64,000 nucleotides of DNA from Arcobacter sp. FWKO B (GTDB lineage Bacteria > Campylobacterota > Campylobacteria > Campylobacterales > Arcobacteraceae), in assembly GCF_014844135.1 (NCBI RefSeq), contig NZ_CP041403.1, positions 310,001-374,000 on the forward strand, written 5' to 3'. Positions 1 to 64,000 of the stretch are shown here, piece after piece (position 1 is the first letter of the stretch; every line of letters begins with the position of its first letter). The notes under the pieces were generated by a model that made no database searches, was not told where the DNA came from, and saw only the letters and a list, made by a program, of their open reading frames with translations. The position numbers and the translations under genes were made by a program.

Positions 1-168
1 TTCACCTTCTATTAAATTTACATTAGAAAAGCTTTTAGCTATATTTATAGTTTCATCAACAGAGCCATTGTCATACACTACCACATCATCAAAACTTTCT
101 AGGCTTTTTAGAGTATTACCTATTGTTTTTTCATTGTTTTTTGCTAATACTACTGCACTTATATTCAT
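1..168 (-). CDS. GT2 family glycosyltransferase, N-terminal fragment (partial)
   Basis: This is a minus-strand reading frame that starts with ATG at 168 and is still open at the window edge, giving 56 residues. It begins MNISAVVLAKNNE, followed by a serine-rich stretch and VVVYDNGSVDET. That is the N-terminal half of a GT-A fold with the nucleotide-binding DNGSxDxT motif of GT2 enzymes. The opening resembles LPS core glycosyltransferases of the WaaE/KdtX type, but the acceptor cannot be told from this fragment. The start overlaps the stop of the upstream deacetylase by 4 bp (ATGA), so the two genes are probably translationally coupled. A polysaccharide or lipooligosaccharide role is inferred from the family and its neighbours. 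Confidence 0.85.
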   Translation of the reverse strand, partial: MNISAVVLAKNNEKTIGNTLKSLESFDDVVVYDNGSVDETINIAKSFSNVNLIEGE

Positions 169-890
169 TTTTTTCCTAATCGTTTAATAAAACCTTTAAA
201 TTTATACTTAAGCAATTTCTTAAACCCAAATATCTCATCAGGAGTTTTAAGCCCATCTCCATCAACTCTATATATAACACCATTTATTCCATCAAAGTCT
301 TTATGGATGGCATTACCTATTCTAAATGAGTATTTATAGTATTTTTGGGAATGCTTTAGTACTTCTTGATTGTATTTACCAAAAGGGAATACAAAGCTAT
401 TTACTTCTGTACCAAGTTTACTCTCTAATATCTCTTTTGAGTGTCTCAATTCAAGCTCCAAATCAACACCACTAGCTGTCAAATCAATATGAGAGTGTGA
501 ATGTGAGCCAATTTGAACTAAACCACTATCAAGCATCTCTTTTAGCTCTTTAAATGTACAAAAAGTCCCTTGTTCATAATTGATAAATAAATCATTATGC
601 TCAAACCCCATCCTTAAGGTAGGATCTTTGTCGCAATCATCTAATATATATCTACTAGGAACTGCCAATAAAGCTTTTAATCCATATTTTTGAAGCAAAG
701 GATAAATCAAAAAATAAAAATCAGCATAAGCATCATCAAATGTAAGGCAAACACATTTACCTTTTATTTCTTCACCTGGGAAAATTGTAGTAAAGTTTTG
801 TTTGATATATTTAAGATGCTCTTCAAAAATAGCTAAATCATTACTACATCTATCACTATTTACATGATGATACATAATACTAATCAACAA
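165..890 (-). CDS. polysaccharide deacetylase (NodB/CE4) family protein
   Basis: This 241-residue protein has the NodB homology fold of carbohydrate esterase family 4, whose members remove N- or O-acetyl groups from sugars using a divalent metal. Motif 1 is TFDDAYAD (Asp52 and Asp53), motif 2 is HSHSH (His130 and His134 as metal ligands) and motif 3 is FPFGKYN near residue 168. There is no signal peptide, so it probably acts in the cytoplasm on a lipid-linked or LPS-core sugar, as expected beside a GT2 enzyme and a WaaP-like kinase. The start is TTG at 890, preceded by a GGGAT ribosome-binding sequence. The first ATG at 875 would remove the first beta strand. It overlaps the kinase gene by 11 bp. 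Confidence 0.88.
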   Translation of the reverse strand: MLISIMYHHVNSDRCSNDLAIFEEHLKYIKQNFTTIFPGEEIKGKCVCLTFDDAYADFYFLIYPLLQKYGLKALLAVPSRYILDDCDKDPTLRMGFEHNDLFINYEQGTFCTFKELKEMLDSGLVQIGSHSHSHIDLTASGVDLELELRHSKEILESKLGTEVNSFVFPFGKYNQEVLKHSQKYYKYSFRIGNAIHKDFDGINGVIYRVDGDGLKTPDEIFGFKKLLKYKFKGFIKRLGKK

Positions 891-1638
891 CTTTTATCCC
901 TTTTAATCTTTTTTTGAAATTTATCCTAGCCTTATGAGCATGAGAATATTTCAAAGCATCTTCAACTGCTCTTCTTTCATACATTCCTGCACTTTTGGCA
1001 TATGATTTTATAATAGTAATCAAATCTTCATCTTTTGCCCAAAGTTTTGAGAAGTTTTGAAGTCTTTGCTCATAATAAAGTTCTTTAAACTCCATTCTGT
1101 TAATATCTACTATACTAAACACATAATTATCATCTACTTTTTTTATAAGAATATTTCCAGGTGAATAATCTTTATGAAATACCCCTTTGTTATGTAAATC
1201 ATTAGTAAACTTTCCAAATTCACTAAGTATCTCTTCTTTATCTACAAAGTTTTTATCTAGAAGTGGTTCCCTTATTGTAAAATCATATTCAAACAATATA
1301 GAAACAAAAAAACTCTCTTTTATCATACCTTTTTCAAAAAACTCTATATAACCTACAGGCTTAGGGGTATTTATATTTAATTGTTCTAATTTAATAGCAT
1401 TATCATATGATTTTTTTGCTTTTGAGTCTTTAAGATATGAATATACAACCTTATTTAACATATTAGGAACTTTAAAAGATTTGACTACAAGCATAATGTT
1501 ATTATACTCTATAACTTTTATCTCATTTCTTGCTTTGTGTATAGTTGATGTGTTTTCATTGAAGTAATCTTTTATATTAATTAAGAAATTCTCAAAACCA
1601 GAAAAAGAATCATTTAGTACATATTTAAACTGTGACAA
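880..1638 (-). CDS. lipopolysaccharide kinase (Kdo/WaaP-like) family protein
   Basis: This 252-residue protein has a eukaryotic-like kinase fold of the Kdo/WaaP type, a family that phosphorylates LPS core sugars. Visible elements are a candidate ATP lysine (Lys53 in VVKSF), the catalytic loop HKDYSPGNIL (His155, Asp157, Asn162) and a metal-binding Asp178 in IVDINRM replacing the usual DFG. It starts with TTG at 1638, seven bases after AAAGG; no in-frame ATG lies nearby. It is the first gene of a three-gene minus-strand operon with the deacetylase and the GT2 enzyme, which supports modification of a lipid A-core or surface sugar. The exact sugar is unknown. Confidence 0.82.
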   Translation of the reverse strand: MSQFKYVLNDSFSGFENFLINIKDYFNENTSTIHKARNEIKVIEYNNIMLVVKSFKVPNMLNKVVYSYLKDSKAKKSYDNAIKLEQLNINTPKPVGYIEFFEKGMIKESFFVSILFEYDFTIREPLLDKNFVDKEEILSEFGKFTNDLHNKGVFHKDYSPGNILIKKVDDNYVFSIVDINRMEFKELYYEQRLQNFSKLWAKDEDLITIIKSYAKSAGMYERRAVEDALKYSHAHKARINFKKRLKGIKVVD

Positions 1639-1693
1639 TAAAATACCTTTATATTATTTGGTATTATTTTAGCCAAAAGTAGATTAAAAAGAA

Positions 1694-1716
1694 AAAATAG
1701 AACCTTTTAGATGGTT
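1694..1716 (-). terminator. weak hairpin plus U-run after the NDH-2-like gene
   Basis: On the minus strand, just after the NDH-2-like stop, AAAACC and GGTTC can pair across a short loop. This is followed by a U-rich tract (TATTTTTTCTTTTT). The stem is short, so termination would be weak. It separates the metabolic operon from the polysaccharide genes. Confidence 0.35.
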
Positions 1717-2901
1717 TTACTTTTTCCCTTTTTTAATAAAATGAAGTAGAGGTATTTTATATGTAATAAATACAAATTGTTTTATCAGATATGCTATAAA
1801 TCCTTTTAATTTTACTACTCCATACAAATCACAAACAGCATATTTTCCACCAAGGGCTATTAAAACACCTTGTAGTTTTGGCTCACATGGTATTAAAGGC
1901 TTTTTATGTATCATATTTAATACATTTTTTGCGGCACTTATACCAGTAGCCCTTGCTACTGTAACATTTGCTGGCATTTTATTACCTTGTTTATCTTTTA
2001 TCTCAGCAATATCACCAATTGCGAATACATTGTCATACTCAGTGACTTGTAATGTATCTCTTACAATAATCTGATTTTTACTATTTTTTGATAAGGTTAA
2101 TTTTGTTGCAAGATTAGAAGCTTCAATACCACCAGCAAAGACGATAAAAGCGTATCTTATCATTGTATCATTACTAAGATATAAATATTCATTATCACAC
2201 CCTGTCATTTTTGCATTTGTGACAATATTTATTTTGAGCTCTTTTAGTCTATCGTGGGACATTTTAATTATCTGCTTATCAAAGCCATGTAGTATTGTAT
2301 CTCCAGAGCTTATAAGGGATATTCTAAAATTATCACATATAAAACTACCTCTTTCAAAAAACTTTTTTGCATAATATGCCATCTCAGCAGCTATTTCAAC
2401 TCCACTAAGTCCTGCTCCAACTACTGCAATATGGGTTTTGTCACATTTTTTTGCTTCATCACTAATTTTATTGAATAATTGATTTTCAAAACTTTGTTTG
2501 AAGAATATAGCTTTATGAAGCTTTTTTAAATCATCAGTATGATTCAATCCCTCAATGCTTCTTGGAAAAAGTGTTCTTGAACCTATGGCTATAATTAGAT
2601 AATCATAATTTATTATCTCTTTTTCTTGGGTATGTATCTCTTTTGTATCAAAATCAATATTTACTACTCTTAAATTTTTGTATTCCAAATATGAATGATT
2701 TAACCCTGCGCATAAACTTGGCAAATCAATAGTTACATCGGCAATATTTGCCTTATTTGCTATCAAATCATACACTTCTGGCTGAATATTATGATAAGTG
2801 TGTTTATCTATTAGTGTTATTTTTATATGGTGTTCTTTTACAAGTTCTCTTAATGCATAAAGTCCAGCATATCCTCCACCTAAAACCACTACTTTTTTCA
2901 T
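1717..2901 (-). CDS. type II NADH:quinone oxidoreductase-like FAD/NAD(P) oxidoreductase
   Basis: This 394-residue flavoprotein of the Pyr_redox_2 family resembles type II NADH dehydrogenases, which pass electrons from NADH to quinone without pumping protons. The first dinucleotide fold (VVLGGGYAGLYALRE, residues 4-18) binds FAD, the second (VVGAGLSGVEIAAEM) binds NAD(P)H, and a late FAIGDIAEI motif completes the FAD site. Two internal cysteines are not arranged as a redox-active CxxC pair. The ATG at 2901 follows AAAGGA at good spacing and directly opens the FAD motif. The upstream ATG at 2928 overlaps the preceding stop but would add nine residues. It lies in one minus-strand run with the acyl-CoA synthetase and pgm, so it may reoxidise NADH made by glycolysis. 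Sulfide:quinone reductase is less likely because the needed cysteines are missing. Confidence 0.8.
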   Translation of the reverse strand: MKKVVVLGGGYAGLYALRELVKEHHIKITLIDKHTYHNIQPEVYDLIANKANIADVTIDLPSLCAGLNHSYLEYKNLRVVNIDFDTKEIHTQEKEIINYDYLIIAIGSRTLFPRSIEGLNHTDDLKKLHKAIFFKQSFENQLFNKISDEAKKCDKTHIAVVGAGLSGVEIAAEMAYYAKKFFERGSFICDNFRISLISSGDTILHGFDKQIIKMSHDRLKELKINIVTNAKMTGCDNEYLYLSNDTMIRYAFIVFAGGIEASNLATKLTLSKNSKNQIIVRDTLQVTEYDNVFAIGDIAEIKDKQGNKMPANVTVARATGISAAKNVLNMIHKKPLIPCEPKLQGVLIALGGKYAVCDLYGVVKLKGFIAYLIKQFVFITYKIPLLHFIKKGKK

Positions 2902-2924
2902 ATATAATTCCTTTCTTCCCTTCA

Positions 2925-4862
2925 TCATAAAAACGAAGATGCTTCTTGTAAAGAGGCAAATGATAAAATCTTATGGGCTCTTAAGTATGTCAAAGCATCT
3001 TTTACAAGTTCTCCACCTAAAAATATAGGGATTATTTTTTTATTGCTATTTTTGTATTTTACAAATAACTCAGCAATTGCCAAACAATCTGTCATAAACT
3101 GTGGAGTAATTAGTACATAAATCATATCAACTTTTTCAAAAGTAGTAACAATATCCAAAGTTTTTTCGTATCTATCACTTAAGGCATCACCAATTATATC
3201 TATAGGATTTGATTTTGGCCAGTTAAAGGGAAGCACACTATCAAGCAATGCTATTTCAGCCTCACTCATCTCATACATTTTTTTACCCTTATCTATAACA
3301 TAATCAGTAAGAATTGATGCTGGTCCTCCAGCGTTTGTAACTATTAAAATATTTTCTACTACATTTAAAGGATTAAAAAGTAGTGCTTCAATATTATCTT
3401 CTATTTTGCTCCCTACACTTTGAAGTAACCCTTTGAACATATCATAATTTCCACTTAGATTTCCAGTATGGCTAAATGCTGCTTTTTTGGATGCTTCATT
3501 TTTGCCAGTTTTGAAAATATATATTGGTTTTTTGGAATTTCTTATAGCTTGTAAAAATCTTTTACCATCTTTGATACCCTCAGCATATATAGATATATAT
3601 TGACAAAGTTCATCTTCATTTAACATCTCTATCATTTGAGCAAAATTCAAATCAACCATATTTCCTACAGATACTATATGTGAAAATCCTATGTTATTGA
3701 CATAAGCTTTGTCCATAAGAGCTGACAAAACTGCACCTGATTGTGATAAAAGGGCAAGATTGCCTTTTAGTACATGGTCAGTTCCAAATGTAAGGTTTAG
3801 GTTTTTGTTACCATTAAAATACCCTAAGCAGTTTGGTCCTATTATATTGAAGTTGTGAATTGTTGCAAGTTCTTTTATCTTATCTTCACTTGTCAAATCC
3901 CCTACTTCTTTGAATCCTGCACTTATGATGACTAGGTTTTTGATGTTTTTTTGTATCAAATCTTCTATTACTTGTAATACAAACTTTGAAGGTATTGTAA
4001 TGACCGCTGTATCTATATCACTTGGAAGACTAGAAACTTGCGTATAAAGCTCTCTACCGAATAAATATCCACCCTTTTGGTTGATAAAATATATTTCACA
4101 ATGACTAATAAGTGAGTTTTTCGCTACTGCGTACCCAACTTTTAGCTCTTCTGAACTAGCTCCAATAACTGCTATTTTTTGATTTTCAAAGAAATTTGGT
4201 CTATTTCTTGGTAGCTCTTTTGACTCAAAAGGCACACCTTTTTTTATCCTGCTATCTACTATGGTAAAACCATCTTGGTTGAGTATCACTGGATTGAAAT
4301 CAAGCTCCACAATATCTGGGTTTTGGCTTATGAATAATTGCACTTTTTTGATAAACTCTACTGCAAGTTTTATATCTATCGTTGTACCTCTGAAATTATC
4401 AAAAACTTTTGAAATTTTGGTTGATTTTATAGCTCTTATTATCTCTTCACTACCAGCATTTGTATCTATATAACATACATCTTTGTACATCTCAAGATAA
4501 ACGCCCCCTTTTCCAAAAAGGATAACTTTACCAAAAATCTCATCATCAACCACACCCACATATACCTCTACACCTTTGGTCATAGCAGTCACGATAAAAC
4601 CATCACTATTATCAAGCTCTACCCCTTTTTGGGCTACATTTGATATGATTTCTTTTATAGCTTCTTTTAATACCATCTCATTTGGGATACTCAAAATCAC
4701 CCCTCCAAAGTCACTTTTGTGTACTACCTTTGGCGACTCAATTTTCAGTGCTACTGGATAAAAATCAATCTTTGGTAGAGTGTCATTTAGCTTAAAAGAA
4801 TAAAACTTTGGTGTTTGAAATCCAAAGTGTGTAAGCTGTTCGTAAATTTCTGATTCTTTCAT
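2925..4862 (-). CDS. acetate--CoA ligase (ADP-forming) family protein, fused beta-alpha order
   Basis: At 645 residues this is a one-chain NDP-forming acyl-CoA synthetase, interconverting acyl-CoA + ADP + Pi with acid + ATP + CoA. An ATP-grasp domain lies first (about 1-215, with GKGGVYLEMYKDV near 118-130). A Rossmann CoA-binding domain follows from about 228 (KIAVIGASSEE). The succinyl-CoA ligase-like part then shows GPNCLG (342-347), SQSGA (373-377) and His465 in a SHTG motif. The beta-before-alpha order is the reverse of the common alpha-beta fusion, and there is no GNAT domain, so it is not a Pat-type acetyltransferase. Placement between an NDH-2-like gene and pgm suggests ATP gain from acetyl-CoA during sugar breakdown, though propionate or other acids are possible. 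Substrate range is not visible. Confidence 0.85.
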   Translation of the reverse strand: MKESEIYEQLTHFGFQTPKFYSFKLNDTLPKIDFYPVALKIESPKVVHKSDFGGVILSIPNEMVLKEAIKEIISNVAQKGVELDNSDGFIVTAMTKGVEVYVGVVDDEIFGKVILFGKGGVYLEMYKDVCYIDTNAGSEEIIRAIKSTKISKVFDNFRGTTIDIKLAVEFIKKVQLFISQNPDIVELDFNPVILNQDGFTIVDSRIKKGVPFESKELPRNRPNFFENQKIAVIGASSEELKVGYAVAKNSLISHCEIYFINQKGGYLFGRELYTQVSSLPSDIDTAVITIPSKFVLQVIEDLIQKNIKNLVIISAGFKEVGDLTSEDKIKELATIHNFNIIGPNCLGYFNGNKNLNLTFGTDHVLKGNLALLSQSGAVLSALMDKAYVNNIGFSHIVSVGNMVDLNFAQMIEMLNEDELCQYISIYAEGIKDGKRFLQAIRNSKKPIYIFKTGKNEASKKAAFSHTGNLSGNYDMFKGLLQSVGSKIEDNIEALLFNPLNVVENILIVTNAGGPASILTDYVIDKGKKMYEMSEAEIALLDSVLPFNWPKSNPIDIIGDALSDRYEKTLDIVTTFEKVDMIYVLITPQFMTDCLAIAELFVKYKNSNKKIIPIFLGGELVKDALTYLRAHKILSFASLQEASSFL

Positions 4863-4870
4863 GGATACTC

Positions 4871-6475
4871 CTAAAATAAACTATCAACAATTTTTTTTGC
4901 ATCTGTTTGAATTTGTTTTAAATGCTCTTCATTTATAAAACTCTCTGCATAAATCTTATAAACATCTTCTGTTCCAGAAGGTCTAAGGGCAAACCATCCG
5001 TTTTTCGCATTTACTTTTAGTCCACCTATTTTTGCACCGTTACTTGCTGTGGTCAAGATGCTTTCTATTTTTTCCCCTGCTAGGGTATCTGATTTGATAT
5101 CTTGTGGAGTTAGGTTTTTTAATTTTTGTTTTTGTTCGCTTGAGGCTACTGCGTCTATTCTTGCATATATTGGTGAGCCGTGTTTTGATGTAAGATTTGC
5201 ATAATATATACCTGCGTCAATCCCAGTTTTTGCCAAAATCTCAGCTGAGAGAAGATTGAGGATAATACCATCTTTATCTGTACTCCACACATTCTTATCA
5301 AATCTAAGGAAACTAGCCCCAGCACTCTCTTCTCCACCAAAGAAAATTTTTCCATCAATCAAAGGCTTTACAAACCATTTGAACCCAACTGGTGTCTCAA
5401 AAAGCTCTTTTTGGTTATCATTTGCCACTCTATCTATCATAGAGCTACTCACTAGCGTCTTACCGATTCCAAGACCATCAAAATCTCTACTTTTTGATAG
5501 ATAATCTATAGCAACACTTAAATAATGGTTTGGATTGAGTAATCCTTTGCTTTTGGTGACAATTCCATGTCTATCAAAATCTGTATCATTTCCAAAAGCT
5601 ATATCATAGTTGTCTTTTAGTGCGATTAGTCCTGCCATAGCATAAGGACTTGAACAATCCATTCTTATCTTACCGTCGTAATCAAGATGCATAAAAGAAA
5701 ATGTAAAATCAGCTGTGTCATTGAATATATCCATATCAAGCCCATACATTTTTCTAATAGCATGATAATATTTCATACCACTTCCACCCATACAATCAGC
5801 CCCTATTTTGATACCTGATTTTCTAATAGCATCCATATCTATAACATTTACCAAATCTTTTACATAAGGAGTGACAAAATCATACTCTTTTATACAATTT
5901 TGCTTGAGTGCTTCTTCATATGGGATGATATTTACTCCCAAAAGGTTGTTTTTGAGGTATTCGTTGGCTTTGTTTTCTATCCAATTTGTAGCATCCACAT
6001 CAGCAGGTCCGCCATCTATGCCATTGTATTTAAATCCACCATCACTTGGTGGGTTGTGTGAAGGGGTGATTACTATTCCATCACTTCCAATGTGTGTCAA
6101 AATTGCATGAGATATTACTGGGGTTGGGGTGTATTCAAAATTGGCTGCATAATATGTATTCACTCCATTTGCACCAAGTACACATAAAGTACTTTTATGA
6201 GCAGGAGTCGATAAAGCATGTGTATCCATACCTATATATAAAGCCTCACTAATACCCTCTTTATTTCGATAATCAACAACAGCTTGAGTGACAGCTAGGA
6301 TATGAGCTTCATTAAAACTATTTTTCAAGCTACTGCCACGATGACCTGAAGTACCAAATGAGATAAGTTGTGACATATCATTAGTATCTATAGTTTTTGT
6401 ATAATATGCACTTATCAAATCAGCAATGTTTTCCAACATATCTTTTGGTGCAATCTTTCCAGCAATTTTTTCCAT
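4871..6475 (-). CDS. pgm: phosphoglucomutase (alpha-D-glucose phosphate-specific)
   Basis: This 534-residue enzyme of the alpha-phosphohexomutase family interconverts glucose 1-phosphate and glucose 6-phosphate. Its length is close to the roughly 546 residues of the enterobacterial Pgm. The phosphoserine loop is TPSHNPPSDGG with Ser139, the metal loop is NDTDFDRHG, the sugar loop is GGEESAGAS, and the C-terminal phosphate loop is RPSGTED. All four signatures are intact, unlike the mutase domain at 12461. The start ATG follows a GAGGAAAATAT ribosome-binding region. The enzyme joins the glycogen operon, which makes and uses glucose 1-phosphate, to Pgi and Pfk. It is divergent from gap. Confidence 0.95.
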   Translation of the reverse strand: MEKIAGKIAPKDMLENIADLISAYYTKTIDTNDMSQLISFGTSGHRGSSLKNSFNEAHILAVTQAVVDYRNKEGISEALYIGMDTHALSTPAHKSTLCVLGANGVNTYYAANFEYTPTPVISHAILTHIGSDGIVITPSHNPPSDGGFKYNGIDGGPADVDATNWIENKANEYLKNNLLGVNIIPYEEALKQNCIKEYDFVTPYVKDLVNVIDMDAIRKSGIKIGADCMGGSGMKYYHAIRKMYGLDMDIFNDTADFTFSFMHLDYDGKIRMDCSSPYAMAGLIALKDNYDIAFGNDTDFDRHGIVTKSKGLLNPNHYLSVAIDYLSKSRDFDGLGIGKTLVSSSMIDRVANDNQKELFETPVGFKWFVKPLIDGKIFFGGEESAGASFLRFDKNVWSTDKDGIILNLLSAEILAKTGIDAGIYYANLTSKHGSPIYARIDAVASSEQKQKLKNLTPQDIKSDTLAGEKIESILTTASNGAKIGGLKVNAKNGWFALRPSGTEDVYKIYAESFINEEHLKQIQTDAKKIVDSLF

Positions 6476-6516
6476 ATATTTTCCTCGTAAAAATCTTACT
6501 CACATAATAAAATTAA

Positions 6517-6522
6517 ATTATA
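6517..6522 (-). promoter_or_regulatory. -10 box of the pgm operon
   Basis: On the minus strand TATAAT lies 42 bases upstream of the pgm ATG, in very AT-rich DNA. No clear -35 hexamer is visible, as is usual for the vegetative sigma factor of Campylobacterota. Confidence 0.5.
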
Positions 6523-6562
6523 GCTTAGTATTAATAATTTATTCCTTTGAGAATAATTTAGA

Positions 6563-6568
6563 TATAAT
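6563..6568 (+). promoter_or_regulatory. -10 box of the gap promoter
   Basis: TATAAT sits about 70 bases before the gap ATG, in the context TTAGATATAAT. It faces away from the pgm promoter, so the 162-bp gap between pgm and gap is a divergent control region. No -35 box is evident. The leader is about 60 nt and has no obvious strong hairpin. Confidence 0.5.
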
Positions 6569-6637
6569 TTTAGTAACCAATATGCAATTAATTAAATTTA
6601 TAATTGTATATCAATTCAGTAATATAAAGGTAATAAC

Positions 6638-7633
6638 ATGGGATTAAAAGTAGCAATAAACGGAACTGGTAGAATTGGAATCATAGTTACAAAGATTGTA
6701 ACTAGTAGAAGTGATATGGAACTTGTTGCACTAAATACAACAGCAGATATGGAAATGCTTAGATATCTTTTAAAATATGATAGTGTTCACACAGGTGTAG
6801 AAGCTGAAATTATTGATGAAAATAATATGTTAATAAATGGCAAGAAAGTAAGAATTTTTTCTTCTAGAGATCCAAAAGAAGTGGAATTTGGAAAATGTGG
6901 TGCTGAGGTAGTTATAGAGTGTACTGGCGCATTTTTAACAACAGAAAAATGTAAAGCTCACTTAAAAGATGGTGTAAAAAAAGTAGTAATGAGTGCACCT
7001 GCTAGTGATGATACACCAACATATGTACTAAATATCAATACAGACAGCTATAAAGGCGAAGCAATCGTCTCAAATGCAAGCTGTACTACAAACTGCCTAG
7101 CACCTATTTGTAAAGTGCTTGATGATACATTTGGTATTGAAAATGGTCTTATGACTACAATTCACTCATATACAAATGACCAAAATATCCTTGATGTAAA
7201 ACACAAAAAAGACAAAAGAAGAGCAAGAGCGGCTGCAATCAATATGATACCTACGACAACAGGTGCTGCAAAAGCTATAGGTCTTGTAATGCCTCATCTT
7301 CAAGGCAAACTAAATGGATATGCCATGAGAGTTCCAACTGCTGATGTATCTGTAGTGGATTTGACTGCAAATCTTAAAAAAGAAGTTACTAAAGAAGAAA
7401 TAAATGAAGCTATGCAAAAAGCATCTCTTGGGGCTTTTAAAGGTTTGATTGAAATTGATACAGAAAAAAGAGTATCAAGTGATTTTATAGGAAGTTCATA
7501 TAGTGCTACATTTATCCCTGATATGACAAGTGTTGTTGATAAAAAAACTGTAAAAGTTCTTGCTTGGTATGATAATGAGTGGGGATATAGTAGTAGACTT
7601 GTAGATATGGTGAAATTTGTAGGGAACAATTAA
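6638..7633 (+). CDS. gap: glyceraldehyde-3-phosphate dehydrogenase, possibly NADP-using
   Basis: This 331-residue type I GAPDH interconverts glyceraldehyde 3-phosphate and 1,3-bisphosphoglycerate. The catalytic cysteine is Cys149 in SNASCTTNC, the active-site His lies in TIHSYTNDQ, and WYDNEWGYS closes the protein. Two cofactor positions are unusual. The Asp that normally follows Asn at the end of the second strand (ND in NAD enzymes) is Thr34 (LNTTAD), and the usual Leu-Pro before the conserved His is Val-Lys (LDVKHKK). Both changes remove features of strict NAD enzymes, so dual or NADP use is possible; this is inference. The nucleotide loop reads NGTGRIG rather than NGFGRIG. AAAGG precedes the ATG at good spacing. 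A pyruvate kinase-like gene follows after 24 bp. Confidence 0.95.
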   Translation: MGLKVAINGTGRIGIIVTKIVTSRSDMELVALNTTADMEMLRYLLKYDSVHTGVEAEIIDENNMLINGKKVRIFSSRDPKEVEFGKCGAEVVIECTGAFLTTEKCKAHLKDGVKKVVMSAPASDDTPTYVLNINTDSYKGEAIVSNASCTTNCLAPICKVLDDTFGIENGLMTTIHSYTNDQNILDVKHKKDKRRARAAAINMIPTTTGAAKAIGLVMPHLQGKLNGYAMRVPTADVSVVDLTANLKKEVTKEEINEAMQKASLGAFKGLIEIDTEKRVSSDFIGSSYSATFIPDMTSVVDKKTVKVLAWYDNEWGYSSRLVDMVKFVGNN

Positions 7634-7657
7634 CAAACATTACATTAAAGAGTTACT

Positions 7658-9469
7658 ATGCAATTAGGTATTTTAGAAAATATTTTAGATGAGTTAAAGC
7701 AATTAAAAAATGACATTACAGACTTTGAAATTGATGAAAGCTTTACACATTACAAGAGTATATCAAATCTAAAGGCTTATTTAAAGCTAAGATCAAAAGA
7801 TATCACTTTGCTTCAAGATAAATTAACAAGTAATGGTCTGTCATCTTTTGGCAGATCACAAAGTTGTATAGTAAACTCTATAAATCAAGATATTATACTT
7901 TTATCAAGATTAATTGACAGCTCATTTGATGAACTATCATTAGATAACAACTTTGTAAAATTTCATGAATCAAAAACAATAATGTATAAAAATTCAAAGA
8001 TTTTTGGTGGAAAAGATGATGAAAATGAAAGTCTTAATTTTCAGCATATCTTTAAAACAAGAGTAATGATTACACTACCTAGTGAAGCATCACACTCACC
8101 AGATTTAATAGCTGAGCTTATTAGTAATGGAGTAAATGTATTAAGAATAAATACAGCCCATGATACACCAAAAGAATGGGCTATAATGGCTCAATACATA
8201 AAAGAAGAAAATCAAAAACAAAACAAAAATACTAAGATATATGTAGATCTTGCAGGTCCTAAAAACAGAACTACAAAACTTCAAAAAGTATTTACCCCTT
8301 TTAAAATAGGCTCTTTTAGAAACCCACAAAAAGTTGAAATATCAACCAATCTTTATAGCTCAAATATAACATCTCAAGATATAGATAACAGACTACCAAC
8401 ACTTGTCATAGATGATGAACTTTTTCAAAAAGTACAAAAATACAAGTATATAAAAATTTATGATTTTGAAAGAGAAAAATTTATCAAGTTTTATTTGATA
8501 GAAGAAAATCAAAAACTATATGCTATCGTCAATAAAAAAATCTTTATAACACAAAATACAATACTAAAGTGCAAGGGTTTTGAGAGTAGATTATATAATC
8601 TTAACAAACTTCCAATTGAAATAAAAGTATCTAAAGGTGATGAGATATTACTTTCATTTGAAGACATACTAGGGTGTAGTGATTTTGAGTATGAAAACAA
8701 AAAATACAATGCACTTATAGGATGTTCAAATAAAGAGATTTTTCAACACATTAAAATAGGAGACAATATTTTTATTGATGATGGAAAAATTGGGTGTAAG
8801 GTTTTATCTTTAAATGATATGGGAGCAGTTTGTAAAGTATTCTTAGCAAAAGAAAAGGGAACAAAACTAAAAGAAGAAAAAGGGATTAATTTTCCAAATT
8901 CACAACTTAATATTCCAGCAATAACAAAAACAGATGAAGAATTTTTTGAAGATATTATTGATTTTGCAGATATTATAGGGATATCTTTTGCACAAAGTGC
9001 ATATGATATAATAAAACTAAAACAAATGCTTCAAGATAAAAATAGACTTGATATTGCTATTGTACCAAAAATAGAAACAAAACTTGCACTAAAAAATCTT
9101 CCAGAGATACTAGAAGAACTTCTTAAATGGAATCAGTTCGCAATAATGATAGCAAGAGGTGATTTAGCAATAGAAGTTGGTTTTGATAACTTACCCTATA
9201 TTCAAGAAGAAATCTTTGCCATATGTGAAGCTGCACATATACCTGTAATCTATGCAACTCAAATCCTAGAAGGACAGATGAAATATAATCTTCCAACTAG
9301 AGCTGAAGTAACAGACGCCGCATTTGCTCAAAGGGCTGATTGTGTTATGCTAAATAAAGGTTCATTTGTTATCCAAACAGTAGGAACATTAAAACAGATT
9401 TTAAGAAGTATGCATACTATATTTCAAAAAAACAAACAACTTTTATCAAGTTGTGAAATTTTTAAATAG
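7658..9469 (+). CDS. divergent pyruvate kinase-like protein with N-terminal extension, no C-terminal domain
   Basis: This 603-residue protein carries a pyruvate kinase barrel after an unrecognised 125-residue, mostly helical N-terminal region. Landmarks in order are LRINTAHDT (usually RxNFSHG), VDLAGPKNRT (GPEIRT in potassium-dependent enzymes), VPKIET with the catalytic Lys, MIARGDLAIEV, YATQILEG and TRAEVTDAAF. The catalytic Arg, Asn, Lys, Glu, Asp and Thr are kept. The usual Ser of NFS is Ala, and the LSGET stretch has become LNKGS. The inserted B domain is longer than usual, and the C-terminal allosteric domain is missing: the chain ends about 60 residues after TRAEV. A normal pyruvate kinase is encoded at 24261, so this one is a second, specialised form. 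It could be a PEP/pyruvate enzyme with different control or a related kinase. It is cotranscribed with gap. Confidence 0.75.
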   Translation: MQLGILENILDELKQLKNDITDFEIDESFTHYKSISNLKAYLKLRSKDITLLQDKLTSNGLSSFGRSQSCIVNSINQDIILLSRLIDSSFDELSLDNNFVKFHESKTIMYKNSKIFGGKDDENESLNFQHIFKTRVMITLPSEASHSPDLIAELISNGVNVLRINTAHDTPKEWAIMAQYIKEENQKQNKNTKIYVDLAGPKNRTTKLQKVFTPFKIGSFRNPQKVEISTNLYSSNITSQDIDNRLPTLVIDDELFQKVQKYKYIKIYDFEREKFIKFYLIEENQKLYAIVNKKIFITQNTILKCKGFESRLYNLNKLPIEIKVSKGDEILLSFEDILGCSDFEYENKKYNALIGCSNKEIFQHIKIGDNIFIDDGKIGCKVLSLNDMGAVCKVFLAKEKGTKLKEEKGINFPNSQLNIPAITKTDEEFFEDIIDFADIIGISFAQSAYDIIKLKQMLQDKNRLDIAIVPKIETKLALKNLPEILEELLKWNQFAIMIARGDLAIEVGFDNLPYIQEEIFAICEAAHIPVIYATQILEGQMKYNLPTRAEVTDAAFAQRADCVMLNKGSFVIQTVGTLKQILRSMHTIFQKNKQLLSSCEIFK

Positions 9470-9471
9470 TA

Positions 9472-11394
9472 TTACTCCACACTAAAAATAAAACCAATTT
9501 TCATATCTTTTGTAAAATTTGTTATAAACATTAAAGATAGATTTTGTGTCGTATAATCAAGTCCAGATTCGCTTTGGCTTACTGTATTATTCTTGCAGAT
9601 AAATATTTTTACCTCTTGCTCAAATTCAAACTTTATAGTTTTATTAAGATATGGATCAAAAATTTTTAAAGTTTTTGAATTTAGTATCATTTCTTCTACA
9701 AAAGGAAAATCATTAATTGTTAAAATGTCATATATAGCAAAATGTAAGTTCCACTCATTAGCATAAACAAGTTCATCTTTTATTTCACTATTTAAAACCA
9801 CTTCACATTTAAGATTATTCTTGTTAAGTATATAGCTTTTTGAGATTCTTGCATTTGCATCTAATATTTTTCCATCATATGAAAAACTACCATTTTTTAA
9901 ATCTTCACTTTCGTAAATTGCTTCTACAAAATTTCCATACTCTATAAACATATTTGATTTAAAATTTTCTATATTTAATGAATGATCACTGATATGATCT
10001 AAATTAGAATACTTTTGATATCTATCTGTATATATTTGCATATCTTCTTCAAGCTTTAATTTATTGTGATGTATTGTTTGAATTTCACTACTTTCATCTG
10101 TAATAGAACTTGATTCTATTCTTTGATGGTATTCCTCATCTTTTCTTGTAAGAGTATTTAGCAAATTAAATTTCTTATCAATAATATCAAGTTCAACAAT
10201 ACTAGCACCATAATTTGGTTTTATTACACTTATGAGTTCATCTGAGCAAATTTTATACTCATCATGACCGTCAAAATCTATATCACTTATTTGAAGTTTT
10301 TTGTTTTTTAATAAACTTTCACACTCTATTATATATCTATAGGCATTGTCTCTTAGATTTGGAAGATAAATACCGCCAAAAACACCATGCCACAACACAT
10401 CATTACATTGTGCTTTATACAAACAATCAAGATAATACTCATCTTTTAACTGTTTTTTTGAAAGTTCTAATATCCTTTTATGTATCCAGTTACTTTGAGG
10501 ATATTTGATAAAAAAGTTTTTCCATATACCACCTCTTGTGTGATTTTGTATGTCAAGATTTGACCACTCACCCATTTCTTCATATGAAACAGTTGGTAAA
10601 TAAACCAACCCTAGAGCATGATTTGTTTCAAAAAACTCATTATATGTTTGTGTTTTTATTATACTACTACTTGTACACAACTCAAAAAATTTCTTCAGCC
10701 ATCCATTAGTATAACACAATTCATAAGTTTGGGGCCATATACCAAATTTCTCACCATCATCAAAAATAATAGCACCATTTGTTCCATCTTCACTACTTGC
10801 AAATGATACTAACTGATTTTCAATATGATCTATATCATAAAAAGGGATAGAATATCTCAAAGCTTTACTTATTGGAAAAATTGCAATTTTTTGAGAATTG
10901 TTTTCTGTTAGATAATATCCTTGAAGATTAGTAGTAGTTCCATTAGCTATTAAATGGTAATCATCAACAATTACATATTTAATCCCACATTTTACTAAAT
11001 CAGAAATGATCGAATCATCCCAAACCCTTTCTGTTAGCCAAAGTCCTGCTGGAGACTGAGCAAAGTTTTCTTCTATAAATTTATTTAGCTTTTTTATCTG
11101 TGCAATTCTGTCATTTGATGGTATTGAGGCTAAAATTGGTTCATAAAACCCTCCACTAAAAAACTCAATTTGATTACTCAGTTTTTGCATCAAAGAAAAT
11201 AACTCATTATCATTTTTTTTAATAAATTCCAATAACCAACCACTAAAATGCACAGAACATTTAAACTCTGGAAATAATTTTAAGGTTTCAAAAAAAGGCT
11301 TATAAGATTTACTAATAGCTTCATAAACCACCTCATCAAAGTTATCTACAGGCTGATGGGAATGAATTCCAAAAAGAAGTTTTGTTTTTTTCAT
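9472..11394 (-). CDS. GH57 4-alpha-glucanotransferase (amylomaltase type)
   Basis: At 640 residues this matches the length and layout of the Thermococcus litoralis-type GH57 4-alpha-glucanotransferase, which moves maltodextrin segments between alpha-1,4-glucan chains. It opens with LFGIHSHQPVDNF. The nucleophile is Glu122 in LTERVW, and the acid/base Asp is in FDDGEKFGIWPQ near 212. A C-terminal beta-sandwich (DUF1926-like) fills roughly 370-640. There is no signal peptide, so it is cytosolic. It is transcribed divergently from the pfkA-led glycogen operon and converges on the pyruvate kinase-like gene with a 2-bp gap. A role in reshaping maltodextrins or glycogen outer chains is inferred; alpha-amylase activity is the main alternative. 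Confidence 0.88.
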   Translation of the reverse strand: MKKTKLLFGIHSHQPVDNFDEVVYEAISKSYKPFFETLKLFPEFKCSVHFSGWLLEFIKKNDNELFSLMQKLSNQIEFFSGGFYEPILASIPSNDRIAQIKKLNKFIEENFAQSPAGLWLTERVWDDSIISDLVKCGIKYVIVDDYHLIANGTTTNLQGYYLTENNSQKIAIFPISKALRYSIPFYDIDHIENQLVSFASSEDGTNGAIIFDDGEKFGIWPQTYELCYTNGWLKKFFELCTSSSIIKTQTYNEFFETNHALGLVYLPTVSYEEMGEWSNLDIQNHTRGGIWKNFFIKYPQSNWIHKRILELSKKQLKDEYYLDCLYKAQCNDVLWHGVFGGIYLPNLRDNAYRYIIECESLLKNKKLQISDIDFDGHDEYKICSDELISVIKPNYGASIVELDIIDKKFNLLNTLTRKDEEYHQRIESSSITDESSEIQTIHHNKLKLEEDMQIYTDRYQKYSNLDHISDHSLNIENFKSNMFIEYGNFVEAIYESEDLKNGSFSYDGKILDANARISKSYILNKNNLKCEVVLNSEIKDELVYANEWNLHFAIYDILTINDFPFVEEMILNSKTLKIFDPYLNKTIKFEFEQEVKIFICKNNTVSQSESGLDYTTQNLSLMFITNFTKDMKIGFIFSVE

Positions 11395-11446
11395 CTAAAA
11401 TCCTTTAAATTATTTTGTAATTTTAGCGTAATCAAGTTACAATACA

Positions 11447-11452
11447 ATTATA
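11447..11452 (-). promoter_or_regulatory. -10 box of the GH57 glucanotransferase gene
   Basis: TATAAT on the minus strand, in the context TTGTATAATTG, lies about 53 bases upstream of the ATG. The 95-bp gap to pfkA must hold both divergent promoters. On the plus strand only weaker AT-rich -10 candidates are seen just before the AAAGGCG ribosome-binding region of pfkA. Confidence 0.4.
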
Positions 11453-11489
11453 CAAATATTATTTTGAATAATAATACAAAAGGCGTTCT

Positions 11490-12449
11490 ATGTCAATAGC
11501 TATTATGTGCTCAGGTGGGGATGCACCTGGAATGAATCCAGCGGTTAAACATTTTGTTGATTATGTTTTAAGTAAAAACTTAACACCTTATCTTATTTAT
11601 GATGGTTTAGAGGGACTTATTGATGATAATATAAAACTAGCTACATATTCTGATGTAGCTGGTATTATGCATCTTGGTGGCACAAAAATAAGATCTTCAA
11701 GATCAAAGAGATTTTTTGATTATGAATATAGAAAAAAAGCCTTTGAAAATCTACAAAAAAAACAAATTGATAAAATAGTTGTATTAGGTGGAGATGGCTC
11801 ATTTCGTGCTATGAACCAATTTTATAAAGATTTTGGTGTAAGTTTTGTTGGAATTCCAAGCACCATAGATAATGACATATTTGGGACTGATTATTGCTTA
11901 GGTGTTGATACTGCTTTAAACACAATAAGGGGTGCAATTGACGCAGTAAGAGATACTTCGTCTTCTTTTAAAAGAGGTTGTGTTATAGAGACTATGGGGA
12001 GAGACTGTGGCTATTTAGCATTGATTTCTGCTATCACAAGTGGTGCTGAGATTTGCCTTATTCCAGAAGTTTGCTTTGATTTAAAAAGTATTACAAAAAG
12101 ATTAAAAGAAGAAGTCAAAAATGGAAGAACTTATATTGTATGCATAGTATCAGAAGGTACTAAAATGACTTCACAAATGGTTGATATACTTGAAAATGAA
12201 ATATGTATGGAAACAAGAGCTACGATATTAGGACATATTCAAAGAGGTGGAAATCCAACTGTTTTTGATAGACTCATGGCTGTAGAATTTGTTACAAACA
12301 GTGTAGATAAGCTACTAGATGGTTGTGATGGATTGGTAGTTGTGTATAAAAACTCAAAATTTGAATTTGTAAGTATTGATTATGTAAACTCTGGTAAATA
12401 TACAATTAAACAAGAGTTACTTCAACTAGCAAATAGATTATATAAATAA
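11490..12449 (+). CDS. pfkA: 6-phosphofructokinase
   Basis: This 319-residue PFK-A family enzyme phosphorylates fructose 6-phosphate. The ATP loop CSGGDAPGMN opens the protein. GGDGS is the ATP-type sequence (PPi enzymes have GGDDS), the catalytic TIDND is present, and METRATILGHIQRGG binds substrate. The residue before TIDND is Ser (GIPSTIDND), where ATP enzymes usually have Gly and PPi enzymes Lys. Many Campylobacter and Helicobacter lack Pfk, so its presence indicates that sugar or stored glucan can be broken down through the Embden-Meyerhof route. It is the first gene of a plus-strand run to 23573 in which every gene is spaced by 24 bp or less. Confidence 0.92.
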   Translation: MSIAIMCSGGDAPGMNPAVKHFVDYVLSKNLTPYLIYDGLEGLIDDNIKLATYSDVAGIMHLGGTKIRSSRSKRFFDYEYRKKAFENLQKKQIDKIVVLGGDGSFRAMNQFYKDFGVSFVGIPSTIDNDIFGTDYCLGVDTALNTIRGAIDAVRDTSSSFKRGCVIETMGRDCGYLALISAITSGAEICLIPEVCFDLKSITKRLKEEVKNGRTYIVCIVSEGTKMTSQMVDILENEICMETRATILGHIQRGGNPTVFDRLMAVEFVTNSVDKLLDGCDGLVVVYKNSKFEFVSIDYVNSGKYTIKQELLQLANRLYK

Positions 12450-12460
12450 GAGGTGTAATA

Positions 12461-14953
12461 ATGAAAGCGATAGTTCTTGCAGGTGGATTTGGTACAAGAA
12501 TTCAACCACTAACAAATAGTATTCCAAAGCCGATGCTTCCTATTTTAAATAGACCTATGATGGAGCATATTATTTTAAAGCTAAGAGATGACTTAGGGGT
12601 AAAAGATATTGCAATATTACTTTATTTTATGCCTGAAGTTATAAAAGAGTACTTTAAAGATGGAAAAGAGTTTGGTGTAAATATTACATATTTTCTCCCT
12701 GATGATGACTATGGTACTGCTGGAGCTGTTGGATTTGCAAGAGAGTTTTTAGATGAAACATTTATTATTGTAAGTGGAGATTTAGTAACTGATTTTAAAT
12801 TTAGCGAAATTTATGATTTTCACAAACAAAAAAAGTCAAAACTTACTATTGGATTAACTCCTGTAGAAAACCCTTTACAATTTGGTGTTGTTATAGCAAA
12901 TGAAGATGGTGAAATTGAGAAGTTTCTAGAAAAGCCAAGCTGGGGTGAGGTGTTTAGCGATACTATCAATACAGGGATTTATATAATTGAGCCAGAGATA
13001 TTAAACTATATTCCACAAGATGAAAACTTTGATTTTGCGAAAGATTTATTCCCTACTTTGATGTCAAATAATATTACACTTTGGGGATGTCATATTGAAG
13101 GGTATTGGAGAGATGTTGGAAATCCTGAAAGCTATCGTGAGGTATATGAAGATATCTACAACTCTTTAATCATACTGCCAATCAAAGGTGAAACAAAAAT
13201 TTATGATGAAGGTATAGCTTATCTAGAAGAAGGCTCTAGTATAGCTGATAATACCAAAGTCAAAGGATTAGTAGTAATTGGCAAAAATACAAAAATTGAT
13301 GGTTTGTGCGAATTGCAAAATTGTGTTATTGGTAATAATTGTACAATTGATGAATCAGTAAAACTTGTCAATTCTACTTTTTGGTCAAACTGCTCAGTTG
13401 GCTCAAAAGCTAAAATCTATGATGGTGTAATATGTAATAATGTTCAACTATCAAAAAAAGTAAGAGCAAAAAATGGTGTAATTATTGCTGAAAATTGTAC
13501 CATTGATAAAAATGTATCTTTTGAAAATGATATTATGGTATGGCCAAATAAAACAATAGATGAAGACTCAATTGTAAGTAACAATGTAATTTGGGGAGAT
13601 AAATATAAAGCATCTATATTTCAAGCAGGTACTGTTGTAGGAAGGGCAAATATAGAACTTTCTTGTGATATGTCTATTAAACTTGCAGAATCACTTGGTA
13701 CCATATTACCAGTTGGAAGTAAGGTATATGTTTCAAGGGATTACCACAAAAGTTCTCGTATGCTCAAAAGAGCTTTTTTAAGTGGACTATTATCTACTGG
13801 TATAAATGTTATTGATACTTTTAATATCCCATCTGTTGTAATGAGATACAACCTATCAGTTCAAAATGATGTAATTGCTGGTGTTCATTTTAGACAATCA
13901 GCAAAAAACCAAGAAGAGAGTGAGATTTTGTTTTTTACAAATGAAGGTTTGCCTATAGATACAAACTTAGCAAAAAGTATAGAGAGAATTTTCTTTAGAG
14001 AAAATTTTAGAAGGGTTAGATTTAGTGAGATTGGTGATATTTTTGAAGATGTAAATTCAAATGAACGATACATTAACGCCATAAAAAATAAAGTAAATAC
14101 TAACTTATTCAAAAATAAGGATATAAAACTTGTAGCTGACTTAATGTTTGGTTCTACCTCAAAAATATACCCTAATATTCTAAATAGCCTTGGAATTGAG
14201 TCTATAGTATTAAATGCATATGAAGATGATAAACAATTACAACAACTTCCATCTGTAATAAAAAAAGCCCAAAGTGAAGTTGGTAAAATTGTAAAATCTA
14301 TCAATTTTGACTGTGGTGTACTTTTATTTCCAAATGGTCATAAGTTACAATTTGTAGATAATGATGGTGTACTTGTTAAAGACTATATTGCATTACTAGT
14401 AATGCTTCAGTTACTTGATACTCCTGATTCACCTATTAATAAAGTGTTTCTTCCTGCATGGGCACCTGATTTTATAAAATATAAGCACCTTCACATTACA
14501 AGAGGTAAGTTTTGTGGTGTAAAAGCAAAAGCATTACAAGAGTATGATTTAATAGCAAATACTGATGGTTTATTTGCATTTAGTGAATTTTCACTTAATT
14601 CTGATGCTGTTTTTGCAAGCTTTAAATTTCTAGAACTTTTAATACAACAACACACTACACTAAGTGATGTTGTCAAATCTATTCCAGAGTTTTGCTATCG
14701 AGGTGAGAACATAGCTTGTCCTAGTGCCTTAAAAGGCAAAATGATGAGAATGTTTTTAGAAGATGGTAAAGATAAAAAAAGCTCTCATATTGATGGTGTA
14801 AAAATTTGGGTAAATGATAATGAGTGGATTTTGATGGTACCTGATCAAAATTTAGAATTCTTAAATATATATATTCAAGCACAAAATCATAAAAATGCTG
14901 ATAAAATATTTAGCCAATACAAACAAAAAATAGATATATGGATAAATGAATAA
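12461..14953 (+). CDS. sugar-1-phosphate nucleotidyltransferase with degenerate phosphohexomutase domain
   Basis: This 830-residue protein has three parts. Residues 1-235 are a nucleotidyltransferase (VLAGGFGTRIQPLT, PKPMLPI, YWRDVGNPESY). About 250-375 is a left-handed beta-helix of hexapeptide repeats. About 385-830 is a phosphoglucomutase/phosphomannomutase fold. Family members are usually called mannose-1-phosphate guanylyltransferase/phosphomannomutase. Here the mutase part looks dead: the phosphoserine loop reads FRQSAKN around Ser480 with the following His-Asn lost, the DGDxDR metal loop is LFPNGHK (622-628), and the RPSGTEP phosphate loop is VPDQNLEF (793-800). The first domain is likely active. 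Because the operon encodes glycogen synthase but no glgC, it may make ADP- or UDP-glucose; this is inference. It ends in a 1-bp overlap with the GH57-GalT fusion. Confidence 0.8.
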   Translation: MKAIVLAGGFGTRIQPLTNSIPKPMLPILNRPMMEHIILKLRDDLGVKDIAILLYFMPEVIKEYFKDGKEFGVNITYFLPDDDYGTAGAVGFAREFLDETFIIVSGDLVTDFKFSEIYDFHKQKKSKLTIGLTPVENPLQFGVVIANEDGEIEKFLEKPSWGEVFSDTINTGIYIIEPEILNYIPQDENFDFAKDLFPTLMSNNITLWGCHIEGYWRDVGNPESYREVYEDIYNSLIILPIKGETKIYDEGIAYLEEGSSIADNTKVKGLVVIGKNTKIDGLCELQNCVIGNNCTIDESVKLVNSTFWSNCSVGSKAKIYDGVICNNVQLSKKVRAKNGVIIAENCTIDKNVSFENDIMVWPNKTIDEDSIVSNNVIWGDKYKASIFQAGTVVGRANIELSCDMSIKLAESLGTILPVGSKVYVSRDYHKSSRMLKRAFLSGLLSTGINVIDTFNIPSVVMRYNLSVQNDVIAGVHFRQSAKNQEESEILFFTNEGLPIDTNLAKSIERIFFRENFRRVRFSEIGDIFEDVNSNERYINAIKNKVNTNLFKNKDIKLVADLMFGSTSKIYPNILNSLGIESIVLNAYEDDKQLQQLPSVIKKAQSEVGKIVKSINFDCGVLLFPNGHKLQFVDNDGVLVKDYIALLVMLQLLDTPDSPINKVFLPAWAPDFIKYKHLHITRGKFCGVKAKALQEYDLIANTDGLFAFSEFSLNSDAVFASFKFLELLIQQHTTLSDVVKSIPEFCYRGENIACPSALKGKMMRMFLEDGKDKKSSHIDGVKIWVNDNEWILMVPDQNLEFLNIYIQAQNHKNADKIFSQYKQKIDIWINE

Positions 14954-17571
14954 TGGTTTATATTAACTTTATATGGCATATGCACCAACCTTATTACAGA
15001 GATAACTTAACTGGCAAGACAAAGATGCCTTGGGTATTTTTACATGCTATTAAAGATTACTATGATATGCCATATTTACTTAGTCAAAATCCAAATATCA
15101 AAGCAACATTCAATCTTGTCCCTTCACTTATAGAACAACTAAATCACTATATAAATAATGATGCAAATGATGAGTTATTAGATATTTTAACTAAAGATGT
15201 ATCAACTCTAAAAGATGAACAACTTGAGTTTTTAAACAGCTATTTATTTACTCCAAACGAAAAAAATATGATTAATATTTTTTGGAGATACAAGGAACTA
15301 AACACTAAATTTAAAAGTTCACAAAAAGGGTTGAAAATATTTGATGAGAGTGAGATTGAAGATGCTCAGGTATTGTTTTTGTTATCTTGGTGTGGTAATT
15401 ATTTAAAGAAAAACAATAAAACAATCAAAAACTTAATAACTCAAGGTGCAAACTATAACCATACACAAAAGTTGAGTTTGATAAATGAACTAATAAAATT
15501 CTTACCAGAAATACTAAAACTATATAAAAAATTAGCAAAAAAAGGGCAAATTGAGCTTTCAACAACTCCATATTACCACCCTATTTTACCTTTGCTTTTA
15601 GATATAAATAGTGCAAAAACAGCCAATGCAAATACAAACTTACCAAATATTGACCCACAAACCTTCAAAGAATTTGGCAAATCACAAATTACAAAAGCAA
15701 TAGAGTTGTTTGAGCAAACATTTGACTTTAAGCCAACTGGTTTTTGGCCAGCTGAGGGTTCAGTAAGCGAAGCAACAATTAAAATGATATCAAAACATGA
15801 TATAAAATGGATTGCTACAGATGAAGAAGTACTATACAAAAGTATCAAAAACCATACAAAAGAAAAACTTTACAATCTTTACCAACATAAAGAATACAAT
15901 ACTTATATGTTTTTTAGAGATAGACACATAAGTGATTTGATTGGTTTTGAATATTCCAAACTCGCTCCACAAATAGCAACGCTTGATTTTATAGACAAAA
16001 TAAAAAACATACAACTTCATGGCAATAAAGATTACTTAGTTAGTGTTATTCTTGATGGTGAAAATGCTTGGGAATTTTATGAAAATAATGGTGAAGAGTT
16101 TTTTAATAAATTATACAAAACATTAGAAGAAAATAACTCATTTATTAAAACTATTTTACCAAGTGAAGCAAAAGATTTAAAACTTGAAAAAATATCAATT
16201 GATTATATTCACCCTGGTAGTTGGATAAATGCAAATTTTGATATATGGATTGGAAAACCGCAAAAAAACAAAGCGTGGGAATTACTAGCACTTACAAAAG
16301 AAGACTATATAAAAAGTGCATCTACACTTAATAATAAAACAAATCAAAAAATACTTGAAGAGTTTGCAATAGCTCTTGGAAGTGATTGGTTTTGGTGGTA
16401 TGATGATGATCACTTTACCACACTAAAACCATTTTTTGACAATCTATTTAGACTGCATCTTCAAAATATATACACTTTAATGGGACAAAACATTCCTCAG
16501 CAAATTATTCACCCTATTGTGCCAGAAAATGAAGTGATACTTGCTAAATTTGGTGCAATGCATCAAGCAAATGAAATAAAATCAAAAGAATCAGAATTTA
16601 GATATTGCAAACTTACTAAAAGATGGGTTTTATTTGCTCCAAAAAGAGCAGACAGACCAAATAATTTCATTAAGAAAAAAGTAATAGCAGATGATTGTAT
16701 TTGCCCTTTTGATGCAGGAAATGAAAACTTAACTCCAAAAGAAATATTAAGAATCGGAGATAGCAAAAATTGGAGAGCAAGGGTAGTTCCAAATCTTTAT
16801 AATGTTTTATCAATAGATATAGAACCAGAAGGTAAAAAAGATGACTATTTTGATGTTTTTAGTGGTTTTGGTGCCCATGAGGTTATCATAGAAACACCAA
16901 AACATGGGCTTGAAATGTTTGATTATTCACTACAAGAGTTTGTAGACTACCTCCAAATTGCCAAAGATAGGCTTTCTAGTCTAAAACTTGACACAAGATT
17001 AAATTATGCTAGTTTATTTAAAAATCACGGCTCATTAGCTGGTGCTTCACTAAGTCACTCACACTCACAAATAATTGCACTACCATTTGTTCCAACTGAT
17101 GTTGCAGACGAAATAGACTATAAAAAAGAGTATTATAAAAAATACAAAAGAGCAATTTTAGATGACTTAGTATATGAAGAAAAACAATATGAAGAGAACT
17201 TGATTTTTGAAAATGAATCTTTTGTTTGTTATGCACCTTATGCTTCACGATTTCCTTATGAGGTAAAAATTGTTGCAAAAGATGAATATTCTTGTATAAC
17301 AGAGTTTGATGAAACAACCCTTATCAATCTTGCAAAATCTTTGGAGCTTATATTTAAAAAGTATAAAAATGTGCTAGATTATTTCTCCTTTAATATGTTG
17401 TTTAAAAATCACCCCTATGAAGGACATAACGAAAAATCAAAAGACTACTTTAGATTTTATGTCAATATTTTCCCAAGATTAAGTGGTATTGCTGGTTTTG
17501 AACTTGATTCAAAAGTCTATTTAAATAGTATTTTACCTAGTGTTGCTGCTAGTAGACTAAAAGAAGTATAG
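14953..17571 (+). CDS. GH57 glycoside hydrolase fused to GalT-family nucleotidyltransferase
   Basis: This 872-residue protein joins two enzymes. Residues 1 to about 525 are a GH57 catalytic domain opening with INFIWHMHQPYY, with Glu268 (WPAEGSVSE) as nucleophile and Asp368 (LDGENAWEFY) as acid/base, as in amylopullulanase-like members. Residues about 536-872 are a HIT-superfamily GalT domain: KRWVLFAPKRADRP, then RARVVPNLYN, then NHGSLAGASLSHSHSQ with the nucleotidyl-accepting His704 in HSHSQ (702-706). The zinc motif CPFC is altered to CICPFD (Cys582, Cys584, Asp587). No galE or galK is present, so Leloir galactose metabolism is unlikely. A plausible role is moving a nucleotidyl group between NDP-glucose and phosphate or glucose 1-phosphate, coupled to glucan hydrolysis; this is inference. 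Confidence 0.85.
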   Translation: MVYINFIWHMHQPYYRDNLTGKTKMPWVFLHAIKDYYDMPYLLSQNPNIKATFNLVPSLIEQLNHYINNDANDELLDILTKDVSTLKDEQLEFLNSYLFTPNEKNMINIFWRYKELNTKFKSSQKGLKIFDESEIEDAQVLFLLSWCGNYLKKNNKTIKNLITQGANYNHTQKLSLINELIKFLPEILKLYKKLAKKGQIELSTTPYYHPILPLLLDINSAKTANANTNLPNIDPQTFKEFGKSQITKAIELFEQTFDFKPTGFWPAEGSVSEATIKMISKHDIKWIATDEEVLYKSIKNHTKEKLYNLYQHKEYNTYMFFRDRHISDLIGFEYSKLAPQIATLDFIDKIKNIQLHGNKDYLVSVILDGENAWEFYENNGEEFFNKLYKTLEENNSFIKTILPSEAKDLKLEKISIDYIHPGSWINANFDIWIGKPQKNKAWELLALTKEDYIKSASTLNNKTNQKILEEFAIALGSDWFWWYDDDHFTTLKPFFDNLFRLHLQNIYTLMGQNIPQQIIHPIVPENEVILAKFGAMHQANEIKSKESEFRYCKLTKRWVLFAPKRADRPNNFIKKKVIADDCICPFDAGNENLTPKEILRIGDSKNWRARVVPNLYNVLSIDIEPEGKKDDYFDVFSGFGAHEVIIETPKHGLEMFDYSLQEFVDYLQIAKDRLSSLKLDTRLNYASLFKNHGSLAGASLSHSHSQIIALPFVPTDVADEIDYKKEYYKKYKRAILDDLVYEEKQYEENLIFENESFVCYAPYASRFPYEVKIVAKDEYSCITEFDETTLINLAKSLELIFKKYKNVLDYFSFNMLFKNHPYEGHNEKSKDYFRFYVNIFPRLSGIAGFELDSKVYLNSILPSVAASRLKEV

Positions 17572-17581
17572 GAGATACAAA

Positions 17582-19000
17582 ATGAATATATTATTTGCTT
17601 CAAGTGAAATTTTCCCATATGCCAAAAGTGGTGGATTAGCTGATGTTGCTCAAAGCTTACCTGAAGAACTAAGAAAGATTGCCCAAGTTTATACTATGAT
17701 GCCTTTATATCAAACTGTAGATAGACAAAATTACAATATAGTTTTTAGTGATTTCTCATTTGATATTTGGCTTCATGGAATAAGACATCAAATTGACCTA
17801 TACAAAAATGCAAATAATCCATATGAACTTTTTTTATATAACCCAATTTTATGTGATAGAGAAGGTTTATATCACGACAATTATGGTGACTTTGGAGACA
17901 ATCACTTAAGATTTGCTATTTTTTCATATGGTGTGATTGAAACCATGCTAAAACTTCAATTAAAAATTAATACTATTCATATCAATGATTGGCAAACTGC
18001 ACTTATAGCACTATTGGCAAAAACCAAGTATCACCTATCTCAAAAAATAGTTTTTACAATACACAATATTGCATATCAAGGGATATTTCACAAAAGTGTT
18101 ATGAATGAGCTTGAACTAAACTGGCAAGAGTGTTTTAAAAGTGATAGATTTGAATATTTTGATCAAGTAAATTTCTTAAAAGCTGGGATATTTTATAGTG
18201 ATGTTATAACAACAGTCAGTCCAACTTATGCAAATGAGATACAAACACCTTATTTTGGACATACACTAGATAATATGTTAATAACAAACAATTATAAACT
18301 AACAGGTATTATTAATGGCATTAGTTATGATGTATTTAATCCATCAACTGATGAGTATATTTATAAAAATTATGACAAACAAACTTATGAACTAAAATCA
18401 CAAAATAAAGTCAAACTATGTAAAGAACTAAATCTTGCTGAACCACATCGCCCTTTATTTGTTTTTATTGGAAGATTTACAAATCAAAAGGGAGTAGATT
18501 TGATAGTTCAAAGCCTACATCTTTTAAAAGACTTTGAGATAAATGTGGCTATTTTAGGAAGTGGTGAGAAATATTATAATGGTGTTTTTTCAAAACTAGT
18601 AGATAAATATCACAATATTACCATAAAAATTGGTTACGATGAAGCTCTTGCAAGAAAATTTTATGCAAGTGCAGACTTTTTACTTATGCCATCTGTTTTT
18701 GAGCCATGTGGGCTAAATCAAATGATTATGATGAGATATGGAGGGCTTCCAATAGTTGCAAGAACTGGTGGGCTTAGAGATAGTGTTGTAGATTTTACAG
18801 ACTTACATCATCACAATAAACATCAAGGTATTGGAGTAACTTTTGATGAGCATAGTATGTTTTGGTATATGCACGCTATTACAAAGGCTATTTCATTATA
18901 TGCAAATCAGAAGAAATATATAAAGTTTGCAAAACACAATATGAGTGTAGATAACTCTTGGAAAACTTCAGCCAAAGAGTATTTAAAGGTGTACAAATGA
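17582..19000 (+). CDS. glgA: glycogen (starch) synthase
   Basis: This 472-residue GT5 enzyme extends alpha-1,4-glucan from ADP- or UDP-glucose. The N-terminal sugar-nucleotide loop KSGGLADV (usually KTGGL), HINDWQTAL, TIHNIAYQG and the C-terminal PSVFEPCGLNQM with the catalytic Glu are all present, so it looks active. Length matches bacterial GlgA (about 477). Genes for the donor-making enzyme and the GH57-GalT fusion lie just upstream. Its stop overlaps the glucokinase start (ATGA). Sequence alone does not settle whether ADP- or UDP-glucose is used. Confidence 0.95.
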   Translation: MNILFASSEIFPYAKSGGLADVAQSLPEELRKIAQVYTMMPLYQTVDRQNYNIVFSDFSFDIWLHGIRHQIDLYKNANNPYELFLYNPILCDREGLYHDNYGDFGDNHLRFAIFSYGVIETMLKLQLKINTIHINDWQTALIALLAKTKYHLSQKIVFTIHNIAYQGIFHKSVMNELELNWQECFKSDRFEYFDQVNFLKAGIFYSDVITTVSPTYANEIQTPYFGHTLDNMLITNNYKLTGIINGISYDVFNPSTDEYIYKNYDKQTYELKSQNKVKLCKELNLAEPHRPLFVFIGRFTNQKGVDLIVQSLHLLKDFEINVAILGSGEKYYNGVFSKLVDKYHNITIKIGYDEALARKFYASADFLLMPSVFEPCGLNQMIMMRYGGLPIVARTGGLRDSVVDFTDLHHHNKHQGIGVTFDEHSMFWYMHAITKAISLYANQKKYIKFAKHNMSVDNSWKTSAKEYLKVYK

Positions 19001-19773
19001 ATTTATTTATAGATTTTGGTGGTACTAATTTTAGATATTGTTTTGATGATGGAGAAATTAAAGTTCTAAAAAGCAAAGAGACAGAATTAGTAAGCTTTAT
19101 AGAAACACAAATTGTACTAAAAAGAGATATTAAAAAGATATATATTTCCTTTGCAGGACAAGTAAAAGATGGTAAAATACTTTCTGCTCCAAATATCAAA
19201 ATTCAAACATTTGATTTAAAACACTATATAAAAGAGAAATATGATATAGATATCTTTATAGAAAATGACCTAAACTGTGCTGCAATTTATGAATATTCAA
19301 AGTACCAAAATGCCAAAATATTGGCATTGTTTTATATAGGTACTGGCTTTGGTAGTGCATTTATGATAAATGGAAAACTTTTAAGTGGAAAAGACAATAT
19401 TGCAGGCGAAATAGGACATATTCCATATAAAAAAAAGGATTTGGGCTGTAAATGTGGTAGAAATGACTGTTTAGAACTTAGCGTAAGTGGCAAGGTTTTT
19501 GGTGAAAGAACATTCGAAAACTCGCCAACAAGCACACAAGAAGATTTTTTGGATGGATTAAAATTTGCATTTCATACTGTATTAAATTTATTTGATCCAG
19601 ATGTATTTGTATTAGGTGGAAGTGTAGTAAAAAACAACCCTTTTATTATAGATTTCTTAAAAAAAGAGTATAATGATAGCTCATTTAAAGGGATTAGAAG
19701 TGATCTTCAAATATTTTTATCAGATATCAATGATGCCAATATTGAAGGTTTAAAAATAATTTCAAAAGGATAA
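18997..19773 (+). CDS. ROK family glucokinase
   Basis: This 258-residue ROK-family sugar kinase probably forms glucose 6-phosphate from glucose released by GH57 enzymes. The phosphate-1 loop is FIDFGGTNFRYCF, the sugar/zinc region is GEIGHIPYKKKDLGC followed by KCGRNDCLE (zinc cysteines), and the late FVLGGSVV strand is typical. The ATG at 18997 overlaps the glgA stop by 4 bp and opens straight into the phosphate loop. An upstream in-frame ATG at 18958 lies inside glgA and adds nothing typical of the family. Other ROK substrates such as N-acetylmannosamine or fructose are possible, but the operon favours glucose. Confidence 0.87.
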   Translation: MNLFIDFGGTNFRYCFDDGEIKVLKSKETELVSFIETQIVLKRDIKKIYISFAGQVKDGKILSAPNIKIQTFDLKHYIKEKYDIDIFIENDLNCAAIYEYSKYQNAKILALFYIGTGFGSAFMINGKLLSGKDNIAGEIGHIPYKKKDLGCKCGRNDCLELSVSGKVFGERTFENSPTSTQEDFLDGLKFAFHTVLNLFDPDVFVLGGSVVKNNPFIIDFLKKEYNDSSFKGIRSDLQIFLSDINDANIEGLKIISKG

Positions 19774-19775
19774 AA

Positions 19776-21419
19776 ATGTCGAATTTTATAGAATATAATA
19801 TTAATGAAAAATACAAAACAAGTGTAGCTTATTTTTCGATGGAGTTTGCTATCCATCAAGCACTAAAGATTTACAGTGGTGGGTTAGGCTTTTTAGCTGG
19901 TTCACATATGAGAAGTGCTTATGATTTAGGTCAAAATGTACTTGGTATTGGGATACTTTGGAGCTTTGGGTATTATGATCAAGCAAGAGATGAAGATAGA
20001 AACCTTAAAGTTGAATTTAGAAGAAAGAGATACTTCTTCTTGCAAGATTTGGGTATAAGTGTAGATGTAGTTATAAATGCAAAAGTTGTAAAAGTAAAAG
20101 CTTTTTTAGTACCTTGTGAAACATTTAATACTGCTCCAATTATACTTCTTTCTACCGATACCGAAGAAAACGACTATCTAAGCAGAACTATCACCCATAA
20201 ACTTTATGATGCAAACGAAGAAGCTAGAATTGCCCAAGAAATTGTTCTTGGTATTGGTGGTGCTAAGGTTTTAGAAGCTTTACATATCAAACCCAAAATA
20301 TATCATATGAATGAAGGGCATGCTCTTCCTTTAGTATTCGAACTGCGAAATAAACACAAAAATTTTGATGAGATGAAGAAAAAAATAGTTTTCACAACAC
20401 ATACTCCAGAAGCTGCTGGTAATGAAGAACACTCTCTTGCACTATTGTATAAAATGGGCTTTTTTGCTTCATTATCAATAGAAGAAGTACAAACATTTAT
20501 GGGAAGTACAAGTGATACATTTAGTCTTACTGTTGGTGCATTAAAAGCTGCAAAAATCTCAAATGGTGTATCAAAACTTCACTCTAAAGTAGCTTGTAAA
20601 ATGTGGAGTCATGTGGAAAATAAATGTGATATAGTTCATATTACAAATGCACAAAATAGAAGATACTGGGTAGATAAAGGGCTTTTAAAAGCACTTGATG
20701 AGCACGAAGATTATGAGCTTGAAGCTAGAAAAAAACATCTAAAAAGAATATTGTTTGATGAAGTTGCAAATCAAACTGGTAAAATGTTTGACCCAAATAT
20801 TCTAACAATTGTATGGGCAAGAAGATTTGCAGAGTACAAACGCCCAGGGCTTTTAAAATACGATTTCCAAAAGTTTTTAGAACTTGTAAATAGAAAAGAT
20901 ATGCCAGTGCAAATAATATGGGCTGGAAAACCTTATCCATTTGATAATGGTGCTATAAATATTTTTAATGAAATAAGCTATATAAGCAAACATCTAAAAA
21001 ATGTTGCAGTAATGATAGGATATGAGCTAAATTTATCTAAAATGTTAAAAAAAGGGGCTGATATTTGGCTCAACACTCCAAGAATCACAAAAGAAGCAAG
21101 TGGTACAAGTGGAATGAGTGCAGCTATGAATGGAGCGATAAATCTTTCTACACTTGATGGATGGCATCCTGAGTTTGAAAAGCATGGAGTAAATAGCTTT
21201 ACTATTCCTGCGGTTGATGAAAATTTACCAATAGAAGAACAAGATATTTTGGATAACAAAGCTTTAATGGATATTTTATTAGATGAAGTTATTCCTATGT
21301 ATTACCAAGACAATACTAAATGGATGAATATAATGAAAAACTCGATGTTGGATACTCTAAATGCATTTGATTCTGGTAGAATGGCTCATGAGTATTATGT
21401 GAAAATGTATGATGTTTAA
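19776..21419 (+). CDS. GT35 glycogen/alpha-glucan phosphorylase-like protein lacking the PLP lysine
   Basis: This 547-residue member of the short alpha-glucan phosphorylase family normally releases glucose 1-phosphate from alpha-1,4-glucan using PLP. Family landmarks are SVAYFSMEF, YSGGLGFLAG, MNEGHALP, THTPEAAGNEEH, the phosphate-binding Arg and Lys of WARRFAEYKRP, and EASGTSGMSAAMNGA. In active phosphorylases that last motif reads GTSGMK, where the Lys binds PLP. Here codon 21117-21119 (AGT) gives Ser448. The rest of the active site looks conserved and the frame is intact, so this is not decay by frameshift. It may be inactive and regulatory, or may have another glucosyl-transfer chemistry. 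It sits 2 bp after glucokinase in the glycogen operon. Confidence 0.85.
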   Translation: MSNFIEYNINEKYKTSVAYFSMEFAIHQALKIYSGGLGFLAGSHMRSAYDLGQNVLGIGILWSFGYYDQARDEDRNLKVEFRRKRYFFLQDLGISVDVVINAKVVKVKAFLVPCETFNTAPIILLSTDTEENDYLSRTITHKLYDANEEARIAQEIVLGIGGAKVLEALHIKPKIYHMNEGHALPLVFELRNKHKNFDEMKKKIVFTTHTPEAAGNEEHSLALLYKMGFFASLSIEEVQTFMGSTSDTFSLTVGALKAAKISNGVSKLHSKVACKMWSHVENKCDIVHITNAQNRRYWVDKGLLKALDEHEDYELEARKKHLKRILFDEVANQTGKMFDPNILTIVWARRFAEYKRPGLLKYDFQKFLELVNRKDMPVQIIWAGKPYPFDNGAINIFNEISYISKHLKNVAVMIGYELNLSKMLKKGADIWLNTPRITKEASGTSGMSAAMNGAINLSTLDGWHPEFEKHGVNSFTIPAVDENLPIEEQDILDNKALMDILLDEVIPMYYQDNTKWMNIMKNSMLDTLNAFDSGRMAHEYYVKMYDV

Positions 21420-21440
21420 TATCATACTTATCAAGAAGGG

Positions 21441-21986
21441 TTGAATATGAATTTTAGTAATGAATTAATTGAAAGAAGTTTATCAAATAGTTGTGGTACT
21501 TCAAGTGGTGGAAATATTAAGAAAACAGAAACTTTAAATGATGGTACAAAAATATATCCTATTCCAAATAGGTATTTTAAAGATAAACTAACATTACTTC
21601 CAATTAATCCAAATCACTCTTTTGTGTATTGGGAAGTTACAAATGATACACTTAAAAAGTTTGATATCAACCCTGAAGATGTACAACTATCATTTAAAAT
21701 TTATGATGAGCAGAGCAATGAAATACTAAATTTCGATTCACATTTTTCAATTGGTGATTATTATATTACTCATACCACTAGCCACAAAGCAATGTATGCA
21801 AAACTATTTTTAAAAAATAGTGATAGTTTGATTTTTATTTTAAAATCAAACATAATAGGTGTTCTTGAAGATTCACTAAAATCAGGACTCAAATCAAAAA
21901 TCATTGATAGTTTATTAGGTGATAATGAACAATACTATAACTCAAAACTTCTTACTATAAGTTCAAGTTCATTAGGGGGCAAATAG
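21441..21986 (+). CDS. DUF4912 domain-containing protein
   Basis: This 181-residue protein has no signal peptide and no membrane segment. From about residue 35 it matches the DUF4912 pattern (IPNRYFKDKLTLLPINP, then FVYWEVTNDTL), a small beta-rich domain often encoded beside alpha-glucan enzymes. The first 30 residues are Ser/Gly rich and probably flexible. Its stop codon directly abuts the start of the GH57 branching enzyme, so the two are likely made together. A role as glucan-binding or enzyme-partner protein is inference; no catalytic motif is seen. Confidence 0.8.
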   Translation: MNMNFSNELIERSLSNSCGTSSGGNIKKTETLNDGTKIYPIPNRYFKDKLTLLPINPNHSFVYWEVTNDTLKKFDINPEDVQLSFKIYDEQSNEILNFDSHFSIGDYYITHTTSHKAMYAKLFLKNSDSLIFILKSNIIGVLEDSLKSGLKSKIIDSLLGDNEQYYNSKLLTISSSSLGGK

Positions 21987-23573
21987 ATGATACAAGGATA
22001 TTGGATACCAGTTTTACACTCACATCTTCCTTTTGTAAAGCACCCTGAATATGAGAATTTTTTGGAAGAATTTTGGCTTTTTGAAGCAATAAGTGAGTGT
22101 TATATTCCACTACTTAAAAGACTAAAAAAGCTCGAAGATGAAAATATTGATTTTGCACTTACAGTATCAGTAACTCCTCCACTTGCAGAGATGCTTGATG
22201 ATGAGCACTTGATGGAAAAATATGAAAGATATCTTGATAAACTTATAGAACTAGGTGAAAAAGAGGTAATTAGAACTGCTAACAGTGAGTATGAAAATAT
22301 TGCAAAATTTTATCTATACTTTTTCAAAGAAACAAAAGAGTTTTTTGATGGATTTTTAAATAAAAAAGTTTTAAATGGGTATAGATATTTTTATGATAAA
22401 AATAAACTTGAGATTATCACTTGTGGTGCAACTCACGGTTTTTTACCACTTTTAAGTGTAAATAAACAAGCTGTAGTTGCTCAAATAAAAGTTGCAGTAA
22501 TGTCTCATATCAAACATTTTAACAAACCACCAAAAGGGATTTGGCTTCCTGAGTGTGCATATTATGATGGTTTGGATGAAATACTAAAAGAAAATGGTAT
22601 TGAATTTTTTATTTTGGATGCACATGGTATTGTATATGCAAATCCTACACCAAAATACGGTGTATACGCACCTATTATGACTCCAAATAAAGTAGCAGTT
22701 TTTGGAAGAGATAATGAATCTTCAAAACAAGTTTGGAGCTCTAAAGAGGGCTATCCAGGAGATTTTTGTTATCGAGATTTTTATAGAGATATAGGATATG
22801 ATCTTGATTTTGAGTATATCAAAGATTACATCAATCCAGATGGAGCAAGGGTATTTACTGGTTTTAAATATCACAAAATTACAGGAAATAGTGACTATAA
22901 AGAGATATATGACCCATATATAGCATCGCTAAAAACCATAGAACACGCACAAAACTTCCACTTCAATAGGGAAAAACAAATACAAAATATAAGTTTACTT
23001 ATGGATAAAGCTCCTATGGTAGTATCACCTTATGATGCAGAATTATTTGGGCATTGGTGGTTTGAAGGACCTGAATTTTTATATAATATGTTTAAAGAAA
23101 TAGACAAACACAAAGTAATCAAAGCAATTACCCCTGCACAATATATAGATATGTCATATGATAATACTGTAGCAAAGCCACACCCATCTTCTTGGGGTGA
23201 TGAGGGTTATTATGATGTATGGCTAAATAAATCTAATGATTGGATATATAGGCATCTTCATGAGATGGCTGATGTCATGGTTGAGTTTGCAAATATATAT
23301 AAAAATAGTGCAACTCAAAACCAAGAAAGACTCTTAAATCAAATGGCAAGAGAATTACTTCTTGCCCAAAGTAGTGATTGGGCTTTTTTAATGACTACTG
23401 CAACAGCTACAGAATATAGTGTGGCAAGAACAAAAGAGCATATCCATAATTTCTTCAAAATAAAAGATATGATAGATAACAATTACTTTGATAATGATTT
23501 TTTCACAAAAATTGGTGACAAAAACTCAATATTTGATTTTATAGATTTTAAAATATACTGTACAAAACAATAA
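21987..23573 (+). CDS. GH57 1,4-alpha-glucan branching enzyme
   Basis: This 528-residue GH57 enzyme of the Thermus/Thermococcus branching-enzyme type forms alpha-1,6 branches in glycogen. It opens with IPVLHSHLPFVKHPE. The nucleophile Glu is in WLPECAYYDG, the acid/base Asp is in SPYDAELFGHWWFEGP, and a helical C-terminal region from about 400 (HPSSWGDEGYYDVWLN) is typical of the branching subfamily. It replaces a GH13 GlgB, which is absent from the window. It is the last gene of the operon; a hairpin overlaps its stop codon. Alpha-amylase activity is possible but less likely. Confidence 0.9.
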   Translation: MIQGYWIPVLHSHLPFVKHPEYENFLEEFWLFEAISECYIPLLKRLKKLEDENIDFALTVSVTPPLAEMLDDEHLMEKYERYLDKLIELGEKEVIRTANSEYENIAKFYLYFFKETKEFFDGFLNKKVLNGYRYFYDKNKLEIITCGATHGFLPLLSVNKQAVVAQIKVAVMSHIKHFNKPPKGIWLPECAYYDGLDEILKENGIEFFILDAHGIVYANPTPKYGVYAPIMTPNKVAVFGRDNESSKQVWSSKEGYPGDFCYRDFYRDIGYDLDFEYIKDYINPDGARVFTGFKYHKITGNSDYKEIYDPYIASLKTIEHAQNFHFNREKQIQNISLLMDKAPMVVSPYDAELFGHWWFEGPEFLYNMFKEIDKHKVIKAITPAQYIDMSYDNTVAKPHPSSWGDEGYYDVWLNKSNDWIYRHLHEMADVMVEFANIYKNSATQNQERLLNQMARELLLAQSSDWAFLMTTATATEYSVARTKEHIHNFFKIKDMIDNNYFDNDFFTKIGDKNSIFDFIDFKIYCTKQ

Positions 23574-23608
23574 ACCTAAAATTTTTTGGTTTATTGTTTG
23601 TCTTTGTT
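23565..23608 (+). terminator. rho-independent terminator of the glycogen operon
   Basis: A perfect 12-bp inverted repeat (AAACAATAAACC at 23565-23576, GGTTTATTGTTT at 23588-23599) surrounds an 11-base loop, followed by a T-rich stretch (TCTTTGTTTTTTT). It overlaps the stop codons of both convergent genes and probably works mainly on the plus strand. Confidence 0.75.
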
Positions 23609-24199
23609 TTTTTCTAATAAATCCCTAAAATCCCTTCTTCTTTTTTTTAATTCTTTTCTATATGTTATAAAATCGCCATATTCAAAAAACTTGTCATATC
23701 TTGAGTGTTTATCTTTAATATCTCTTGAGTGTTTTATAGGGCACCAGTATTGCTCTGTTCTTGCAGCTATTTCTCTTACATAATAGATAACACCATTAAA
23801 ATACTCACAATACCAACAATTGATTTTTTCAACTCTATCAAGATAAAAAAGATTATATCTATCTATTATGATATAATCACTTCTTTTTACTTTAGGGATT
23901 TTATATATTGGAAAACAAATATGTTGATAGATTGTAACAAATATATCTACAATAAGTGCTGGTATCATCATAGCCCAAATAAATGGTATAGTCAAAATTG
24001 CACCTATTGGAAAGGCTGAAAGATATTTGATAGAGCTTGTTATTTTAGCTTTACCTTCATTAATAACTTTTTCTTCAAAAACAGCTTTACTATTTTCTAT
24101 CTTATAAAAAAAATCATCATGTTTTTTTCTTAATTCATTTTGTAACTCTAATTCAAGTGCTTTGATTTGCCTTGATATTTCATCAATTTTTTGACTCAT
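23591..24199 (-). CDS. conserved hypothetical membrane-anchored protein with Cys motifs
   Basis: I do not recognise the function of this 202-residue protein. Residues 1-45 form a charged coiled coil. A hydrophobic segment follows at about 58-95 (YLSAFPIGAILTIPFIW then MMIPALIVDIFVTIY), enough for one hairpin or two membrane passes. The soluble tail has a conserved-looking CWYCEYFNG and then QYWCPIKHS, a possible metal or thiol site, and ends very basic (KKRRRDFRDLL). It lies 61 bp after the pyruvate kinase stop in the same direction and converges on the branching enzyme gene. No functional link to glycogen is shown. Confidence 0.6.
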   Translation of the reverse strand: MSQKIDEISRQIKALELELQNELRKKHDDFFYKIENSKAVFEEKVINEGKAKITSSIKYLSAFPIGAILTIPFIWAMMIPALIVDIFVTIYQHICFPIYKIPKVKRSDYIIIDRYNLFYLDRVEKINCWYCEYFNGVIYYVREIAARTEQYWCPIKHSRDIKDKHSRYDKFFEYGDFITYRKELKKRRRDFRDLLEKNKDKQ

Positions 24200-24260
24200 A
24201 ATCTACCTTTTTATATTTTTATACTACCACCAATATTGTTTTTAAAAAAGTAGATACTCT

Positions 24261-25730
24261 TTAACCCTTATAATTATTCAAATCATTTAACTTTATAAAA
24301 AACTCCATCTCTTCATGTCTAAGAAGACGGATCATATTAGTACTACCTCTTATACCAGCTGGATCACCTGCAGTTAATATATAACTTTTATCAAGACTCA
24401 AAACTTTACGATTAACTCCATCAGTTAGCACTTGATTTAACATTTGTCCTATTGAACCATTATTAACTAAAAATGCAGGAACTACTCCCCATACTACTGT
24501 AAGCAGTCGTGCTGTTTTTTCTGAATGAACAACTGCATAGATGGTTTGGCTTGGTCTATATCTTGCAATTTTTTTGGCACTATCTCCAGAGTTTGTCATC
24601 GTTATAATTCCATCTGTTTTTAGATGACTTGACAATCTTGCAGCTGAATAATTTATACCATCTGTCACATCATGCATCTCGTAATTAAAAAACTTATAGT
24701 AAGGATATGTCGATTTTTCAGTTGCTTTAATTGTCTCCATCATAACAGTTACTGCTTCAATAGGATATTTCCCAACAGTTGTCTCTTCAGATAACATTAC
24801 AGCATCTGTGCCATCTAGTATTGCATTTGCTACATCACTTATTTCTGCTCTTGTTGCATTATTACTATTTGTCATAGAAAGAAGCATTTGTGTAGCTGTA
24901 ATTACAGGTTTGCTAAGCTCATTTGCTTTTTTTATTATCATTTTTTGAACTTGTGGCACTTCATAATAAGGTATTTCTATACCCAAATCTCCCCGTGCAA
25001 CCATAATACCATCACTTACAGATATGATTTCATCAATATTCTCAACAGCATCAAATTTTTCTATTTTAGCAAAAATTTGTACATCACCATTAAATGAGTT
25101 TACTACACTTCTAGCTTTTAAAACATCTTTTGCATTTTGAACAAATGATATTGCCATAAAATCAACACCATTTTCAATTCCCCATTTAATATCTTCTATA
25201 TCTTTTGGGGTCAAGACATCAATATCAATCTTTGTATTTGGAAAATTAACTCCTTTGTGAGAAGACAATATTCCGTTACTTAATACTTCTAAAACTATTT
25301 TATCATGTTTTATTTCGATAGTTTTAGTTCTTATTTGTCCATCACAAAAAAATATATGATCCCCATCACAAAGGCTATCAAGTACTTTAGGCTGAGAAAT
25401 ACTCAAAATATACCTAGAGTCATCAACTTTATATCCTAAAATTTCATCTTTTGATATTTCAACAATATCCCCACCATGAACCTCAAAAGTCTCTTCTAAA
25501 TCCCCTATTCTTATTTTTGGACCACTAATATCTTGCAATATCCCAATAGTCAAGCCAGTTTGCTCACTTGCCATCTTGATACTGTTTAAAACTTTTAAAT
25601 GATACTCGTGTGTATTATGAGAAAAGTTAAGCCTAAATACATTTACACCAGCTCTAACCAAAGCTATAATCTTATCTAGCGTATCACTTGATGGTCCAAG
25701 AGTTGCTACTATTTTAGTTCTTTTTTTCAT
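24261..25730 (-). CDS. pyk: pyruvate kinase
   Basis: This 489-residue standard pyruvate kinase converts PEP and ADP to pyruvate and ATP. It opens with KIVATLGPSS. It shows FRLNFSHN, ISGPKIRIG (Lys where potassium-dependent enzymes have Glu, so probably potassium-independent), FAKIEKFDAVENID, VARGDLGIEIP, ATQMLLSM and TRAEISDVANAILDG. A full C-terminal domain ends near 480. It follows pgi by only 3 bp, so the two are cotranscribed. It contrasts with the divergent 603-residue paralogue at 7658, which lacks the C-terminal domain. Confidence 0.95.
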   Translation of the reverse strand: MKKRTKIVATLGPSSDTLDKIIALVRAGVNVFRLNFSHNTHEYHLKVLNSIKMASEQTGLTIGILQDISGPKIRIGDLEETFEVHGGDIVEISKDEILGYKVDDSRYILSISQPKVLDSLCDGDHIFFCDGQIRTKTIEIKHDKIVLEVLSNGILSSHKGVNFPNTKIDIDVLTPKDIEDIKWGIENGVDFMAISFVQNAKDVLKARSVVNSFNGDVQIFAKIEKFDAVENIDEIISVSDGIMVARGDLGIEIPYYEVPQVQKMIIKKANELSKPVITATQMLLSMTNSNNATRAEISDVANAILDGTDAVMLSEETTVGKYPIEAVTVMMETIKATEKSTYPYYKFFNYEMHDVTDGINYSAARLSSHLKTDGIITMTNSGDSAKKIARYRPSQTIYAVVHSEKTARLLTVVWGVVPAFLVNNGSIGQMLNQVLTDGVNRKVLSLDKSYILTAGDPAGIRGSTNMIRLLRHEEMEFFIKLNDLNNYKG

Positions 25731-25733
25731 AGG

Positions 25734-26939
25734 TTAATTAAAATACCCTCTTAGAATTTTTTTGCCATCTTCTACACCTGGTTGGTCATAAGCATTTACA
25801 TCAATAAGTTTTGCAACCATAGATGTTAATAACTCATAATAGTAAAAAAGTTCCCCTATAGTCTCTTCACAAATATGCTCTATTTCAATGATATCTAAAG
25901 GTATATCACCAAGATTTATTAATGATTCTATTATTGAATCAGCTTGTTTGTTTATAAGTTCTGCAAAATTATGATTATTGATATAATCCATTTTTTCAAG
26001 ATACTCTATAGTTATATCAGGAATTTCTGTATTAAAATCAAAATTCTTAATTTTAATAAATGTTACAGATTTATCTCTAATCCCTTCTACAATAAGTTGT
26101 AAAAATGAGTGCTGGTCTGTTGGTCCTATAAGCCCAACTGGAGTAAGCCCCACATGAAGCTCACTATTTAACTGCTTCTTACCAAGACTCTCACCCCATA
26201 GCTGAACATACCAACTACTAAATCCTCTAAAACTTTCACTATATCCAAAAAGACAGTTAATATCATAAGTATGAGAATTTTTTGCATACATAAATGCCTT
26301 ATTCATCAGGGCATTATATATCTCACCCTTTGAAAAAAACTCATCTTTTACAGACTTTGCACCAAGAAGAAGTTTTTTTATATCTACACCTATCATAGCA
26401 AGAGGTACTAGTCCTACATTACTTAAAACAGAAAACCGTCCACCAACATTTTTTGGTATCTCAAAGTATGTAATATCATTTTTTAGAGCCAAAGAGTGCA
26501 AAGGTGAACCATTATCACTAATAATGATGTAACTATCCTTATTTAAAGGTTTATTTGATAATAAATACTTAAAAATTGATACAGTTTCTACTGTAGTTCC
26601 AGATTTACTTATAATCAAGAAAACAGCATCATCAAAGTTGATTTTTTTTGAAACAGATCTTAATACTACAGGATCTGTACTTTCAAGAAAATAGAGCTTT
26701 GTAGTTATCTTTTTTACAGACTTTAGATAATTATACACAGCATAAGTACCAAGTGAACTACCACCAATACCTACAACAACTATATATTTTTTATCAGCAA
26801 ACTTACTAATTTTTTCATACACATCATCAACACAAACATCAGGAAGATTATAATAACCTATCTCTTTAGTCTCATCAACTATTTTATCAAACAATGTATG
26901 ATTTATATTTGGATATTCAAAATAAAGTTTACTTTTCAA
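25734..26939 (-). CDS. pgi: glucose-6-phosphate isomerase
   Basis: This 401-residue enzyme interconverts glucose 6-phosphate and fructose 6-phosphate. It is of the short type (the enterobacterial form has about 550 residues). Signatures are VVGIGGSSLGTYAVY, SKSGTTVET for phosphate binding, GGRFSVLSNVGL, WGESLGKK with the catalytic Glu, a His in DQHSFLQ, and the C-terminal Lys in AYDQPGVEDGK. All appear intact. Its start overlaps the stop of the small coiled-coil gene (ATGA), and pyk follows directly. It connects Pgm and Pfk in the same window. Confidence 0.94.
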   Translation of the reverse strand: MKSKLYFEYPNINHTLFDKIVDETKEIGYYNLPDVCVDDVYEKISKFADKKYIVVVGIGGSSLGTYAVYNYLKSVKKITTKLYFLESTDPVVLRSVSKKINFDDAVFLIISKSGTTVETVSIFKYLLSNKPLNKDSYIIISDNGSPLHSLALKNDITYFEIPKNVGGRFSVLSNVGLVPLAMIGVDIKKLLLGAKSVKDEFFSKGEIYNALMNKAFMYAKNSHTYDINCLFGYSESFRGFSSWYVQLWGESLGKKQLNSELHVGLTPVGLIGPTDQHSFLQLIVEGIRDKSVTFIKIKNFDFNTEIPDITIEYLEKMDYINNHNFAELINKQADSIIESLINLGDIPLDIIEIEHICEETIGELFYYYELLTSMVAKLIDVNAYDQPGVEDGKKILRGYFN

Positions 26940-27172
26940 GACTTATCCTTTTTTTCCTCTATTTTTAGTAGCATCTCTTTTAATGCACCTACCTCTTTTT
27001 TGATATTTTCAACCTCTAAAGAATCCTCAGTTTGTTTTGCTTTTTTCTTAAGCTTTGCAATTTTTTCTTCTATATTCTCTTTTAGTTCTTTAATTTTTTT
27101 CTTTTTTACTTCTTCTTCATTAGTTGTCTCAAAATACTCTTTTGCCTTTTCGTAAATCTTCTCTAGTTTCAT
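26936..27172 (-). CDS. small charged coiled-coil protein
   Basis: This 78-residue protein starts at the ATG at 27172, which overlaps the Na/Pi transporter stop (ATGA). A longer in-frame start at 27214 lies inside that gene. Almost the whole chain is Lys/Glu-rich heptad-like helix (EEEVKKKKIKELKENIEEK, then LKEMLLKIEEKK), with no Cys and no membrane segment. I do not recognise a family. The two tight overlaps with its neighbours show that it is translated as part of the transporter-pgi-pyk operon. A structural or partner role is possible. Confidence 0.65.
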   Translation of the reverse strand: MKLEKIYEKAKEYFETTNEEEVKKKKIKELKENIEEKIAKLKKKAKQTEDSLEVENIKKEVGALKEMLLKIEEKKDKS

Positions 27173-28926
27173 AGCTCTTCTCCTATGTGTTTGATTGTTA
27201 TATCTTCTATCCATAATATTCTAGCAACATTAATCAACTTATTGGTTACATTATAGGCATTTGCACTGTCATTTAATAGGGATGTTGCCATTTTTTTATC
27301 AATCTTTCCTTCTCTAATCAAACTATCTATTCTACCTGTTGAAATAACATCTAGCCCTTTTAAATAATCTTTTAATACTTTTGATTTGGCTATTATATCA
27401 AGGTCATCTTGACTATTTTTGATATCATTTATTACATTTATTGTTTTTGCTATAGCTTCTCTTAGATGATTATACTCTTCTTTGATATATTCATTGTTAC
27501 TTTGAAGATATTTTGCTATATTTTTTTGTAGCTCTTTTGTATCTTTTACAGCTTCAGCAATATCTCTACAAGCACCTCTTAGTCCATAAATATGAGCCTT
27601 CTTATCATCATCTAGTTCATTTATAAAGTGAGTAGAATAATCAACTATATCACTATAGAGTGATTTTATCCTTGTTTGATAAAACTCATCAATATTCAAG
27701 TCAATTATATCCGTAGACTCTTTTACTGCACTGGCAATATCACTTTGTCCTAGATACCTGTGACGATGTAGCATAATAGCGTGGCTTAATACTTCTGTAG
27801 CATTATCATAAAGATGCACAACCTCTTTTTTAGTAGCTTCAAATGCTGCATTTGGTACAGCAACAACAGCTAAATCCAAGAATTTTGGATTTTGGATATA
27901 AGTATCTTTTTCTTCAACAAACAATGTTTTCAAATATGATACAAGTTTATGGATAAAGAAAGAAAATACAATCAAACCAGCCATATTAAATATAGTATGA
28001 AATAGTGCAAGTTTCATAGCCCAATCGTTATCATTTATCCCTATAAAAGATGCTGCAATTTCAACAAAATCTACAAGTTGATAAATCACTATTATTGTAA
28101 TCACTGCTGTTACACTTTTAAAGATAAAAAGTGCTAAAGCCATTCTTTTACTATTTGCATTGGAGACCATTGCACCCATTGCTGCTGTTATTGTAGTCCC
28201 TATATTTGCCCCTATGGCTATTGCTATAGCATTGATATATACAATTTGCCCAGTTGCAAGAGCAGTAATAGTAAGAGCTAGTGTTGCACTACTAGATTGA
28301 AGAATAACAGTTGCTAAAGCACCTACAAGTGTGTAAATAATAACACCTTTGTATCCTGCTACTGCAAACTGTGCCAAATCAATCCCCTCTTTTAAGTCCT
28401 CAAAACCATCTTTCATATACCCTATTCCAAGAAATACAAAACCAAGACCTAAAAGAATATTTCCCATACCTTGTGTATGCTTTTGTTTAAAAAATCTAAA
28501 AATAACTCCAAATATAACCATAGGCAAAGCAAATGCAGCAATATCAATTTTTAAACCAAAGGCTGAAACAATCCACGCAGTTGCAGTAGTTCCAACTGCT
28601 GAACCAAATACAACACCAATAGCACCAGCTAGTGTAATAAGTTTTGCAGATAAAAATGATATAACAATAATAGCTATCAATGATGAACTTTGAAGTACTG
28701 CTGTAGTAATAACCCCTAATGATACTGCTTTAGGTATCGTATCGGTACTTTTTGATATCAGCTTTTCTAAAAGCCCTCCACTAAATAGCTTAAAGCCATC
28801 CTCCATAAAGTGCATCCCAATAATAAAGATACCAACTCCAGCAACAATATACTTTGAGTCCTCATTAACAAAAAGTACATAGGCTAAAATACCAAGTAGT
28901 ACATATACCAAAGATTTTTTTATCAT
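27169..28926 (-). CDS. Na/Pi cotransporter family protein with PhoU-like C-terminal domain
   Basis: This 585-residue inner-membrane protein belongs to the NptA/YjbB-type sodium-phosphate cotransporter family. Two inverted Na_Pi_cotrans repeats are visible by their QSSS signatures (VLQSSSLIAIIVI near 80 and VILQSSSATLALTI near 210), with about eight to ten membrane segments up to residue 345. The cytosolic C-terminal third (about 360-585) is helical and PhoU-like. It heads a run of tightly packed genes with the coiled-coil protein, pgi and pyk, an unusual pairing of phosphate transport with glycolysis. Direction of phosphate flow (import or efflux) cannot be read from sequence. Confidence 0.88.
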   Translation of the reverse strand: MIKKSLVYVLLGILAYVLFVNEDSKYIVAGVGIFIIGMHFMEDGFKLFSGGLLEKLISKSTDTIPKAVSLGVITTAVLQSSSLIAIIVISFLSAKLITLAGAIGVVFGSAVGTTATAWIVSAFGLKIDIAAFALPMVIFGVIFRFFKQKHTQGMGNILLGLGFVFLGIGYMKDGFEDLKEGIDLAQFAVAGYKGVIIYTLVGALATVILQSSSATLALTITALATGQIVYINAIAIAIGANIGTTITAAMGAMVSNANSKRMALALFIFKSVTAVITIIVIYQLVDFVEIAASFIGINDNDWAMKLALFHTIFNMAGLIVFSFFIHKLVSYLKTLFVEEKDTYIQNPKFLDLAVVAVPNAAFEATKKEVVHLYDNATEVLSHAIMLHRHRYLGQSDIASAVKESTDIIDLNIDEFYQTRIKSLYSDIVDYSTHFINELDDDKKAHIYGLRGACRDIAEAVKDTKELQKNIAKYLQSNNEYIKEEYNHLREAIAKTINVINDIKNSQDDLDIIAKSKVLKDYLKGLDVISTGRIDSLIREGKIDKKMATSLLNDSANAYNVTNKLINVARILWIEDITIKHIGEEL

Positions 28927-28929
28927 ATC

Positions 28930-29529
28930 TTATTGTCCTATTATTTTAAGGTCTACTTTCATAGCACCCTCTACATTAATCACAGACAAATTAGCCCTTA
29001 GTGATCTTTCGCTGTTAATATTTCCTTCAATAGTTTTTAATACATGCCAATATTTTTCATAAAATGGTGCATCAATCTCTTTGATTTTTTCTCTTTTTAT
29101 AACATTTACTATCTCCTTGATCGAGTGAATATAAAAAATCTTATTAATCGCTCTTTGAATTCTATAATCTTTCATAAGTTCAAGATTATTAACCCAAGTA
29201 TCTTTTTCTATCTCAGTCAAATGTGGTATACTTCTTACATCATCTATCTCTTGTTCAATTTTCTTTTCATAACAAGATGCTTCAGCTTCTATATCATTGA
29301 TTAAATTTGGCTCATACTTAAGCATTATATTTAAAATCTCATCATCTGGTACTCTTTTTGTTTTTAGATCATAAGAATAATGTTTTATTTCCTTAAAATT
29401 TTTATCTATTGCTTGTAAAATCTGAATTGATATCATTAAATAAACATATTTATCCTCTTTTCCATCTTTAAACTCTATACCATACTGAGATATCATTGGT
29501 CTTGGACCAGCATATTTGATAGTTCTCAT
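28930..29529 (-). CDS. conserved hypothetical protein
   Basis: This 199-residue soluble protein has no signal peptide or membrane segment. It begins MRTIKYAGPRPMISQYGIEF, has a beta-rich first 30 residues, then a long helical part rich in Glu/Lys, and ends in a short strand region (VEGAMKVDLKIIG). A strong AAAAGGGAG ribosome-binding site precedes the ATG. It is the first gene of the minus-strand operon with the Na/Pi cotransporter, pgi and pyk, 3 bp before the transporter. I do not recognise a family or function. Confidence 0.65.
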   Translation of the reverse strand: MRTIKYAGPRPMISQYGIEFKDGKEDKYVYLMISIQILQAIDKNFKEIKHYSYDLKTKRVPDDEILNIMLKYEPNLINDIEAEASCYEKKIEQEIDDVRSIPHLTEIEKDTWVNNLELMKDYRIQRAINKIFYIHSIKEIVNVIKREKIKEIDAPFYEKYWHVLKTIEGNINSERSLRANLSVINVEGAMKVDLKIIGQ

Positions 29530-29552
29530 AAACTCCCTTTTAAATTTTATAT

Positions 29553-29558
29553 ATTATA
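29553..29558 (-). promoter_or_regulatory. -10 box of the Na/Pi-pgi-pyk operon
   Basis: TATAAT on the minus strand, in the context CGGTATATATAAT, lies 24 bases before the ATG at 29529. The 183-bp gap up to 29712 is a divergent control region shared with the response-regulator gene. Apart from this box I see no clear operator in it. Confidence 0.5.
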
Positions 29559-29712
29559 TATACCGTCATAATAAACAATATTACATAAAATAATTTTACA
29601 ATGTAATCCTTTTACTTTGGCTTAAAGATAAATTAATTTTTGAAACAAATATTATAAAAATAAAATATAAGTCATTTAACACAAAATTAACAAACTTGTA
29701 GTAAAATACCGT

Positions 29713-30378
29713 ATGGTTAAATTAAATATACTTTTACTAGAAGATGACTCGTTATTTGCTGATAGCTTGATTGATTTTTTAAACGAATCAGACTTTGATA
29801 TTCATTTAGCAGTCAATGTTGAAGAAGCACTTTCATTATCATATAAAAAGAACTATGATTTATATATATTTGATATCAATCTTCCAGATGGAAATGGCTT
29901 AAATTTGCTTAAAAATTTAAGAACAAGTGATGATAAGACTCCAACAATATTTTTAACATCCTACAAAGACAAAGAGACTATTTATGAAGGCTTTAGTTGT
30001 GGATGTGATGACTTTTTAAAAAAACCTGTTGATTTAGATGAACTCCTTTTTAGAATAGATGCTATACTAAAACGAGTTGGTAAAACAAAAGAAAAGATAA
30101 AAATAGGGAGTGATTTTGAATATGATTTATATACAAAAACACTTTTAAACAATACACAAATAGTACCACTTACGCAAAAAACTTCAACTTTACTTGAAAT
30201 ATTAGTACAAGCTAGAGGTACAATAGTCACAAAAGAGATGATTATTAGTAAACTTTGGAGTATTGAAGAAGAATATAGTGAAGGCTCAATAAGAGTTTAC
30301 ATAAATCAACTAAAAAAAATACTAGGAAATGATATAATCAAAAATCAAAAGGGTATAGGTTATATCTTTGAAAACTAA
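29713..30378 (+). CDS. OmpR-family response regulator
   Basis: This 221-residue protein has a receiver domain (LLLEDDSLFADSL; phospho-acceptor Asp near 55 in YIFDINLPDGNG; FLTSYKDKET; the conserved Lys in FLKKPVD). It continues into a winged-helix DNA-binding domain (about 130-221, ending RVYINQLKKILG and KGIGYIF). The ATG has no ribosome-binding sequence in front of it (AATACCGT). A TAAAAT sits about 10 bp upstream, so a leaderless mRNA is possible. It overlaps its partner histidine kinase by 11 bp. Target genes and signal are unknown. Confidence 0.92.
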   Translation: MVKLNILLLEDDSLFADSLIDFLNESDFDIHLAVNVEEALSLSYKKNYDLYIFDINLPDGNGLNLLKNLRTSDDKTPTIFLTSYKDKETIYEGFSCGCDDFLKKPVDLDELLFRIDAILKRVGKTKEKIKIGSDFEYDLYTKTLLNNTQIVPLTQKTSTLLEILVQARGTIVTKEMIISKLWSIEEEYSEGSIRVYINQLKKILGNDIIKNQKGIGYIFEN

Positions 30379-31228
30379 AAAAACTGACTTTATAATATCT
30401 CATTATATTTTAATTTTTGTAATTCTTTTGGTTGTACTTTATATACAATTTTATTTATTAGAAGAGATGAATATTTCAAATTTTACTCTTTTAATAGTAA
30501 ATATACCACTTGCTATTGCTGGTATAATTGCGTATAAATTTTTTAGTCAACCACTTTTTGAGAATATCTTTCAAAGTGAAAAAAACCTAGATAATAAAAT
30601 CAAAAAAACCCTACATGAGCTAAATACCCCAGTTGCTACAATACTTATAAATATAAAAATGTTGCAAAAGAATACAACAGATGAAAAAACCTTCCAAAGG
30701 CTTTCTAGGATACAAACTGCTTGTGATGATTTACTAAAGCTTTATGATGATATGGAATATAGTATAAAAAAAGAGATAGAAACTATTGATTTACAAGATT
30801 TCAATCTATATGAAGAAATAGTACAAGCAAAAACAAAATTTGATGAGTTAATTGCAACTATGAATATTACTGTTACCATAGATGTAGATACAAATATTTT
30901 TATTCACACAGATAAAAAGGGATTTGATACTATTATTAACAATCTAATATCCAATGCAATCAAATATAATAAACCAAATGGCTACATAAAAATATATCTA
31001 AAAAATAAAACACTTTATATCGAAGATAGTGGTATAGGAATAGATCCAAAAAATCTTTTTTTGGTTTTTGATTCTTTTTATCAAGAAAACCAAGCAACTA
31101 AGGGTTTTGGACTTGGTTTGAGCATAGTAAAAGAGTTTTGTGATACTAATAAAATAGGTGTGAATATTAACTCCAAAGAAGAAAGTTACACAATAATATC
31201 ACTTGATATTGGGAATATTATGATATAA
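30368..31228 (+). CDS. sensor histidine kinase
   Basis: This 286-residue membrane kinase has two membrane segments near the N-terminus (ISHYILIFVILLVVLYIQFYL at about 9-30 and TLLIVNIPLAIAGIIAYKF at about 40-58) with only a tiny periplasmic loop. It therefore probably senses within the membrane or cytoplasm. The phospho-accepting His is in HELNTPVATILINI, followed by the N box NNLISNAIKYN, G1 box DSGIGID and G2 box GFGLGLS. It starts with TTG at 30368 inside the response-regulator gene, so the two are translationally coupled. There is no HAMP domain. Confidence 0.88.
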   Translation: MKTKKTDFIISHYILIFVILLVVLYIQFYLLEEMNISNFTLLIVNIPLAIAGIIAYKFFSQPLFENIFQSEKNLDNKIKKTLHELNTPVATILINIKMLQKNTTDEKTFQRLSRIQTACDDLLKLYDDMEYSIKKEIETIDLQDFNLYEEIVQAKTKFDELIATMNITVTIDVDTNIFIHTDKKGFDTIINNLISNAIKYNKPNGYIKIYLKNKTLYIEDSGIGIDPKNLFLVFDSFYQENQATKGFGLGLSIVKEFCDTNKIGVNINSKEESYTIISLDIGNIMI

Positions 31229-31259
31229 TCTTATATCTAGTTGGTCAATTTTGACCAAC
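31224..31259 (+). promoter_or_regulatory. promoter and leader hairpin of the small acidic protein gene
   Basis: TATAAT at 31224-31229 overlaps the kinase stop codon. A perfect 9-bp hairpin (GTTGGTCAA/TTGACCAAC, 31240-31259) follows where the transcript would begin. It could protect the 5' end or serve as a weak terminator, though no U-run follows. Confidence 0.45.
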
Positions 31260-31280
31260 AATATTTACTAAGGATATAAA

Positions 31281-31553
31281 ATGACAAATGCACAAACACT
31301 CAAATCTTTAATAGAAGATGAAGTAATACCAGAAATAGAAGATAGTATTGATTATCTTTTTGAACTAGTTGATGCTAAAAAAGCAACAAACGAAGATACA
31401 GATGAGCTAAAAGATACACAAGAACTTCTAAAAGCTTTTAGAGAAATTTTAACAGAACTAGAAAACAACGAAATTGATGAAGAAGAGTGTTTAGAACTTA
31501 TTGAAGATATAAATGCTATGAGAAGTGGTGATGACGAAGAAGAAGAGATATAA
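31281..31553 (+). CDS. small acidic helical protein, hypothetical
   Basis: This 90-residue, very acidic protein has more than 30 Asp/Glu, ends DDEEEEEI, and has no membrane segment. It appears all-helical (LIEDEVIPEIEDSIDYLFEL, then LLKAFREILTELENN). An AAGGA site precedes the ATG. It sits between a two-component pair and a SulP transporter and appears to have its own promoter. I do not recognise its function; a binding or regulatory partner role is possible. Confidence 0.65.
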   Translation: MTNAQTLKSLIEDEVIPEIEDSIDYLFELVDAKKATNEDTDELKDTQELLKAFREILTELENNEIDEEECLELIEDINAMRSGDDEEEEI

Positions 31554-31658
31554 TATTCTCTAATATCTAATACAAAACTTAATCTTTCTTTAAACTACAC
31601 ATTTTGAGGAAAATTGGAGTATAATAACGGCTTCAATTTTTTCTCAAAGAGTATAACA

Positions 31659-33365
31659 ATGCTTACAAAAATTTTTACCTTTTTAAAAGAATTTACGCCA
31701 GAATCATATAGTGTTTACAAACAAGGTTATAAAAAAGAGTACTTTAGTGGCGATATGTTTTCTGGTATTACTGTAGCTATAGTAGCTTTACCTCTTGCAA
31801 TGGCATTTGCAATAGCAAGTGGTGTTGAGCCTGAAAAAGGATTAATTACTGCAATAGTTGCTGGTATTTTAATATCTCTTTTTGGTGGAAGCCGTGTACA
31901 AATTGGTGGTCCAACTGGTGCATTTGTAGTTATAATTTACGACATTGTATTAAGACATGGTTATGAAGGGCTTGCTATTGCTACTATGATGGCAGGTGTA
32001 ATTTTGATTATAATGGGTTTTTTAAGATTTGGTGCAGTTTTAAAATATATTCCATATCCAGTAATAACAGGTTTTACGACTGGTATTGCTGTTATAATTT
32101 TTTCTTCAACAATTAAAGACTTTTTCGGTTTTGAAATAGAGCAACTTCCTGCTGATTTTATTGGTAAATGGTTAGAGTATGTATCTCATTTAGGGAATAT
32201 TAACTATTTAAGTGTTGCAATTGCTATACTTTCAATTCTTATTATAATTTACACAAAAAAAATATACCCTAAAATCCCAGGTCCTATCGTAGCAGTAATA
32301 ATAGGTAGTATAATAGTATATATGCTTGGTTTAAATGTAGAAACAATAGAATCAAGATTTGGTTCTATTCCAAATACACTCCCTATGCCTTCAATTCCTA
32401 GCTTTACATTTGAACAAATAAAAGAGCTAATACCAGCCGCTACAACTATAGCACTACTTGCAGCCATAGAATCCCTTCTATGTGCAGTAGTCGCTGATGG
32501 TATGACAGGGCAAAGACATAAGTCAAATACAGAGCTAGTTGGTCAAGGTATAGGAAATATTGGTTCTATATTATTTGGTGGTATTGCCGCAACAGGTGCA
32601 ATAGCTAGAACAGCTACAAATGTCAAAGCTGGTGCTAAAACTCCACTTGCTGGTATTATACATGCTGTTTTTGTATTTTTATTTATGTTTGCATTAGCTG
32701 GGCTTATAGTTAAAATTCCTATGGCAACACTTGCAGCTATTCTTATCATAGTATCTTGGAATATGAGTGAACTTGATCACTTTAAACATATTCTAAAAGG
32801 ACCAAGAAGTGATGCAGCTGTTTTAGTTGTGACTTTTTTATTAACTGTTTTGATAGATTTAACAGTTGCAGTACAAGTTGGTGTTGTGTTAGCTGCTCTT
32901 TTATTTATAAAAAGAATTACAGATGTTACAAGTATTGAAGACAACAAACTAAAGTTTAATGAATTTTATGCAAATGATGAAGATGTTATTGATGATCCTG
33001 ATGCTACCCACAAAAAGAAAATCCCTGATGGCGTTGAAGTTTATGAGATAAATGGACCTTTTTTCTTTGGTATTGCAGATAGACTACAAAATGTTTTGGA
33101 TAATATTGAAGAAAAACCAAAAGTATTTATACTTAGAATGAGAAAAGTTCCTGTAATTGATGCAACAGCTATGCATGCACTAAGTGAGTTTTATAACAAT
33201 TGCAAAAAAAATGACACTTGGCTTATTTTATCAGGAGTTAATAACAATGTAGAAACAACGCTAACAAAAGCTGGTTTTTTCAAACATTTTGATCAAAAAT
33301 TTGTAGCTAAAAATATAGATGAAGCATTAACAATCACAAAAGAAGTGATAAAAAGTAGGGATTAG
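31659..33365 (+). CDS. SulP family inorganic anion transporter with STAS domain
   Basis: This is a 568-residue inner-membrane carrier of the SulP/SLC26 family, whose members carry sulfate, bicarbonate or dicarboxylates. The core starts with the SulP segment DMFSGITVAIVALPLAMAFA and continues through about 10-14 membrane segments to about residue 425. A cytosolic STAS domain follows (roughly 460-560, EVYEINGPFFFGIADRLQ, VIDATAMHAL). The chosen ATG (31659) follows AAAGAG. A TTG at 31614 would add 15 residues but sits only 3 bases after GAGGA. Substrate cannot be assigned; bicarbonate is plausible for this phylum but unproven. Confidence 0.9.
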   Translation: MLTKIFTFLKEFTPESYSVYKQGYKKEYFSGDMFSGITVAIVALPLAMAFAIASGVEPEKGLITAIVAGILISLFGGSRVQIGGPTGAFVVIIYDIVLRHGYEGLAIATMMAGVILIIMGFLRFGAVLKYIPYPVITGFTTGIAVIIFSSTIKDFFGFEIEQLPADFIGKWLEYVSHLGNINYLSVAIAILSILIIIYTKKIYPKIPGPIVAVIIGSIIVYMLGLNVETIESRFGSIPNTLPMPSIPSFTFEQIKELIPAATTIALLAAIESLLCAVVADGMTGQRHKSNTELVGQGIGNIGSILFGGIAATGAIARTATNVKAGAKTPLAGIIHAVFVFLFMFALAGLIVKIPMATLAAILIIVSWNMSELDHFKHILKGPRSDAAVLVVTFLLTVLIDLTVAVQVGVVLAALLFIKRITDVTSIEDNKLKFNEFYANDEDVIDDPDATHKKKIPDGVEVYEINGPFFFGIADRLQNVLDNIEEKPKVFILRMRKVPVIDATAMHALSEFYNNCKKNDTWLILSGVNNNVETTLTKAGFFKHFDQKFVAKNIDEALTITKEVIKSRD

Positions 33366-33383
33366 GGGTTAATGAGCAATTTT

Positions 33384-33418
33384 CCCCCCCCAACCATCAA
33401 CCATCAACCATCAACCAT
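33384..33418. repeat. C8 tract and four tandem copies of a 7-bp repeat
   Basis: Eight Cs (33384-33391) run into four exact copies of CAACCAT (33391-33418) between the convergent SulP and DHH genes. The last copy contains the DHH gene's TGA stop. Such tracts can change length by slippage. Here a change would fall outside both reading frames, except at the very end of the DHH gene. Confidence 0.8.
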
Positions 33419-34334
33419 TCTTAACTATAACATCAATAATTTCATTCATTACTGTATCGACTTCACTATTATCAATTTGACATGTTCCTGCTTTTTCGTG
33501 ACCTCCGCCACCATATTTAAGCATAAGTTCTCCAACGCTTGTTTTACAAGTTCTATTTACTATTGAGTGCCCTACAGCTAAAACAGTATTTTGTTTATCT
33601 CTACCCCAAATAATATGCATTGATATATTTGTATCTGGATAAAGTGCATATATCATAAATCTATTGCCAGGATAAATAATCTCTTCATATCTATAATCTA
33701 CAATTACAAGATTTCCTACAACTTTTGATGTTTTCTTAAGCTGTTCTTTAAAATCATCTTTGTACTTATTATATAATTCTACCCTTTCTTGAACATCTGG
33801 TAGTTGCATAATCTGGTCTATAGTATGTTCTGCACAATAATCAATCAAGTCCATCATAAGTTGATAGTTTGAAATTCTAAATTCTCTAAATCTACCAAGT
33901 CCAGTTCTACTATCCATTAAAAAGCTTAACAAATCCCAACCACTAGGGTCTAAAATCTCTTCTTTACTAAACTGTGCAGCATCTGCTTTATTTGCTGCAT
34001 CCATCATTTCTTTAAAGGTTGGTGGAAAACTATTATCACCACCATAATATTGATATACAACTTCTGCTGCACTTGGTGCTGTTGGTATTATTATATGATT
34101 TTCTTTCTTTTCATTTCTTATTGTCTCGCTAAGATGATGATCAAAAGCCAAATATACACCATCTACATAAGGAAGATTTGTAGTGATATCATTTGCTGTT
34201 ATTGCAATTTTACCATCTTGCATATCTTTTGGATGAACAAATAAAATATCATCAATTATACCTATATACTTCAAAAGCGTAGCACATACAAGCCCATCCA
34301 TATCACTTCTTGTTACTAATCTATATTTACTCAT
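33411..34334 (-). CDS. DHH family phosphoesterase (exopolyphosphatase/nanoRNase-like)
   Basis: This 307-residue cytosolic protein has a DHH domain (RSDMDGLVCATLL as motif I, YLAFDHHLSET as the DHH motif) and a C-terminal DHHA1 domain ending GELMLKYGGGGHEKAGTC. Family members cleave phosphodiester or phosphoanhydride bonds with Mn2+, acting on short oligonucleotides, cyclic dinucleotides or polyphosphate. Without further motifs the substrate is unclear. Annotation as an exopolyphosphatase-related protein would be usual. It is transcribed away from the cca-type gene by 3 bp and converges on the SulP gene. Confidence 0.87.
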   Translation of the reverse strand: MSKYRLVTRSDMDGLVCATLLKYIGIIDDILFVHPKDMQDGKIAITANDITTNLPYVDGVYLAFDHHLSETIRNEKKENHIIIPTAPSAAEVVYQYYGGDNSFPPTFKEMMDAANKADAAQFSKEEILDPSGWDLLSFLMDSRTGLGRFREFRISNYQLMMDLIDYCAEHTIDQIMQLPDVQERVELYNKYKDDFKEQLKKTSKVVGNLVIVDYRYEEIIYPGNRFMIYALYPDTNISMHIIWGRDKQNTVLAVGHSIVNRTCKTSVGELMLKYGGGGHEKAGTCQIDNSEVDTVMNEIIDVIVKNG

Positions 34335-34337
34335 AAA

Positions 34338-35447
34338 TTACTCCATAGTCTTAATTAATGTTATTTTATCATCAATGAACTTTAATTTTCTCTTTAAAAG
34401 CTCTGATTTGATAGATTCTTTAGAAAAACCATCTTTTATTACATCTTGTGCTAAAATCCTTGTATCTAAAGTTTTATCCCAGATATCATATTTTAAGGCT
34501 CTATTTTTAATATCTTGACTCAATGCTCCTAGCCATAAAGATATTGGTATATCAAGAGAGATTTCTAATAGCTCTTTATCGGTTATTTCAAAGTTCAAAG
34601 ATGGTTGTTTTTGTAAAAATTTATAATACTTATTAGATGTTATAAAGCTAAAATCTATGTTTAAAACAGATTTTAATATATATAAAAAATAGTATTCATA
34701 TATTTCATTATTAAAATATTTTTTAGATTCTATTAAAAGTCTACAAACCAACAAAAACTCTTTTGTTGTAATATTTTTATGAAAATACTTATCTATTAAA
34801 TTCAATTTGCAAAGATAATAAAAAGCATATTCTAAATAACTAGTACTAAATATCATTTCAAATTCTTTTGAGACTCTTTCATTACTCAAATCATCTAAAG
34901 GGATATTTTGCATAATATATAATGAATCTTTTTCTATCTTAAAGCCAAATTTTGAGGCAAAACGAACACCCCTTAATACCCTAAGGCTATCTTCTGCAAA
35001 TGTGCTACTATCTACAACTTTTAATATCTTATTGTCCAAATCATTAATACCACCAAAAAAATCAAATACCTCACCTGTAAAGATATTTTTCATCATGGCA
35101 TTTATAGTAAAATCTCTCCTTTTGGAAGCTATTTTTTCATCATTACAATAACTTACATCAAAACCTGTATGCCCATATCCAGTTTTAATCTCTGTTCTTG
35201 GCAAAGAAATATCAATATTTCCATATTTATACACAAAAAAAGATTTTCCTACACCAACAGCACCAATAGTTTGCATAAGAGTCGTAAAGTCATCTGGATT
35301 TATATCATAAACTTCAATATCAATATCATCAGATTCTTTTTGTAGTAAAGTATCTCTAACATAACCACCGACAAAATAGGCTTTTTTAGTATACTTAGAT
35401 AAGGCAAGCTTTAATGAAGATAAATTTTCTAAAGTTTGTTGTTTCAT
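34338..35447 (-). CDS. CCA tRNA nucleotidyltransferase/poly(A) polymerase family protein
   Basis: This 369-residue class II nucleotidyltransferase opens with the signature FVGGYVRDTLLQ, the metal-binding Asp pair in SDDIDIEVYD, and RRDFTINAMM. The RNA-binding head includes EDSLRVLRGVRFASKFGF. The family adds CCA to tRNA 3' ends or poly(A) tails; CCA addition is more likely in a genome of this type with one copy seen. The C-terminal part (about 200-369) is divergent and helical. It lies 3 bp before the DHH gene, suggesting shared transcription and an RNA-processing link. Confidence 0.88.
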   Translation of the reverse strand: MKQQTLENLSSLKLALSKYTKKAYFVGGYVRDTLLQKESDDIDIEVYDINPDDFTTLMQTIGAVGVGKSFFVYKYGNIDISLPRTEIKTGYGHTGFDVSYCNDEKIASKRRDFTINAMMKNIFTGEVFDFFGGINDLDNKILKVVDSSTFAEDSLRVLRGVRFASKFGFKIEKDSLYIMQNIPLDDLSNERVSKEFEMIFSTSYLEYAFYYLCKLNLIDKYFHKNITTKEFLLVCRLLIESKKYFNNEIYEYYFLYILKSVLNIDFSFITSNKYYKFLQKQPSLNFEITDKELLEISLDIPISLWLGALSQDIKNRALKYDIWDKTLDTRILAQDVIKDGFSKESIKSELLKRKLKFIDDKITLIKTME

Positions 35448-35535
35448 TTAACGATAAATTAACACTTGTATTATATAATTCTTAAACAACAACAAACTCC
35501 TCCTAAATTTTTAATACGCAAGTATGTCAGAGCAT

Positions 35536-35571
35536 AAAAAAGGGTTAAGATTCAATCTTAACCCTTTTTTT
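35536..35571 (-). terminator. rho-independent terminator after leuB
   Basis: A strong hairpin, GGGTTAAGA/TCTTAACCC with a 5-base loop, is flanked by six or more A and T residues on either side. It is typical of a bidirectional terminator. It lies directly downstream of the leuB stop and isolates the leu genes from the cca-type gene. Confidence 0.9.
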
Positions 35572-35575
35572 GATT

Positions 35576-36640
35576 TTAGTCTATATAATTTGCTATTATA
35601 TCACCCATTTCAGATGTACTAACTACCTCTTTTGCATCAAATGCAGCCAAGTCTTTTGTTCTGTAACCTTCACTTAAAGCTTTTTTTATAGCACTATCTA
35701 TCATATCAGCAGCTTTTTCTTCACCTAAAGAGTATCTAAGCATCATAGAAGCACTACTAATAGTTGCTATTGGATTTGCAATACCTTGACCTGCAATATC
35801 TGGAGCACTTCCGTGAATTGGCTCATAAACAGCTGTTTTTTCACCAGTAGAAGCTGAAGGTAATAACCCAATAGAACCACTTAACATACTAGCTTCATCA
35901 CTTAAAATATCACCAAAAATATTTCCAGTTAAAATAACATCAAATTGTCTTGGATTTGCTATTAGTTGCATTGCTGCATTATCTACATACATATGTGATA
36001 GTTCAACATCAGGATATTCCACAGCTATTTTTGTAACAGTATCTCTCCAAAGTTGGCTTACATCAAGGACATTTGCTTTATCAACTGAACATACTTTTTT
36101 TCTTCTTTTTTGTGCTAATTTAAATGCCACATGTGCGATTCTCTCAATTTCAGGAACACTGTAAACCATAGTATTCCATCCCTTAAAATCATCTTTACCT
36201 CTTGGCTCACCAAAATAGATACCACCAATAAGTTCTCTAACAACCATCAAATCAACACCTTTAACTACCTCAGGCTTTAGACTACTTGCATTTATTAACT
36301 CATCATATACAACTGCTGGTCTTAAATTTGCAAATACACCCATTTCTTTTCTAAATTTCAAAAGACCACTTTCAGGTCTTAATTCTCTAGGAAGTGTATC
36401 CCATTTTGCACCACCTATAGCACCAAACAAACATGCATCACTATTAAGTACACCTTGTATAGTCTCATCTGGAAGGGGAACACCTGTCATATCAACTGCA
36501 ATTCCACCCATCAAATACTCACTATATTCTAAAGAAAAACCACATTTGTATGCTACTCTATCTAATACCTTCATCGCCTCATCAACAATTTCAGGACCTA
36601 TTCCATCACCTTTTATAATCGATATTTTATAATTTGCCAT
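35576..36640 (-). CDS. leuB: 3-isopropylmalate dehydrogenase
   Basis: This 354-residue NAD-dependent enzyme of leucine synthesis oxidatively decarboxylates 3-isopropylmalate. It shows [29 protein letters not shown] (Arg residues for substrate), [15 protein letters not shown], the metal Asp in [15 protein letters not shown], and [19 protein letters not shown]. The Glu-Leu after VR in [11 protein letters not shown] is the IPMDH rather than isocitrate dehydrogenase pattern. It follows leuD by 9 bp, so the two form an operon that ends in a clear terminator. leuA and leuC are not in the window. Confidence 0.96.
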
Positions 36641-36649
36641 TATTAGTCC

Positions 36650-37141
36650 TTATTTAATCTCATTTTTAGCATAATTCATCAAACCACCAGATTGTAACAA
36701 CTCTTGCATAAATGGTGGAATTGGAGTAAATTTGTAAGTTTTATTTGTTGTAAGATTTCTTATTTCACCAGCATCAAAATCTATCTCTATTTGCTCACCC
36801 TCTTTAATCTCTTTTGCTTCTGGTAACTCAAATATAGGAAGCCCCATATTAAAAGCATTTCTATAAAAAATTCTAGCAAATGATGGTGCAACAACAGCAG
36901 CAACCCCAGCAGCTTTAAGTGCTATAGGAGCATGTTCTCTACTACTTCCACATCCAAAGTTTTCTCCAGCAACAATAATATCACCAACTTGAACTTTTTT
37001 TGCAAATGCAGGATCAGCATCTTCCATTACAAATTTAGCCAAATGTGCAGGATCAGAGCTATTTAGATATCTTGCAGCTATTATCAAGTCTGTATCAATA
37101 TTATCACCAAAATTCCATACTTTTCCAGTTAATTTATCCAT
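36650..37141 (-). CDS. leuD: 3-isopropylmalate dehydratase small subunit
   Basis: This 163-residue swivel-domain subunit, with LeuC, isomerises isopropylmalate in leucine synthesis. Motifs are [39 protein letters not shown] and [14 protein letters not shown]. The ATG at 37141 (MDKLTGKVW) follows a GGA at suitable distance and fits the family's usual start. An ATG at 37153 would add four residues but has no ribosome-binding site. It shares a 135-bp divergent gap with rpoD. Confidence 0.95.
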
Positions 37142-37231
37142 TGTATAATCCATTCTAAAAAATTTTTTTTGTATTTTACCTAAAATTATAAAAAAATCTC
37201 ATTAAACAGTTGCTTTTAAAGAAAATTTCGG

Positions 37232-37237
37232 TATAAT
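37232..37237 (+). promoter_or_regulatory. -10 box of rpoD
   Basis: TATAAT in the context TTTCGGTATAAT lies 39 bases before the rpoD ATG. It is preceded by T-rich stretches rather than a TTGACA box, as expected of Campylobacterota promoters. Confidence 0.6.
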
Positions 37238-37276
37238 CCTTTTTTTAAAAATCAACAACTAAAGGTCGTCTTAAGT

Positions 37277-39148
37277 ATGTCTAAAGAACCAAGCAAAACA
37301 GTAGATAAACTAGCCCAAGAGTACAAAGATAGTGTACTAACTTACGAAACTTTAATCAAAATTTTTCCAAAAGTACCACCAGCTGCAACAATAAAAAAGT
37401 TAATTGCTCTTATCCAATTATATAATATTACATTAATCAATTCTCAAGAACAAGCAAAAAGATTAAATGCTCATGAATTGAAAAAAAGAGAAGAACAAAA
37501 AACTAAAAATATTGCCAACTCAGAAGATGATGAGTATGACTTATTAAAAAATAAAGAACTACTTGAATGGAGTAGAAGTGATTCTCCTGTTAGAATGTAT
37601 CTTAGAGAAATGGGGCAAATTCCACTTTTATCAAAAGAAGAAGAAGTTGAAATAAGCAAACAAATTGAAATTGGTGAAGATACTATTCTTGATGCGATTT
37701 GTTCTGTTCCTTACCTAGTTGACTTTATACTTGAATACCGTGAACCTCTAATGAATCGTGAAAGAAAAGTAAAAGAACTTTTCAAAACATTTGATGATGA
37801 AGAAGAAGGTGAAGAAGAAGAGGAAGAGAGTGAAGATACTGATTTTGAAGATGAGGATGGAGAATTTATTGATGATGAATCTGCACCTAAAAGAGAGAAA
37901 AAACTAGACAAAAGAGCTGAGGCTATTTTAGAATCATTTAAAACTCTTGAAAAAGCAAAAAAAGAGTGGATGAAGTTTATGAACAAAGAAGCTCCAGAAG
38001 GTTGTGATGATATAGAACTTATGCAACATAACTTAACTGTAGCTTTCAAAAAAAATTCATTAAAACAATCTTTAATTGAACTTGGACCTACAAGTAAACT
38101 TATTAGTGAAATAGTTAAAGCTATGGAAACTGCACTAAAAAGTGATACAGGTTTTGAAGGTGAATTAAAAAGACTTGAATATAAGCTTCCACTTTTTAAT
38201 GATGTACTAGTAAAAAACCATGAAAAGCTACTTAAAAATATTGTAAATTTATCAAAAGCTGAAATTGCCTCAATGGTACCTGAAGCTACAATGGTAAGTA
38301 CATATATGGAGATAAAAAAATTATTCCAAACAAAAGAAGCTAGTAAAGATGGATTTGATCTTGACCCTGATCAGTTAAAATCAATTTTAGAGCAAATAAA
38401 AAGAGGTAAAAAAATTACCGATGAAGCAAAAACAAGAATGGCTAAATCAAACTTAAGACTTGTTGTATCTATTGCAAAAAGATATACAAACAGAGGTTTA
38501 CCTTTCCTTGACCTTATCCAAGAGGGAAATATAGGGCTTATGAAAGCTGTTGATAAATTTGAATACAAAAAAGGATACAAATTCTCAACATATGCAACAT
38601 GGTGGATAAGACAAGCAATAAGCAGAGCAATTGCTGATCAAGCAAGAACTATTAGAATACCAATACATATGATTGAAACGATCAACAGAATCAATAAAAT
38701 CATAAGAAAAGGGCTTCAAGAAAATGGTAAAGAACCAGATGTTGAAGATATTGCAAAAGAGATAGGATTACCAGTTGATAAAGTAAAACAAGTAATCAAA
38801 ATCACAAAAGAACCAGTATCTCTTGAAGCTCCAATAGGAAGTGAAGATGACGGAAGATTTGGAGATTTCGTTCCAGATACAAGCTCACCAACTCCTGTTG
38901 AAAGTATTATGAAAGAGGATTTACAAAATCAAATAGACCAAATTCTTGGACAACTAAACGAAAGAGAACAAGCAGTTATCAGAATGAGATTTGGTTTAAT
39001 GGATGATGAAAGTGATAGAACACTAGAAGAGATTGGAAAAGAGCTTTCAGTAACAAGAGAAAGAGTTAGACAAATCGAATCAAGTGCTATCAAAAAGCTA
39101 AAACATCCAAAAGTAGGTAAAAACCTAAAAACTTATGTAGAGAGTTAA
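37277..39148 (+). CDS. rpoD: RNA polymerase sigma factor RpoD (sigma-70)
   Basis: This 623-residue primary sigma factor directs RNA polymerase to housekeeping promoters. Region 1.1 is short, region 1.2 is [18 protein letters not shown], and a very acidic non-conserved region lies at about 175-200 (strings of Asp/Glu). Region 2 is [21 protein letters not shown] with [17 protein letters not shown] and [14 protein letters not shown]. Region 3 includes HMIETINRI, and region 4 has [12 protein letters not shown] and [11 protein letters not shown]. The set of promoters seen in this window (TATAAT with no -35) fits this factor's lineage. The next gene begins 1 bp after its stop. Confidence 0.97.
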
Positions 39149-39149
39149 G

Positions 39150-39863
39150 ATGTCATACTACAATGGAGAAAATTTAAATTGGTATGAAAGTTGGGTAGAA
39201 GCTGATTTAAATCCATTCATGACTTTTTATAGTAATGGCAAAATAAAATATACAAATAATGAAGCACAGTTTTTATTAAATAGAATATCTCCAAAAGAGA
39301 TATTCGATATTGCGATGCAATATGCTCCTGTAACTTATGGATTCTCAACATCTTATATCAATTTGACATTTCAAAACTACCAATTTTATGCAATAACCGT
39401 TGGATATGAAGACGATGAGATTATAGGTATAAAACTATATAAAAGTAATGTTGTAAAAAAAGAAAATGTTTTTACAACTAGCGGAGATATTTCAAATATC
39501 TTCACATTAATAGAACTTGCAATAAGTACTAATAAATTAAAATCTAGTGCTAATTTTATCAAAAATTACGACCCATCTATACCAGAGTTTAGACTAATGA
39601 TAAATGACTTTTTAAAACTTTTAAATGCTACTTATGAGGTATTTTTAAACTCTACTCAAATTACAACTAGTGTTAAATTAAAAGTTGGTGAGTTCTTAAA
39701 AATCAATAATGAAAAATACTCTTTAATAGGGGTGGAGATAAAAGGTGATAAGATAGTTCAAAACGGCTTTGATATAGTAGAAAATTTTGCTATAAAATAT
39801 GGTTTTGCATACTCTTATACTACCGATAGTATCGAATTCAATTTACCACTAATTTTAAAATAA
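39150..39863 (+). CDS. conserved hypothetical protein, PAS-like N-terminus, linked to rpoD
   Basis: This 237-residue soluble protein has no membrane segment. Residues about 18-75 look like a PAS-type sensor start (NPFMTFYSNGKIKYTNNEAQ, then SPKEIFDIAM). The C-terminal part (about 150-237) has a strand pattern reminiscent of a histidine-kinase ATPase fold without its N, G1 or G2 boxes. No catalytic motif is seen. The 1-bp spacing from rpoD implies cotranscription and translational coupling with the main sigma factor. A helper or regulatory role is possible but unproven. Confidence 0.6.
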   Translation: MSYYNGENLNWYESWVEADLNPFMTFYSNGKIKYTNNEAQFLLNRISPKEIFDIAMQYAPVTYGFSTSYINLTFQNYQFYAITVGYEDDEIIGIKLYKSNVVKKENVFTTSGDISNIFTLIELAISTNKLKSSANFIKNYDPSIPEFRLMINDFLKLLNATYEVFLNSTQITTSVKLKVGEFLKINNEKYSLIGVEIKGDKIVQNGFDIVENFAIKYGFAYSYTTDSIEFNLPLILK

Positions 39864-39871
39864 CAAATGTA

Positions 39872-39898
39872 TAAAGAGTTAGTTTGTCTAGCTCTTTA
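39872..39898. terminator. bidirectional hairpin between convergent genes
   Basis: An 11-bp stem with one G-T pair (TAAAGAGTTAG and CTAGCTCTTTA) and a 5-base loop lies between the rpoD-linked gene and the minus-strand membrane protein gene, overlapping the latter's stop codon. No long U-run follows. Confidence 0.5.
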
Positions 39899-40433
39899 CA
39901 CTAAATTTATCAAGCTTTAAATTCAAAATTAATGTCCCTATTGGTACTACACTTATACCAACTAAAAAACCATAAATATTTAAAATATCATTATTTCGTA
40001 AATAAAAAAATCCAACTACAAGCAATACATATCCAACAATCCTATAAACTGATGCAAAACTAGACAAAGAAGATATAGTATTTTTAAAAGAATTTGTTTT
40101 AAATTTTTTCTTTTCTTCGTTTATTATCTCTTTTATCTCTTCTGTTGTAAAATCTTGCTTATCATTTATTTTAAAATCATCATCATATAAATCATATGGA
40201 TCTTCAATATTGTCTATTGTATCTCTTTGATTTATATTATTTGATTGTGTATCAACCCTTGATTTGATATTTCTGTAATACCCTATAAAAGTCCCCACTA
40301 CAATAAATATTGCACTAAAAAAAGCTATTTGGGTATTTAAAATAAAATTTTCGCCTCCCCAAATAAGACCCAATATAATGATAAATACATTTACAGATAA
40401 AAAGACTAAAGCAAATTGTTTAATTGTCTTCAT
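39888..40433 (-). CDS. hypothetical membrane protein
   Basis: This 181-residue protein has an N-terminal pair of membrane segments (about 5-25 and 33-50, QFALVFLSVNVFIIILGLIW and IAFFSAIFIVVGTFIGYY). A charged cytosolic stretch follows (about 60-130, DDDFKINDKQDFTTEEIKE), then another membrane pair (about 137-175). The ATG at 40433 has AAAGG upstream. A longer frame to 40481 would run deep into atpZ. It overlaps atpZ by 14 bp and is likely cotranscribed with it. I do not recognise a family; a link to ATP synthase assembly is only positional. Confidence 0.65.
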   Translation of the reverse strand: MKTIKQFALVFLSVNVFIIILGLIWGGENFILNTQIAFFSAIFIVVGTFIGYYRNIKSRVDTQSNNINQRDTIDNIEDPYDLYDDDFKINDKQDFTTEEIKEIINEEKKKFKTNSFKNTISSLSSFASVYRIVGYVLLVVGFFYLRNNDILNIYGFLVGISVVPIGTLILNLKLDKFSVKS

Positions 40434-40728
40434 CTTTACCTTTATCACCATATTTCGCACGATGAGCATATCTTGGGTCATTTTCTAACCCTTCAAACTC
40501 TTTTTGAGCTTTATCGTAAGCTTTTTTGATATTTAAACCAGCTGCTGCAATACCCCAAAAAACACCTAGCCATAACATCCAATTCCAACCTGTAAGAGCT
40601 TTTAAGCCCCAACCAATAGCAATACCTATAAGTATTGCTGCAACCATCGAAATACCCAAAGACATATGATCTAATGCTTCAAGTTTATGTCTATGTTTTG
40701 GTATTTCTTTCTCTTTTTTTTCTTCCAT
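40420..40728 (-). CDS. AtpZ/AtpI family protein
   Basis: This 102-residue protein has two membrane segments (LGISMVAAILIGIAIGWGL and WMLWLGVFWGIAAAGLNI) between a basic N-terminus and a charged C-terminus. That is the AtpZ pattern. Family members sit by F1Fo ATP synthase and are thought to help with Mg2+ or Ca2+ handling or c-ring assembly. No atp structural genes are in this window; in Campylobacterota this gene is commonly found after hemL, as here. Its start lies upstream of a structured 134-bp gap. Confidence 0.82.
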   Translation of the reverse strand: MEEKKEKEIPKHRHKLEALDHMSLGISMVAAILIGIAIGWGLKALTGWNWMLWLGVFWGIAAAGLNIKKAYDKAQKEFEGLENDPRYAHRAKYGDKGKDEDN

Positions 40729-40749
40729 AAAAAAACCCTTTTTAATTAA

Positions 40750-40840
40750 TAATTAATAACGAATAATTAATAATTGTTGAGTGACTTCGTCACATATTAA
40801 TAAACTATCGCTTTAGCGATACATAAATTATTAGTTATTA
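40750..40840. repeat. structured intergenic element: AT-rich outer repeat with two inner hairpins
   Basis: Between hemL and atpZ, an outer near-inverted repeat (left AATAACGAATAATT, right AATTATTAGTTATT, one mismatch) encloses two short unrelated hairpins, GTGAC-TTC-GTCAC and TATCGC-TTTA-GCGATA. The layout matches the element at 53925-54047, although the sequence differs. It may be a small repeat family member or a transcript-processing structure. Confidence 0.5.
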
Positions 40841-40842
40841 GT

Positions 40843-40884
40843 TTAAAAGAGTATTTTCAAAACTACAGTTTTGAAAATACTCTT
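40843..40884 (-). terminator. rho-independent terminator of hemL
   Basis: A perfect 18-bp inverted repeat (40847-40864 and 40867-40884) with a 2-base spacer includes the last codons and stop of hemL. On the minus strand it is followed by TTTT. The coding end of hemL thus doubles as one arm of the terminator. Confidence 0.8.
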
Positions 40885-42143
40885 CTTGCCGCTTCTATAC
40901 ATCCATCAATATCTTCATATGTAATAGCATCACAGATAAAACCAGCTTCATATTGACTACAAGCAAAGTAATATCCCTCTTTTAACATCTCTTGGTGGAA
41001 TTTAGCAAATCTTGCAAAATCACATTTACCAACTTCTGCAAAATTTGTTGGCATATATTCACAAAAGAAAAATCCAAACATACTCCCTCTTGTATCAGTT
41101 TGTAAAGGAATTCCAGCTTTTTGTGCCTCAGTTTTCAAACCGCCTACTAGATATTTTGCCTTCTTGCCTAATGTTTCATATATCGAAGGATTTGCTTGTA
41201 ATTTTTCTAAACTTGCAATTCCTGCTGCCATTGCTACAGGATTACCACTTAATGTACCAGCTTGGTATACAGGACCTTCTGGACTTAAGTGTGACATAAT
41301 CTCTTTACTTGCAGCAAATGCACCTACAGGCATACCTGCACCTATCACTTTACCAAAAGTTATGATATCAGGCTTAATATCGACTACGCCACACGCACCT
41401 TTTATACTTGCTCTAAAACCACTCATAACTTCATCAAAAATAAGTAAGGCACCATTTTCATCACAAAGTCTTCTTATCTCAGTTAAGAACTCTATACTAG
41501 CTGGAACTAAACCCATATTTCCAGCTATTGGTTCTATAATAACACAAGCAATATCATTGCTATCACTAAAACATCTTCTTAAATTTTCAATATTATTATA
41601 CTCACATAAAAGTGTATGTTTTGTAAGGTCTGCTGGAACTCCTGGGCTACTTGGTGTTCCAAAAGTTGCCAAACCACTTCCAGCACTAACAAGTAAACTA
41701 TCACTATGTCCGTGGTAACAACCTATAAACTTAACAATATCATTTCTATTTGTCACACCTCTAGCTAATCTTATTGCACTCATAACAGCTTCTGTACCAC
41801 TACTTACAAATCTTACTTTATCTATACCATCAAACATATCTACAATCAAACTTGCAAGTTTTGTCTCAAGAAGTGTTGGAGCACCAAAACTAAGCCCTTT
41901 TTTAGCTGTTTGGATAACTGCTTCTTCTATATCTTTATCAGCATGTCCAAATATCAGTGGACCCCAGCTTTGGACAAAATCTACATATTTATTTCCATCT
42001 ATATCAAATAAATATGCACCTTCACCTTTATCTATAAAAATAGGTGTACCACCTACACCTTTAAATGCTCTAACAGGAGAATCAACTCCCCCAGGGATTA
42101 CTTTTTGTGCTTCTTCATATGCGTTAATACTGTTTATTATCAT
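40863..42143 (-). CDS. hemL: glutamate-1-semialdehyde 2,1-aminomutase
   Basis: This 426-residue PLP enzyme makes 5-aminolevulinate for heme synthesis by the C5 route. It opens [20 protein letters not shown]. It has [19 protein letters not shown], the PLP-binding Asp in [12 protein letters not shown], and the Schiff-base Lys in [15 protein letters not shown]. Length matches the family (about 426). Its final codons form part of its own terminator. Its ATG follows AAGGAT. hemN, a later heme enzyme, lies at 54082. Confidence 0.97.
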
Positions 42144-42174
42144 AAAAATCCTTATCTAAGGTTGTAGTCTTTAG

Positions 42175-42225
42175 ATGGTAGTTTGTGTGTTGTAGATAAG
42201 ATAAATCTACTCTAACACCTACCAT
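42175..42225 (-). terminator. imperfect hairpin after the GGDEF/EAL gene
   Basis: ATGGTAG, GTGTT and GTAGAT on the left pair with ATCTAC, AACAC and CTACCAT on the right (18 paired bases with small bulges). It lies between the stop of the GGDEF/EAL gene and hemL. No U-run is obvious, so it may end or process the transcript weakly. Confidence 0.35.
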
Positions 42226-42252
42226 ATACCACCTAATATGAATGGATTGTAT

Positions 42253-44964
42253 CTAATTATTGGTTAAAAGGAGTTCAAACTCATTTGCTGGAATTGGTTT
42301 ACTTTTAAAGTAACCTTGGTATACATCACACCCTTGTGATTTTAAAAAATCAAGCTGTTCTTGGGTCTCAACACCTTCAGCTAAAACCCTAAATCCAAAT
42401 GTATGCCCAATACTTATAATTGTAGTTGCTATTTCCATATCTGATTTTTCGTGTGGTATATCATCAACAAAACTTTTATCAATCTTTATCATATCAAGTG
42501 GAAATTTTTTCAGATAACTAAGTGATGAATAACCTGTGCCAAAATCATCTAAAGCTATTCTTACACCCTGAGCTCGAAGACAATCTAAAATTCCAATTGT
42601 TTCTTCTTCTTTTTCTACAAGTGCACTTTCAGTTAATTCTATCTCCAAATATCCAGCATCAAGCTTATGAAGTCTTAGAGTAGTTGATATAAATTTATTA
42701 ATGTCAGAATTATAAAATTGTTTTGCAGATATATTTACTGCCATTGTAAATTCATTTACAAGTTTTTTATCAATCCATTTTTTTACTTGCATACAAGCTT
42801 CATTTATAACCCACTCACCTATTATATTTATAAGTCCTGTTTGCTCAGCAATAGGTATAAACTCAATTGGTGAAATAACTGTACCATCACTTTTTATCCA
42901 TCTAATTAATGCCTCAGCACCAACTATTTTGCCACTTTTCATATCTATTTGAGGTTGATAATAAAGTCTTAATTCATTTTTAATAAGTGCATTTCTAAGC
43001 TTTGTTTCAATTTCTACCCTTTTTAATGCAGCAATTGTTAACTCATCACTATAATATGCAAATACTCCTCGCCCTTTTTCTTTTGCTAAATATAAAGATG
43101 CATCAGCATTTTGAAAAATTTGTTTTGCTGTTAGTCCATGTTCAGGATAGATTGCTATTCCTATACTTGCATTTATTCTCAACTCCAAACCATTTTTGGT
43201 TTTATAACTTTGATTTAAAATATTGATAACATCCCTTGCAACTACTGAAATAGCTTGTGTATTTTCAATATGTTCTAATAAAATAGCAAATTCATCACCA
43301 CCAAGTCTAAAAACACTATCTTCAAGTCTAAGTCTTTGTTTTAGTTTTTTAGCTATTTCTACTAACAACTCATCACCAGTTGTATGTCCATAGCTATCAT
43401 TTATATCTTTAAAGTGGTCTAAATCAAGTGTCAAAAGGGCAAATTTTAGATTCTTTCTAGATGATTGAGCCACAACTTGTTCTAACCTTTGCATTAAGAA
43501 GTCTCTATTAGGTAGCTTTGTCAAAGAATCATGATAAACCAAAAATTTCAATTCATTTTCATATTTTTTTTGTTGAGAAATATCAGTAAAAATTCCAACA
43601 AGATGTTTTATATTTCCTTTTTGATCATTGATAGTTGAAATACCAAGAATACAAGGGAAAATTTCTCCACTTTTTTTTGCATTATATATCTCACATTTAT
43701 GATATCCGTTTGCTTTTATCTCTTCCCACATTTTTTTGAAAAAACTTTTATCATGTCTACCAGAGCGTAAAATTGATGCATTTTTACCTATTATCTCTTC
43801 TCTTTTATACCCAGTAATTGTACAAAAGGCATTATTTACCTCTTCTATTATACCGCTATTATCAGTTATCATAACACCATTTTGGCTATTGATATAGACT
43901 GAAGCTGCGAGTTTTAGTCTATCTTGGTTGTATTCTAATTCTTTTTTTGTTCTGTATAGTCTTATTGATATAAAAACCAAATACATGGAAAATACAAATC
44001 CAATAAACATAAGAATAGATACATAATTAGTATATTTTGTTATAATATCTGATATAGTAAAATCTAGCTTTTTCTCATATGGTGGCAGTTTCAGACTTTG
44101 TAATAACTCTCTTACTACTGTATAATCTTGTGGCGTAGACCATCCAAAATAACCACCTTCTATTGCAGCTTTACTATCTTGTGCAATTGACATCAAAGCT
44201 TGTGCTACTTCTTTTATAGTCAAAGTGTCTATATGACTCATAGCTGAAAAAGGCCACTCTGGATAAAGCTTAGTTGATAAAAGCATAGGATAGTTTAAAA
44301 AATCTTGTTTTTGATGAATAACTTTTAATCTAGACATATCTAGTTTTCCATCAGAGACTAAAGTTTCAAGTAATCCACTCCTTACAAATGCCACATCTAC
44401 TTTATCTTCAAAAAGCAAACTAATTGTTTTTTCTTGTGGAAGACCAGTAAAAGTAAATTGTTTTTCACTAAAATTTATCTTATTATCCATAAGTTCTTTA
44501 ACTTGTGCTTGATAACCCCCAAGGGAAGTTTGAGAAACAGCAGCTATTCTTTTCTTTTTTATATCTTTTATTGTATTTATATCATTTCTTGAAGCTAAAG
44601 TCACCATGACTCCACCAAATGATGATACAAAGTTGTTATGTTCATTGAAAACTACAGTTGCTATTCTAAAAAGATTGCTATTTTTTTGATGTATTACATA
44701 ATGGGCTGAATTTGTAAAAACAAAATCGACTTCTTTATTTGCTATTGCGTCATTTACCTCTTCATAGTACATAGGAAGTATTGTAAATTTTTTATTCGGT
44801 ATATTAGCAGTTAAATACTCAGCAGTTAACTCCCACTTTTTTAGAGTTTTTTCTTTATCCATAAAAGATAAAACTGCTATTTTATACTCTTTTATATCAG
44901 TATCACCAAGTAAAAATGAAGATAAAAAAACAATAACTAATAAAAATTTCTTCAAGAACATCAT
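42253..44964 (-). CDS. PhnD-type sensor, PAS, GGDEF and EAL domain protein (c-di-GMP turnover)
   Basis: This 903-residue membrane protein has a signal segment (about 1-20), a periplasmic PhnD-like phosphonate/oxyanion-binding fold (about 25-285), and one membrane segment near 310-330. A PAS domain follows (about 345-465, FCTITGYKREEIIGKNAS). Next come a GGDEF domain with intact RLGGDEFAILLEH and an EAL domain with AEALIRW, ESALVEKEEE, LDDFGTGYSSLSYL and IKIDKSFV. Both output motifs are intact, so it may both make and break cyclic di-GMP depending on the ligand. The ribosome-binding site (AAGGAAG) can pair in a hairpin with CTTCCTTA. It lies downstream of a sensor kinase and response regulator on the same strand, 71 bp after the kinase stop. 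Confidence 0.9.
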   Translation of the reverse strand: MMFLKKFLLVIVFLSSFLLGDTDIKEYKIAVLSFMDKEKTLKKWELTAEYLTANIPNKKFTILPMYYEEVNDAIANKEVDFVFTNSAHYVIHQKNSNLFRIATVVFNEHNNFVSSFGGVMVTLASRNDINTIKDIKKKRIAAVSQTSLGGYQAQVKELMDNKINFSEKQFTFTGLPQEKTISLLFEDKVDVAFVRSGLLETLVSDGKLDMSRLKVIHQKQDFLNYPMLLSTKLYPEWPFSAMSHIDTLTIKEVAQALMSIAQDSKAAIEGGYFGWSTPQDYTVVRELLQSLKLPPYEKKLDFTISDIITKYTNYVSILMFIGFVFSMYLVFISIRLYRTKKELEYNQDRLKLAASVYINSQNGVMITDNSGIIEEVNNAFCTITGYKREEIIGKNASILRSGRHDKSFFKKMWEEIKANGYHKCEIYNAKKSGEIFPCILGISTINDQKGNIKHLVGIFTDISQQKKYENELKFLVYHDSLTKLPNRDFLMQRLEQVVAQSSRKNLKFALLTLDLDHFKDINDSYGHTTGDELLVEIAKKLKQRLRLEDSVFRLGGDEFAILLEHIENTQAISVVARDVINILNQSYKTKNGLELRINASIGIAIYPEHGLTAKQIFQNADASLYLAKEKGRGVFAYYSDELTIAALKRVEIETKLRNALIKNELRLYYQPQIDMKSGKIVGAEALIRWIKSDGTVISPIEFIPIAEQTGLINIIGEWVINEACMQVKKWIDKKLVNEFTMAVNISAKQFYNSDINKFISTTLRLHKLDAGYLEIELTESALVEKEEETIGILDCLRAQGVRIALDDFGTGYSSLSYLKKFPLDMIKIDKSFVDDIPHEKSDMEIATTIISIGHTFGFRVLAEGVETQEQLDFLKSQGCDVYQGYFKSKPIPANEFELLLTNN

Positions 44965-44968
44965 AGAT

Positions 44969-44997
44969 CTTCCTTACATATTTAAATAATAAGGAAG
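44969..44997 (-). promoter_or_regulatory. hairpin that can hide the ribosome-binding site of the GGDEF/EAL gene
   Basis: CTTCCTTA and TAAGGAAG form a perfect 8-bp stem with a 13-base loop. The right arm on the minus strand contains the AAGGAAG ribosome-binding sequence, which lies 4-7 bases before the two candidate ATG codons. Translation would be low unless the stem opens. Confidence 0.5.
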
Positions 44998-45035
44998 TAT
45001 TTTATCTGAGTTATTATTAAATTAAGTTAAATAAA

Positions 45036-48000
45036 TTAAGACTTATTTAAAAAAATTATAAAAGATATTCCATCTTGAGTATTTTCAGCTCTAATAGTTC
45101 CATTATGATGCTCTTGTACTATGGCCTTAGCAATATAAAGCCCAAGTCCAGTCCCTTTTTGATCATTTTTAGTAGTATAGTAAGGATCAAAAACTTTGCT
45201 GATATTCTCTTCTTCTATCCCTAAACCATTATCACTAATTATAAGTTCTACTCCGTTCATTTTATCATTTGATGTGATTTTTATTACACTATTTGAAATA
45301 TTTTTTTCTTTAAAATTATCATAAGAGTTTTTTAGTATATTTAAAACTACCTGCATCATCTCATTTTGATGCATTCTAATAGGCTCAATACTATTTAACT
45401 CTTTAATTATCTTAGTTCCACTTTTTGTAATAGATACCTCGATAATATCGAGTGCTTTTAAGACTACTTCATTTATATTTATTAAATTATACTTTTGTTT
45501 TGGCTTATAGAAATCTTTAAAATCATCTATGGTTTGTGTAAGATTTTGAGTATATTTTTCCATATCATCAATTTGAGAATAAAGGTATTGCACAAAATCA
45601 TCCCTACCCTCTTGTGAAGAAAAATCATATTTTTTTAAATCTAATTTTAACCTAATTCCAATAGCACATGTTGCAATACATGCCAATGGCTGACGCCACT
45701 GATGAGCAATTATGCTTATAAGCTCACCCATTTGTGCAAGTCTTGCTTGATGTTGTAAAATTTTATCTTTTAATAAGTTAGCTTCTACTTCTTCTTTTAC
45801 TCTGCTTTCAAGTATTTGATTAAGAATATGTAATTCTTCTTGTTTTTTTGATATTTCAAGATATGCAACTTGTAGTTTTTGATTTTGTTCTTTAATTTCT
45901 CTTAAATCAAAAGCAGCTACAATCCTTATCTCTTTATTGTTTGATTTAAAATTTTGACACTTTATTAGTACAGGAATTTCTTCTTGTGTTTTTGATATTA
46001 ATTTTATCTCATATGGCTCAACTTTGCTTTGAGTAAGTTTATCCAAGACACTCTCTAGTGAACTGGTTGAAATAAAATCTAAAATATCTTTATTTAATAT
46101 ATTCTCTTTATTTTCAAATCCAAGAAGCTTTATTGCTGAATAATTACAATCAATACATTTACCATTTTGAACTATAAAAATTGCCTCCATAGTAGTATCA
46201 ATAAGATATCTAAGTTCTAAATATGCCTCATTTATATTTTGGTTTGCGATTTGAAGTGTTTTATTGTACCTTGATAAAATATACTGTCTATAAGCAAGAA
46301 TAACAATGATAACGAAAGTGATTGCAATTACTCTAAATAAATTTGTATAATCAACCCTTTCTTCATAAACAACACTTATCCATTTGCTTATAATATTTTG
46401 TTTTACCCCTTCATCTAAAGAAAGTACAACTTTTTGGAAAATATTATGTAAAGTCAAATCATCATTTCTCACACCAATACCAAGCTCCCAGCTATCATCA
46501 AATTTACCAGCAATTTTCAGCTCACTTATATAGTTGGTTTTTATTTGATACCCAATAGTTATCAAAGAATCAATAAATCCATATAGTTCACCTTTAGCAA
46601 CTAAATCCAACCCTTCTTTGATATTATTTACACTTACTAGCTTATTATTTGGATATCTTTTTTTATATATTTCTTCAAAGGCATACCCTTTTACAATACC
46701 AATTTTTTCACTATTTATTACATCATTAATATCTGCTACAAATAATTTATCATTTTTTGTAGCTATTACTAGTGGTGAACTTATATAGCTTGTTGTAAAA
46801 TTCATATATTTTAATCTTTCTTCAGTTGGCATGGCTAAAGAAAAAATATCACATTTTCTCTCTTTTGCAAAAGTCATACTCTCATCCCAATCATTTGTAG
46901 GTATAAGTTTAATAGGTATCCCAATTTTTGCTTCAAATATATCCATAAAATCTTTTGTAAGTCCTATGTGTTTAGAGTTTTTTATACTTTCATAGGGCAT
47001 CCAATCAGGATCTATACACATATTGATTACCTGTTTATCCTGAAGATATGATATTTCATTACTGCTGAAACTTAATTTTTCATCATTTGTTTGATATCTC
47101 ACAAACCACTTCTGATCAAGTCCAAAAAGCTCATCATAACTCAAACTTTGTAATGCTTTTTGTAGAATATTATTTAAAATAATATTCTCTTTATTGGTTG
47201 CGATAGAAAGATTTACTTGTGATATTTCTTCATTTGATAAAATCAAACTTCCAGTTGGAACTACATTATATATACTATTTTCTACTATTACATTTTGGGC
47301 TATTGGTTCAGTTGTAATTGTTGCATCACTTTTTCCAAATCCAACCGAACGGATAACTTCATACATATTATCTTCTTCATTTATATTTATTTCTGGATAG
47401 TTTTGTTTGATATACTCATATATAGCAAAATCTTTTACAAGTGCTATATTTTTGCCTTTGAGGTCATCAAGTGATGATATTTTTGAGTGAGAATTACTAT
47501 ATATAATGTAGTTATATTTTTTATATGGTATTGTAAAATTAAAGTGTTTTAGCCTTTGGCTTGTTGGTGTAATGTTTAACATCACATCTATAGTATTGTT
47601 TTTTAATTTATCTAAAAACTCACTCCAAGAAGGTCCAGAGATATATTCAACTTGTATATCAAGTTTTTTTGCTATCAAATCCATAAGATCTATTGAATAC
47701 CCACTAGGTTTACCCGATGTATAAAAACTAAAAGGTTTGTAGTTTAGTTCATTATGTACCTTTAAAACTTGTTTTTTTTGAAGATATTCTTTTTCTTCCT
47801 TTGTGAGATATAACTCTTGCTGGTTGTACTCAAAAACTATATTATCTAAATTCAATGGATTTTTTAATAGATTATTTTCATAGTATAAATCAACCATTCT
47901 TTTTAACTTTGTTTTTGTTATTACCCCTACTTCATCTGTTTCATAATAAGCCATTTTTTTTAGTTCATATGCTTCATACAATAGTGCTTGTTTTGATTTA

Positions 48001-48764
48001 TTCTGACTATTATATTTATTATATATTAAATCAACTGTTTGATCAATATTTTCAAATGCCCATTTATAGCCTCTTAGTGTAGCTTCCTTAAAGTCTTTTA
48101 CCATATTTGGATCATTGTCAATAACTCTTTGTGTAGTAAAAAGCATATCACCATAAAAATCAAAACCATAATTCTTAGGATTTAGAATATTATATTCAAT
48201 ACCAATATCTCTTAAATAAAAAGGCTCATTGGAAATATATGCATACATCGCATCTGTTTTATTATTTATCAAATCATAGATATCAGTTGAGTGCTGTAAT
48301 ATTTTAGTATCTTTTAAAAAATCTAGTCCTATATGCCTAAATGCTGTAAAAAACTCAGCATCATATTCACTTCCACTTGCTATCATAACCCGCTTACCTT
48401 TTAAATCTTGTGGAGTTTTAATTCCTGAAGATTTCAAGGTTAGTAAAATCGAGGGAGAATATTGAAAAATTGATGCTAACAATACAAAATCATCACCCTT
48501 TTCTATATCAAGAAGTAAACTTGTCCGCCCTATTCCAAATGTTGCTCTTCCTCTTCTTACTTCTTCATTTACTGTTATATGTGGAGTTATTTCTTTTATT
48601 TCTACATTTAAGTCTTTTTCAGCATAAAAACCAAGTTCTTTTGCGACATAATATCCTGCAAACTCAAACTGATGTTTCCACAATAACTGTACAGATATTT
48701 CTTGCTTTGAAAATAAATTTGTAAACAATAGTACCAATAAAACAATTATTTTGATACTATTCAA
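45036..48764 (-). CDS. giant sensor histidine kinase with three periplasmic binding domains
   Basis: This 1242-residue kinase has a signal segment (about 1-19), then an NMT1/THI5-like binding domain (about 20-300, LWKHQFEFAGYYVAKELGF). Two SBP_bac_3 amino-acid-type binding domains follow (about 335-555, with HNELNYKPFSFYTSGKPSGY, and about 575-800, CIDPDWMPYES). A membrane segment (about 815-835), a PAS domain (about 850-960) and a coiled coil lead into the kinase core. The phospho-accepting His is in IAHQWRQPLACIA; HxxRQP is common in Campylobacterota kinases. An ATPase domain with DNGLGIEEENI and GTGLGLYIAK ends the chain. It overlaps the upstream response regulator gene by 8 bp. Ligands are unknown, but several small molecules may be read by one protein. 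Confidence 0.9.
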   Translation of the reverse strand: MNSIKIIVLLVLLFTNLFSKQEISVQLLWKHQFEFAGYYVAKELGFYAEKDLNVEIKEITPHITVNEEVRRGRATFGIGRTSLLLDIEKGDDFVLLASIFQYSPSILLTLKSSGIKTPQDLKGKRVMIASGSEYDAEFFTAFRHIGLDFLKDTKILQHSTDIYDLINNKTDAMYAYISNEPFYLRDIGIEYNILNPKNYGFDFYGDMLFTTQRVIDNDPNMVKDFKEATLRGYKWAFENIDQTVDLIYNKYNSQNKSKQALLYEAYELKKMAYYETDEVGVITKTKLKRMVDLYYENNLLKNPLNLDNIVFEYNQQELYLTKEEKEYLQKKQVLKVHNELNYKPFSFYTSGKPSGYSIDLMDLIAKKLDIQVEYISGPSWSEFLDKLKNNTIDVMLNITPTSQRLKHFNFTIPYKKYNYIIYSNSHSKISSLDDLKGKNIALVKDFAIYEYIKQNYPEININEEDNMYEVIRSVGFGKSDATITTEPIAQNVIVENSIYNVVPTGSLILSNEEISQVNLSIATNKENIILNNILQKALQSLSYDELFGLDQKWFVRYQTNDEKLSFSSNEISYLQDKQVINMCIDPDWMPYESIKNSKHIGLTKDFMDIFEAKIGIPIKLIPTNDWDESMTFAKERKCDIFSLAMPTEERLKYMNFTTSYISSPLVIATKNDKLFVADINDVINSEKIGIVKGYAFEEIYKKRYPNNKLVSVNNIKEGLDLVAKGELYGFIDSLITIGYQIKTNYISELKIAGKFDDSWELGIGVRNDDLTLHNIFQKVVLSLDEGVKQNIISKWISVVYEERVDYTNLFRVIAITFVIIVILAYRQYILSRYNKTLQIANQNINEAYLELRYLIDTTMEAIFIVQNGKCIDCNYSAIKLLGFENKENILNKDILDFISTSSLESVLDKLTQSKVEPYEIKLISKTQEEIPVLIKCQNFKSNNKEIRIVAAFDLREIKEQNQKLQVAYLEISKKQEELHILNQILESRVKEEVEANLLKDKILQHQARLAQMGELISIIAHQWRQPLACIATCAIGIRLKLDLKKYDFSSQEGRDDFVQYLYSQIDDMEKYTQNLTQTIDDFKDFYKPKQKYNLININEVVLKALDIIEVSITKSGTKIIKELNSIEPIRMHQNEMMQVVLNILKNSYDNFKEKNISNSVIKITSNDKMNGVELIISDNGLGIEEENISKVFDPYYTTKNDQKGTGLGLYIAKAIVQEHHNGTIRAENTQDGISFIIFLNKS

Positions 48765-49965
48765 TATTTAGAACCTTTGATAATTCATTTGTGATTTTTT
48801 GTATATCTTTATTAAATTCATCTTTTAAAGATACAAACTTATAAGCTTCCTTAAATATCTCAACTCTGGGCTGGTTTGATGTTTTGATTAGTTGTGTATA
48901 TTTATCGATAAATCTAGCAAGTTCCCTTTTTGCACAATCCATATGGATAATAATAAAATTTTCTTTGAATTTTTCTATCTTTTTATCAATGAAAGTCAAT
49001 TTTTCTTGTAAATCATCATCATTATTTTCTTCTATTAATAAATCAATATCAGCCAAAAACTCTTCATATTCTGTTTTTAGTTTCAAAAAACTACTTTTAT
49101 GCAAAGCTGCCCAAAGCATCATCTGACATTCTGATTTTTGCATCATAAGTTCTTCTTTTGCATTGTAATGAACGGTCTGATCTGATAAAATCAATAGATA
49201 TTTATTATCAGACAAAATATTATACTCCATCATTAATACTTTGTTATCAGAAATATATTCTTTTGGCAATACTGATGTATGAAGCTTTTTTGTTAATTGA
49301 TTATCTTGACTTTCAATATTTTCAAAACACATTTCAAATAAAAGTTTTTTCGACTTATCATCTGGATACAATACTGTAGCAATATGTTCATTTATTATAT
49401 TATCAACTATCTTAAAGTCTAAATTTTCTGGTTTAAATACTTGTTGTACAATACAATTTTTATCAAAAATTACAAATATTTGATTTGATTTTTCTACTAG
49501 TGATTGAAACTGCTTAACATCTTTTTTGTTTTTAAGATTATTACTATTTTCTTCTATCTGCGAAGCTATTGCAAAAAGTTTTTCAAAAAAATCATTAATC
49601 TCAATTGGCTTTTTGATGTAACTTTTTATTCCCAAATTTATGATTTTTTGCAATTTTTCATAATCTCCATATGCAGATACGACTATTACTTGTTGATTTG
49701 GATTGATTTTAATAAGCTCTTCAACCATAGACAAGCCATCAAGGTTTGGCATATTGATATCAGTAACTACTAAGTCATAATATTTTTTTGTATCATGATT
49801 ATAAGTGTTATACTTATTTAAGCCATCATGACCATCAACAGCTGTATCGACTTTAGCAAATAAGTCATTTAGAATTAATGCTGTTTTATCCCTTACGCTT
49901 TGTTCATCTTCTACAAATAATACAGTGAGATTTTGTGTCTTTGTATAAACTTCTTGTGCAGTCAT
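48757..49965 (-). CDS. response regulator with unrecognised helical C-terminal region
   Basis: This 402-residue protein has a receiver domain (about 1-125: LFVEDEQSVRDKTALIL; phospho-acceptor Asp in LVVTDINMPNLDG; VVSAYGD; KSYIKKPI). It is joined to about 275 residues without a DNA-binding, GGDEF or other known output motif. The middle (about 150-260) is beta-rich and PAS-like (IFVIFDKNCIVQQVF). The end (about 270-400) is long helix. The ATG at 49965 follows AAGGA; an in-frame TTG six bases earlier is less likely. It is encoded directly before the giant sensor kinase with an 8-bp overlap, so they are probable partners. Confidence 0.85.
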   Translation of the reverse strand: MTAQEVYTKTQNLTVLFVEDEQSVRDKTALILNDLFAKVDTAVDGHDGLNKYNTYNHDTKKYYDLVVTDINMPNLDGLSMVEELIKINPNQQVIVVSAYGDYEKLQKIINLGIKSYIKKPIEINDFFEKLFAIASQIEENSNNLKNKKDVKQFQSLVEKSNQIFVIFDKNCIVQQVFKPENLDFKIVDNIINEHIATVLYPDDKSKKLLFEMCFENIESQDNQLTKKLHTSVLPKEYISDNKVLMMEYNILSDNKYLLILSDQTVHYNAKEELMMQKSECQMMLWAALHKSSFLKLKTEYEEFLADIDLLIEENNDDDLQEKLTFIDKKIEKFKENFIIIHMDCAKRELARFIDKYTQLIKTSNQPRVEIFKEAYKFVSLKDEFNKDIQKITNELSKVLNIE

Positions 49966-50008
49966 AAACAATCCTTTTTATAGTATGAAAGATTTATCTA
50001 AATCATAC

Positions 50009-50014
50009 TATAAT
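50009..50014 (+). promoter_or_regulatory. -10 box immediately upstream of the TonB-like gene
   Basis: TATAAT ends 6 bases before the ATG at 50021. Transcription would start at or next to the start codon, giving a leaderless mRNA. No ribosome-binding sequence is present before that ATG, which agrees with this reading. Confidence 0.4.
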
Positions 50015-50020
50015 TTCAAT

Positions 50021-50746
50021 ATGAAAAACATTACAATTGCAATTTTTATATCTTTAATTATTCATTTTGCTTTTTTTTATTCATATAAAACACCAAAGCA
50101 GATAGAACTTAAAGAACCTCAAATCAAACCAAGTTCAAAGCTTACATATGTAAAATTAGCTCCTGCACAAAAAAGTGTAGAATCTGTTGAGCAGTTTATA
50201 GAACCTAAAAAAGAACATTTTATTACTCCACCTGAACCATTACCAATTCCAGAGAAAAAAACACCCAAAAAAGCAATACCTATTGAAAAACCAAAACCAC
50301 AAACAAAACCTGTCACTGAAGAAAAATTTATAGAAGTAAAAGAACAACCTTCAAAAAGCTCCCTTGAATCTGCATTAACAAAAGAGGAAAAAGCTATTGA
50401 TGATATTACGAAAAGTTACCTTGCACTTTATGGGGATGATTTTTTAAACTTTAATGAAGAGACTAAAGAGTTTTTAAAAGACAACCTAAGCACTATAGGT
50501 AAAATCACGCAACAATATCTTATATATCCTTCTATTTCTATAAGAACTAAACAACAAGGATATAATGTAGTGGAGTTTATGTTACACCCAAATGGTGATA
50601 TAACTGACTTAAAACTAATACAAAGCTCATCATATTCTGCACTTGATAATAATTCTATCCACACAATCAAAGTTGCACATAAAGATTATCCAAAACCTAA
50701 GGAAATTACGAAAGTAAGAATTTTTGTTTATTACAAACTTTACTGA
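50021..50746 (+). CDS. TonB family protein
   Basis: This 241-residue protein has one N-terminal membrane anchor (MKNITIAIFISLIIHFAFFY), a long Pro/Lys/Glu-rich periplasmic spacer (PPEPLPIPEKKTPKK and similar), and a TonB C-terminal domain (about 150-241, GYNVVEFMLHPNGDITDLKLIQ). TonB carries energy from the inner membrane to outer-membrane receptors for iron chelates or other ligands. No exbB, exbD or receptor gene is nearby, so it is an orphan here. An in-frame ATG at 49985 would add 12 residues but also lacks a ribosome-binding site. Confidence 0.85.
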   Translation: MKNITIAIFISLIIHFAFFYSYKTPKQIELKEPQIKPSSKLTYVKLAPAQKSVESVEQFIEPKKEHFITPPEPLPIPEKKTPKKAIPIEKPKPQTKPVTEEKFIEVKEQPSKSSLESALTKEEKAIDDITKSYLALYGDDFLNFNEETKEFLKDNLSTIGKITQQYLIYPSISIRTKQQGYNVVEFMLHPNGDITDLKLIQSSSYSALDNNSIHTIKVAHKDYPKPKEITKVRIFVYYKLY

Positions 50747-50777
50747 TAAATAAGAGCTAAAATAAGTTTTAATTTAG

Positions 50778-50783
50778 TATAAT
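50778..50783 (+). promoter_or_regulatory. -10 box of the chemoreceptor gene
   Basis: TATAAT in the context TTTAGTATAAT lies about 31 bases before the ATG. A strong GAGGGAG ribosome-binding site follows at 50802-50808. No -35 box is clear. Confidence 0.5.
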
Positions 50784-50813
50784 AACAAAATAAAAAATAA
50801 CGAGGGAGAAAAG

Positions 50814-52835
50814 ATGGGTATAAAAAAGCAGTTACAACTCTTAATAACAGCTTCGTCACTAGCGATGTTGTTAGTAATAGGTTTTGTTTATTATAGTTTA
50901 AATAATTTAAACAACATTTATCAAGATGTAAGAAACCTAGATGGATTGAAAGACGAACTTGCAAATGCAAGTGAAACTGGGCTTCAAGTTATTGCAGCAC
51001 TAAGAGGTATAGTAATAAATCCTGTGGATAAACAAGCTAATGATAACACATTAAAAGCTATTAAAGAATTTGATGTAATTATAAAAAAGCTTTCATCAAA
51101 TGATGTAAAAAAACTTTCTGATGGTTATAATAAATTTGAAATTGAAAAGCTTTACAAAAGCTTTGAGTCTGATTTAAAACTTGTAGAATCAACTGTAAAT
51201 AGTGGAGAAATTGTATCAAAAGAACTTTACGGTAATGTAAATAAAACTTGGAGACCACTAAAAGCAAATCTTGCAAAATGGATAGAAGCAAATAAAGAAA
51301 AAACAGCAAAAATAACTCAAGAATATGGTAGTACTACTGTTAACAATAAAACACTTATCATTTTGGCATTAGTTGTGATATCTGGTATGATTTTTGGATT
51401 CTTATTTTTAACTATTCAAAAAATCACAAATGGAATAAATACTATCAGTAATGGTCTAAATGACTTTTTTAGTTACCTTAATAAAGAAAGTTCACAAGCT
51501 CACACAATAGAGTTAAATACTCAGGATGAATTTGGTGAAATGGCAGAAAAGATAAATACAAATATCAAAAAAATTGAAAAACACACAAAAGAAGATGATG
51601 CATTTGTTGAAGATGTGAGTAGATTTGCAAAAGAAATGGGTGCTGGAAATATGCTAGCTAAAATAGACAAAGATACAACTACTCCTAATCTTGCTGAATT
51701 GAAAAAAATACTTTCAAAAATGCAATATGATTTAGAACATTCTATAGCAAGAAGCATTCCTATGCTTATAGAGATTCTTGATAAGTTTAAAAAACAAGAC
51801 TTTACTGCAAGATTTCCAAACGCATATGGAAAAGTTGCAGTTAGTATAAATGAACTTGGTGATGAAATGTCAAGAATTTTAAAACAAAATTTAATTGATG
51901 GTACTACACTTGATCAAAGTTCAGATACACTACTTGCTCAAGTTGATACACTTAGTAGAAGTGCGAATGCAGCTGCGGCTAGTCTTGAAGAAACAGCTGC
52001 GGCACTTGAAGAAATAACTGCTACAGTAGTAAGCAACTCAAATAATGTTGTACAAATGTCAAGTTATTCTTCACAAGTGAGCAACTCGGCTAAAAAAGGT
52101 CAAGATCTTGCTAGAAACACAAGTACTGCTATGGATGACATAACAAATCAAGTTAATCTAATCAACGAAGCAATTACTGTAATAGATCAAATTGCATTCC
52201 AAACAAATATCCTTTCACTAAATGCTGCTGTTGAAGCTGCAACGGCAGGTGAAGCTGGAAAAGGATTTGCTGTTGTTGCTGGAGAGGTAAGAAATCTTGC
52301 TTCAAGAAGTGCTGAAGCTGCAAAAGAAATCAAAGCTATAGTAGAAAATGCTACTTCAAAAGCAAGTCATGGTAAGTCTATAAGTAATGAGATGATAAAA
52401 GGGTATGAAGAACTTCTTGATAATATCAATAAAACTACACATACAATCTCTGAAATAGCAACTGCAAGTAAAGAACAAGAAGCTGGTATTACACAAATTA
52501 ATGATGCAATAACAAGCCTTGATAGACAAACGCAAGAAAATGCTTCAATTGCAGCTCTTGTAAAAGAAATTGCAACAGAAGCTGATGTAATATCTAAAAA
52601 AATTGTAACTGAAGCTGTAAAAAAAGAGTTTGTTGGAAAAGATGAATTATTAAAAAACAATACAAATCCTAAATCTTCTAAAGCTACAGGAACAACTAGT
52701 GCAACTAGTACAAAAATTACAAATTCAGCAAAAACTGAAACCAAAAAATCAGCAACTCAAACTTCTAAACCAACTGAGTTAAAGAAAATAACTTCTAACA
52801 AACCATCATCTGATGATGAATGGGAATCTTTTTAA
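50814..52835 (+). CDS. methyl-accepting chemotaxis protein with C-terminal CheR/CheB tether
   Basis: This is a 673-residue transmembrane chemoreceptor. Membrane segment 1 is at about 10-30 and segment 2 at about 178-198. The helical periplasmic sensor between them has no recognised ligand motif. HAMP-like regions lie at about 200-330. The signalling domain contains the hairpin tip QIAFQTNILSLNAAVEAATA followed by EAGKGFAVVAGEVRNLA. After the bundle comes a flexible Ser/Thr/Lys linker of about 60 residues ending in EWESF, which matches the xWExF pentapeptide that binds the methyltransferase CheR. A strong GAGGGAG site precedes the ATG. It has its own promoter. Confidence 0.93.
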   Translation: MGIKKQLQLLITASSLAMLLVIGFVYYSLNNLNNIYQDVRNLDGLKDELANASETGLQVIAALRGIVINPVDKQANDNTLKAIKEFDVIIKKLSSNDVKKLSDGYNKFEIEKLYKSFESDLKLVESTVNSGEIVSKELYGNVNKTWRPLKANLAKWIEANKEKTAKITQEYGSTTVNNKTLIILALVVISGMIFGFLFLTIQKITNGINTISNGLNDFFSYLNKESSQAHTIELNTQDEFGEMAEKINTNIKKIEKHTKEDDAFVEDVSRFAKEMGAGNMLAKIDKDTTTPNLAELKKILSKMQYDLEHSIARSIPMLIEILDKFKKQDFTARFPNAYGKVAVSINELGDEMSRILKQNLIDGTTLDQSSDTLLAQVDTLSRSANAAAASLEETAAALEEITATVVSNSNNVVQMSSYSSQVSNSAKKGQDLARNTSTAMDDITNQVNLINEAITVIDQIAFQTNILSLNAAVEAATAGEAGKGFAVVAGEVRNLASRSAEAAKEIKAIVENATSKASHGKSISNEMIKGYEELLDNINKTTHTISEIATASKEQEAGITQINDAITSLDRQTQENASIAALVKEIATEADVISKKIVTEAVKKEFVGKDELLKNNTNPKSSKATGTTSATSTKITNSAKTETKKSATQTSKPTELKKITSNKPSSDDEWESF

Positions 52836-52847
52836 ACAATATACAGT

Positions 52848-52881
52848 TAATAGAAGAAGAAACTCTCCTCTTCTTCTATTA
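52848..52881 (+). terminator. hairpin after the chemoreceptor gene
   Basis: A perfect 13-bp inverted repeat (TAATAGAAGAAGA and TCTTCTTCTATTA) with an 8-base loop lies 12 bases after the stop. It lacks a following U-run, so termination may be partial. Confidence 0.5.
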
Positions 52882-52939
52882 GTAATCCAAGCACCTACTA
52901 AAAAATAGCCATTTAAGTTAAAAATCAACTTGATTTGAA

Positions 52940-52945
52940 TATAAT
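52940..52945 (+). promoter_or_regulatory. -10 box of argF
   Basis: TATAAT in the context TTTGAATATAAT lies 28 bases before the argF ATG and is followed by an AGAGG ribosome-binding site. No -35 box is clear and no arginine operator is recognised. Confidence 0.5.
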
Positions 52946-52972
52946 CTTCTCTTTGATAAAAAGAGGTATAAG

Positions 52973-53896
52973 ATGAGACACTTTTTGACACTTAAGGATT
53001 TCACTAAAGATGAAATCTTAGATATTTTAAATTTAAGCTTACAAATAAAACAAGAGACAAAGGCTTCTGTTTTTAAAGATTATATGCCTAAAAAAACACT
53101 TGGAATGATATTTGAAAAAAGTAGTACAAGAACAAGAGTGAGCTTTGAAACAGGTATTTACCAGCTAGGTGGTATTGGACTATTTTTGAGTTCAAATGAT
53201 ATCCAACTAGGTCGTGGTGAACCTATGAAAGATACAGCAAGAGTAATTAGCCGTATGGTAGATATGGTTATGATTAGAACATTTTCACAAAGTAAACTAG
53301 AAGAATTCGCATCATACTCACAAGTTCCTGTAATAAATGGACTTACAGATGAATACCACCCAGTTCAACTTATGGCTGATTATATGACTATTGTAGAACA
53401 TGGACTTGATAAAGATTTAAAAGTAGCATACATTGGAGATGGTAACAATATGACACACTCATGGCTTATGCTAGCTTCAAAACTTGGATTTGAATTAAGG
53501 ATTGCTACACCAAAAGGCTATGAAGTAAATAATGAGATTTTAGCAAATGCACTTGAGTTTGCAAAGCAAAGTGGAGCGAAAATCATAGTAACAAATGATC
53601 CAAAAAAAGCCGTAAAAGGTAGTACAATAGTTACTACAGATACTTGGGTATCAATGGGGCAAGAAGCCGAAAAAGAACAAAGATTAAAAGACTTTGCTGG
53701 TTTTATGGTAGATGATGAAATGATGAGCTTAGCTGATAAGAAATGTAAGTTTTTACACTGTCTTCCTGCTTATAGAGGGTATGAAGTAAGTGAAAGTGTA
53801 CTTGAAGGTGAGCAAAGCTTGATTTTTGATGAAGCAGAAAATAGACTACACGCCCAAAAAGGGGTAATGGTTTGGTTAGATAGAAATAGAGCTTAA
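52973..53896 (+). CDS. argF: ornithine carbamoyltransferase
   Basis: This 307-residue enzyme forms citrulline from ornithine and carbamoyl phosphate in arginine synthesis. The carbamoyl-phosphate site is [11 protein letters not shown], then the [18 protein letters not shown] stretch. The ornithine site includes DTWVSMGQE and the catalytic [13 protein letters not shown]. Length is close to the family norm. Its last codons and stop lie within a 13-bp inverted repeat (53876-53913), possibly a terminator. The gene stands alone, with neighbours of other function. Confidence 0.96.
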
Positions 53897-53913
53897 GCTA
53901 TATTTCTATCTAA
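53876..53913 (+). terminator. hairpin spanning the argF stop codon
   Basis: TTAGATAGAAATA and TATTTCTATCTAA form a perfect 13-bp stem. Its 12-base centre is itself partly palindromic (AGCTTAAGCT) and contains the TAA stop. An A-rich, not T-rich, stretch follows, so it may stabilise the mRNA end rather than terminate. Confidence 0.45.
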
Positions 53914-53924
53914 CAAATAAAAAG

Positions 53925-54047
53925 TAAAATCTAAAAAGTCAAATCAAATGCAGTTAAGTTTTGGAACCCCAGTCTATGACTGGGCTTGTCTTGCTTGACT
54001 ACACCAGATAAATCTGGCGTTCCAAATGATTAACTTTTTAGATTTTA
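53925..54047. repeat. structured intergenic element with outer 15-bp inverted repeat and two inner hairpins
   Basis: A perfect 15-bp outer inverted repeat (TAAAATCTAAAAAGT at 53925-53939, ACTTTTTAGATTTTA at 54033-54047) encloses a second near-match stem ending GGAAC/GTTCC. Inside are two short hairpins (CCCAGTC-TAT-GACTGGG and CCAGAT-AA-ATCTGG). The 185-bp gap between argF and hemN holds nothing else except direct repeats of TTAGATTTTAGAT just before hemN. It resembles a small non-coding repeat or MITE-like insertion, but no target duplication is clear. Confidence 0.6.
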
Positions 54048-54081
54048 GATATTAGATTTTAGATACTCAGATAGGATAATT

Positions 54082-55449
54082 ATGATTGATTTTACAAAAT
54101 TTGAAAAATACTCTAAAGCTGGACCAAGATATACAAGCTATCCAACTGCACCAGAATTTAAAGAAAGCTTTGGAGAAAAAGAACTAATAGAAAAATACCG
54201 CAATGGAGATAAAAACAGAGCACTATCTCTTTACATACATATCCCTTTTTGTAGAAGTGCATGCTATTTTTGTGGATGCAATGTTGTATTTACAAGTAAA
54301 GATGATAAAAAGAAAAGATATATTGATTATCTTGAAAAAGAACTAACTCTAATAGCAAAATATCTCGATACAAATAGAACTGTAACTCAAATGCACTTTG
54401 GTGGTGGAACTCCTACATTTTTAGAACCTGAGGATTTGGATAGAGTTATCAAACTTGTCAAAAAAACATTTCCAAATTTTTCTAATGATGCAGAAATAAG
54501 CTGTGAGGTTGATCCAAGATTTTTTACAGTTGAACATATGGATGTACTAAAAGCTGGAGGAACAAATAGACTAAGTTTTGGAGTACAAGATTTAGACCCA
54601 AAAGTTCAAGAAGAGATACATAGAGTACAACCATTTGAACTAACGCAAAATGTTATGAAAATAGCAAGGGAAGCTGGGATTAAATCTATAAATATAGACC
54701 TAATCTATGGACTTCCGTATCAAACAAAAGAGAGCTTTTTAGATACTATACAACAAATTGCTTCCCTTGATCCTGATCGTCTAGCAGTATTCAACTATGC
54801 ACATGTTCCATGGATGAAAAAAACCATGAGAAAATTTGATGAAAGTACATTTTCTCCACCTAGTACAAAGCTTGAAATATTAAAAGACACCATAGAGTTT
54901 TTTACAAATAACGGCTATAAAATGGTAGGTATGGATCACTTTGCAAAACCTGACGATGAGCTATTTTTGGCTATAGAAAAAGGTGAACTTCATAGAAATT
55001 TCCAAGGCTATACAACAAAAGGCGGAGCTGATTTGATAGGTATAGGGCTTACAAGTATCGGAGATGGTGTAGATTACTACGCACAAAACTTTAAAGAGCT
55101 AGATGTTTATGAAAATGCTATAGATAGTGGAAGATTACCAGTATTTAAAGGTTATCAACTTAGTCATGATGATATGATAAGACAATATGTAATAATGGAA
55201 ATGATGAGTAACTTTGCACTCAATATAAAACGGGTTGAAGAAAAGTTTGGAATTGTTTTCAAAGAATACTTTAAAGATGATTTGCCATTACTTCAAGAAT
55301 TTATTGAAGCTGAACTTGTAAATATAAGTGATGATAAAATAGAAGTAAGTCAAACTGGAACAATGCTTATTAGAAATATTGTTATGCCTTTTGATGCATA
55401 CTTGAAGAAAATACCAGAAAACCAAAGAAGATTTAGCAAAACCATATGA
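54082..55449 (+). CDS. hemN: oxygen-independent coproporphyrinogen III oxidase
   Basis: This 455-residue radical-SAM enzyme of heme synthesis decarboxylates coproporphyrinogen III without oxygen. The iron-sulfur motif is HIPFCRSACYFCGCN (CxxxCxxC plus the extra Cys of HemN). The SAM-binding region contains MHFGGGTPTFLEP. The opening KYSKAGPRYTSYPTAPEF is typical of true HemN rather than HemW-like proteins. It fits the microaerobic or anaerobic life of Campylobacterota. Its stop overlaps the glycosyltransferase start (ATGA), so the polysaccharide genes that follow are likely co-translated with it. Confidence 0.95.
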   Translation: MIDFTKFEKYSKAGPRYTSYPTAPEFKESFGEKELIEKYRNGDKNRALSLYIHIPFCRSACYFCGCNVVFTSKDDKKKRYIDYLEKELTLIAKYLDTNRTVTQMHFGGGTPTFLEPEDLDRVIKLVKKTFPNFSNDAEISCEVDPRFFTVEHMDVLKAGGTNRLSFGVQDLDPKVQEEIHRVQPFELTQNVMKIAREAGIKSINIDLIYGLPYQTKESFLDTIQQIASLDPDRLAVFNYAHVPWMKKTMRKFDESTFSPPSTKLEILKDTIEFFTNNGYKMVGMDHFAKPDDELFLAIEKGELHRNFQGYTTKGGADLIGIGLTSIGDGVDYYAQNFKELDVYENAIDSGRLPVFKGYQLSHDDMIRQYVIMEMMSNFALNIKRVEEKFGIVFKEYFKDDLPLLQEFIEAELVNISDDKIEVSQTGTMLIRNIVMPFDAYLKKIPENQRRFSKTI

Positions 55450-56495
55450 AAAAAATATTAGAACTTTGCCTATCACCTGACCTTGGAGGGCTTGAACTTC
55501 ATATGAAGAATCTTGCTCTTCATCTAAATTCATTTTGTGTTATAGGGAATAACTCAAAACTTGAACCTTTTTTAAAAAAGGACAATCTTGAATATGAAAA
55601 AATCTCAAGATATGATTTTTTTAAACTTGCAAAAATAATAGACAAAAACAGTATTGATATAATCCACCTTCACTGGACAAAAGATATCCCAGTAGTTGTC
55701 CTTGCAAAGTTATTATCCAAAAGAAAACCAAAAATTGTGCAAACAAGACATATGCATATGACTAGATTTAAAAGTGATTTTTATCATAAGTTTATGTATA
55801 AAAATATAGATACAATAATAGCTGTTACGAACCTAGTAAAACAACAACTTATAGAATTTATCCCTCAAAGTGTAAGACCTCAAATTCAAGTGTGTTACAT
55901 AGGAGCACAAACTCCTAAAACTTTATCTATACAAGACCAAGAAAATCTAAAGAACTCTTTTAATATAAAAGATGAGTTTTTAGTTTGTATTGTAGGACGA
56001 ATAGAAGAAGCCAAAGGTCAACATATAGTCCTTGATGCTGTAGAAAAACTAAGAAATAACAACATTAATGCAAAAGCTCTAATTGTTGGACATTTTATGG
56101 ATGAAAATTATTTTACCTCACTAAAAACATCTTATCCAAATGATATTTTTACAGGTTTTGTAAATAATCCAACTGAACTTATGCAACTAGCTGATTGTGT
56201 AGTTTTAGCAACTAAAAAAGAAACTTTTGGACTTGTACTTATAGAAGCTATGAAATGTGGTATTTGTGTCATAGGAAGTAATAGCGGAGGACCTCTTGAA
56301 ATCATAGATGATGGTGAAAATGGACTTTTATTTGAAAGTATGAATAGCCAAGATCTATATCAAAAACTACTACTTATTGCAAATGATGTAGATATGAAAA
56401 ATACTCTAGCAAATAATGGTAAGACAAAAGCCGACGAAGTTTTTGATAGTGAGAAACAATTTGGTAAAATTAGAAATATTTTGGAGAATTTATGA
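55446..56495 (+). CDS. GT4 family glycosyltransferase
   Basis: This 349-residue GT-B fold transferase begins with the Gly-rich DLGGLELHMKNLA loop, has a central VCIVGRIEEAKGQ, and ends with the retaining GT4 motif KETFGLVLIEAMKCG (EX7E). No membrane segment is present, so it works at the cytosolic membrane face. It overlaps hemN upstream and a GT2 gene downstream by 4 bp each. The donor and acceptor sugars are unknown. A role in lipopolysaccharide core or O-chain assembly is inferred from the locus. Confidence 0.9.
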   Translation: MKKILELCLSPDLGGLELHMKNLALHLNSFCVIGNNSKLEPFLKKDNLEYEKISRYDFFKLAKIIDKNSIDIIHLHWTKDIPVVVLAKLLSKRKPKIVQTRHMHMTRFKSDFYHKFMYKNIDTIIAVTNLVKQQLIEFIPQSVRPQIQVCYIGAQTPKTLSIQDQENLKNSFNIKDEFLVCIVGRIEEAKGQHIVLDAVEKLRNNNINAKALIVGHFMDENYFTSLKTSYPNDIFTGFVNNPTELMQLADCVVLATKKETFGLVLIEAMKCGICVIGSNSGGPLEIIDDGENGLLFESMNSQDLYQKLLLIANDVDMKNTLANNGKTKADEVFDSEKQFGKIRNILENL

Positions 56496-57316
56496 AAGTT
56501 AGTTTGATAATTGCAGTTTACAAAGATGTTGAAGCACTAAAGCTTATCATTGAATCTTTAAGATACCAAACTTATACAAACTTTGAGGTAATAATTGCAG
56601 AAGATGGTGAATACCCACCGATGAAAGAGTATATTGATACAATTAAAGATTTAGATGTGAAACATACTACTCAGGAGGATTTGGGAGTTAGAAAATCTCG
56701 TTCACAAAATAATGCAATAAGAGTTTCTTCTGGTGATTATTTAATATTTATAGATGGGGATTGTATACTTTATAGTGATTTTATTGAAAATCACATAAAG
56801 TTATCTTCGCACAAAATAATTGTAACTGGGAGAAGAGTAAATTTGGGTCCTAGTTATTCTAATATGCTAAGAACAAATTATATAACATCTTTATGGCTAG
56901 AAAAAAACTTTTTAAAACAATATTTAAAAATATCAAATGACGCAAAAGAAGAAAAACATACTGAAGAGGGATTTAAAATTAAACCATTTGGATTGATACA
57001 TAAAATCATAAACTACATCTATAAAAATAAACAGATTTCTATTTTAGGTTGTAATTTTTCATGTTATAAACAGGCTATGCTTGATATTAATGGATTTGAT
57101 GAAGGTCTAGGAAACTCAGCATTTGCAAGCGATACTGATCTTGAATGGAGATTTAGAGGATTAGGATATAATATTATCTCAGCTAAATATATTACAAATC
57201 TATTTCACTTATACCACAAGAGAAAAGAAGGTGTATTTATAAGAGGAATGATGGAACAAATAGAGCAAAATAAAGTAAATAATCTATTTAAATGTGAATT
57301 TGGTATTACACAATAA
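56492..57316 (+). CDS. GT2 family glycosyltransferase
   Basis: This 274-residue inverting GT-A enzyme shows VSLIIAVYKDVEAL, IIAEDGEYPPM, the DxD-type metal site in YLIFIDGDCILYSDF, and a C-terminal part with GCNFSCYKQA, NGFDEGLG and LEWRFRGLG typical of galactosyltransferase-like GT2 enzymes. It is a close paralogue of the gene at 61625, sharing the same motifs in the same order. It overlaps the upstream GT4 gene by 4 bp (ATGA). Its sugar specificity is unknown. Confidence 0.9.
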   Translation: MKVSLIIAVYKDVEALKLIIESLRYQTYTNFEVIIAEDGEYPPMKEYIDTIKDLDVKHTTQEDLGVRKSRSQNNAIRVSSGDYLIFIDGDCILYSDFIENHIKLSSHKIIVTGRRVNLGPSYSNMLRTNYITSLWLEKNFLKQYLKISNDAKEEKHTEEGFKIKPFGLIHKIINYIYKNKQISILGCNFSCYKQAMLDINGFDEGLGNSAFASDTDLEWRFRGLGYNIISAKYITNLFHLYHKRKEGVFIRGMMEQIEQNKVNNLFKCEFGITQ

Positions 57317-57338
57317 TTATGATATAAGGTTAATTTTT

Positions 57339-57887
57339 ATGGAAAATATATCACTTTTTAAACGCCTTACAAATAAATTTAAAGTTATGAAAAATAACAA
57401 CATTAACATTAGTAAAAATACCAAAATATCTGGATGTACAATAATTATCAAGGGAAATAATAATCATTTAATAATAAAAGAGAACACCATATTAAGAAAA
57501 ACTACATTAGAGATTATTGGTAATAACTGCACAATACAAATTGGGAAAAATTGTATGATTGGTCATTATTGTTATTTGAGTACAAAAGAAGAAGGTACAA
57601 ATTTAATTATTGAAGATGATTGCGGACTCTCTAGAAATGTTAAAATTATGACATCTGACGGACATCCTATTTTTCAAAATAATATCAGATGCAATGAACC
57701 ACAAAGTATCTTAATTGAAAAACATGTATGGATAGCAGACAATGTAACAATACTAAAAGGTGTAAATATTGGAACAGGCTCTGTAATTGGTATCAATTCT
57801 ACAGTAACTAAAAATATACCACCAAATTCAGTCGCAGCAGGAAATCCTGCTAGAATCATAAAGAATAATATAAGTTGGGAAAGTTAA
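57339..57887 (+). CDS. hexapeptide-repeat acyltransferase
   Basis: This is a 182-residue left-handed beta-helix acyltransferase of the WcaF/LacA-like kind, which adds acetyl or other acyl groups to sugars. Repeats run from about residue 15 (ISKNTKISGCTIII). The catalytic His is in MTSDGHPIF, and the end VWIADNVTILKGVNIG, then SVIGINSTVTKNIPPNSVAAGNPARIIK, is the family hallmark. The ATG at 57339 has AAGG 9 bases upstream; an in-frame earlier start would overlap the GT2 gene. It converges with the SGNH-like gene across a short hairpin. Confidence 0.87.
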   Translation: MENISLFKRLTNKFKVMKNNNINISKNTKISGCTIIIKGNNNHLIIKENTILRKTTLEIIGNNCTIQIGKNCMIGHYCYLSTKEEGTNLIIEDDCGLSRNVKIMTSDGHPIFQNNIRCNEPQSILIEKHVWIADNVTILKGVNIGTGSVIGINSTVTKNIPPNSVAAGNPARIIKNNISWES

Positions 57888-57888
57888 T

Positions 57889-57915
57889 AGTAATATAGGA
57901 CAATACTATATTACT
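57889..57915. terminator. hairpin between convergent polysaccharide genes
   Basis: AGTAATATAG and CTATATTACT form a perfect 10-bp stem with a 7-base loop and overlap the stop of the minus-strand gene. It is probably bidirectional, but there is no strong U-run. Confidence 0.5.
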
Positions 57916-58945
57916 CAACTGTCAATATTTTACCAAAATCATCTACAATTAGTGATTTGTCATGATATATTTTAGCAAAAATATATTTACCTACATCAGA
58001 TTTAAAGTGACTAGGATCAACATAATTCCTATAATCTGATGTTATACTATTTTTATAATTAAAATCATATACCATATTATATTTTGATAGCTCATTTTTC
58101 CAATAAGTATATGTCTTGTCATACCCTCTATCATGTATTACATCATAAACTTTATGATATAAAGGTGTTGTAAATAATATTAGTTTTACATCATAATTCT
58201 TACATAAAGTCACTATTTCAGATAATATCATTAGACCATTATTAATAGATAGAGGATTTTTAAATTCCTCATTGGCAAAAAACTTATCATTAATACCAAA
58301 ATTTGGAAATATTGAATCGATTTTGTTAAAATACCATTCATCTGTATTATTATATATTAAAGGGTATTCATGAGAATATGTATCCCAACCACTATCCCAT
58401 TCAATTCTTCCATCAATGCCTTTAATATTATCTTTAAAAGTTGAAATAGATTTCCTTAATGTTCTAAAACCAAATAATGAATTTAAATAATCATCATAAT
58501 AAAAATCATCATATCTTGTAAATTTAATATTCTTATATTCACCTATATTTATAGGGCTAAATGCATAAAAATCTAGCCCTAATACAACTGTTTTTACATT
58601 TCCTCTTGTAACAAAATATTGAATTAATTGAAATTGAGTTGACAAACCTGAACCTTTTACAGATACATTATAAATTTTACCATTCTCATATTGCTGTAAG
58701 TATTTAGGATGGATATGTTCTACTCTTGATGAACCAACCAATAAAACATCTGGATTTTGTCTTTTAGCTGAATAAAACTTTGACATTTCATCATTAACTA
58801 ACTGATTTTTTACACTATTATACTTAGTTAGATAATCATGATTAAATACATTATATGGATTTATTAAATAATTAAATGCAACAATTACTACAACACCTAA
58901 AAATGTAAAAACTAAAACTCTAAAAGTCCATTGTTTATTATTCAT
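57911..58945 (-). CDS. SGNH-hydrolase-like membrane-anchored protein (MBOAT partner)
   Basis: This 344-residue protein has an N-terminal membrane anchor (about 8-30, VLVFTFLGVVVIVAFNYLI) and a periplasmic domain. LLVGSSRVEHIHP looks like an SGNH Ser block and the late DPSHFKSDVG looks like the Asp-x-x-His block. Such proteins act with MBOAT acyltransferases, like AlgJ/AlgX or DltD, to pass acyl groups to extracytoplasmic sugars. The ATG at 58945 follows AGGA; an earlier in-frame start runs into the MBOAT gene. The MBOAT gene lies 7 bp upstream. Acyl group and acceptor are unknown. Confidence 0.78.
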   Translation of the reverse strand: MNNKQWTFRVLVFTFLGVVVIVAFNYLINPYNVFNHDYLTKYNSVKNQLVNDEMSKFYSAKRQNPDVLLVGSSRVEHIHPKYLQQYENGKIYNVSVKGSGLSTQFQLIQYFVTRGNVKTVVLGLDFYAFSPINIGEYKNIKFTRYDDFYYDDYLNSLFGFRTLRKSISTFKDNIKGIDGRIEWDSGWDTYSHEYPLIYNNTDEWYFNKIDSIFPNFGINDKFFANEEFKNPLSINNGLMILSEIVTLCKNYDVKLILFTTPLYHKVYDVIHDRGYDKTYTYWKNELSKYNMVYDFNYKNSITSDYRNYVDPSHFKSDVGKYIFAKIYHDKSLIVDDFGKILTVE

Positions 58946-58952
58946 AATAATC

Positions 58953-60377
58953 CTAAAAATTAAAATATAAAAATTCTGAAACTTTATGCATTTCAATTAG
59001 AGAAATAACATACAATACCGCAATAATAAATAAGGTCTTATATGACTTAGAAAATCCTGAGCGTAAATAAAAAGAACTGTTTTTCAAAAAGAATACAATT
59101 AAAAAACTCCAAACTATCATACCAATTGTTTTCTCATCCCCATTAATATTACTTAAAATATCTTTCATTTTATAGCTCACAAAATGAATGTCGTTAAAAT
59201 TGAACATTCCCTTCAAAACTTTCATAGCATCATCCCATTCTTTAGCCCTAAAGAATACCCATGAAATATTAATAAAATTAAATGTAATAAACCATGCAAT
59301 AATACTATTTAGTTTAAAGTTTAATTTTTGCCACATACGATGAATTACAAGTGCCATTCCATGTAAAAGTCCCCAAAATACAAATGTCCATGCCGCACCA
59401 TGCCACAACCCACCAAGAAAAAAAGTTACAAGAAGATTAGTATAAGTCCTAAATTCACCTTTTTTATTTCCACCAAGTGGGATATAAATATAATCTCTTA
59501 GAAAACGAGATAATGTTATATGCCATCTTCTCCAAAAATCTTGTATATTAGTAGCTTTATATGGGGAATTAAAATTAATAGGAAGTTTAATGTTAAAAAG
59601 CAGTGCTAAACCTATTGCCATATCTGCATACCCTGAGAAATCAAAATATAATTGAAAAGTATAACTTAATGATGTTACCCATGCTTCTAAAAGATTTAAA
59701 GTATAAGCATTATCAAACCCATTTGTAGCCCACTCTGCAAGAGTATCTGCAATTACAACTTTTTTAAAAAGTCCTACAGCAAATATAAACAATCCTAGTG
59801 CAATATTCTTATAATTTTTTACTAAATTCCATTTATTAGCAAATTGGGGCATCATCTCTTTATGATGTACTATTGGTCCTGCTATAAGTTGTGGGAAAAA
59901 TGTAACAAATACAGCATAATTTAAAAAATCATACTCTTTTGTTTCACCACGGTAACTATCTACCAAATATGCTATTTGTTGAAAAGTAAAAAAACTTATT
60001 GCTAAAGGTAATGTTAGGTGAAAAAGTTCTAAATTAGTATCACTAAAAAAATTAAAATTACTTATAAAAAAATCTGTATACTTAAAGTATCCAAGTAGTG
60101 AAAGATTTCCAACTATACCTATAGTTAATAGTTGTTTTTTGTTTACTACTTTTTGTTCGCTATCCTTAGTTAAACTTGTTCCTATTACATAATTAAAAAG
60201 CATTGAACAAAGTATCAAAGGAAGATAAATAACATTCCACCAACTATAAAAAAATAAACTAGCAAGTACCAAAAAAGCTTTTGCTGCTGTTACTAATCTT
60301 ATATGTATTAAATAAAAATACATAAAAAATACTATTGGTAAAAATAAGAAAATAAATTCATAAGAATTAAAAAGCAT
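58953..60377 (-). CDS. MBOAT family O-acyltransferase
   Basis: This 474-residue polytopic membrane protein of the AlgI/DltB type transfers acyl groups across the inner membrane. About 10-12 membrane segments are visible. The key region contains FDFSGYADMAIG, FWRRWHITLSRFLRDY, IPLGGNKKGE and the catalytic His in LGGLWHGAAWTF. The ATG at 60377 follows AGGTGG. It is packed between O-antigen ligase (14 bp) and an SGNH-like protein (7 bp), which supports O-acetylation of surface polysaccharide rather than alginate; no alginate genes are seen. Confidence 0.92.
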   Translation of the reverse strand: MLFNSYEFIFLFLPIVFFMYFYLIHIRLVTAAKAFLVLASLFFYSWWNVIYLPLILCSMLFNYVIGTSLTKDSEQKVVNKKQLLTIGIVGNLSLLGYFKYTDFFISNFNFFSDTNLELFHLTLPLAISFFTFQQIAYLVDSYRGETKEYDFLNYAVFVTFFPQLIAGPIVHHKEMMPQFANKWNLVKNYKNIALGLFIFAVGLFKKVVIADTLAEWATNGFDNAYTLNLLEAWVTSLSYTFQLYFDFSGYADMAIGLALLFNIKLPINFNSPYKATNIQDFWRRWHITLSRFLRDYIYIPLGGNKKGEFRTYTNLLVTFFLGGLWHGAAWTFVFWGLLHGMALVIHRMWQKLNFKLNSIIAWFITFNFINISWVFFRAKEWDDAMKVLKGMFNFNDIHFVSYKMKDILSNINGDEKTIGMIVWSFLIVFFLKNSSFYLRSGFSKSYKTLFIIAVLYVISLIEMHKVSEFLYFNF

Positions 60378-60391
60378 ATGCAACCACCTAA

Positions 60392-61615
60392 TTAATTATC
60401 ACTACTTTTATTTGACAACACATAAAAAACAGAACTAAACAATACAAAAAATAACATTGAATTATTTAGGTGAAATATTAATCCAACCATTGTCCATAAA
60501 AGATATAAAAATATAAAAACCGTTTTTAAATCTTTGTACTGCATTTGATCAATATCCATTTTAAACAAATAATAAAAAATCAACAAGAATAAGAAAAGCC
60601 CAATAAAACCTAATTGAACCAAATATTGTACAAATCCATTATGATAATCAACATAACAAAGCTTATCATTTTCTATAATAAAATCAGCCAAACCTAATCT
60701 TATTACTTCATCTTTCGTATGTACAGCTTCATCACCAATACCAGTGCCTAGTAATGGCTCATGAAAGCTACTCTTAACACCAGTTATCCACAATCCAACT
60801 CTTGCTGAAAATGAATTTGTATAATCATCATTTATAATCATTTCGTTTAAATCATGTAGAGTATAATTCATTCTATCATGAAAAGTTGGACTTGCATAAT
60901 AAGCAGAAAAGAATAATACTATACTTAATGAAAATGTCATAAAAGTTGTTTTAATTTTATTACTAGAATGTAAAAATCCAATAACTATTATTCCAACTAA
61001 GAAAATTACTTGTCCCGTTCTTCCACCATTTATAAATAAATTTGCAAATGAAGAAATCAGGTATAAACTATATATAATTTTCCATTTTAAATTATCAGCC
61101 AACAACACTCTATAAATTAAAATAAATGTAGTAAAAGCGAGATATGCACTATAATTTGTATGATCCATAAATGGACTAGGGTCATGAGGTGACACACCAT
61201 CTTTTGTCCAAAGTTCAAAAAAAATCCCATATGAGACAACTTCACTAATAAACATTCCTACCAAAAAAGCTGAAAAGATATATTCAATATATTTTCGTTC
61301 TAAAGAGGTTATAATAATAGGTATAATTAAAAAGTGCCAATACTTTCGCAGGTAATCCATAGCAAATGCTATATCACTACTCCAAAATAATGATAGTATG
61401 CTTAACCCAAGAAATCCACAAAGAGCTAGTACAAATTTATTTTGTTTCAAATCATTAATTTTTTTCCTAAAGTCACCCTCAATTAGCCAAATAATTATTA
61501 ACAATATCTCAATCGCTGTCGTTCCAGCTTTAGAAAGTGGTAATAAAAATGCATAAATAACTATTAAATAATTTAATACAATATTATAATTAATTTTATG
61601 TTTTATACTTACTAT
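60392..61615 (-). CDS. O-antigen ligase family protein, apparent ATA start
   Basis: This polytopic membrane protein of the WaaL/Wzy_C family joins O-chains to lipid A-core or acts as a polymerase. About 10-11 membrane segments are visible. The large periplasmic loop has GVSPHDPSPFMDHTNYSAYL and INGGRTGQVIFLVG with the conserved Arg, then LLGTGIGDEAV and VDYHNGFVQYLVQLG with the conserved His. The start is uncertain. The first canonical in-frame start is TTG at 61504, inside the first hydrophobic helix. The frame continues upstream through VLNYLIVIYAFLLPLSKAG to ATA at 61613-61615, which lies 6 bases after a good AGGAG; this gives 407 residues. The stop-containing upstream gene is 9 bp away. 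Confidence 0.82.
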   Translation of the reverse strand: MVSIKHKINYNIVLNYLIVIYAFLLPLSKAGTTAIEILLIIIWLIEGDFRKKINDLKQNKFVLALCGFLGLSILSLFWSSDIAFAMDYLRKYWHFLIIPIIITSLERKYIEYIFSAFLVGMFISEVVSYGIFFELWTKDGVSPHDPSPFMDHTNYSAYLAFTTFILIYRVLLADNLKWKIIYSLYLISSFANLFINGGRTGQVIFLVGIIVIGFLHSSNKIKTTFMTFSLSIVLFFSAYYASPTFHDRMNYTLHDLNEMIINDDYTNSFSARVGLWITGVKSSFHEPLLGTGIGDEAVHTKDEVIRLGLADFIIENDKLCYVDYHNGFVQYLVQLGFIGLFLFLLIFYYLFKMDIDQMQYKDLKTVFIFLYLLWTMVGLIFHLNNSMLFFVLFSSVFYVLSNKSSDN

Positions 61616-61624
61616 TGTTAACTC

Positions 61625-62467
61625 CTACTCACAAACTTTATTAATACCATTTTTACAATAAAAAATATTTTTTTCTTTATTAGAATTCATAATGGATCTG
61701 TTAACAGCTCCTTCATCTTCACCGAATCTTTTTTTATGATATAAATGTGCTATATTTGCCACATTTCTACATGATTTCATCTCAATTCCAGCACTTCTAA
61801 ATCTCCATGTAGGATCAACATCTTCTCCCTCACAAGGTAATACAAAAGTTTCATCAAAGCCATTAATTTTATAAAAATCATCTTTATAGCAAGAAAAATT
61901 ACATCCTATAATATGCCTTACTTTTCTCATATGAATCAGCTTACTTATGATACTATTTGGTAACAGCGGTATACCATCTTCAGGATGTCTAGCTTTATCT
62001 TTTAATAACTGTCTTATTAATCTAAAAAAATTTTTTTCTATATCAAATACCCTTATTTTTCTACTCTTAACTTTTAAACTAAACTCTTCACCTAATTCAA
62101 ACCTTTTACCACAAAGAACTATGCCTTTTTCTGCTAATTTTACATGTCCCTCTATAAATGTACTATAAGGAACACAATCACCATCAATAAATATTAAATA
62201 TTCATATTTTGAAGCTACAACGGCTCTGTTTAATGCTCTATTTTTTCTCCAGCCAATATCTTCTTGAAAAAGATGAGTTATATTTAAATTTTTATATTTT
62301 TCTTTAGCCATCTTTACATAATCAAACATTTCATTACTGTCACCATCTTCAGAAATTAAAACTTCATTTGGTAACACTGTTTGATTTGATAAACTATCTA
62401 ATATCAAATCCAAACTATCTGTATCTTTATATACTGAAATTATAAATGAGCTCTTTGGTAAATTCAT
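61625..62467 (-). CDS. GT2 family glycosyltransferase, paralogue of the gene at 56492
   Basis: This 280-residue inverting GT-A transferase has SSFIISVYKDTDSLDL, LISEDGDSNEM, the metal site in YLIFIDGDCVPYSTF, then GCNFSCYKDDFYKINGFDE and a Glu/Asp-rich GEDVDPTWRFRSAG. The order and wording of motifs match the plus-strand GT2 gene at 56492, indicating duplication within the locus. No membrane segment is present. It is separated from the upstream GT2 gene by 153 bp containing a likely promoter, and from O-antigen ligase by a few bases. Its stop codon contributes to the ligase's ribosome-binding sequence. Confidence 0.9.
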   Translation of the reverse strand: MNLPKSSFIISVYKDTDSLDLILDSLSNQTVLPNEVLISEDGDSNEMFDYVKMAKEKYKNLNITHLFQEDIGWRKNRALNRAVVASKYEYLIFIDGDCVPYSTFIEGHVKLAEKGIVLCGKRFELGEEFSLKVKSRKIRVFDIEKNFFRLIRQLLKDKARHPEDGIPLLPNSIISKLIHMRKVRHIIGCNFSCYKDDFYKINGFDETFVLPCEGEDVDPTWRFRSAGIEMKSCRNVANIAHLYHKKRFGEDEGAVNRSIMNSNKEKNIFYCKNGINKVCE

Positions 62468-62591
62468 ATCTATTTTTTCCTCACAGTAATAATTTTTTAA
62501 TTCTTAACTTCTTTAACTATTCAATATTTATCATTTTTTACATCTTTAATAAATCTATAACTATATCTACAGAATAAACAAAATCAACAAT

Positions 62592-62597
62592 ATTATA
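62592..62597 (-). promoter_or_regulatory. candidate -10 box in the 153-bp gap of the polysaccharide locus
   Basis: TATAAT on the minus strand, in the context AATTATAATATTG, lies about 125 bases before the GT2 gene at 62467. It could start a separate transcript for GT2, O-antigen ligase, MBOAT and the SGNH-like gene. The gap (62468-62620) is otherwise plain AT-rich DNA with no gene. Confidence 0.4.
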
Positions 62598-62620
62598 ATT
62601 CTGAACTTTAGAGGTCAATA

Positions 62621-63547
62621 CTACCATTTATAATAACCTACTAGTTTCTTTAAAAATCCTTCAAAATAACCAACCAACATACTTGTTGGCTTTATAAAAA
62701 AGAATTTATTTTTCCAATATTTTGTCTTCCAAATATTCTTTGTTGTTTTTTTATAATTTTTAGAAACAACTTTCTTATAATCACTCGGGTATTTGTCAAA
62801 TAAATCAACACAAAAACGATTAAATAACAATGCATTCACCAAATATTGAGAGTACTGTAAACTATTAAAAAGAGCCTTGTCTTTATTTTCATTTAAATAC
62901 ACAGTACCTTGTGAATCATGAATTCTAAAATAAGACAAAACTTCATCATAAATAAACAGGTCTCCATGTTCCAGCTGTCGTAACCACATATCCAAATCAG
63001 CGAACATAAGTATTGAAACATCAAATAATCCAGAATATATATTTTTCCTTCTAAACATAACTGTAGTAGGCTCTCCAATCCAATTACTATATTTTAATGA
63101 TTCAATGATAGCTTTTTCTCTTGGAATTAATCCAATATGTTTTGCTTTTAAAATATCATCTTGTTTTCCGAAACATTGCCTGTGAGAACTAACTACAGAT
63201 ACTTCTTGTTGTGTATCTAATATTCTCACAAATATTTCCAAACATTTTTCGTGCAATTTATCATCAGCATTGACAAATTTTATATATTCACCATTTGCAA
63301 TCAATAGTGCTTTATTATAATTTCTATACATTCCAATATTAACATCATTTACAATCAACCTTATTCTAGAATCCTTTTCTATATATTTCTCTACTATTTC
63401 TTTTGTATTGTCAGTTGAAGCATTATCTAATACTATCAATTCAAAATCTTGAAATGTTTGAGCTAAAATACTATCAATAGCTTCTTGAATATAATTTGCA
63501 TAGTTAAATGATGGAATTAAAACGGATACTTTTGGATTATTAGTCAT
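62621..63547 (-). CDS. GT2 family glycosyltransferase
   Basis: This 308-residue enzyme opens with KVSVLIPSFNYANYIQEAID. It has LIVLDNASTDNTKEI and the metal-site stretch YIKFVNADDKLHEKCLEIF, which uses Ala-Asp-Asp where many have Asp-x-Asp. A longer C-terminal helical part (about 200-308) is Lys/Tyr rich. It differs clearly from the other two GT2 enzymes of the locus. Its start overlaps the RfbH-type gene stop by 8 bp, so the two are cotranscribed. The sugar it transfers is unknown, possibly the dideoxy sugar made by its neighbour. Confidence 0.9.
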   Translation of the reverse strand: MTNNPKVSVLIPSFNYANYIQEAIDSILAQTFQDFELIVLDNASTDNTKEIVEKYIEKDSRIRLIVNDVNIGMYRNYNKALLIANGEYIKFVNADDKLHEKCLEIFVRILDTQQEVSVVSSHRQCFGKQDDILKAKHIGLIPREKAIIESLKYSNWIGEPTTVMFRRKNIYSGLFDVSILMFADLDMWLRQLEHGDLFIYDEVLSYFRIHDSQGTVYLNENKDKALFNSLQYSQYLVNALLFNRFCVDLFDKYPSDYKKVVSKNYKKTTKNIWKTKYWKNKFFFIKPTSMLVGYFEGFLKKLVGYYKW

Positions 63548-64000
63548 TAATATACTCCCTTATTTTTTCAATCATATAATTAATAGCATCATCACCCATA
63601 CCAGGATACAATCCTATCCAAAAACTATCATTCATGATTTTATCAGTCACTTTTAAATCTCCAACTACTCTATAATCTTGATTTAAAACCATATGGTCAA
63701 ACATAGGGTGTCTTGTCATATTTCCTGCAAAAAGATTTCTTGTTTGAACATTGTTATTTTCTAAATATTCGACTATTTCATTTCTTGTAAATTTTGCTTC
63801 ATCTGTTAATGTCATCATAAATCCAAACCAGCTAGGATCTGAGTTTGGTTGAGTTTCTACTAATTGCAACTCTTTGAGAGCTTTTAATCCATTGTATAAT
63901 TTTTTATAATTTTCTTTTCTCTTTTCTACAAATGTTGGGAATTTTTCAAGCTGAGCTACACCAACTGCTGCTTGCATATCTGATACTTTTAAATTAAATC
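63540..64000 (-). CDS. RfbH-type lipopolysaccharide biosynthesis dehydratase, C-terminal part (partial)
   Basis: The frame is open through the window end, giving about 153 C-terminal residues; the start lies beyond 64000. FNLKVSDMQAAVGVAQLEKFP, then PSWFGFMMTL, GNMTRHPMFD and DSFWIGLYPGM match RfbH (CDP-4-keto-6-deoxyglucose-3-dehydratase) of the DegT/DnrJ/EryC1/StrS aminotransferase fold. RfbH uses PMP and an iron-sulfur centre to remove the 3-hydroxyl on the way to 3,6-dideoxyhexoses such as abequose, paratose or tyvelose. The part with the catalytic site and the Cys residues is outside the window. The GT2 gene follows with an 8-bp overlap. Confidence 0.85.
   Translation of the reverse strand, partial: FNLKVSDMQAAVGVAQLEKFPTFVEKRKENYKKLYNGLKALKELQLVETQPNSDPSWFGFMMTLTDEAKFTRNEIVEYLENNNVQTRNLFAGNMTRHPMFDHMVLNQDYRVVGDLKVTDKIMNDSFWIGLYPGMGDDAINYMIEKIREYIND

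What the first reader, a model, noticed from the sequence alone, without database searches (positions are those of the whole stretch)
19776..21419. Glycogen phosphorylase homologue without the PLP-binding lysine
The motif that reads GTSGMK in short-form phosphorylases reads GTSGMS here (AGT codon 21117-21119, Ser448). Phosphorylases need the Lys-PLP Schiff base for catalysis. The reading frame is full length and other active-site motifs (WARRFAEYKRP, NEGHA, THTPEAAG) are kept, so selection seems to have retained the protein. It may be a non-PLP glucosyltransferase, a glucan-binding regulator, or the catalytic partner of another protein in the operon. Established knowledge: the PLP phosphate acts in GT35 catalysis. 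The alternative function is inference.
Basis: partly seen in the sequence, partly recalled or inferred. Interest (0 to 1): 0.75.

Follow-up and report, generated by a model that had tools for sequence, protein, structure and literature searches.

The report
Conserved phosphorylase subfamily lacking the PLP lysine
A glycogen-breaking enzyme gene here lacks the lysine that holds vitamin B6 in all textbook glycogen phosphorylases, and the loss is shared by a large, conserved branch of the family in three bacterial phyla whose members databases still label as ordinary phosphorylases.

Summary
The 547-codon gene at 19776-21419 is intact and reads GTSGMS, with AGT at 21117-21119. It is not an isolated mutation or a sequencing error. 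In 84 distinct homologues of about 550 aa from Campylobacterota, Bacteroidota and Verrucomicrobiota the PLP-lysine column is Thr, Ser or Ala, never Lys. They form one clade on a long stem, under purifying selection. The other active-site residues are fixed (R350, K355, H209, N291, E440, GTSG). A second swap goes with the loss: column 425, on the neighbouring helix, is Lys in 84/84 of these proteins and Val/Thr/Ile/Leu in 42/42 relatives that keep the PLP lysine. The rule was seen in two phyla and then held 29/29 in newly fetched Verrucomicrobiota. The genome has no other GT35, no GH13 and no GH77 enzyme. Neighbouring genes make or use glucose-1-phosphate. Best reading: still an alpha-glucan phosphorylase, working without the canonical Lys-PLP bond, more likely PLP-free than with the lysine relocated to 425. 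A review reports a PLP-independent archaeal phosphorylase; I could not get its sequence. Both genes sit in one operon in some relatives, so a different function is not excluded. No 3D coordinates were available, so geometry is inferred.

The parts
19776..21419 (+). Lys-less short-form GT35 homologue (547 aa), TIGR02094 family
   Evidence: model mean pLDDT 94.3, GT-B fold closest to Segatella copri glycogen phosphorylase 9l6i, Z 36.1
21117..21119 (+). codon 448, AGT = Ser, at the column of the PLP lysine (K646 of E. coli MalP, K680 of rabbit GP)
21048..21050 (+). codon 425, AAA = Lys; Lys in 84/84 Lys-less proteins, V/T/I/L in 42/42 Lys-bearing ones; helix 418-427
20811..20813 (+). codon 346, Val in 84/84 Lys-less proteins (Gly in 38/42 Lys-bearing), three residues before the RRF motif in the first C-domain strand
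20409..20411 (+). codon 212, Glu in 83/84 Lys-less proteins (V/L/I in 42/42 Lys-bearing), three residues after invariant His209; candidate new catalytic residue (inference)
20820..20840 (+). codons 349-355 RRFAEYK: phosphate-binding motif kept (R350 and K355 invariant; K355 aligns with MalP K540, a PLP-phosphate ligand)
21093..21113 (+). codons 440-446 EASGTSG: donor-glucose and phosphate loop kept
12461..14953 (+). operon neighbour: nucleotidyltransferase - phosphoglucomutase-like fusion (GlgC role)
14953..17571 (+). operon neighbour: GH57 - galactose-1-phosphate uridylyltransferase-like fusion
17582..19000 (+). operon neighbour: glycogen synthase GlgA (GT5)
18997..19773 (+). operon neighbour: ROK-family sugar kinase
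21441..21986 (+). operon neighbour: DUF4912 protein
21987..23573 (+). operon neighbour: GH57 branching enzyme

Best explanation
The gene encodes a member of an ancient, conserved branch of short-form alpha-glucan phosphorylases that lost the PLP-anchoring lysine once and rebuilt the cofactor pocket (S/T448, K425, V346, and E212 near the donor site). It most likely still releases glucose-1-phosphate from glycogen or maltodextrin. I commit to a PLP-free mechanism as the single most likely one: inorganic phosphate is held by the kept R350/K355 pair and the GTSG loop, as in other GT-B retaining enzymes, and K425 (perhaps with E212) takes over the charge and proton-transfer work of the PLP phosphate. 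Shown: the lysine loss, its single origin, the kept catalytic residues, the K425 swap, the gene context. Inferred: phosphorolysis, absence of PLP, the roles of K425 and E212. Any form of phosphorylase activity: about 0.6. The PLP-free version as stated: 0.38.
For: Only GT35 in the genome, and the only one in all 29 genomes tested that carry the Lys-less gene. These genomes mostly also hold a glycogen synthase, GT5 or, in several that lack full GT5, GT3. In 247 Bacteroidota genomes 26 carry the Lys-less gene and about 141 a Lys-bearing one, none both (expected about 15, computed; relatedness not corrected), as if one replaces the other. In Campylobacterota the gene lies beside PGM, Pgi, PFK and Pyk, the route from glucose-1-phosphate into glycolysis. 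The own genome has no GH13 or GH77. Donor-glucose and phosphate residues H209, N291, Y354, R350, K355, E440, GTSG are invariant. Precedent: Methanococcus maripaludis phosphorylase is reported PLP-independent (PMC12267944). Trehalose phosphorylases are retaining phosphorylases in GT4 (PMC8950772); that they work without PLP is from my own knowledge.
Against: In G053 and G086 a Lys-bearing GT35 lies in the same operon, and about ten Campylobacterota genomes carry both, so the two are not simply redundant. The long stem (1.39 changes per column) fits a change of function. PGM and GlgC neighbours also fit glucan synthesis. The Trp and Tyr that line the PLP in other phosphorylases are kept (W298, Y416), which leaves room for bound PLP. 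No activity or structure is known to me for any clade member found here.
Confidence: 0.38

Rival explanations
1. Relocated lysine: the enzyme is still a PLP-dependent phosphorylase, but the Schiff base is formed by K425 on the neighbouring helix instead of residue 448, much as the catalytic lysine moved in WNK kinases (analogy from own knowledge).
For: Perfect reciprocal swap K448/K425 in 126 distinct sequences, including 29/29 in a phylum barely sampled when the rule was seen. Of 13 columns that separate the two groups perfectly, 425 is the only one that gains a Lys. In the model 425 lies in helix 418-427 and 448 in the first turns of helix 445-451, which in this fold should be neighbours. 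PLP-phosphate ligands are kept.
Against: One evolutionary event on a long branch, so the swap counts as a single coincidence. Residue 425 lies about one helical turn further from the active-site end than 448 (inference). No coordinates were available to measure reach. Invariant V346 adds bulk near the strand under the pocket (inference).
Confidence: 0.25
2. Nucleotide-sugar glucosyltransferase: with the PLP gone, ADP- or UDP-glucose occupies the old cofactor site and the protein elongates glucan, like GT5 or GT3 synthases.
For: GT-B fold with R-x4-K and E-x7-S/T arrangement; the model matches ADP-bound starch synthase 6gne and E. coli glycogen synthase 3cop nearly as well as classical phosphorylases (Z 32.5 and 32.3). 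GlgC-like and GlgA genes are in the operon. Coexistence with a Lys-bearing phosphorylase in some genomes.
Against: GlgA-profile scores of Lys-less proteins (19 to 50 bits, some none) overlap those of Lys-bearing relatives (up to 41 bits, some none). Genomes with it mostly already have a GT5 or GT3 synthase.
Confidence: 0.2
3. Catalytically inactive glucan-binding protein that regulates or tethers the other glycogen enzymes.
For: Loss of the cofactor lysine; co-operon Lys-bearing enzyme in G053 and G086.
Against: All donor-site and phosphate residues are invariant in 84 sequences, which a binding-only role would not need; in most genomes it is the only GT35.
Confidence: 0.12

Closest known systems
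Short-form alpha-glucan phosphorylases, TIGR02094, GT35 (for example Segatella copri glycogen phosphorylase, PDB 9l6i)
   Same: Fold (Z 36), about 30-40% identity, donor-glucose and phosphate motifs, GTSG loop
   Different: No PLP lysine; K425, V346, P386, E212 instead of V/T, G, A, V/L; shorter than the 9l6i chain (547 against 852 aa)
Methanococcus maripaludis glycogen phosphorylase (reported PLP-independent; cited in PMC12267944)
   Same: Possibly the same chemistry without PLP
   Different: Archaeal; sequence not obtainable here, so it is unknown whether it lacks the lysine or belongs to this clade
Classical glycogen/maltodextrin phosphorylases (E. coli MalP, rabbit GP)
   Same: GT-B fold, ungapped alignment through the cofactor helices, R and K of the phosphate site
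   Different: MalP K646 / GP K680 replaced by Ser; position 425 is Ile in the two classical enzymes whose alignments were printed (9maq, 4l22)
GT5 glycogen/starch synthases
   Same: GT-B fold, R-x4-K, catalytic Glu loop
   Different: Far below the GlgA family cut-off; no evidence of nucleotide-sugar use

Membership tests
TIGR02094 alpha-glucan family phosphorylase (GT35) | Score above the curated cut-off | tested here: met
   449.5 bits against 191.7
TIGR02094 alpha-glucan family phosphorylase (GT35) | GT-B fold like solved phosphorylases | tested here: met
   Model pLDDT 94.3; 9l6i Z 36.1, rmsd 1.9 over 534 residues
TIGR02094 alpha-glucan family phosphorylase (GT35) | Lysine that forms the PLP Schiff base (GTSGMK) | tested here: not met
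   Ser448; T/S/A in all 84 clade members
TIGR02094 alpha-glucan family phosphorylase (GT35) | Phosphate-site Arg/Lys and donor-glucose residues | tested here: met
   R350, K355, H209, N291, E440 and the GTSG loop invariant
TIGR02094 alpha-glucan family phosphorylase (GT35) | Bound PLP and phosphorolysis of alpha-1,4-glucan | not testable with these tools
   Needs purified protein
GT5 glycogen synthase (TIGR02095) | Score above the curated cut-off | tested here: not met
   28.4 bits against 328
PLP-independent phosphorylase of Methanococcus maripaludis | Sequence relationship and same residue at the PLP-Lys column | not tested
   Paper and sequence not held

The most novel reading that the evidence does not exclude
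The PLP lysine of a glycogen phosphorylase has moved to another helix (448 to 425) in a single ancient event, giving a phosphorylase with a relocated Schiff base that is now spread over three phyla.
Probability: 0.25. Interest if true: 0.8.

Novelty: new variant of a known kind. Interest (0 to 1): 0.6.

Why it matters
PLP bound to one lysine is treated as the hallmark of glycogen phosphorylase. A whole conserved branch without it, annotated as glgP in RefSeq, means that routine annotation hides either a PLP-free phosphorylase, a relocated cofactor lysine, or a different glucosyltransferase. Each would change how glycogen use is inferred in these bacteria, and the K425/S448 pair gives a direct mutational test.

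Tried and rejected
Sequencing error or young pseudogene: rejected by homologues with S/T/A and by pN well below pS. A second, Lys-bearing glgP elsewhere in the genome: none. Shift towards the GT5 profile as a sign of nucleotide-sugar use: no shift. A triplet E417-S421-K425 as a perfectly clade-specific helix face: it did not survive the larger set, where of the three only K425 separates perfectly. Lys319 as the replacement: rejected, since some Lys-bearing relatives also have Lys there. Measuring 425-448 distances: no coordinates are handed to the Python box. Papers: in the held library no paper that my searches returned described this clade; the M. maripaludis paper is not held. Viral contigs gave one distant hit only. 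A second AlphaFold model, of the Lys-bearing relative L113, added nothing without coordinates.

Full report
Check of the observation. The gene at 19776-21419 is an intact 547-codon frame. Codon 448 (21117-21119) is AGT, so the motif reads GTSGMS. The protein is a clear member of TIGR02094 by score (449.5 bits, cut-off 191.7). The window lies in a complete 2.24-Mb genome that has one GT35 gene only.

The lysine is missing in a whole clade. Homologues were taken from relatives, GTDB species genomes, Campylobacterota, Bacteroidota, plasmids and Verrucomicrobiota. In 84 distinct proteins of about 550 aa the PLP-Lys column holds Thr (48), Ser (34) or Ala (2); in 42 others it holds Lys. On a tree built without columns 425 and 448 the Lys-less proteins form one group with support 100 and a stem of 1.39 changes per column (quick method; the nearest Lys-bearing row, L113, is on a long branch, so its exact place is unsure). 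The gene is under purifying selection: pN about 0.11 against pS 0.77-0.80 with the two closest homologues.

A compensating change. Comparing the two groups showed that column 425 is Lys in every Lys-less protein and V/I/L/T in every Lys-bearing one (99 sequences). The rule was then checked on freshly fetched Verrucomicrobiota, a phylum represented by only a few sequences when the rule was seen: 18 of 18 Lys-less have K425, 11 of 11 Lys-bearing have V or T. In the full set 13 columns separate the groups perfectly, and 425 is the only one that gains a lysine. The profile alignment to solved classical phosphorylases runs without gaps through this stretch and puts an Ile of the LIPA motif at 425. 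In the model (pLDDT 94.3) residue 425 is in helix 418-427 and 448 in helix 445-451; in a Rossmann-like domain these two helices follow consecutive strands and should pack side by side (inference). Because the clade arose once, the swap is one event and could be a coincidence of a long branch; its position is what makes it suggestive. That rabbit GP residues 649, 650 and 653 of the same helix touch PLP is from memory and was not tested.

What is kept. R350, K355, Y354, H209, N132, N291, E180, E440, the GTSG loop and the SGGLG loop are invariant or nearly so in both groups. K355 aligns with MalP K540, a ligand of the PLP phosphate, and 448 with MalP K646, which carries PLP (residue roles from PMC11046441). 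The fold matches Segatella copri phosphorylase best (Z 36.1), with E. coli MalP at 33.2 and GT5 synthases at about 32.

Context. In the window the gene sits between a ROK kinase and a DUF4912/GH57 branching-enzyme pair, after GlgC-PGM, GH57-GalT and GlgA. In other Campylobacterota it lies beside Pgi, PGM, PFK or Pyk. The own genome has no GH13 and no GH77. In 29 genomes with the Lys-less gene no other GT35 is found; 20 of 29 have a full GT5 synthase and five of the nine that do not have a GT3 synthase. In Bacteroidota 26 genomes have the Lys-less gene, about 141 (my count of the table at E below 1e-30) a Lys-bearing one, and none both; the chance of no overlap is about 4e-11 if genomes were independent, which they are not. 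In Campylobacterota about ten genomes have both, and in G053 and G086 the order is GT35-Lys, PGM, Pgi, Lys-less GT35 in one run of genes. So it can stand in for the usual enzyme in some lineages and works beside it in others.

Interpretation. A phosphorylase role explains the kept active site, the glucose-1-phosphate neighbours and the exclusive distribution. It can work either without PLP or with PLP on K425. A PLP-independent glycogen phosphorylase has been reported from Methanococcus maripaludis (cited in PMC12267944), which makes the PLP-free version the safer bet, but its sequence could not be compared. Nucleotide-sugar transfer is possible on structural grounds but has no positive sequence support. 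A dead regulator is least likely, given the invariant active site.

Verdict. Observation confirmed. It is a conserved Lys-less subfamily, a new variant of a known kind. The mechanism is undecided between PLP-free and relocated lysine, and this can be settled by a few standard assays.

Noticed in passing
14953-17571: GH57 domain fused to a galactose-1-phosphate uridylyltransferase-like domain in one 872-aa protein; in other Campylobacterota (L129, L134) the two are separate genes.
   Followed up: partly
12461-14953: Sugar-1-phosphate nucleotidyltransferase fused to a phosphoglucomutase-like domain, apparently the GlgC of this operon.
   Followed up: no
21441-21986: Small DUF4912 protein encoded between the Lys-less GT35 and the branching enzyme, conserved in L027 and L028.
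   Followed up: partly
L129:7426-14052 and L130:5587-12177: A Lys-bearing and a Lys-less GT35 in the same run of genes with PGM and Pgi between them.
   Followed up: yes
L118:3947-6082: On a Runella rosea plasmid the Lys-less glgP is followed by a pyridoxamine 5'-phosphate oxidase family gene.
   Followed up: no
Bacteroidota genomes (e.g. G339, G394, G531): About 270-aa frames matching only the N-terminal half of the GlgA profile, seen in many Bacteroidota genomes.
   Followed up: no
G101:C1:456702-458231 (L057): A GT35 copy broken by several stops or frameshifts in a Campylobacterota genome.
   Followed up: no
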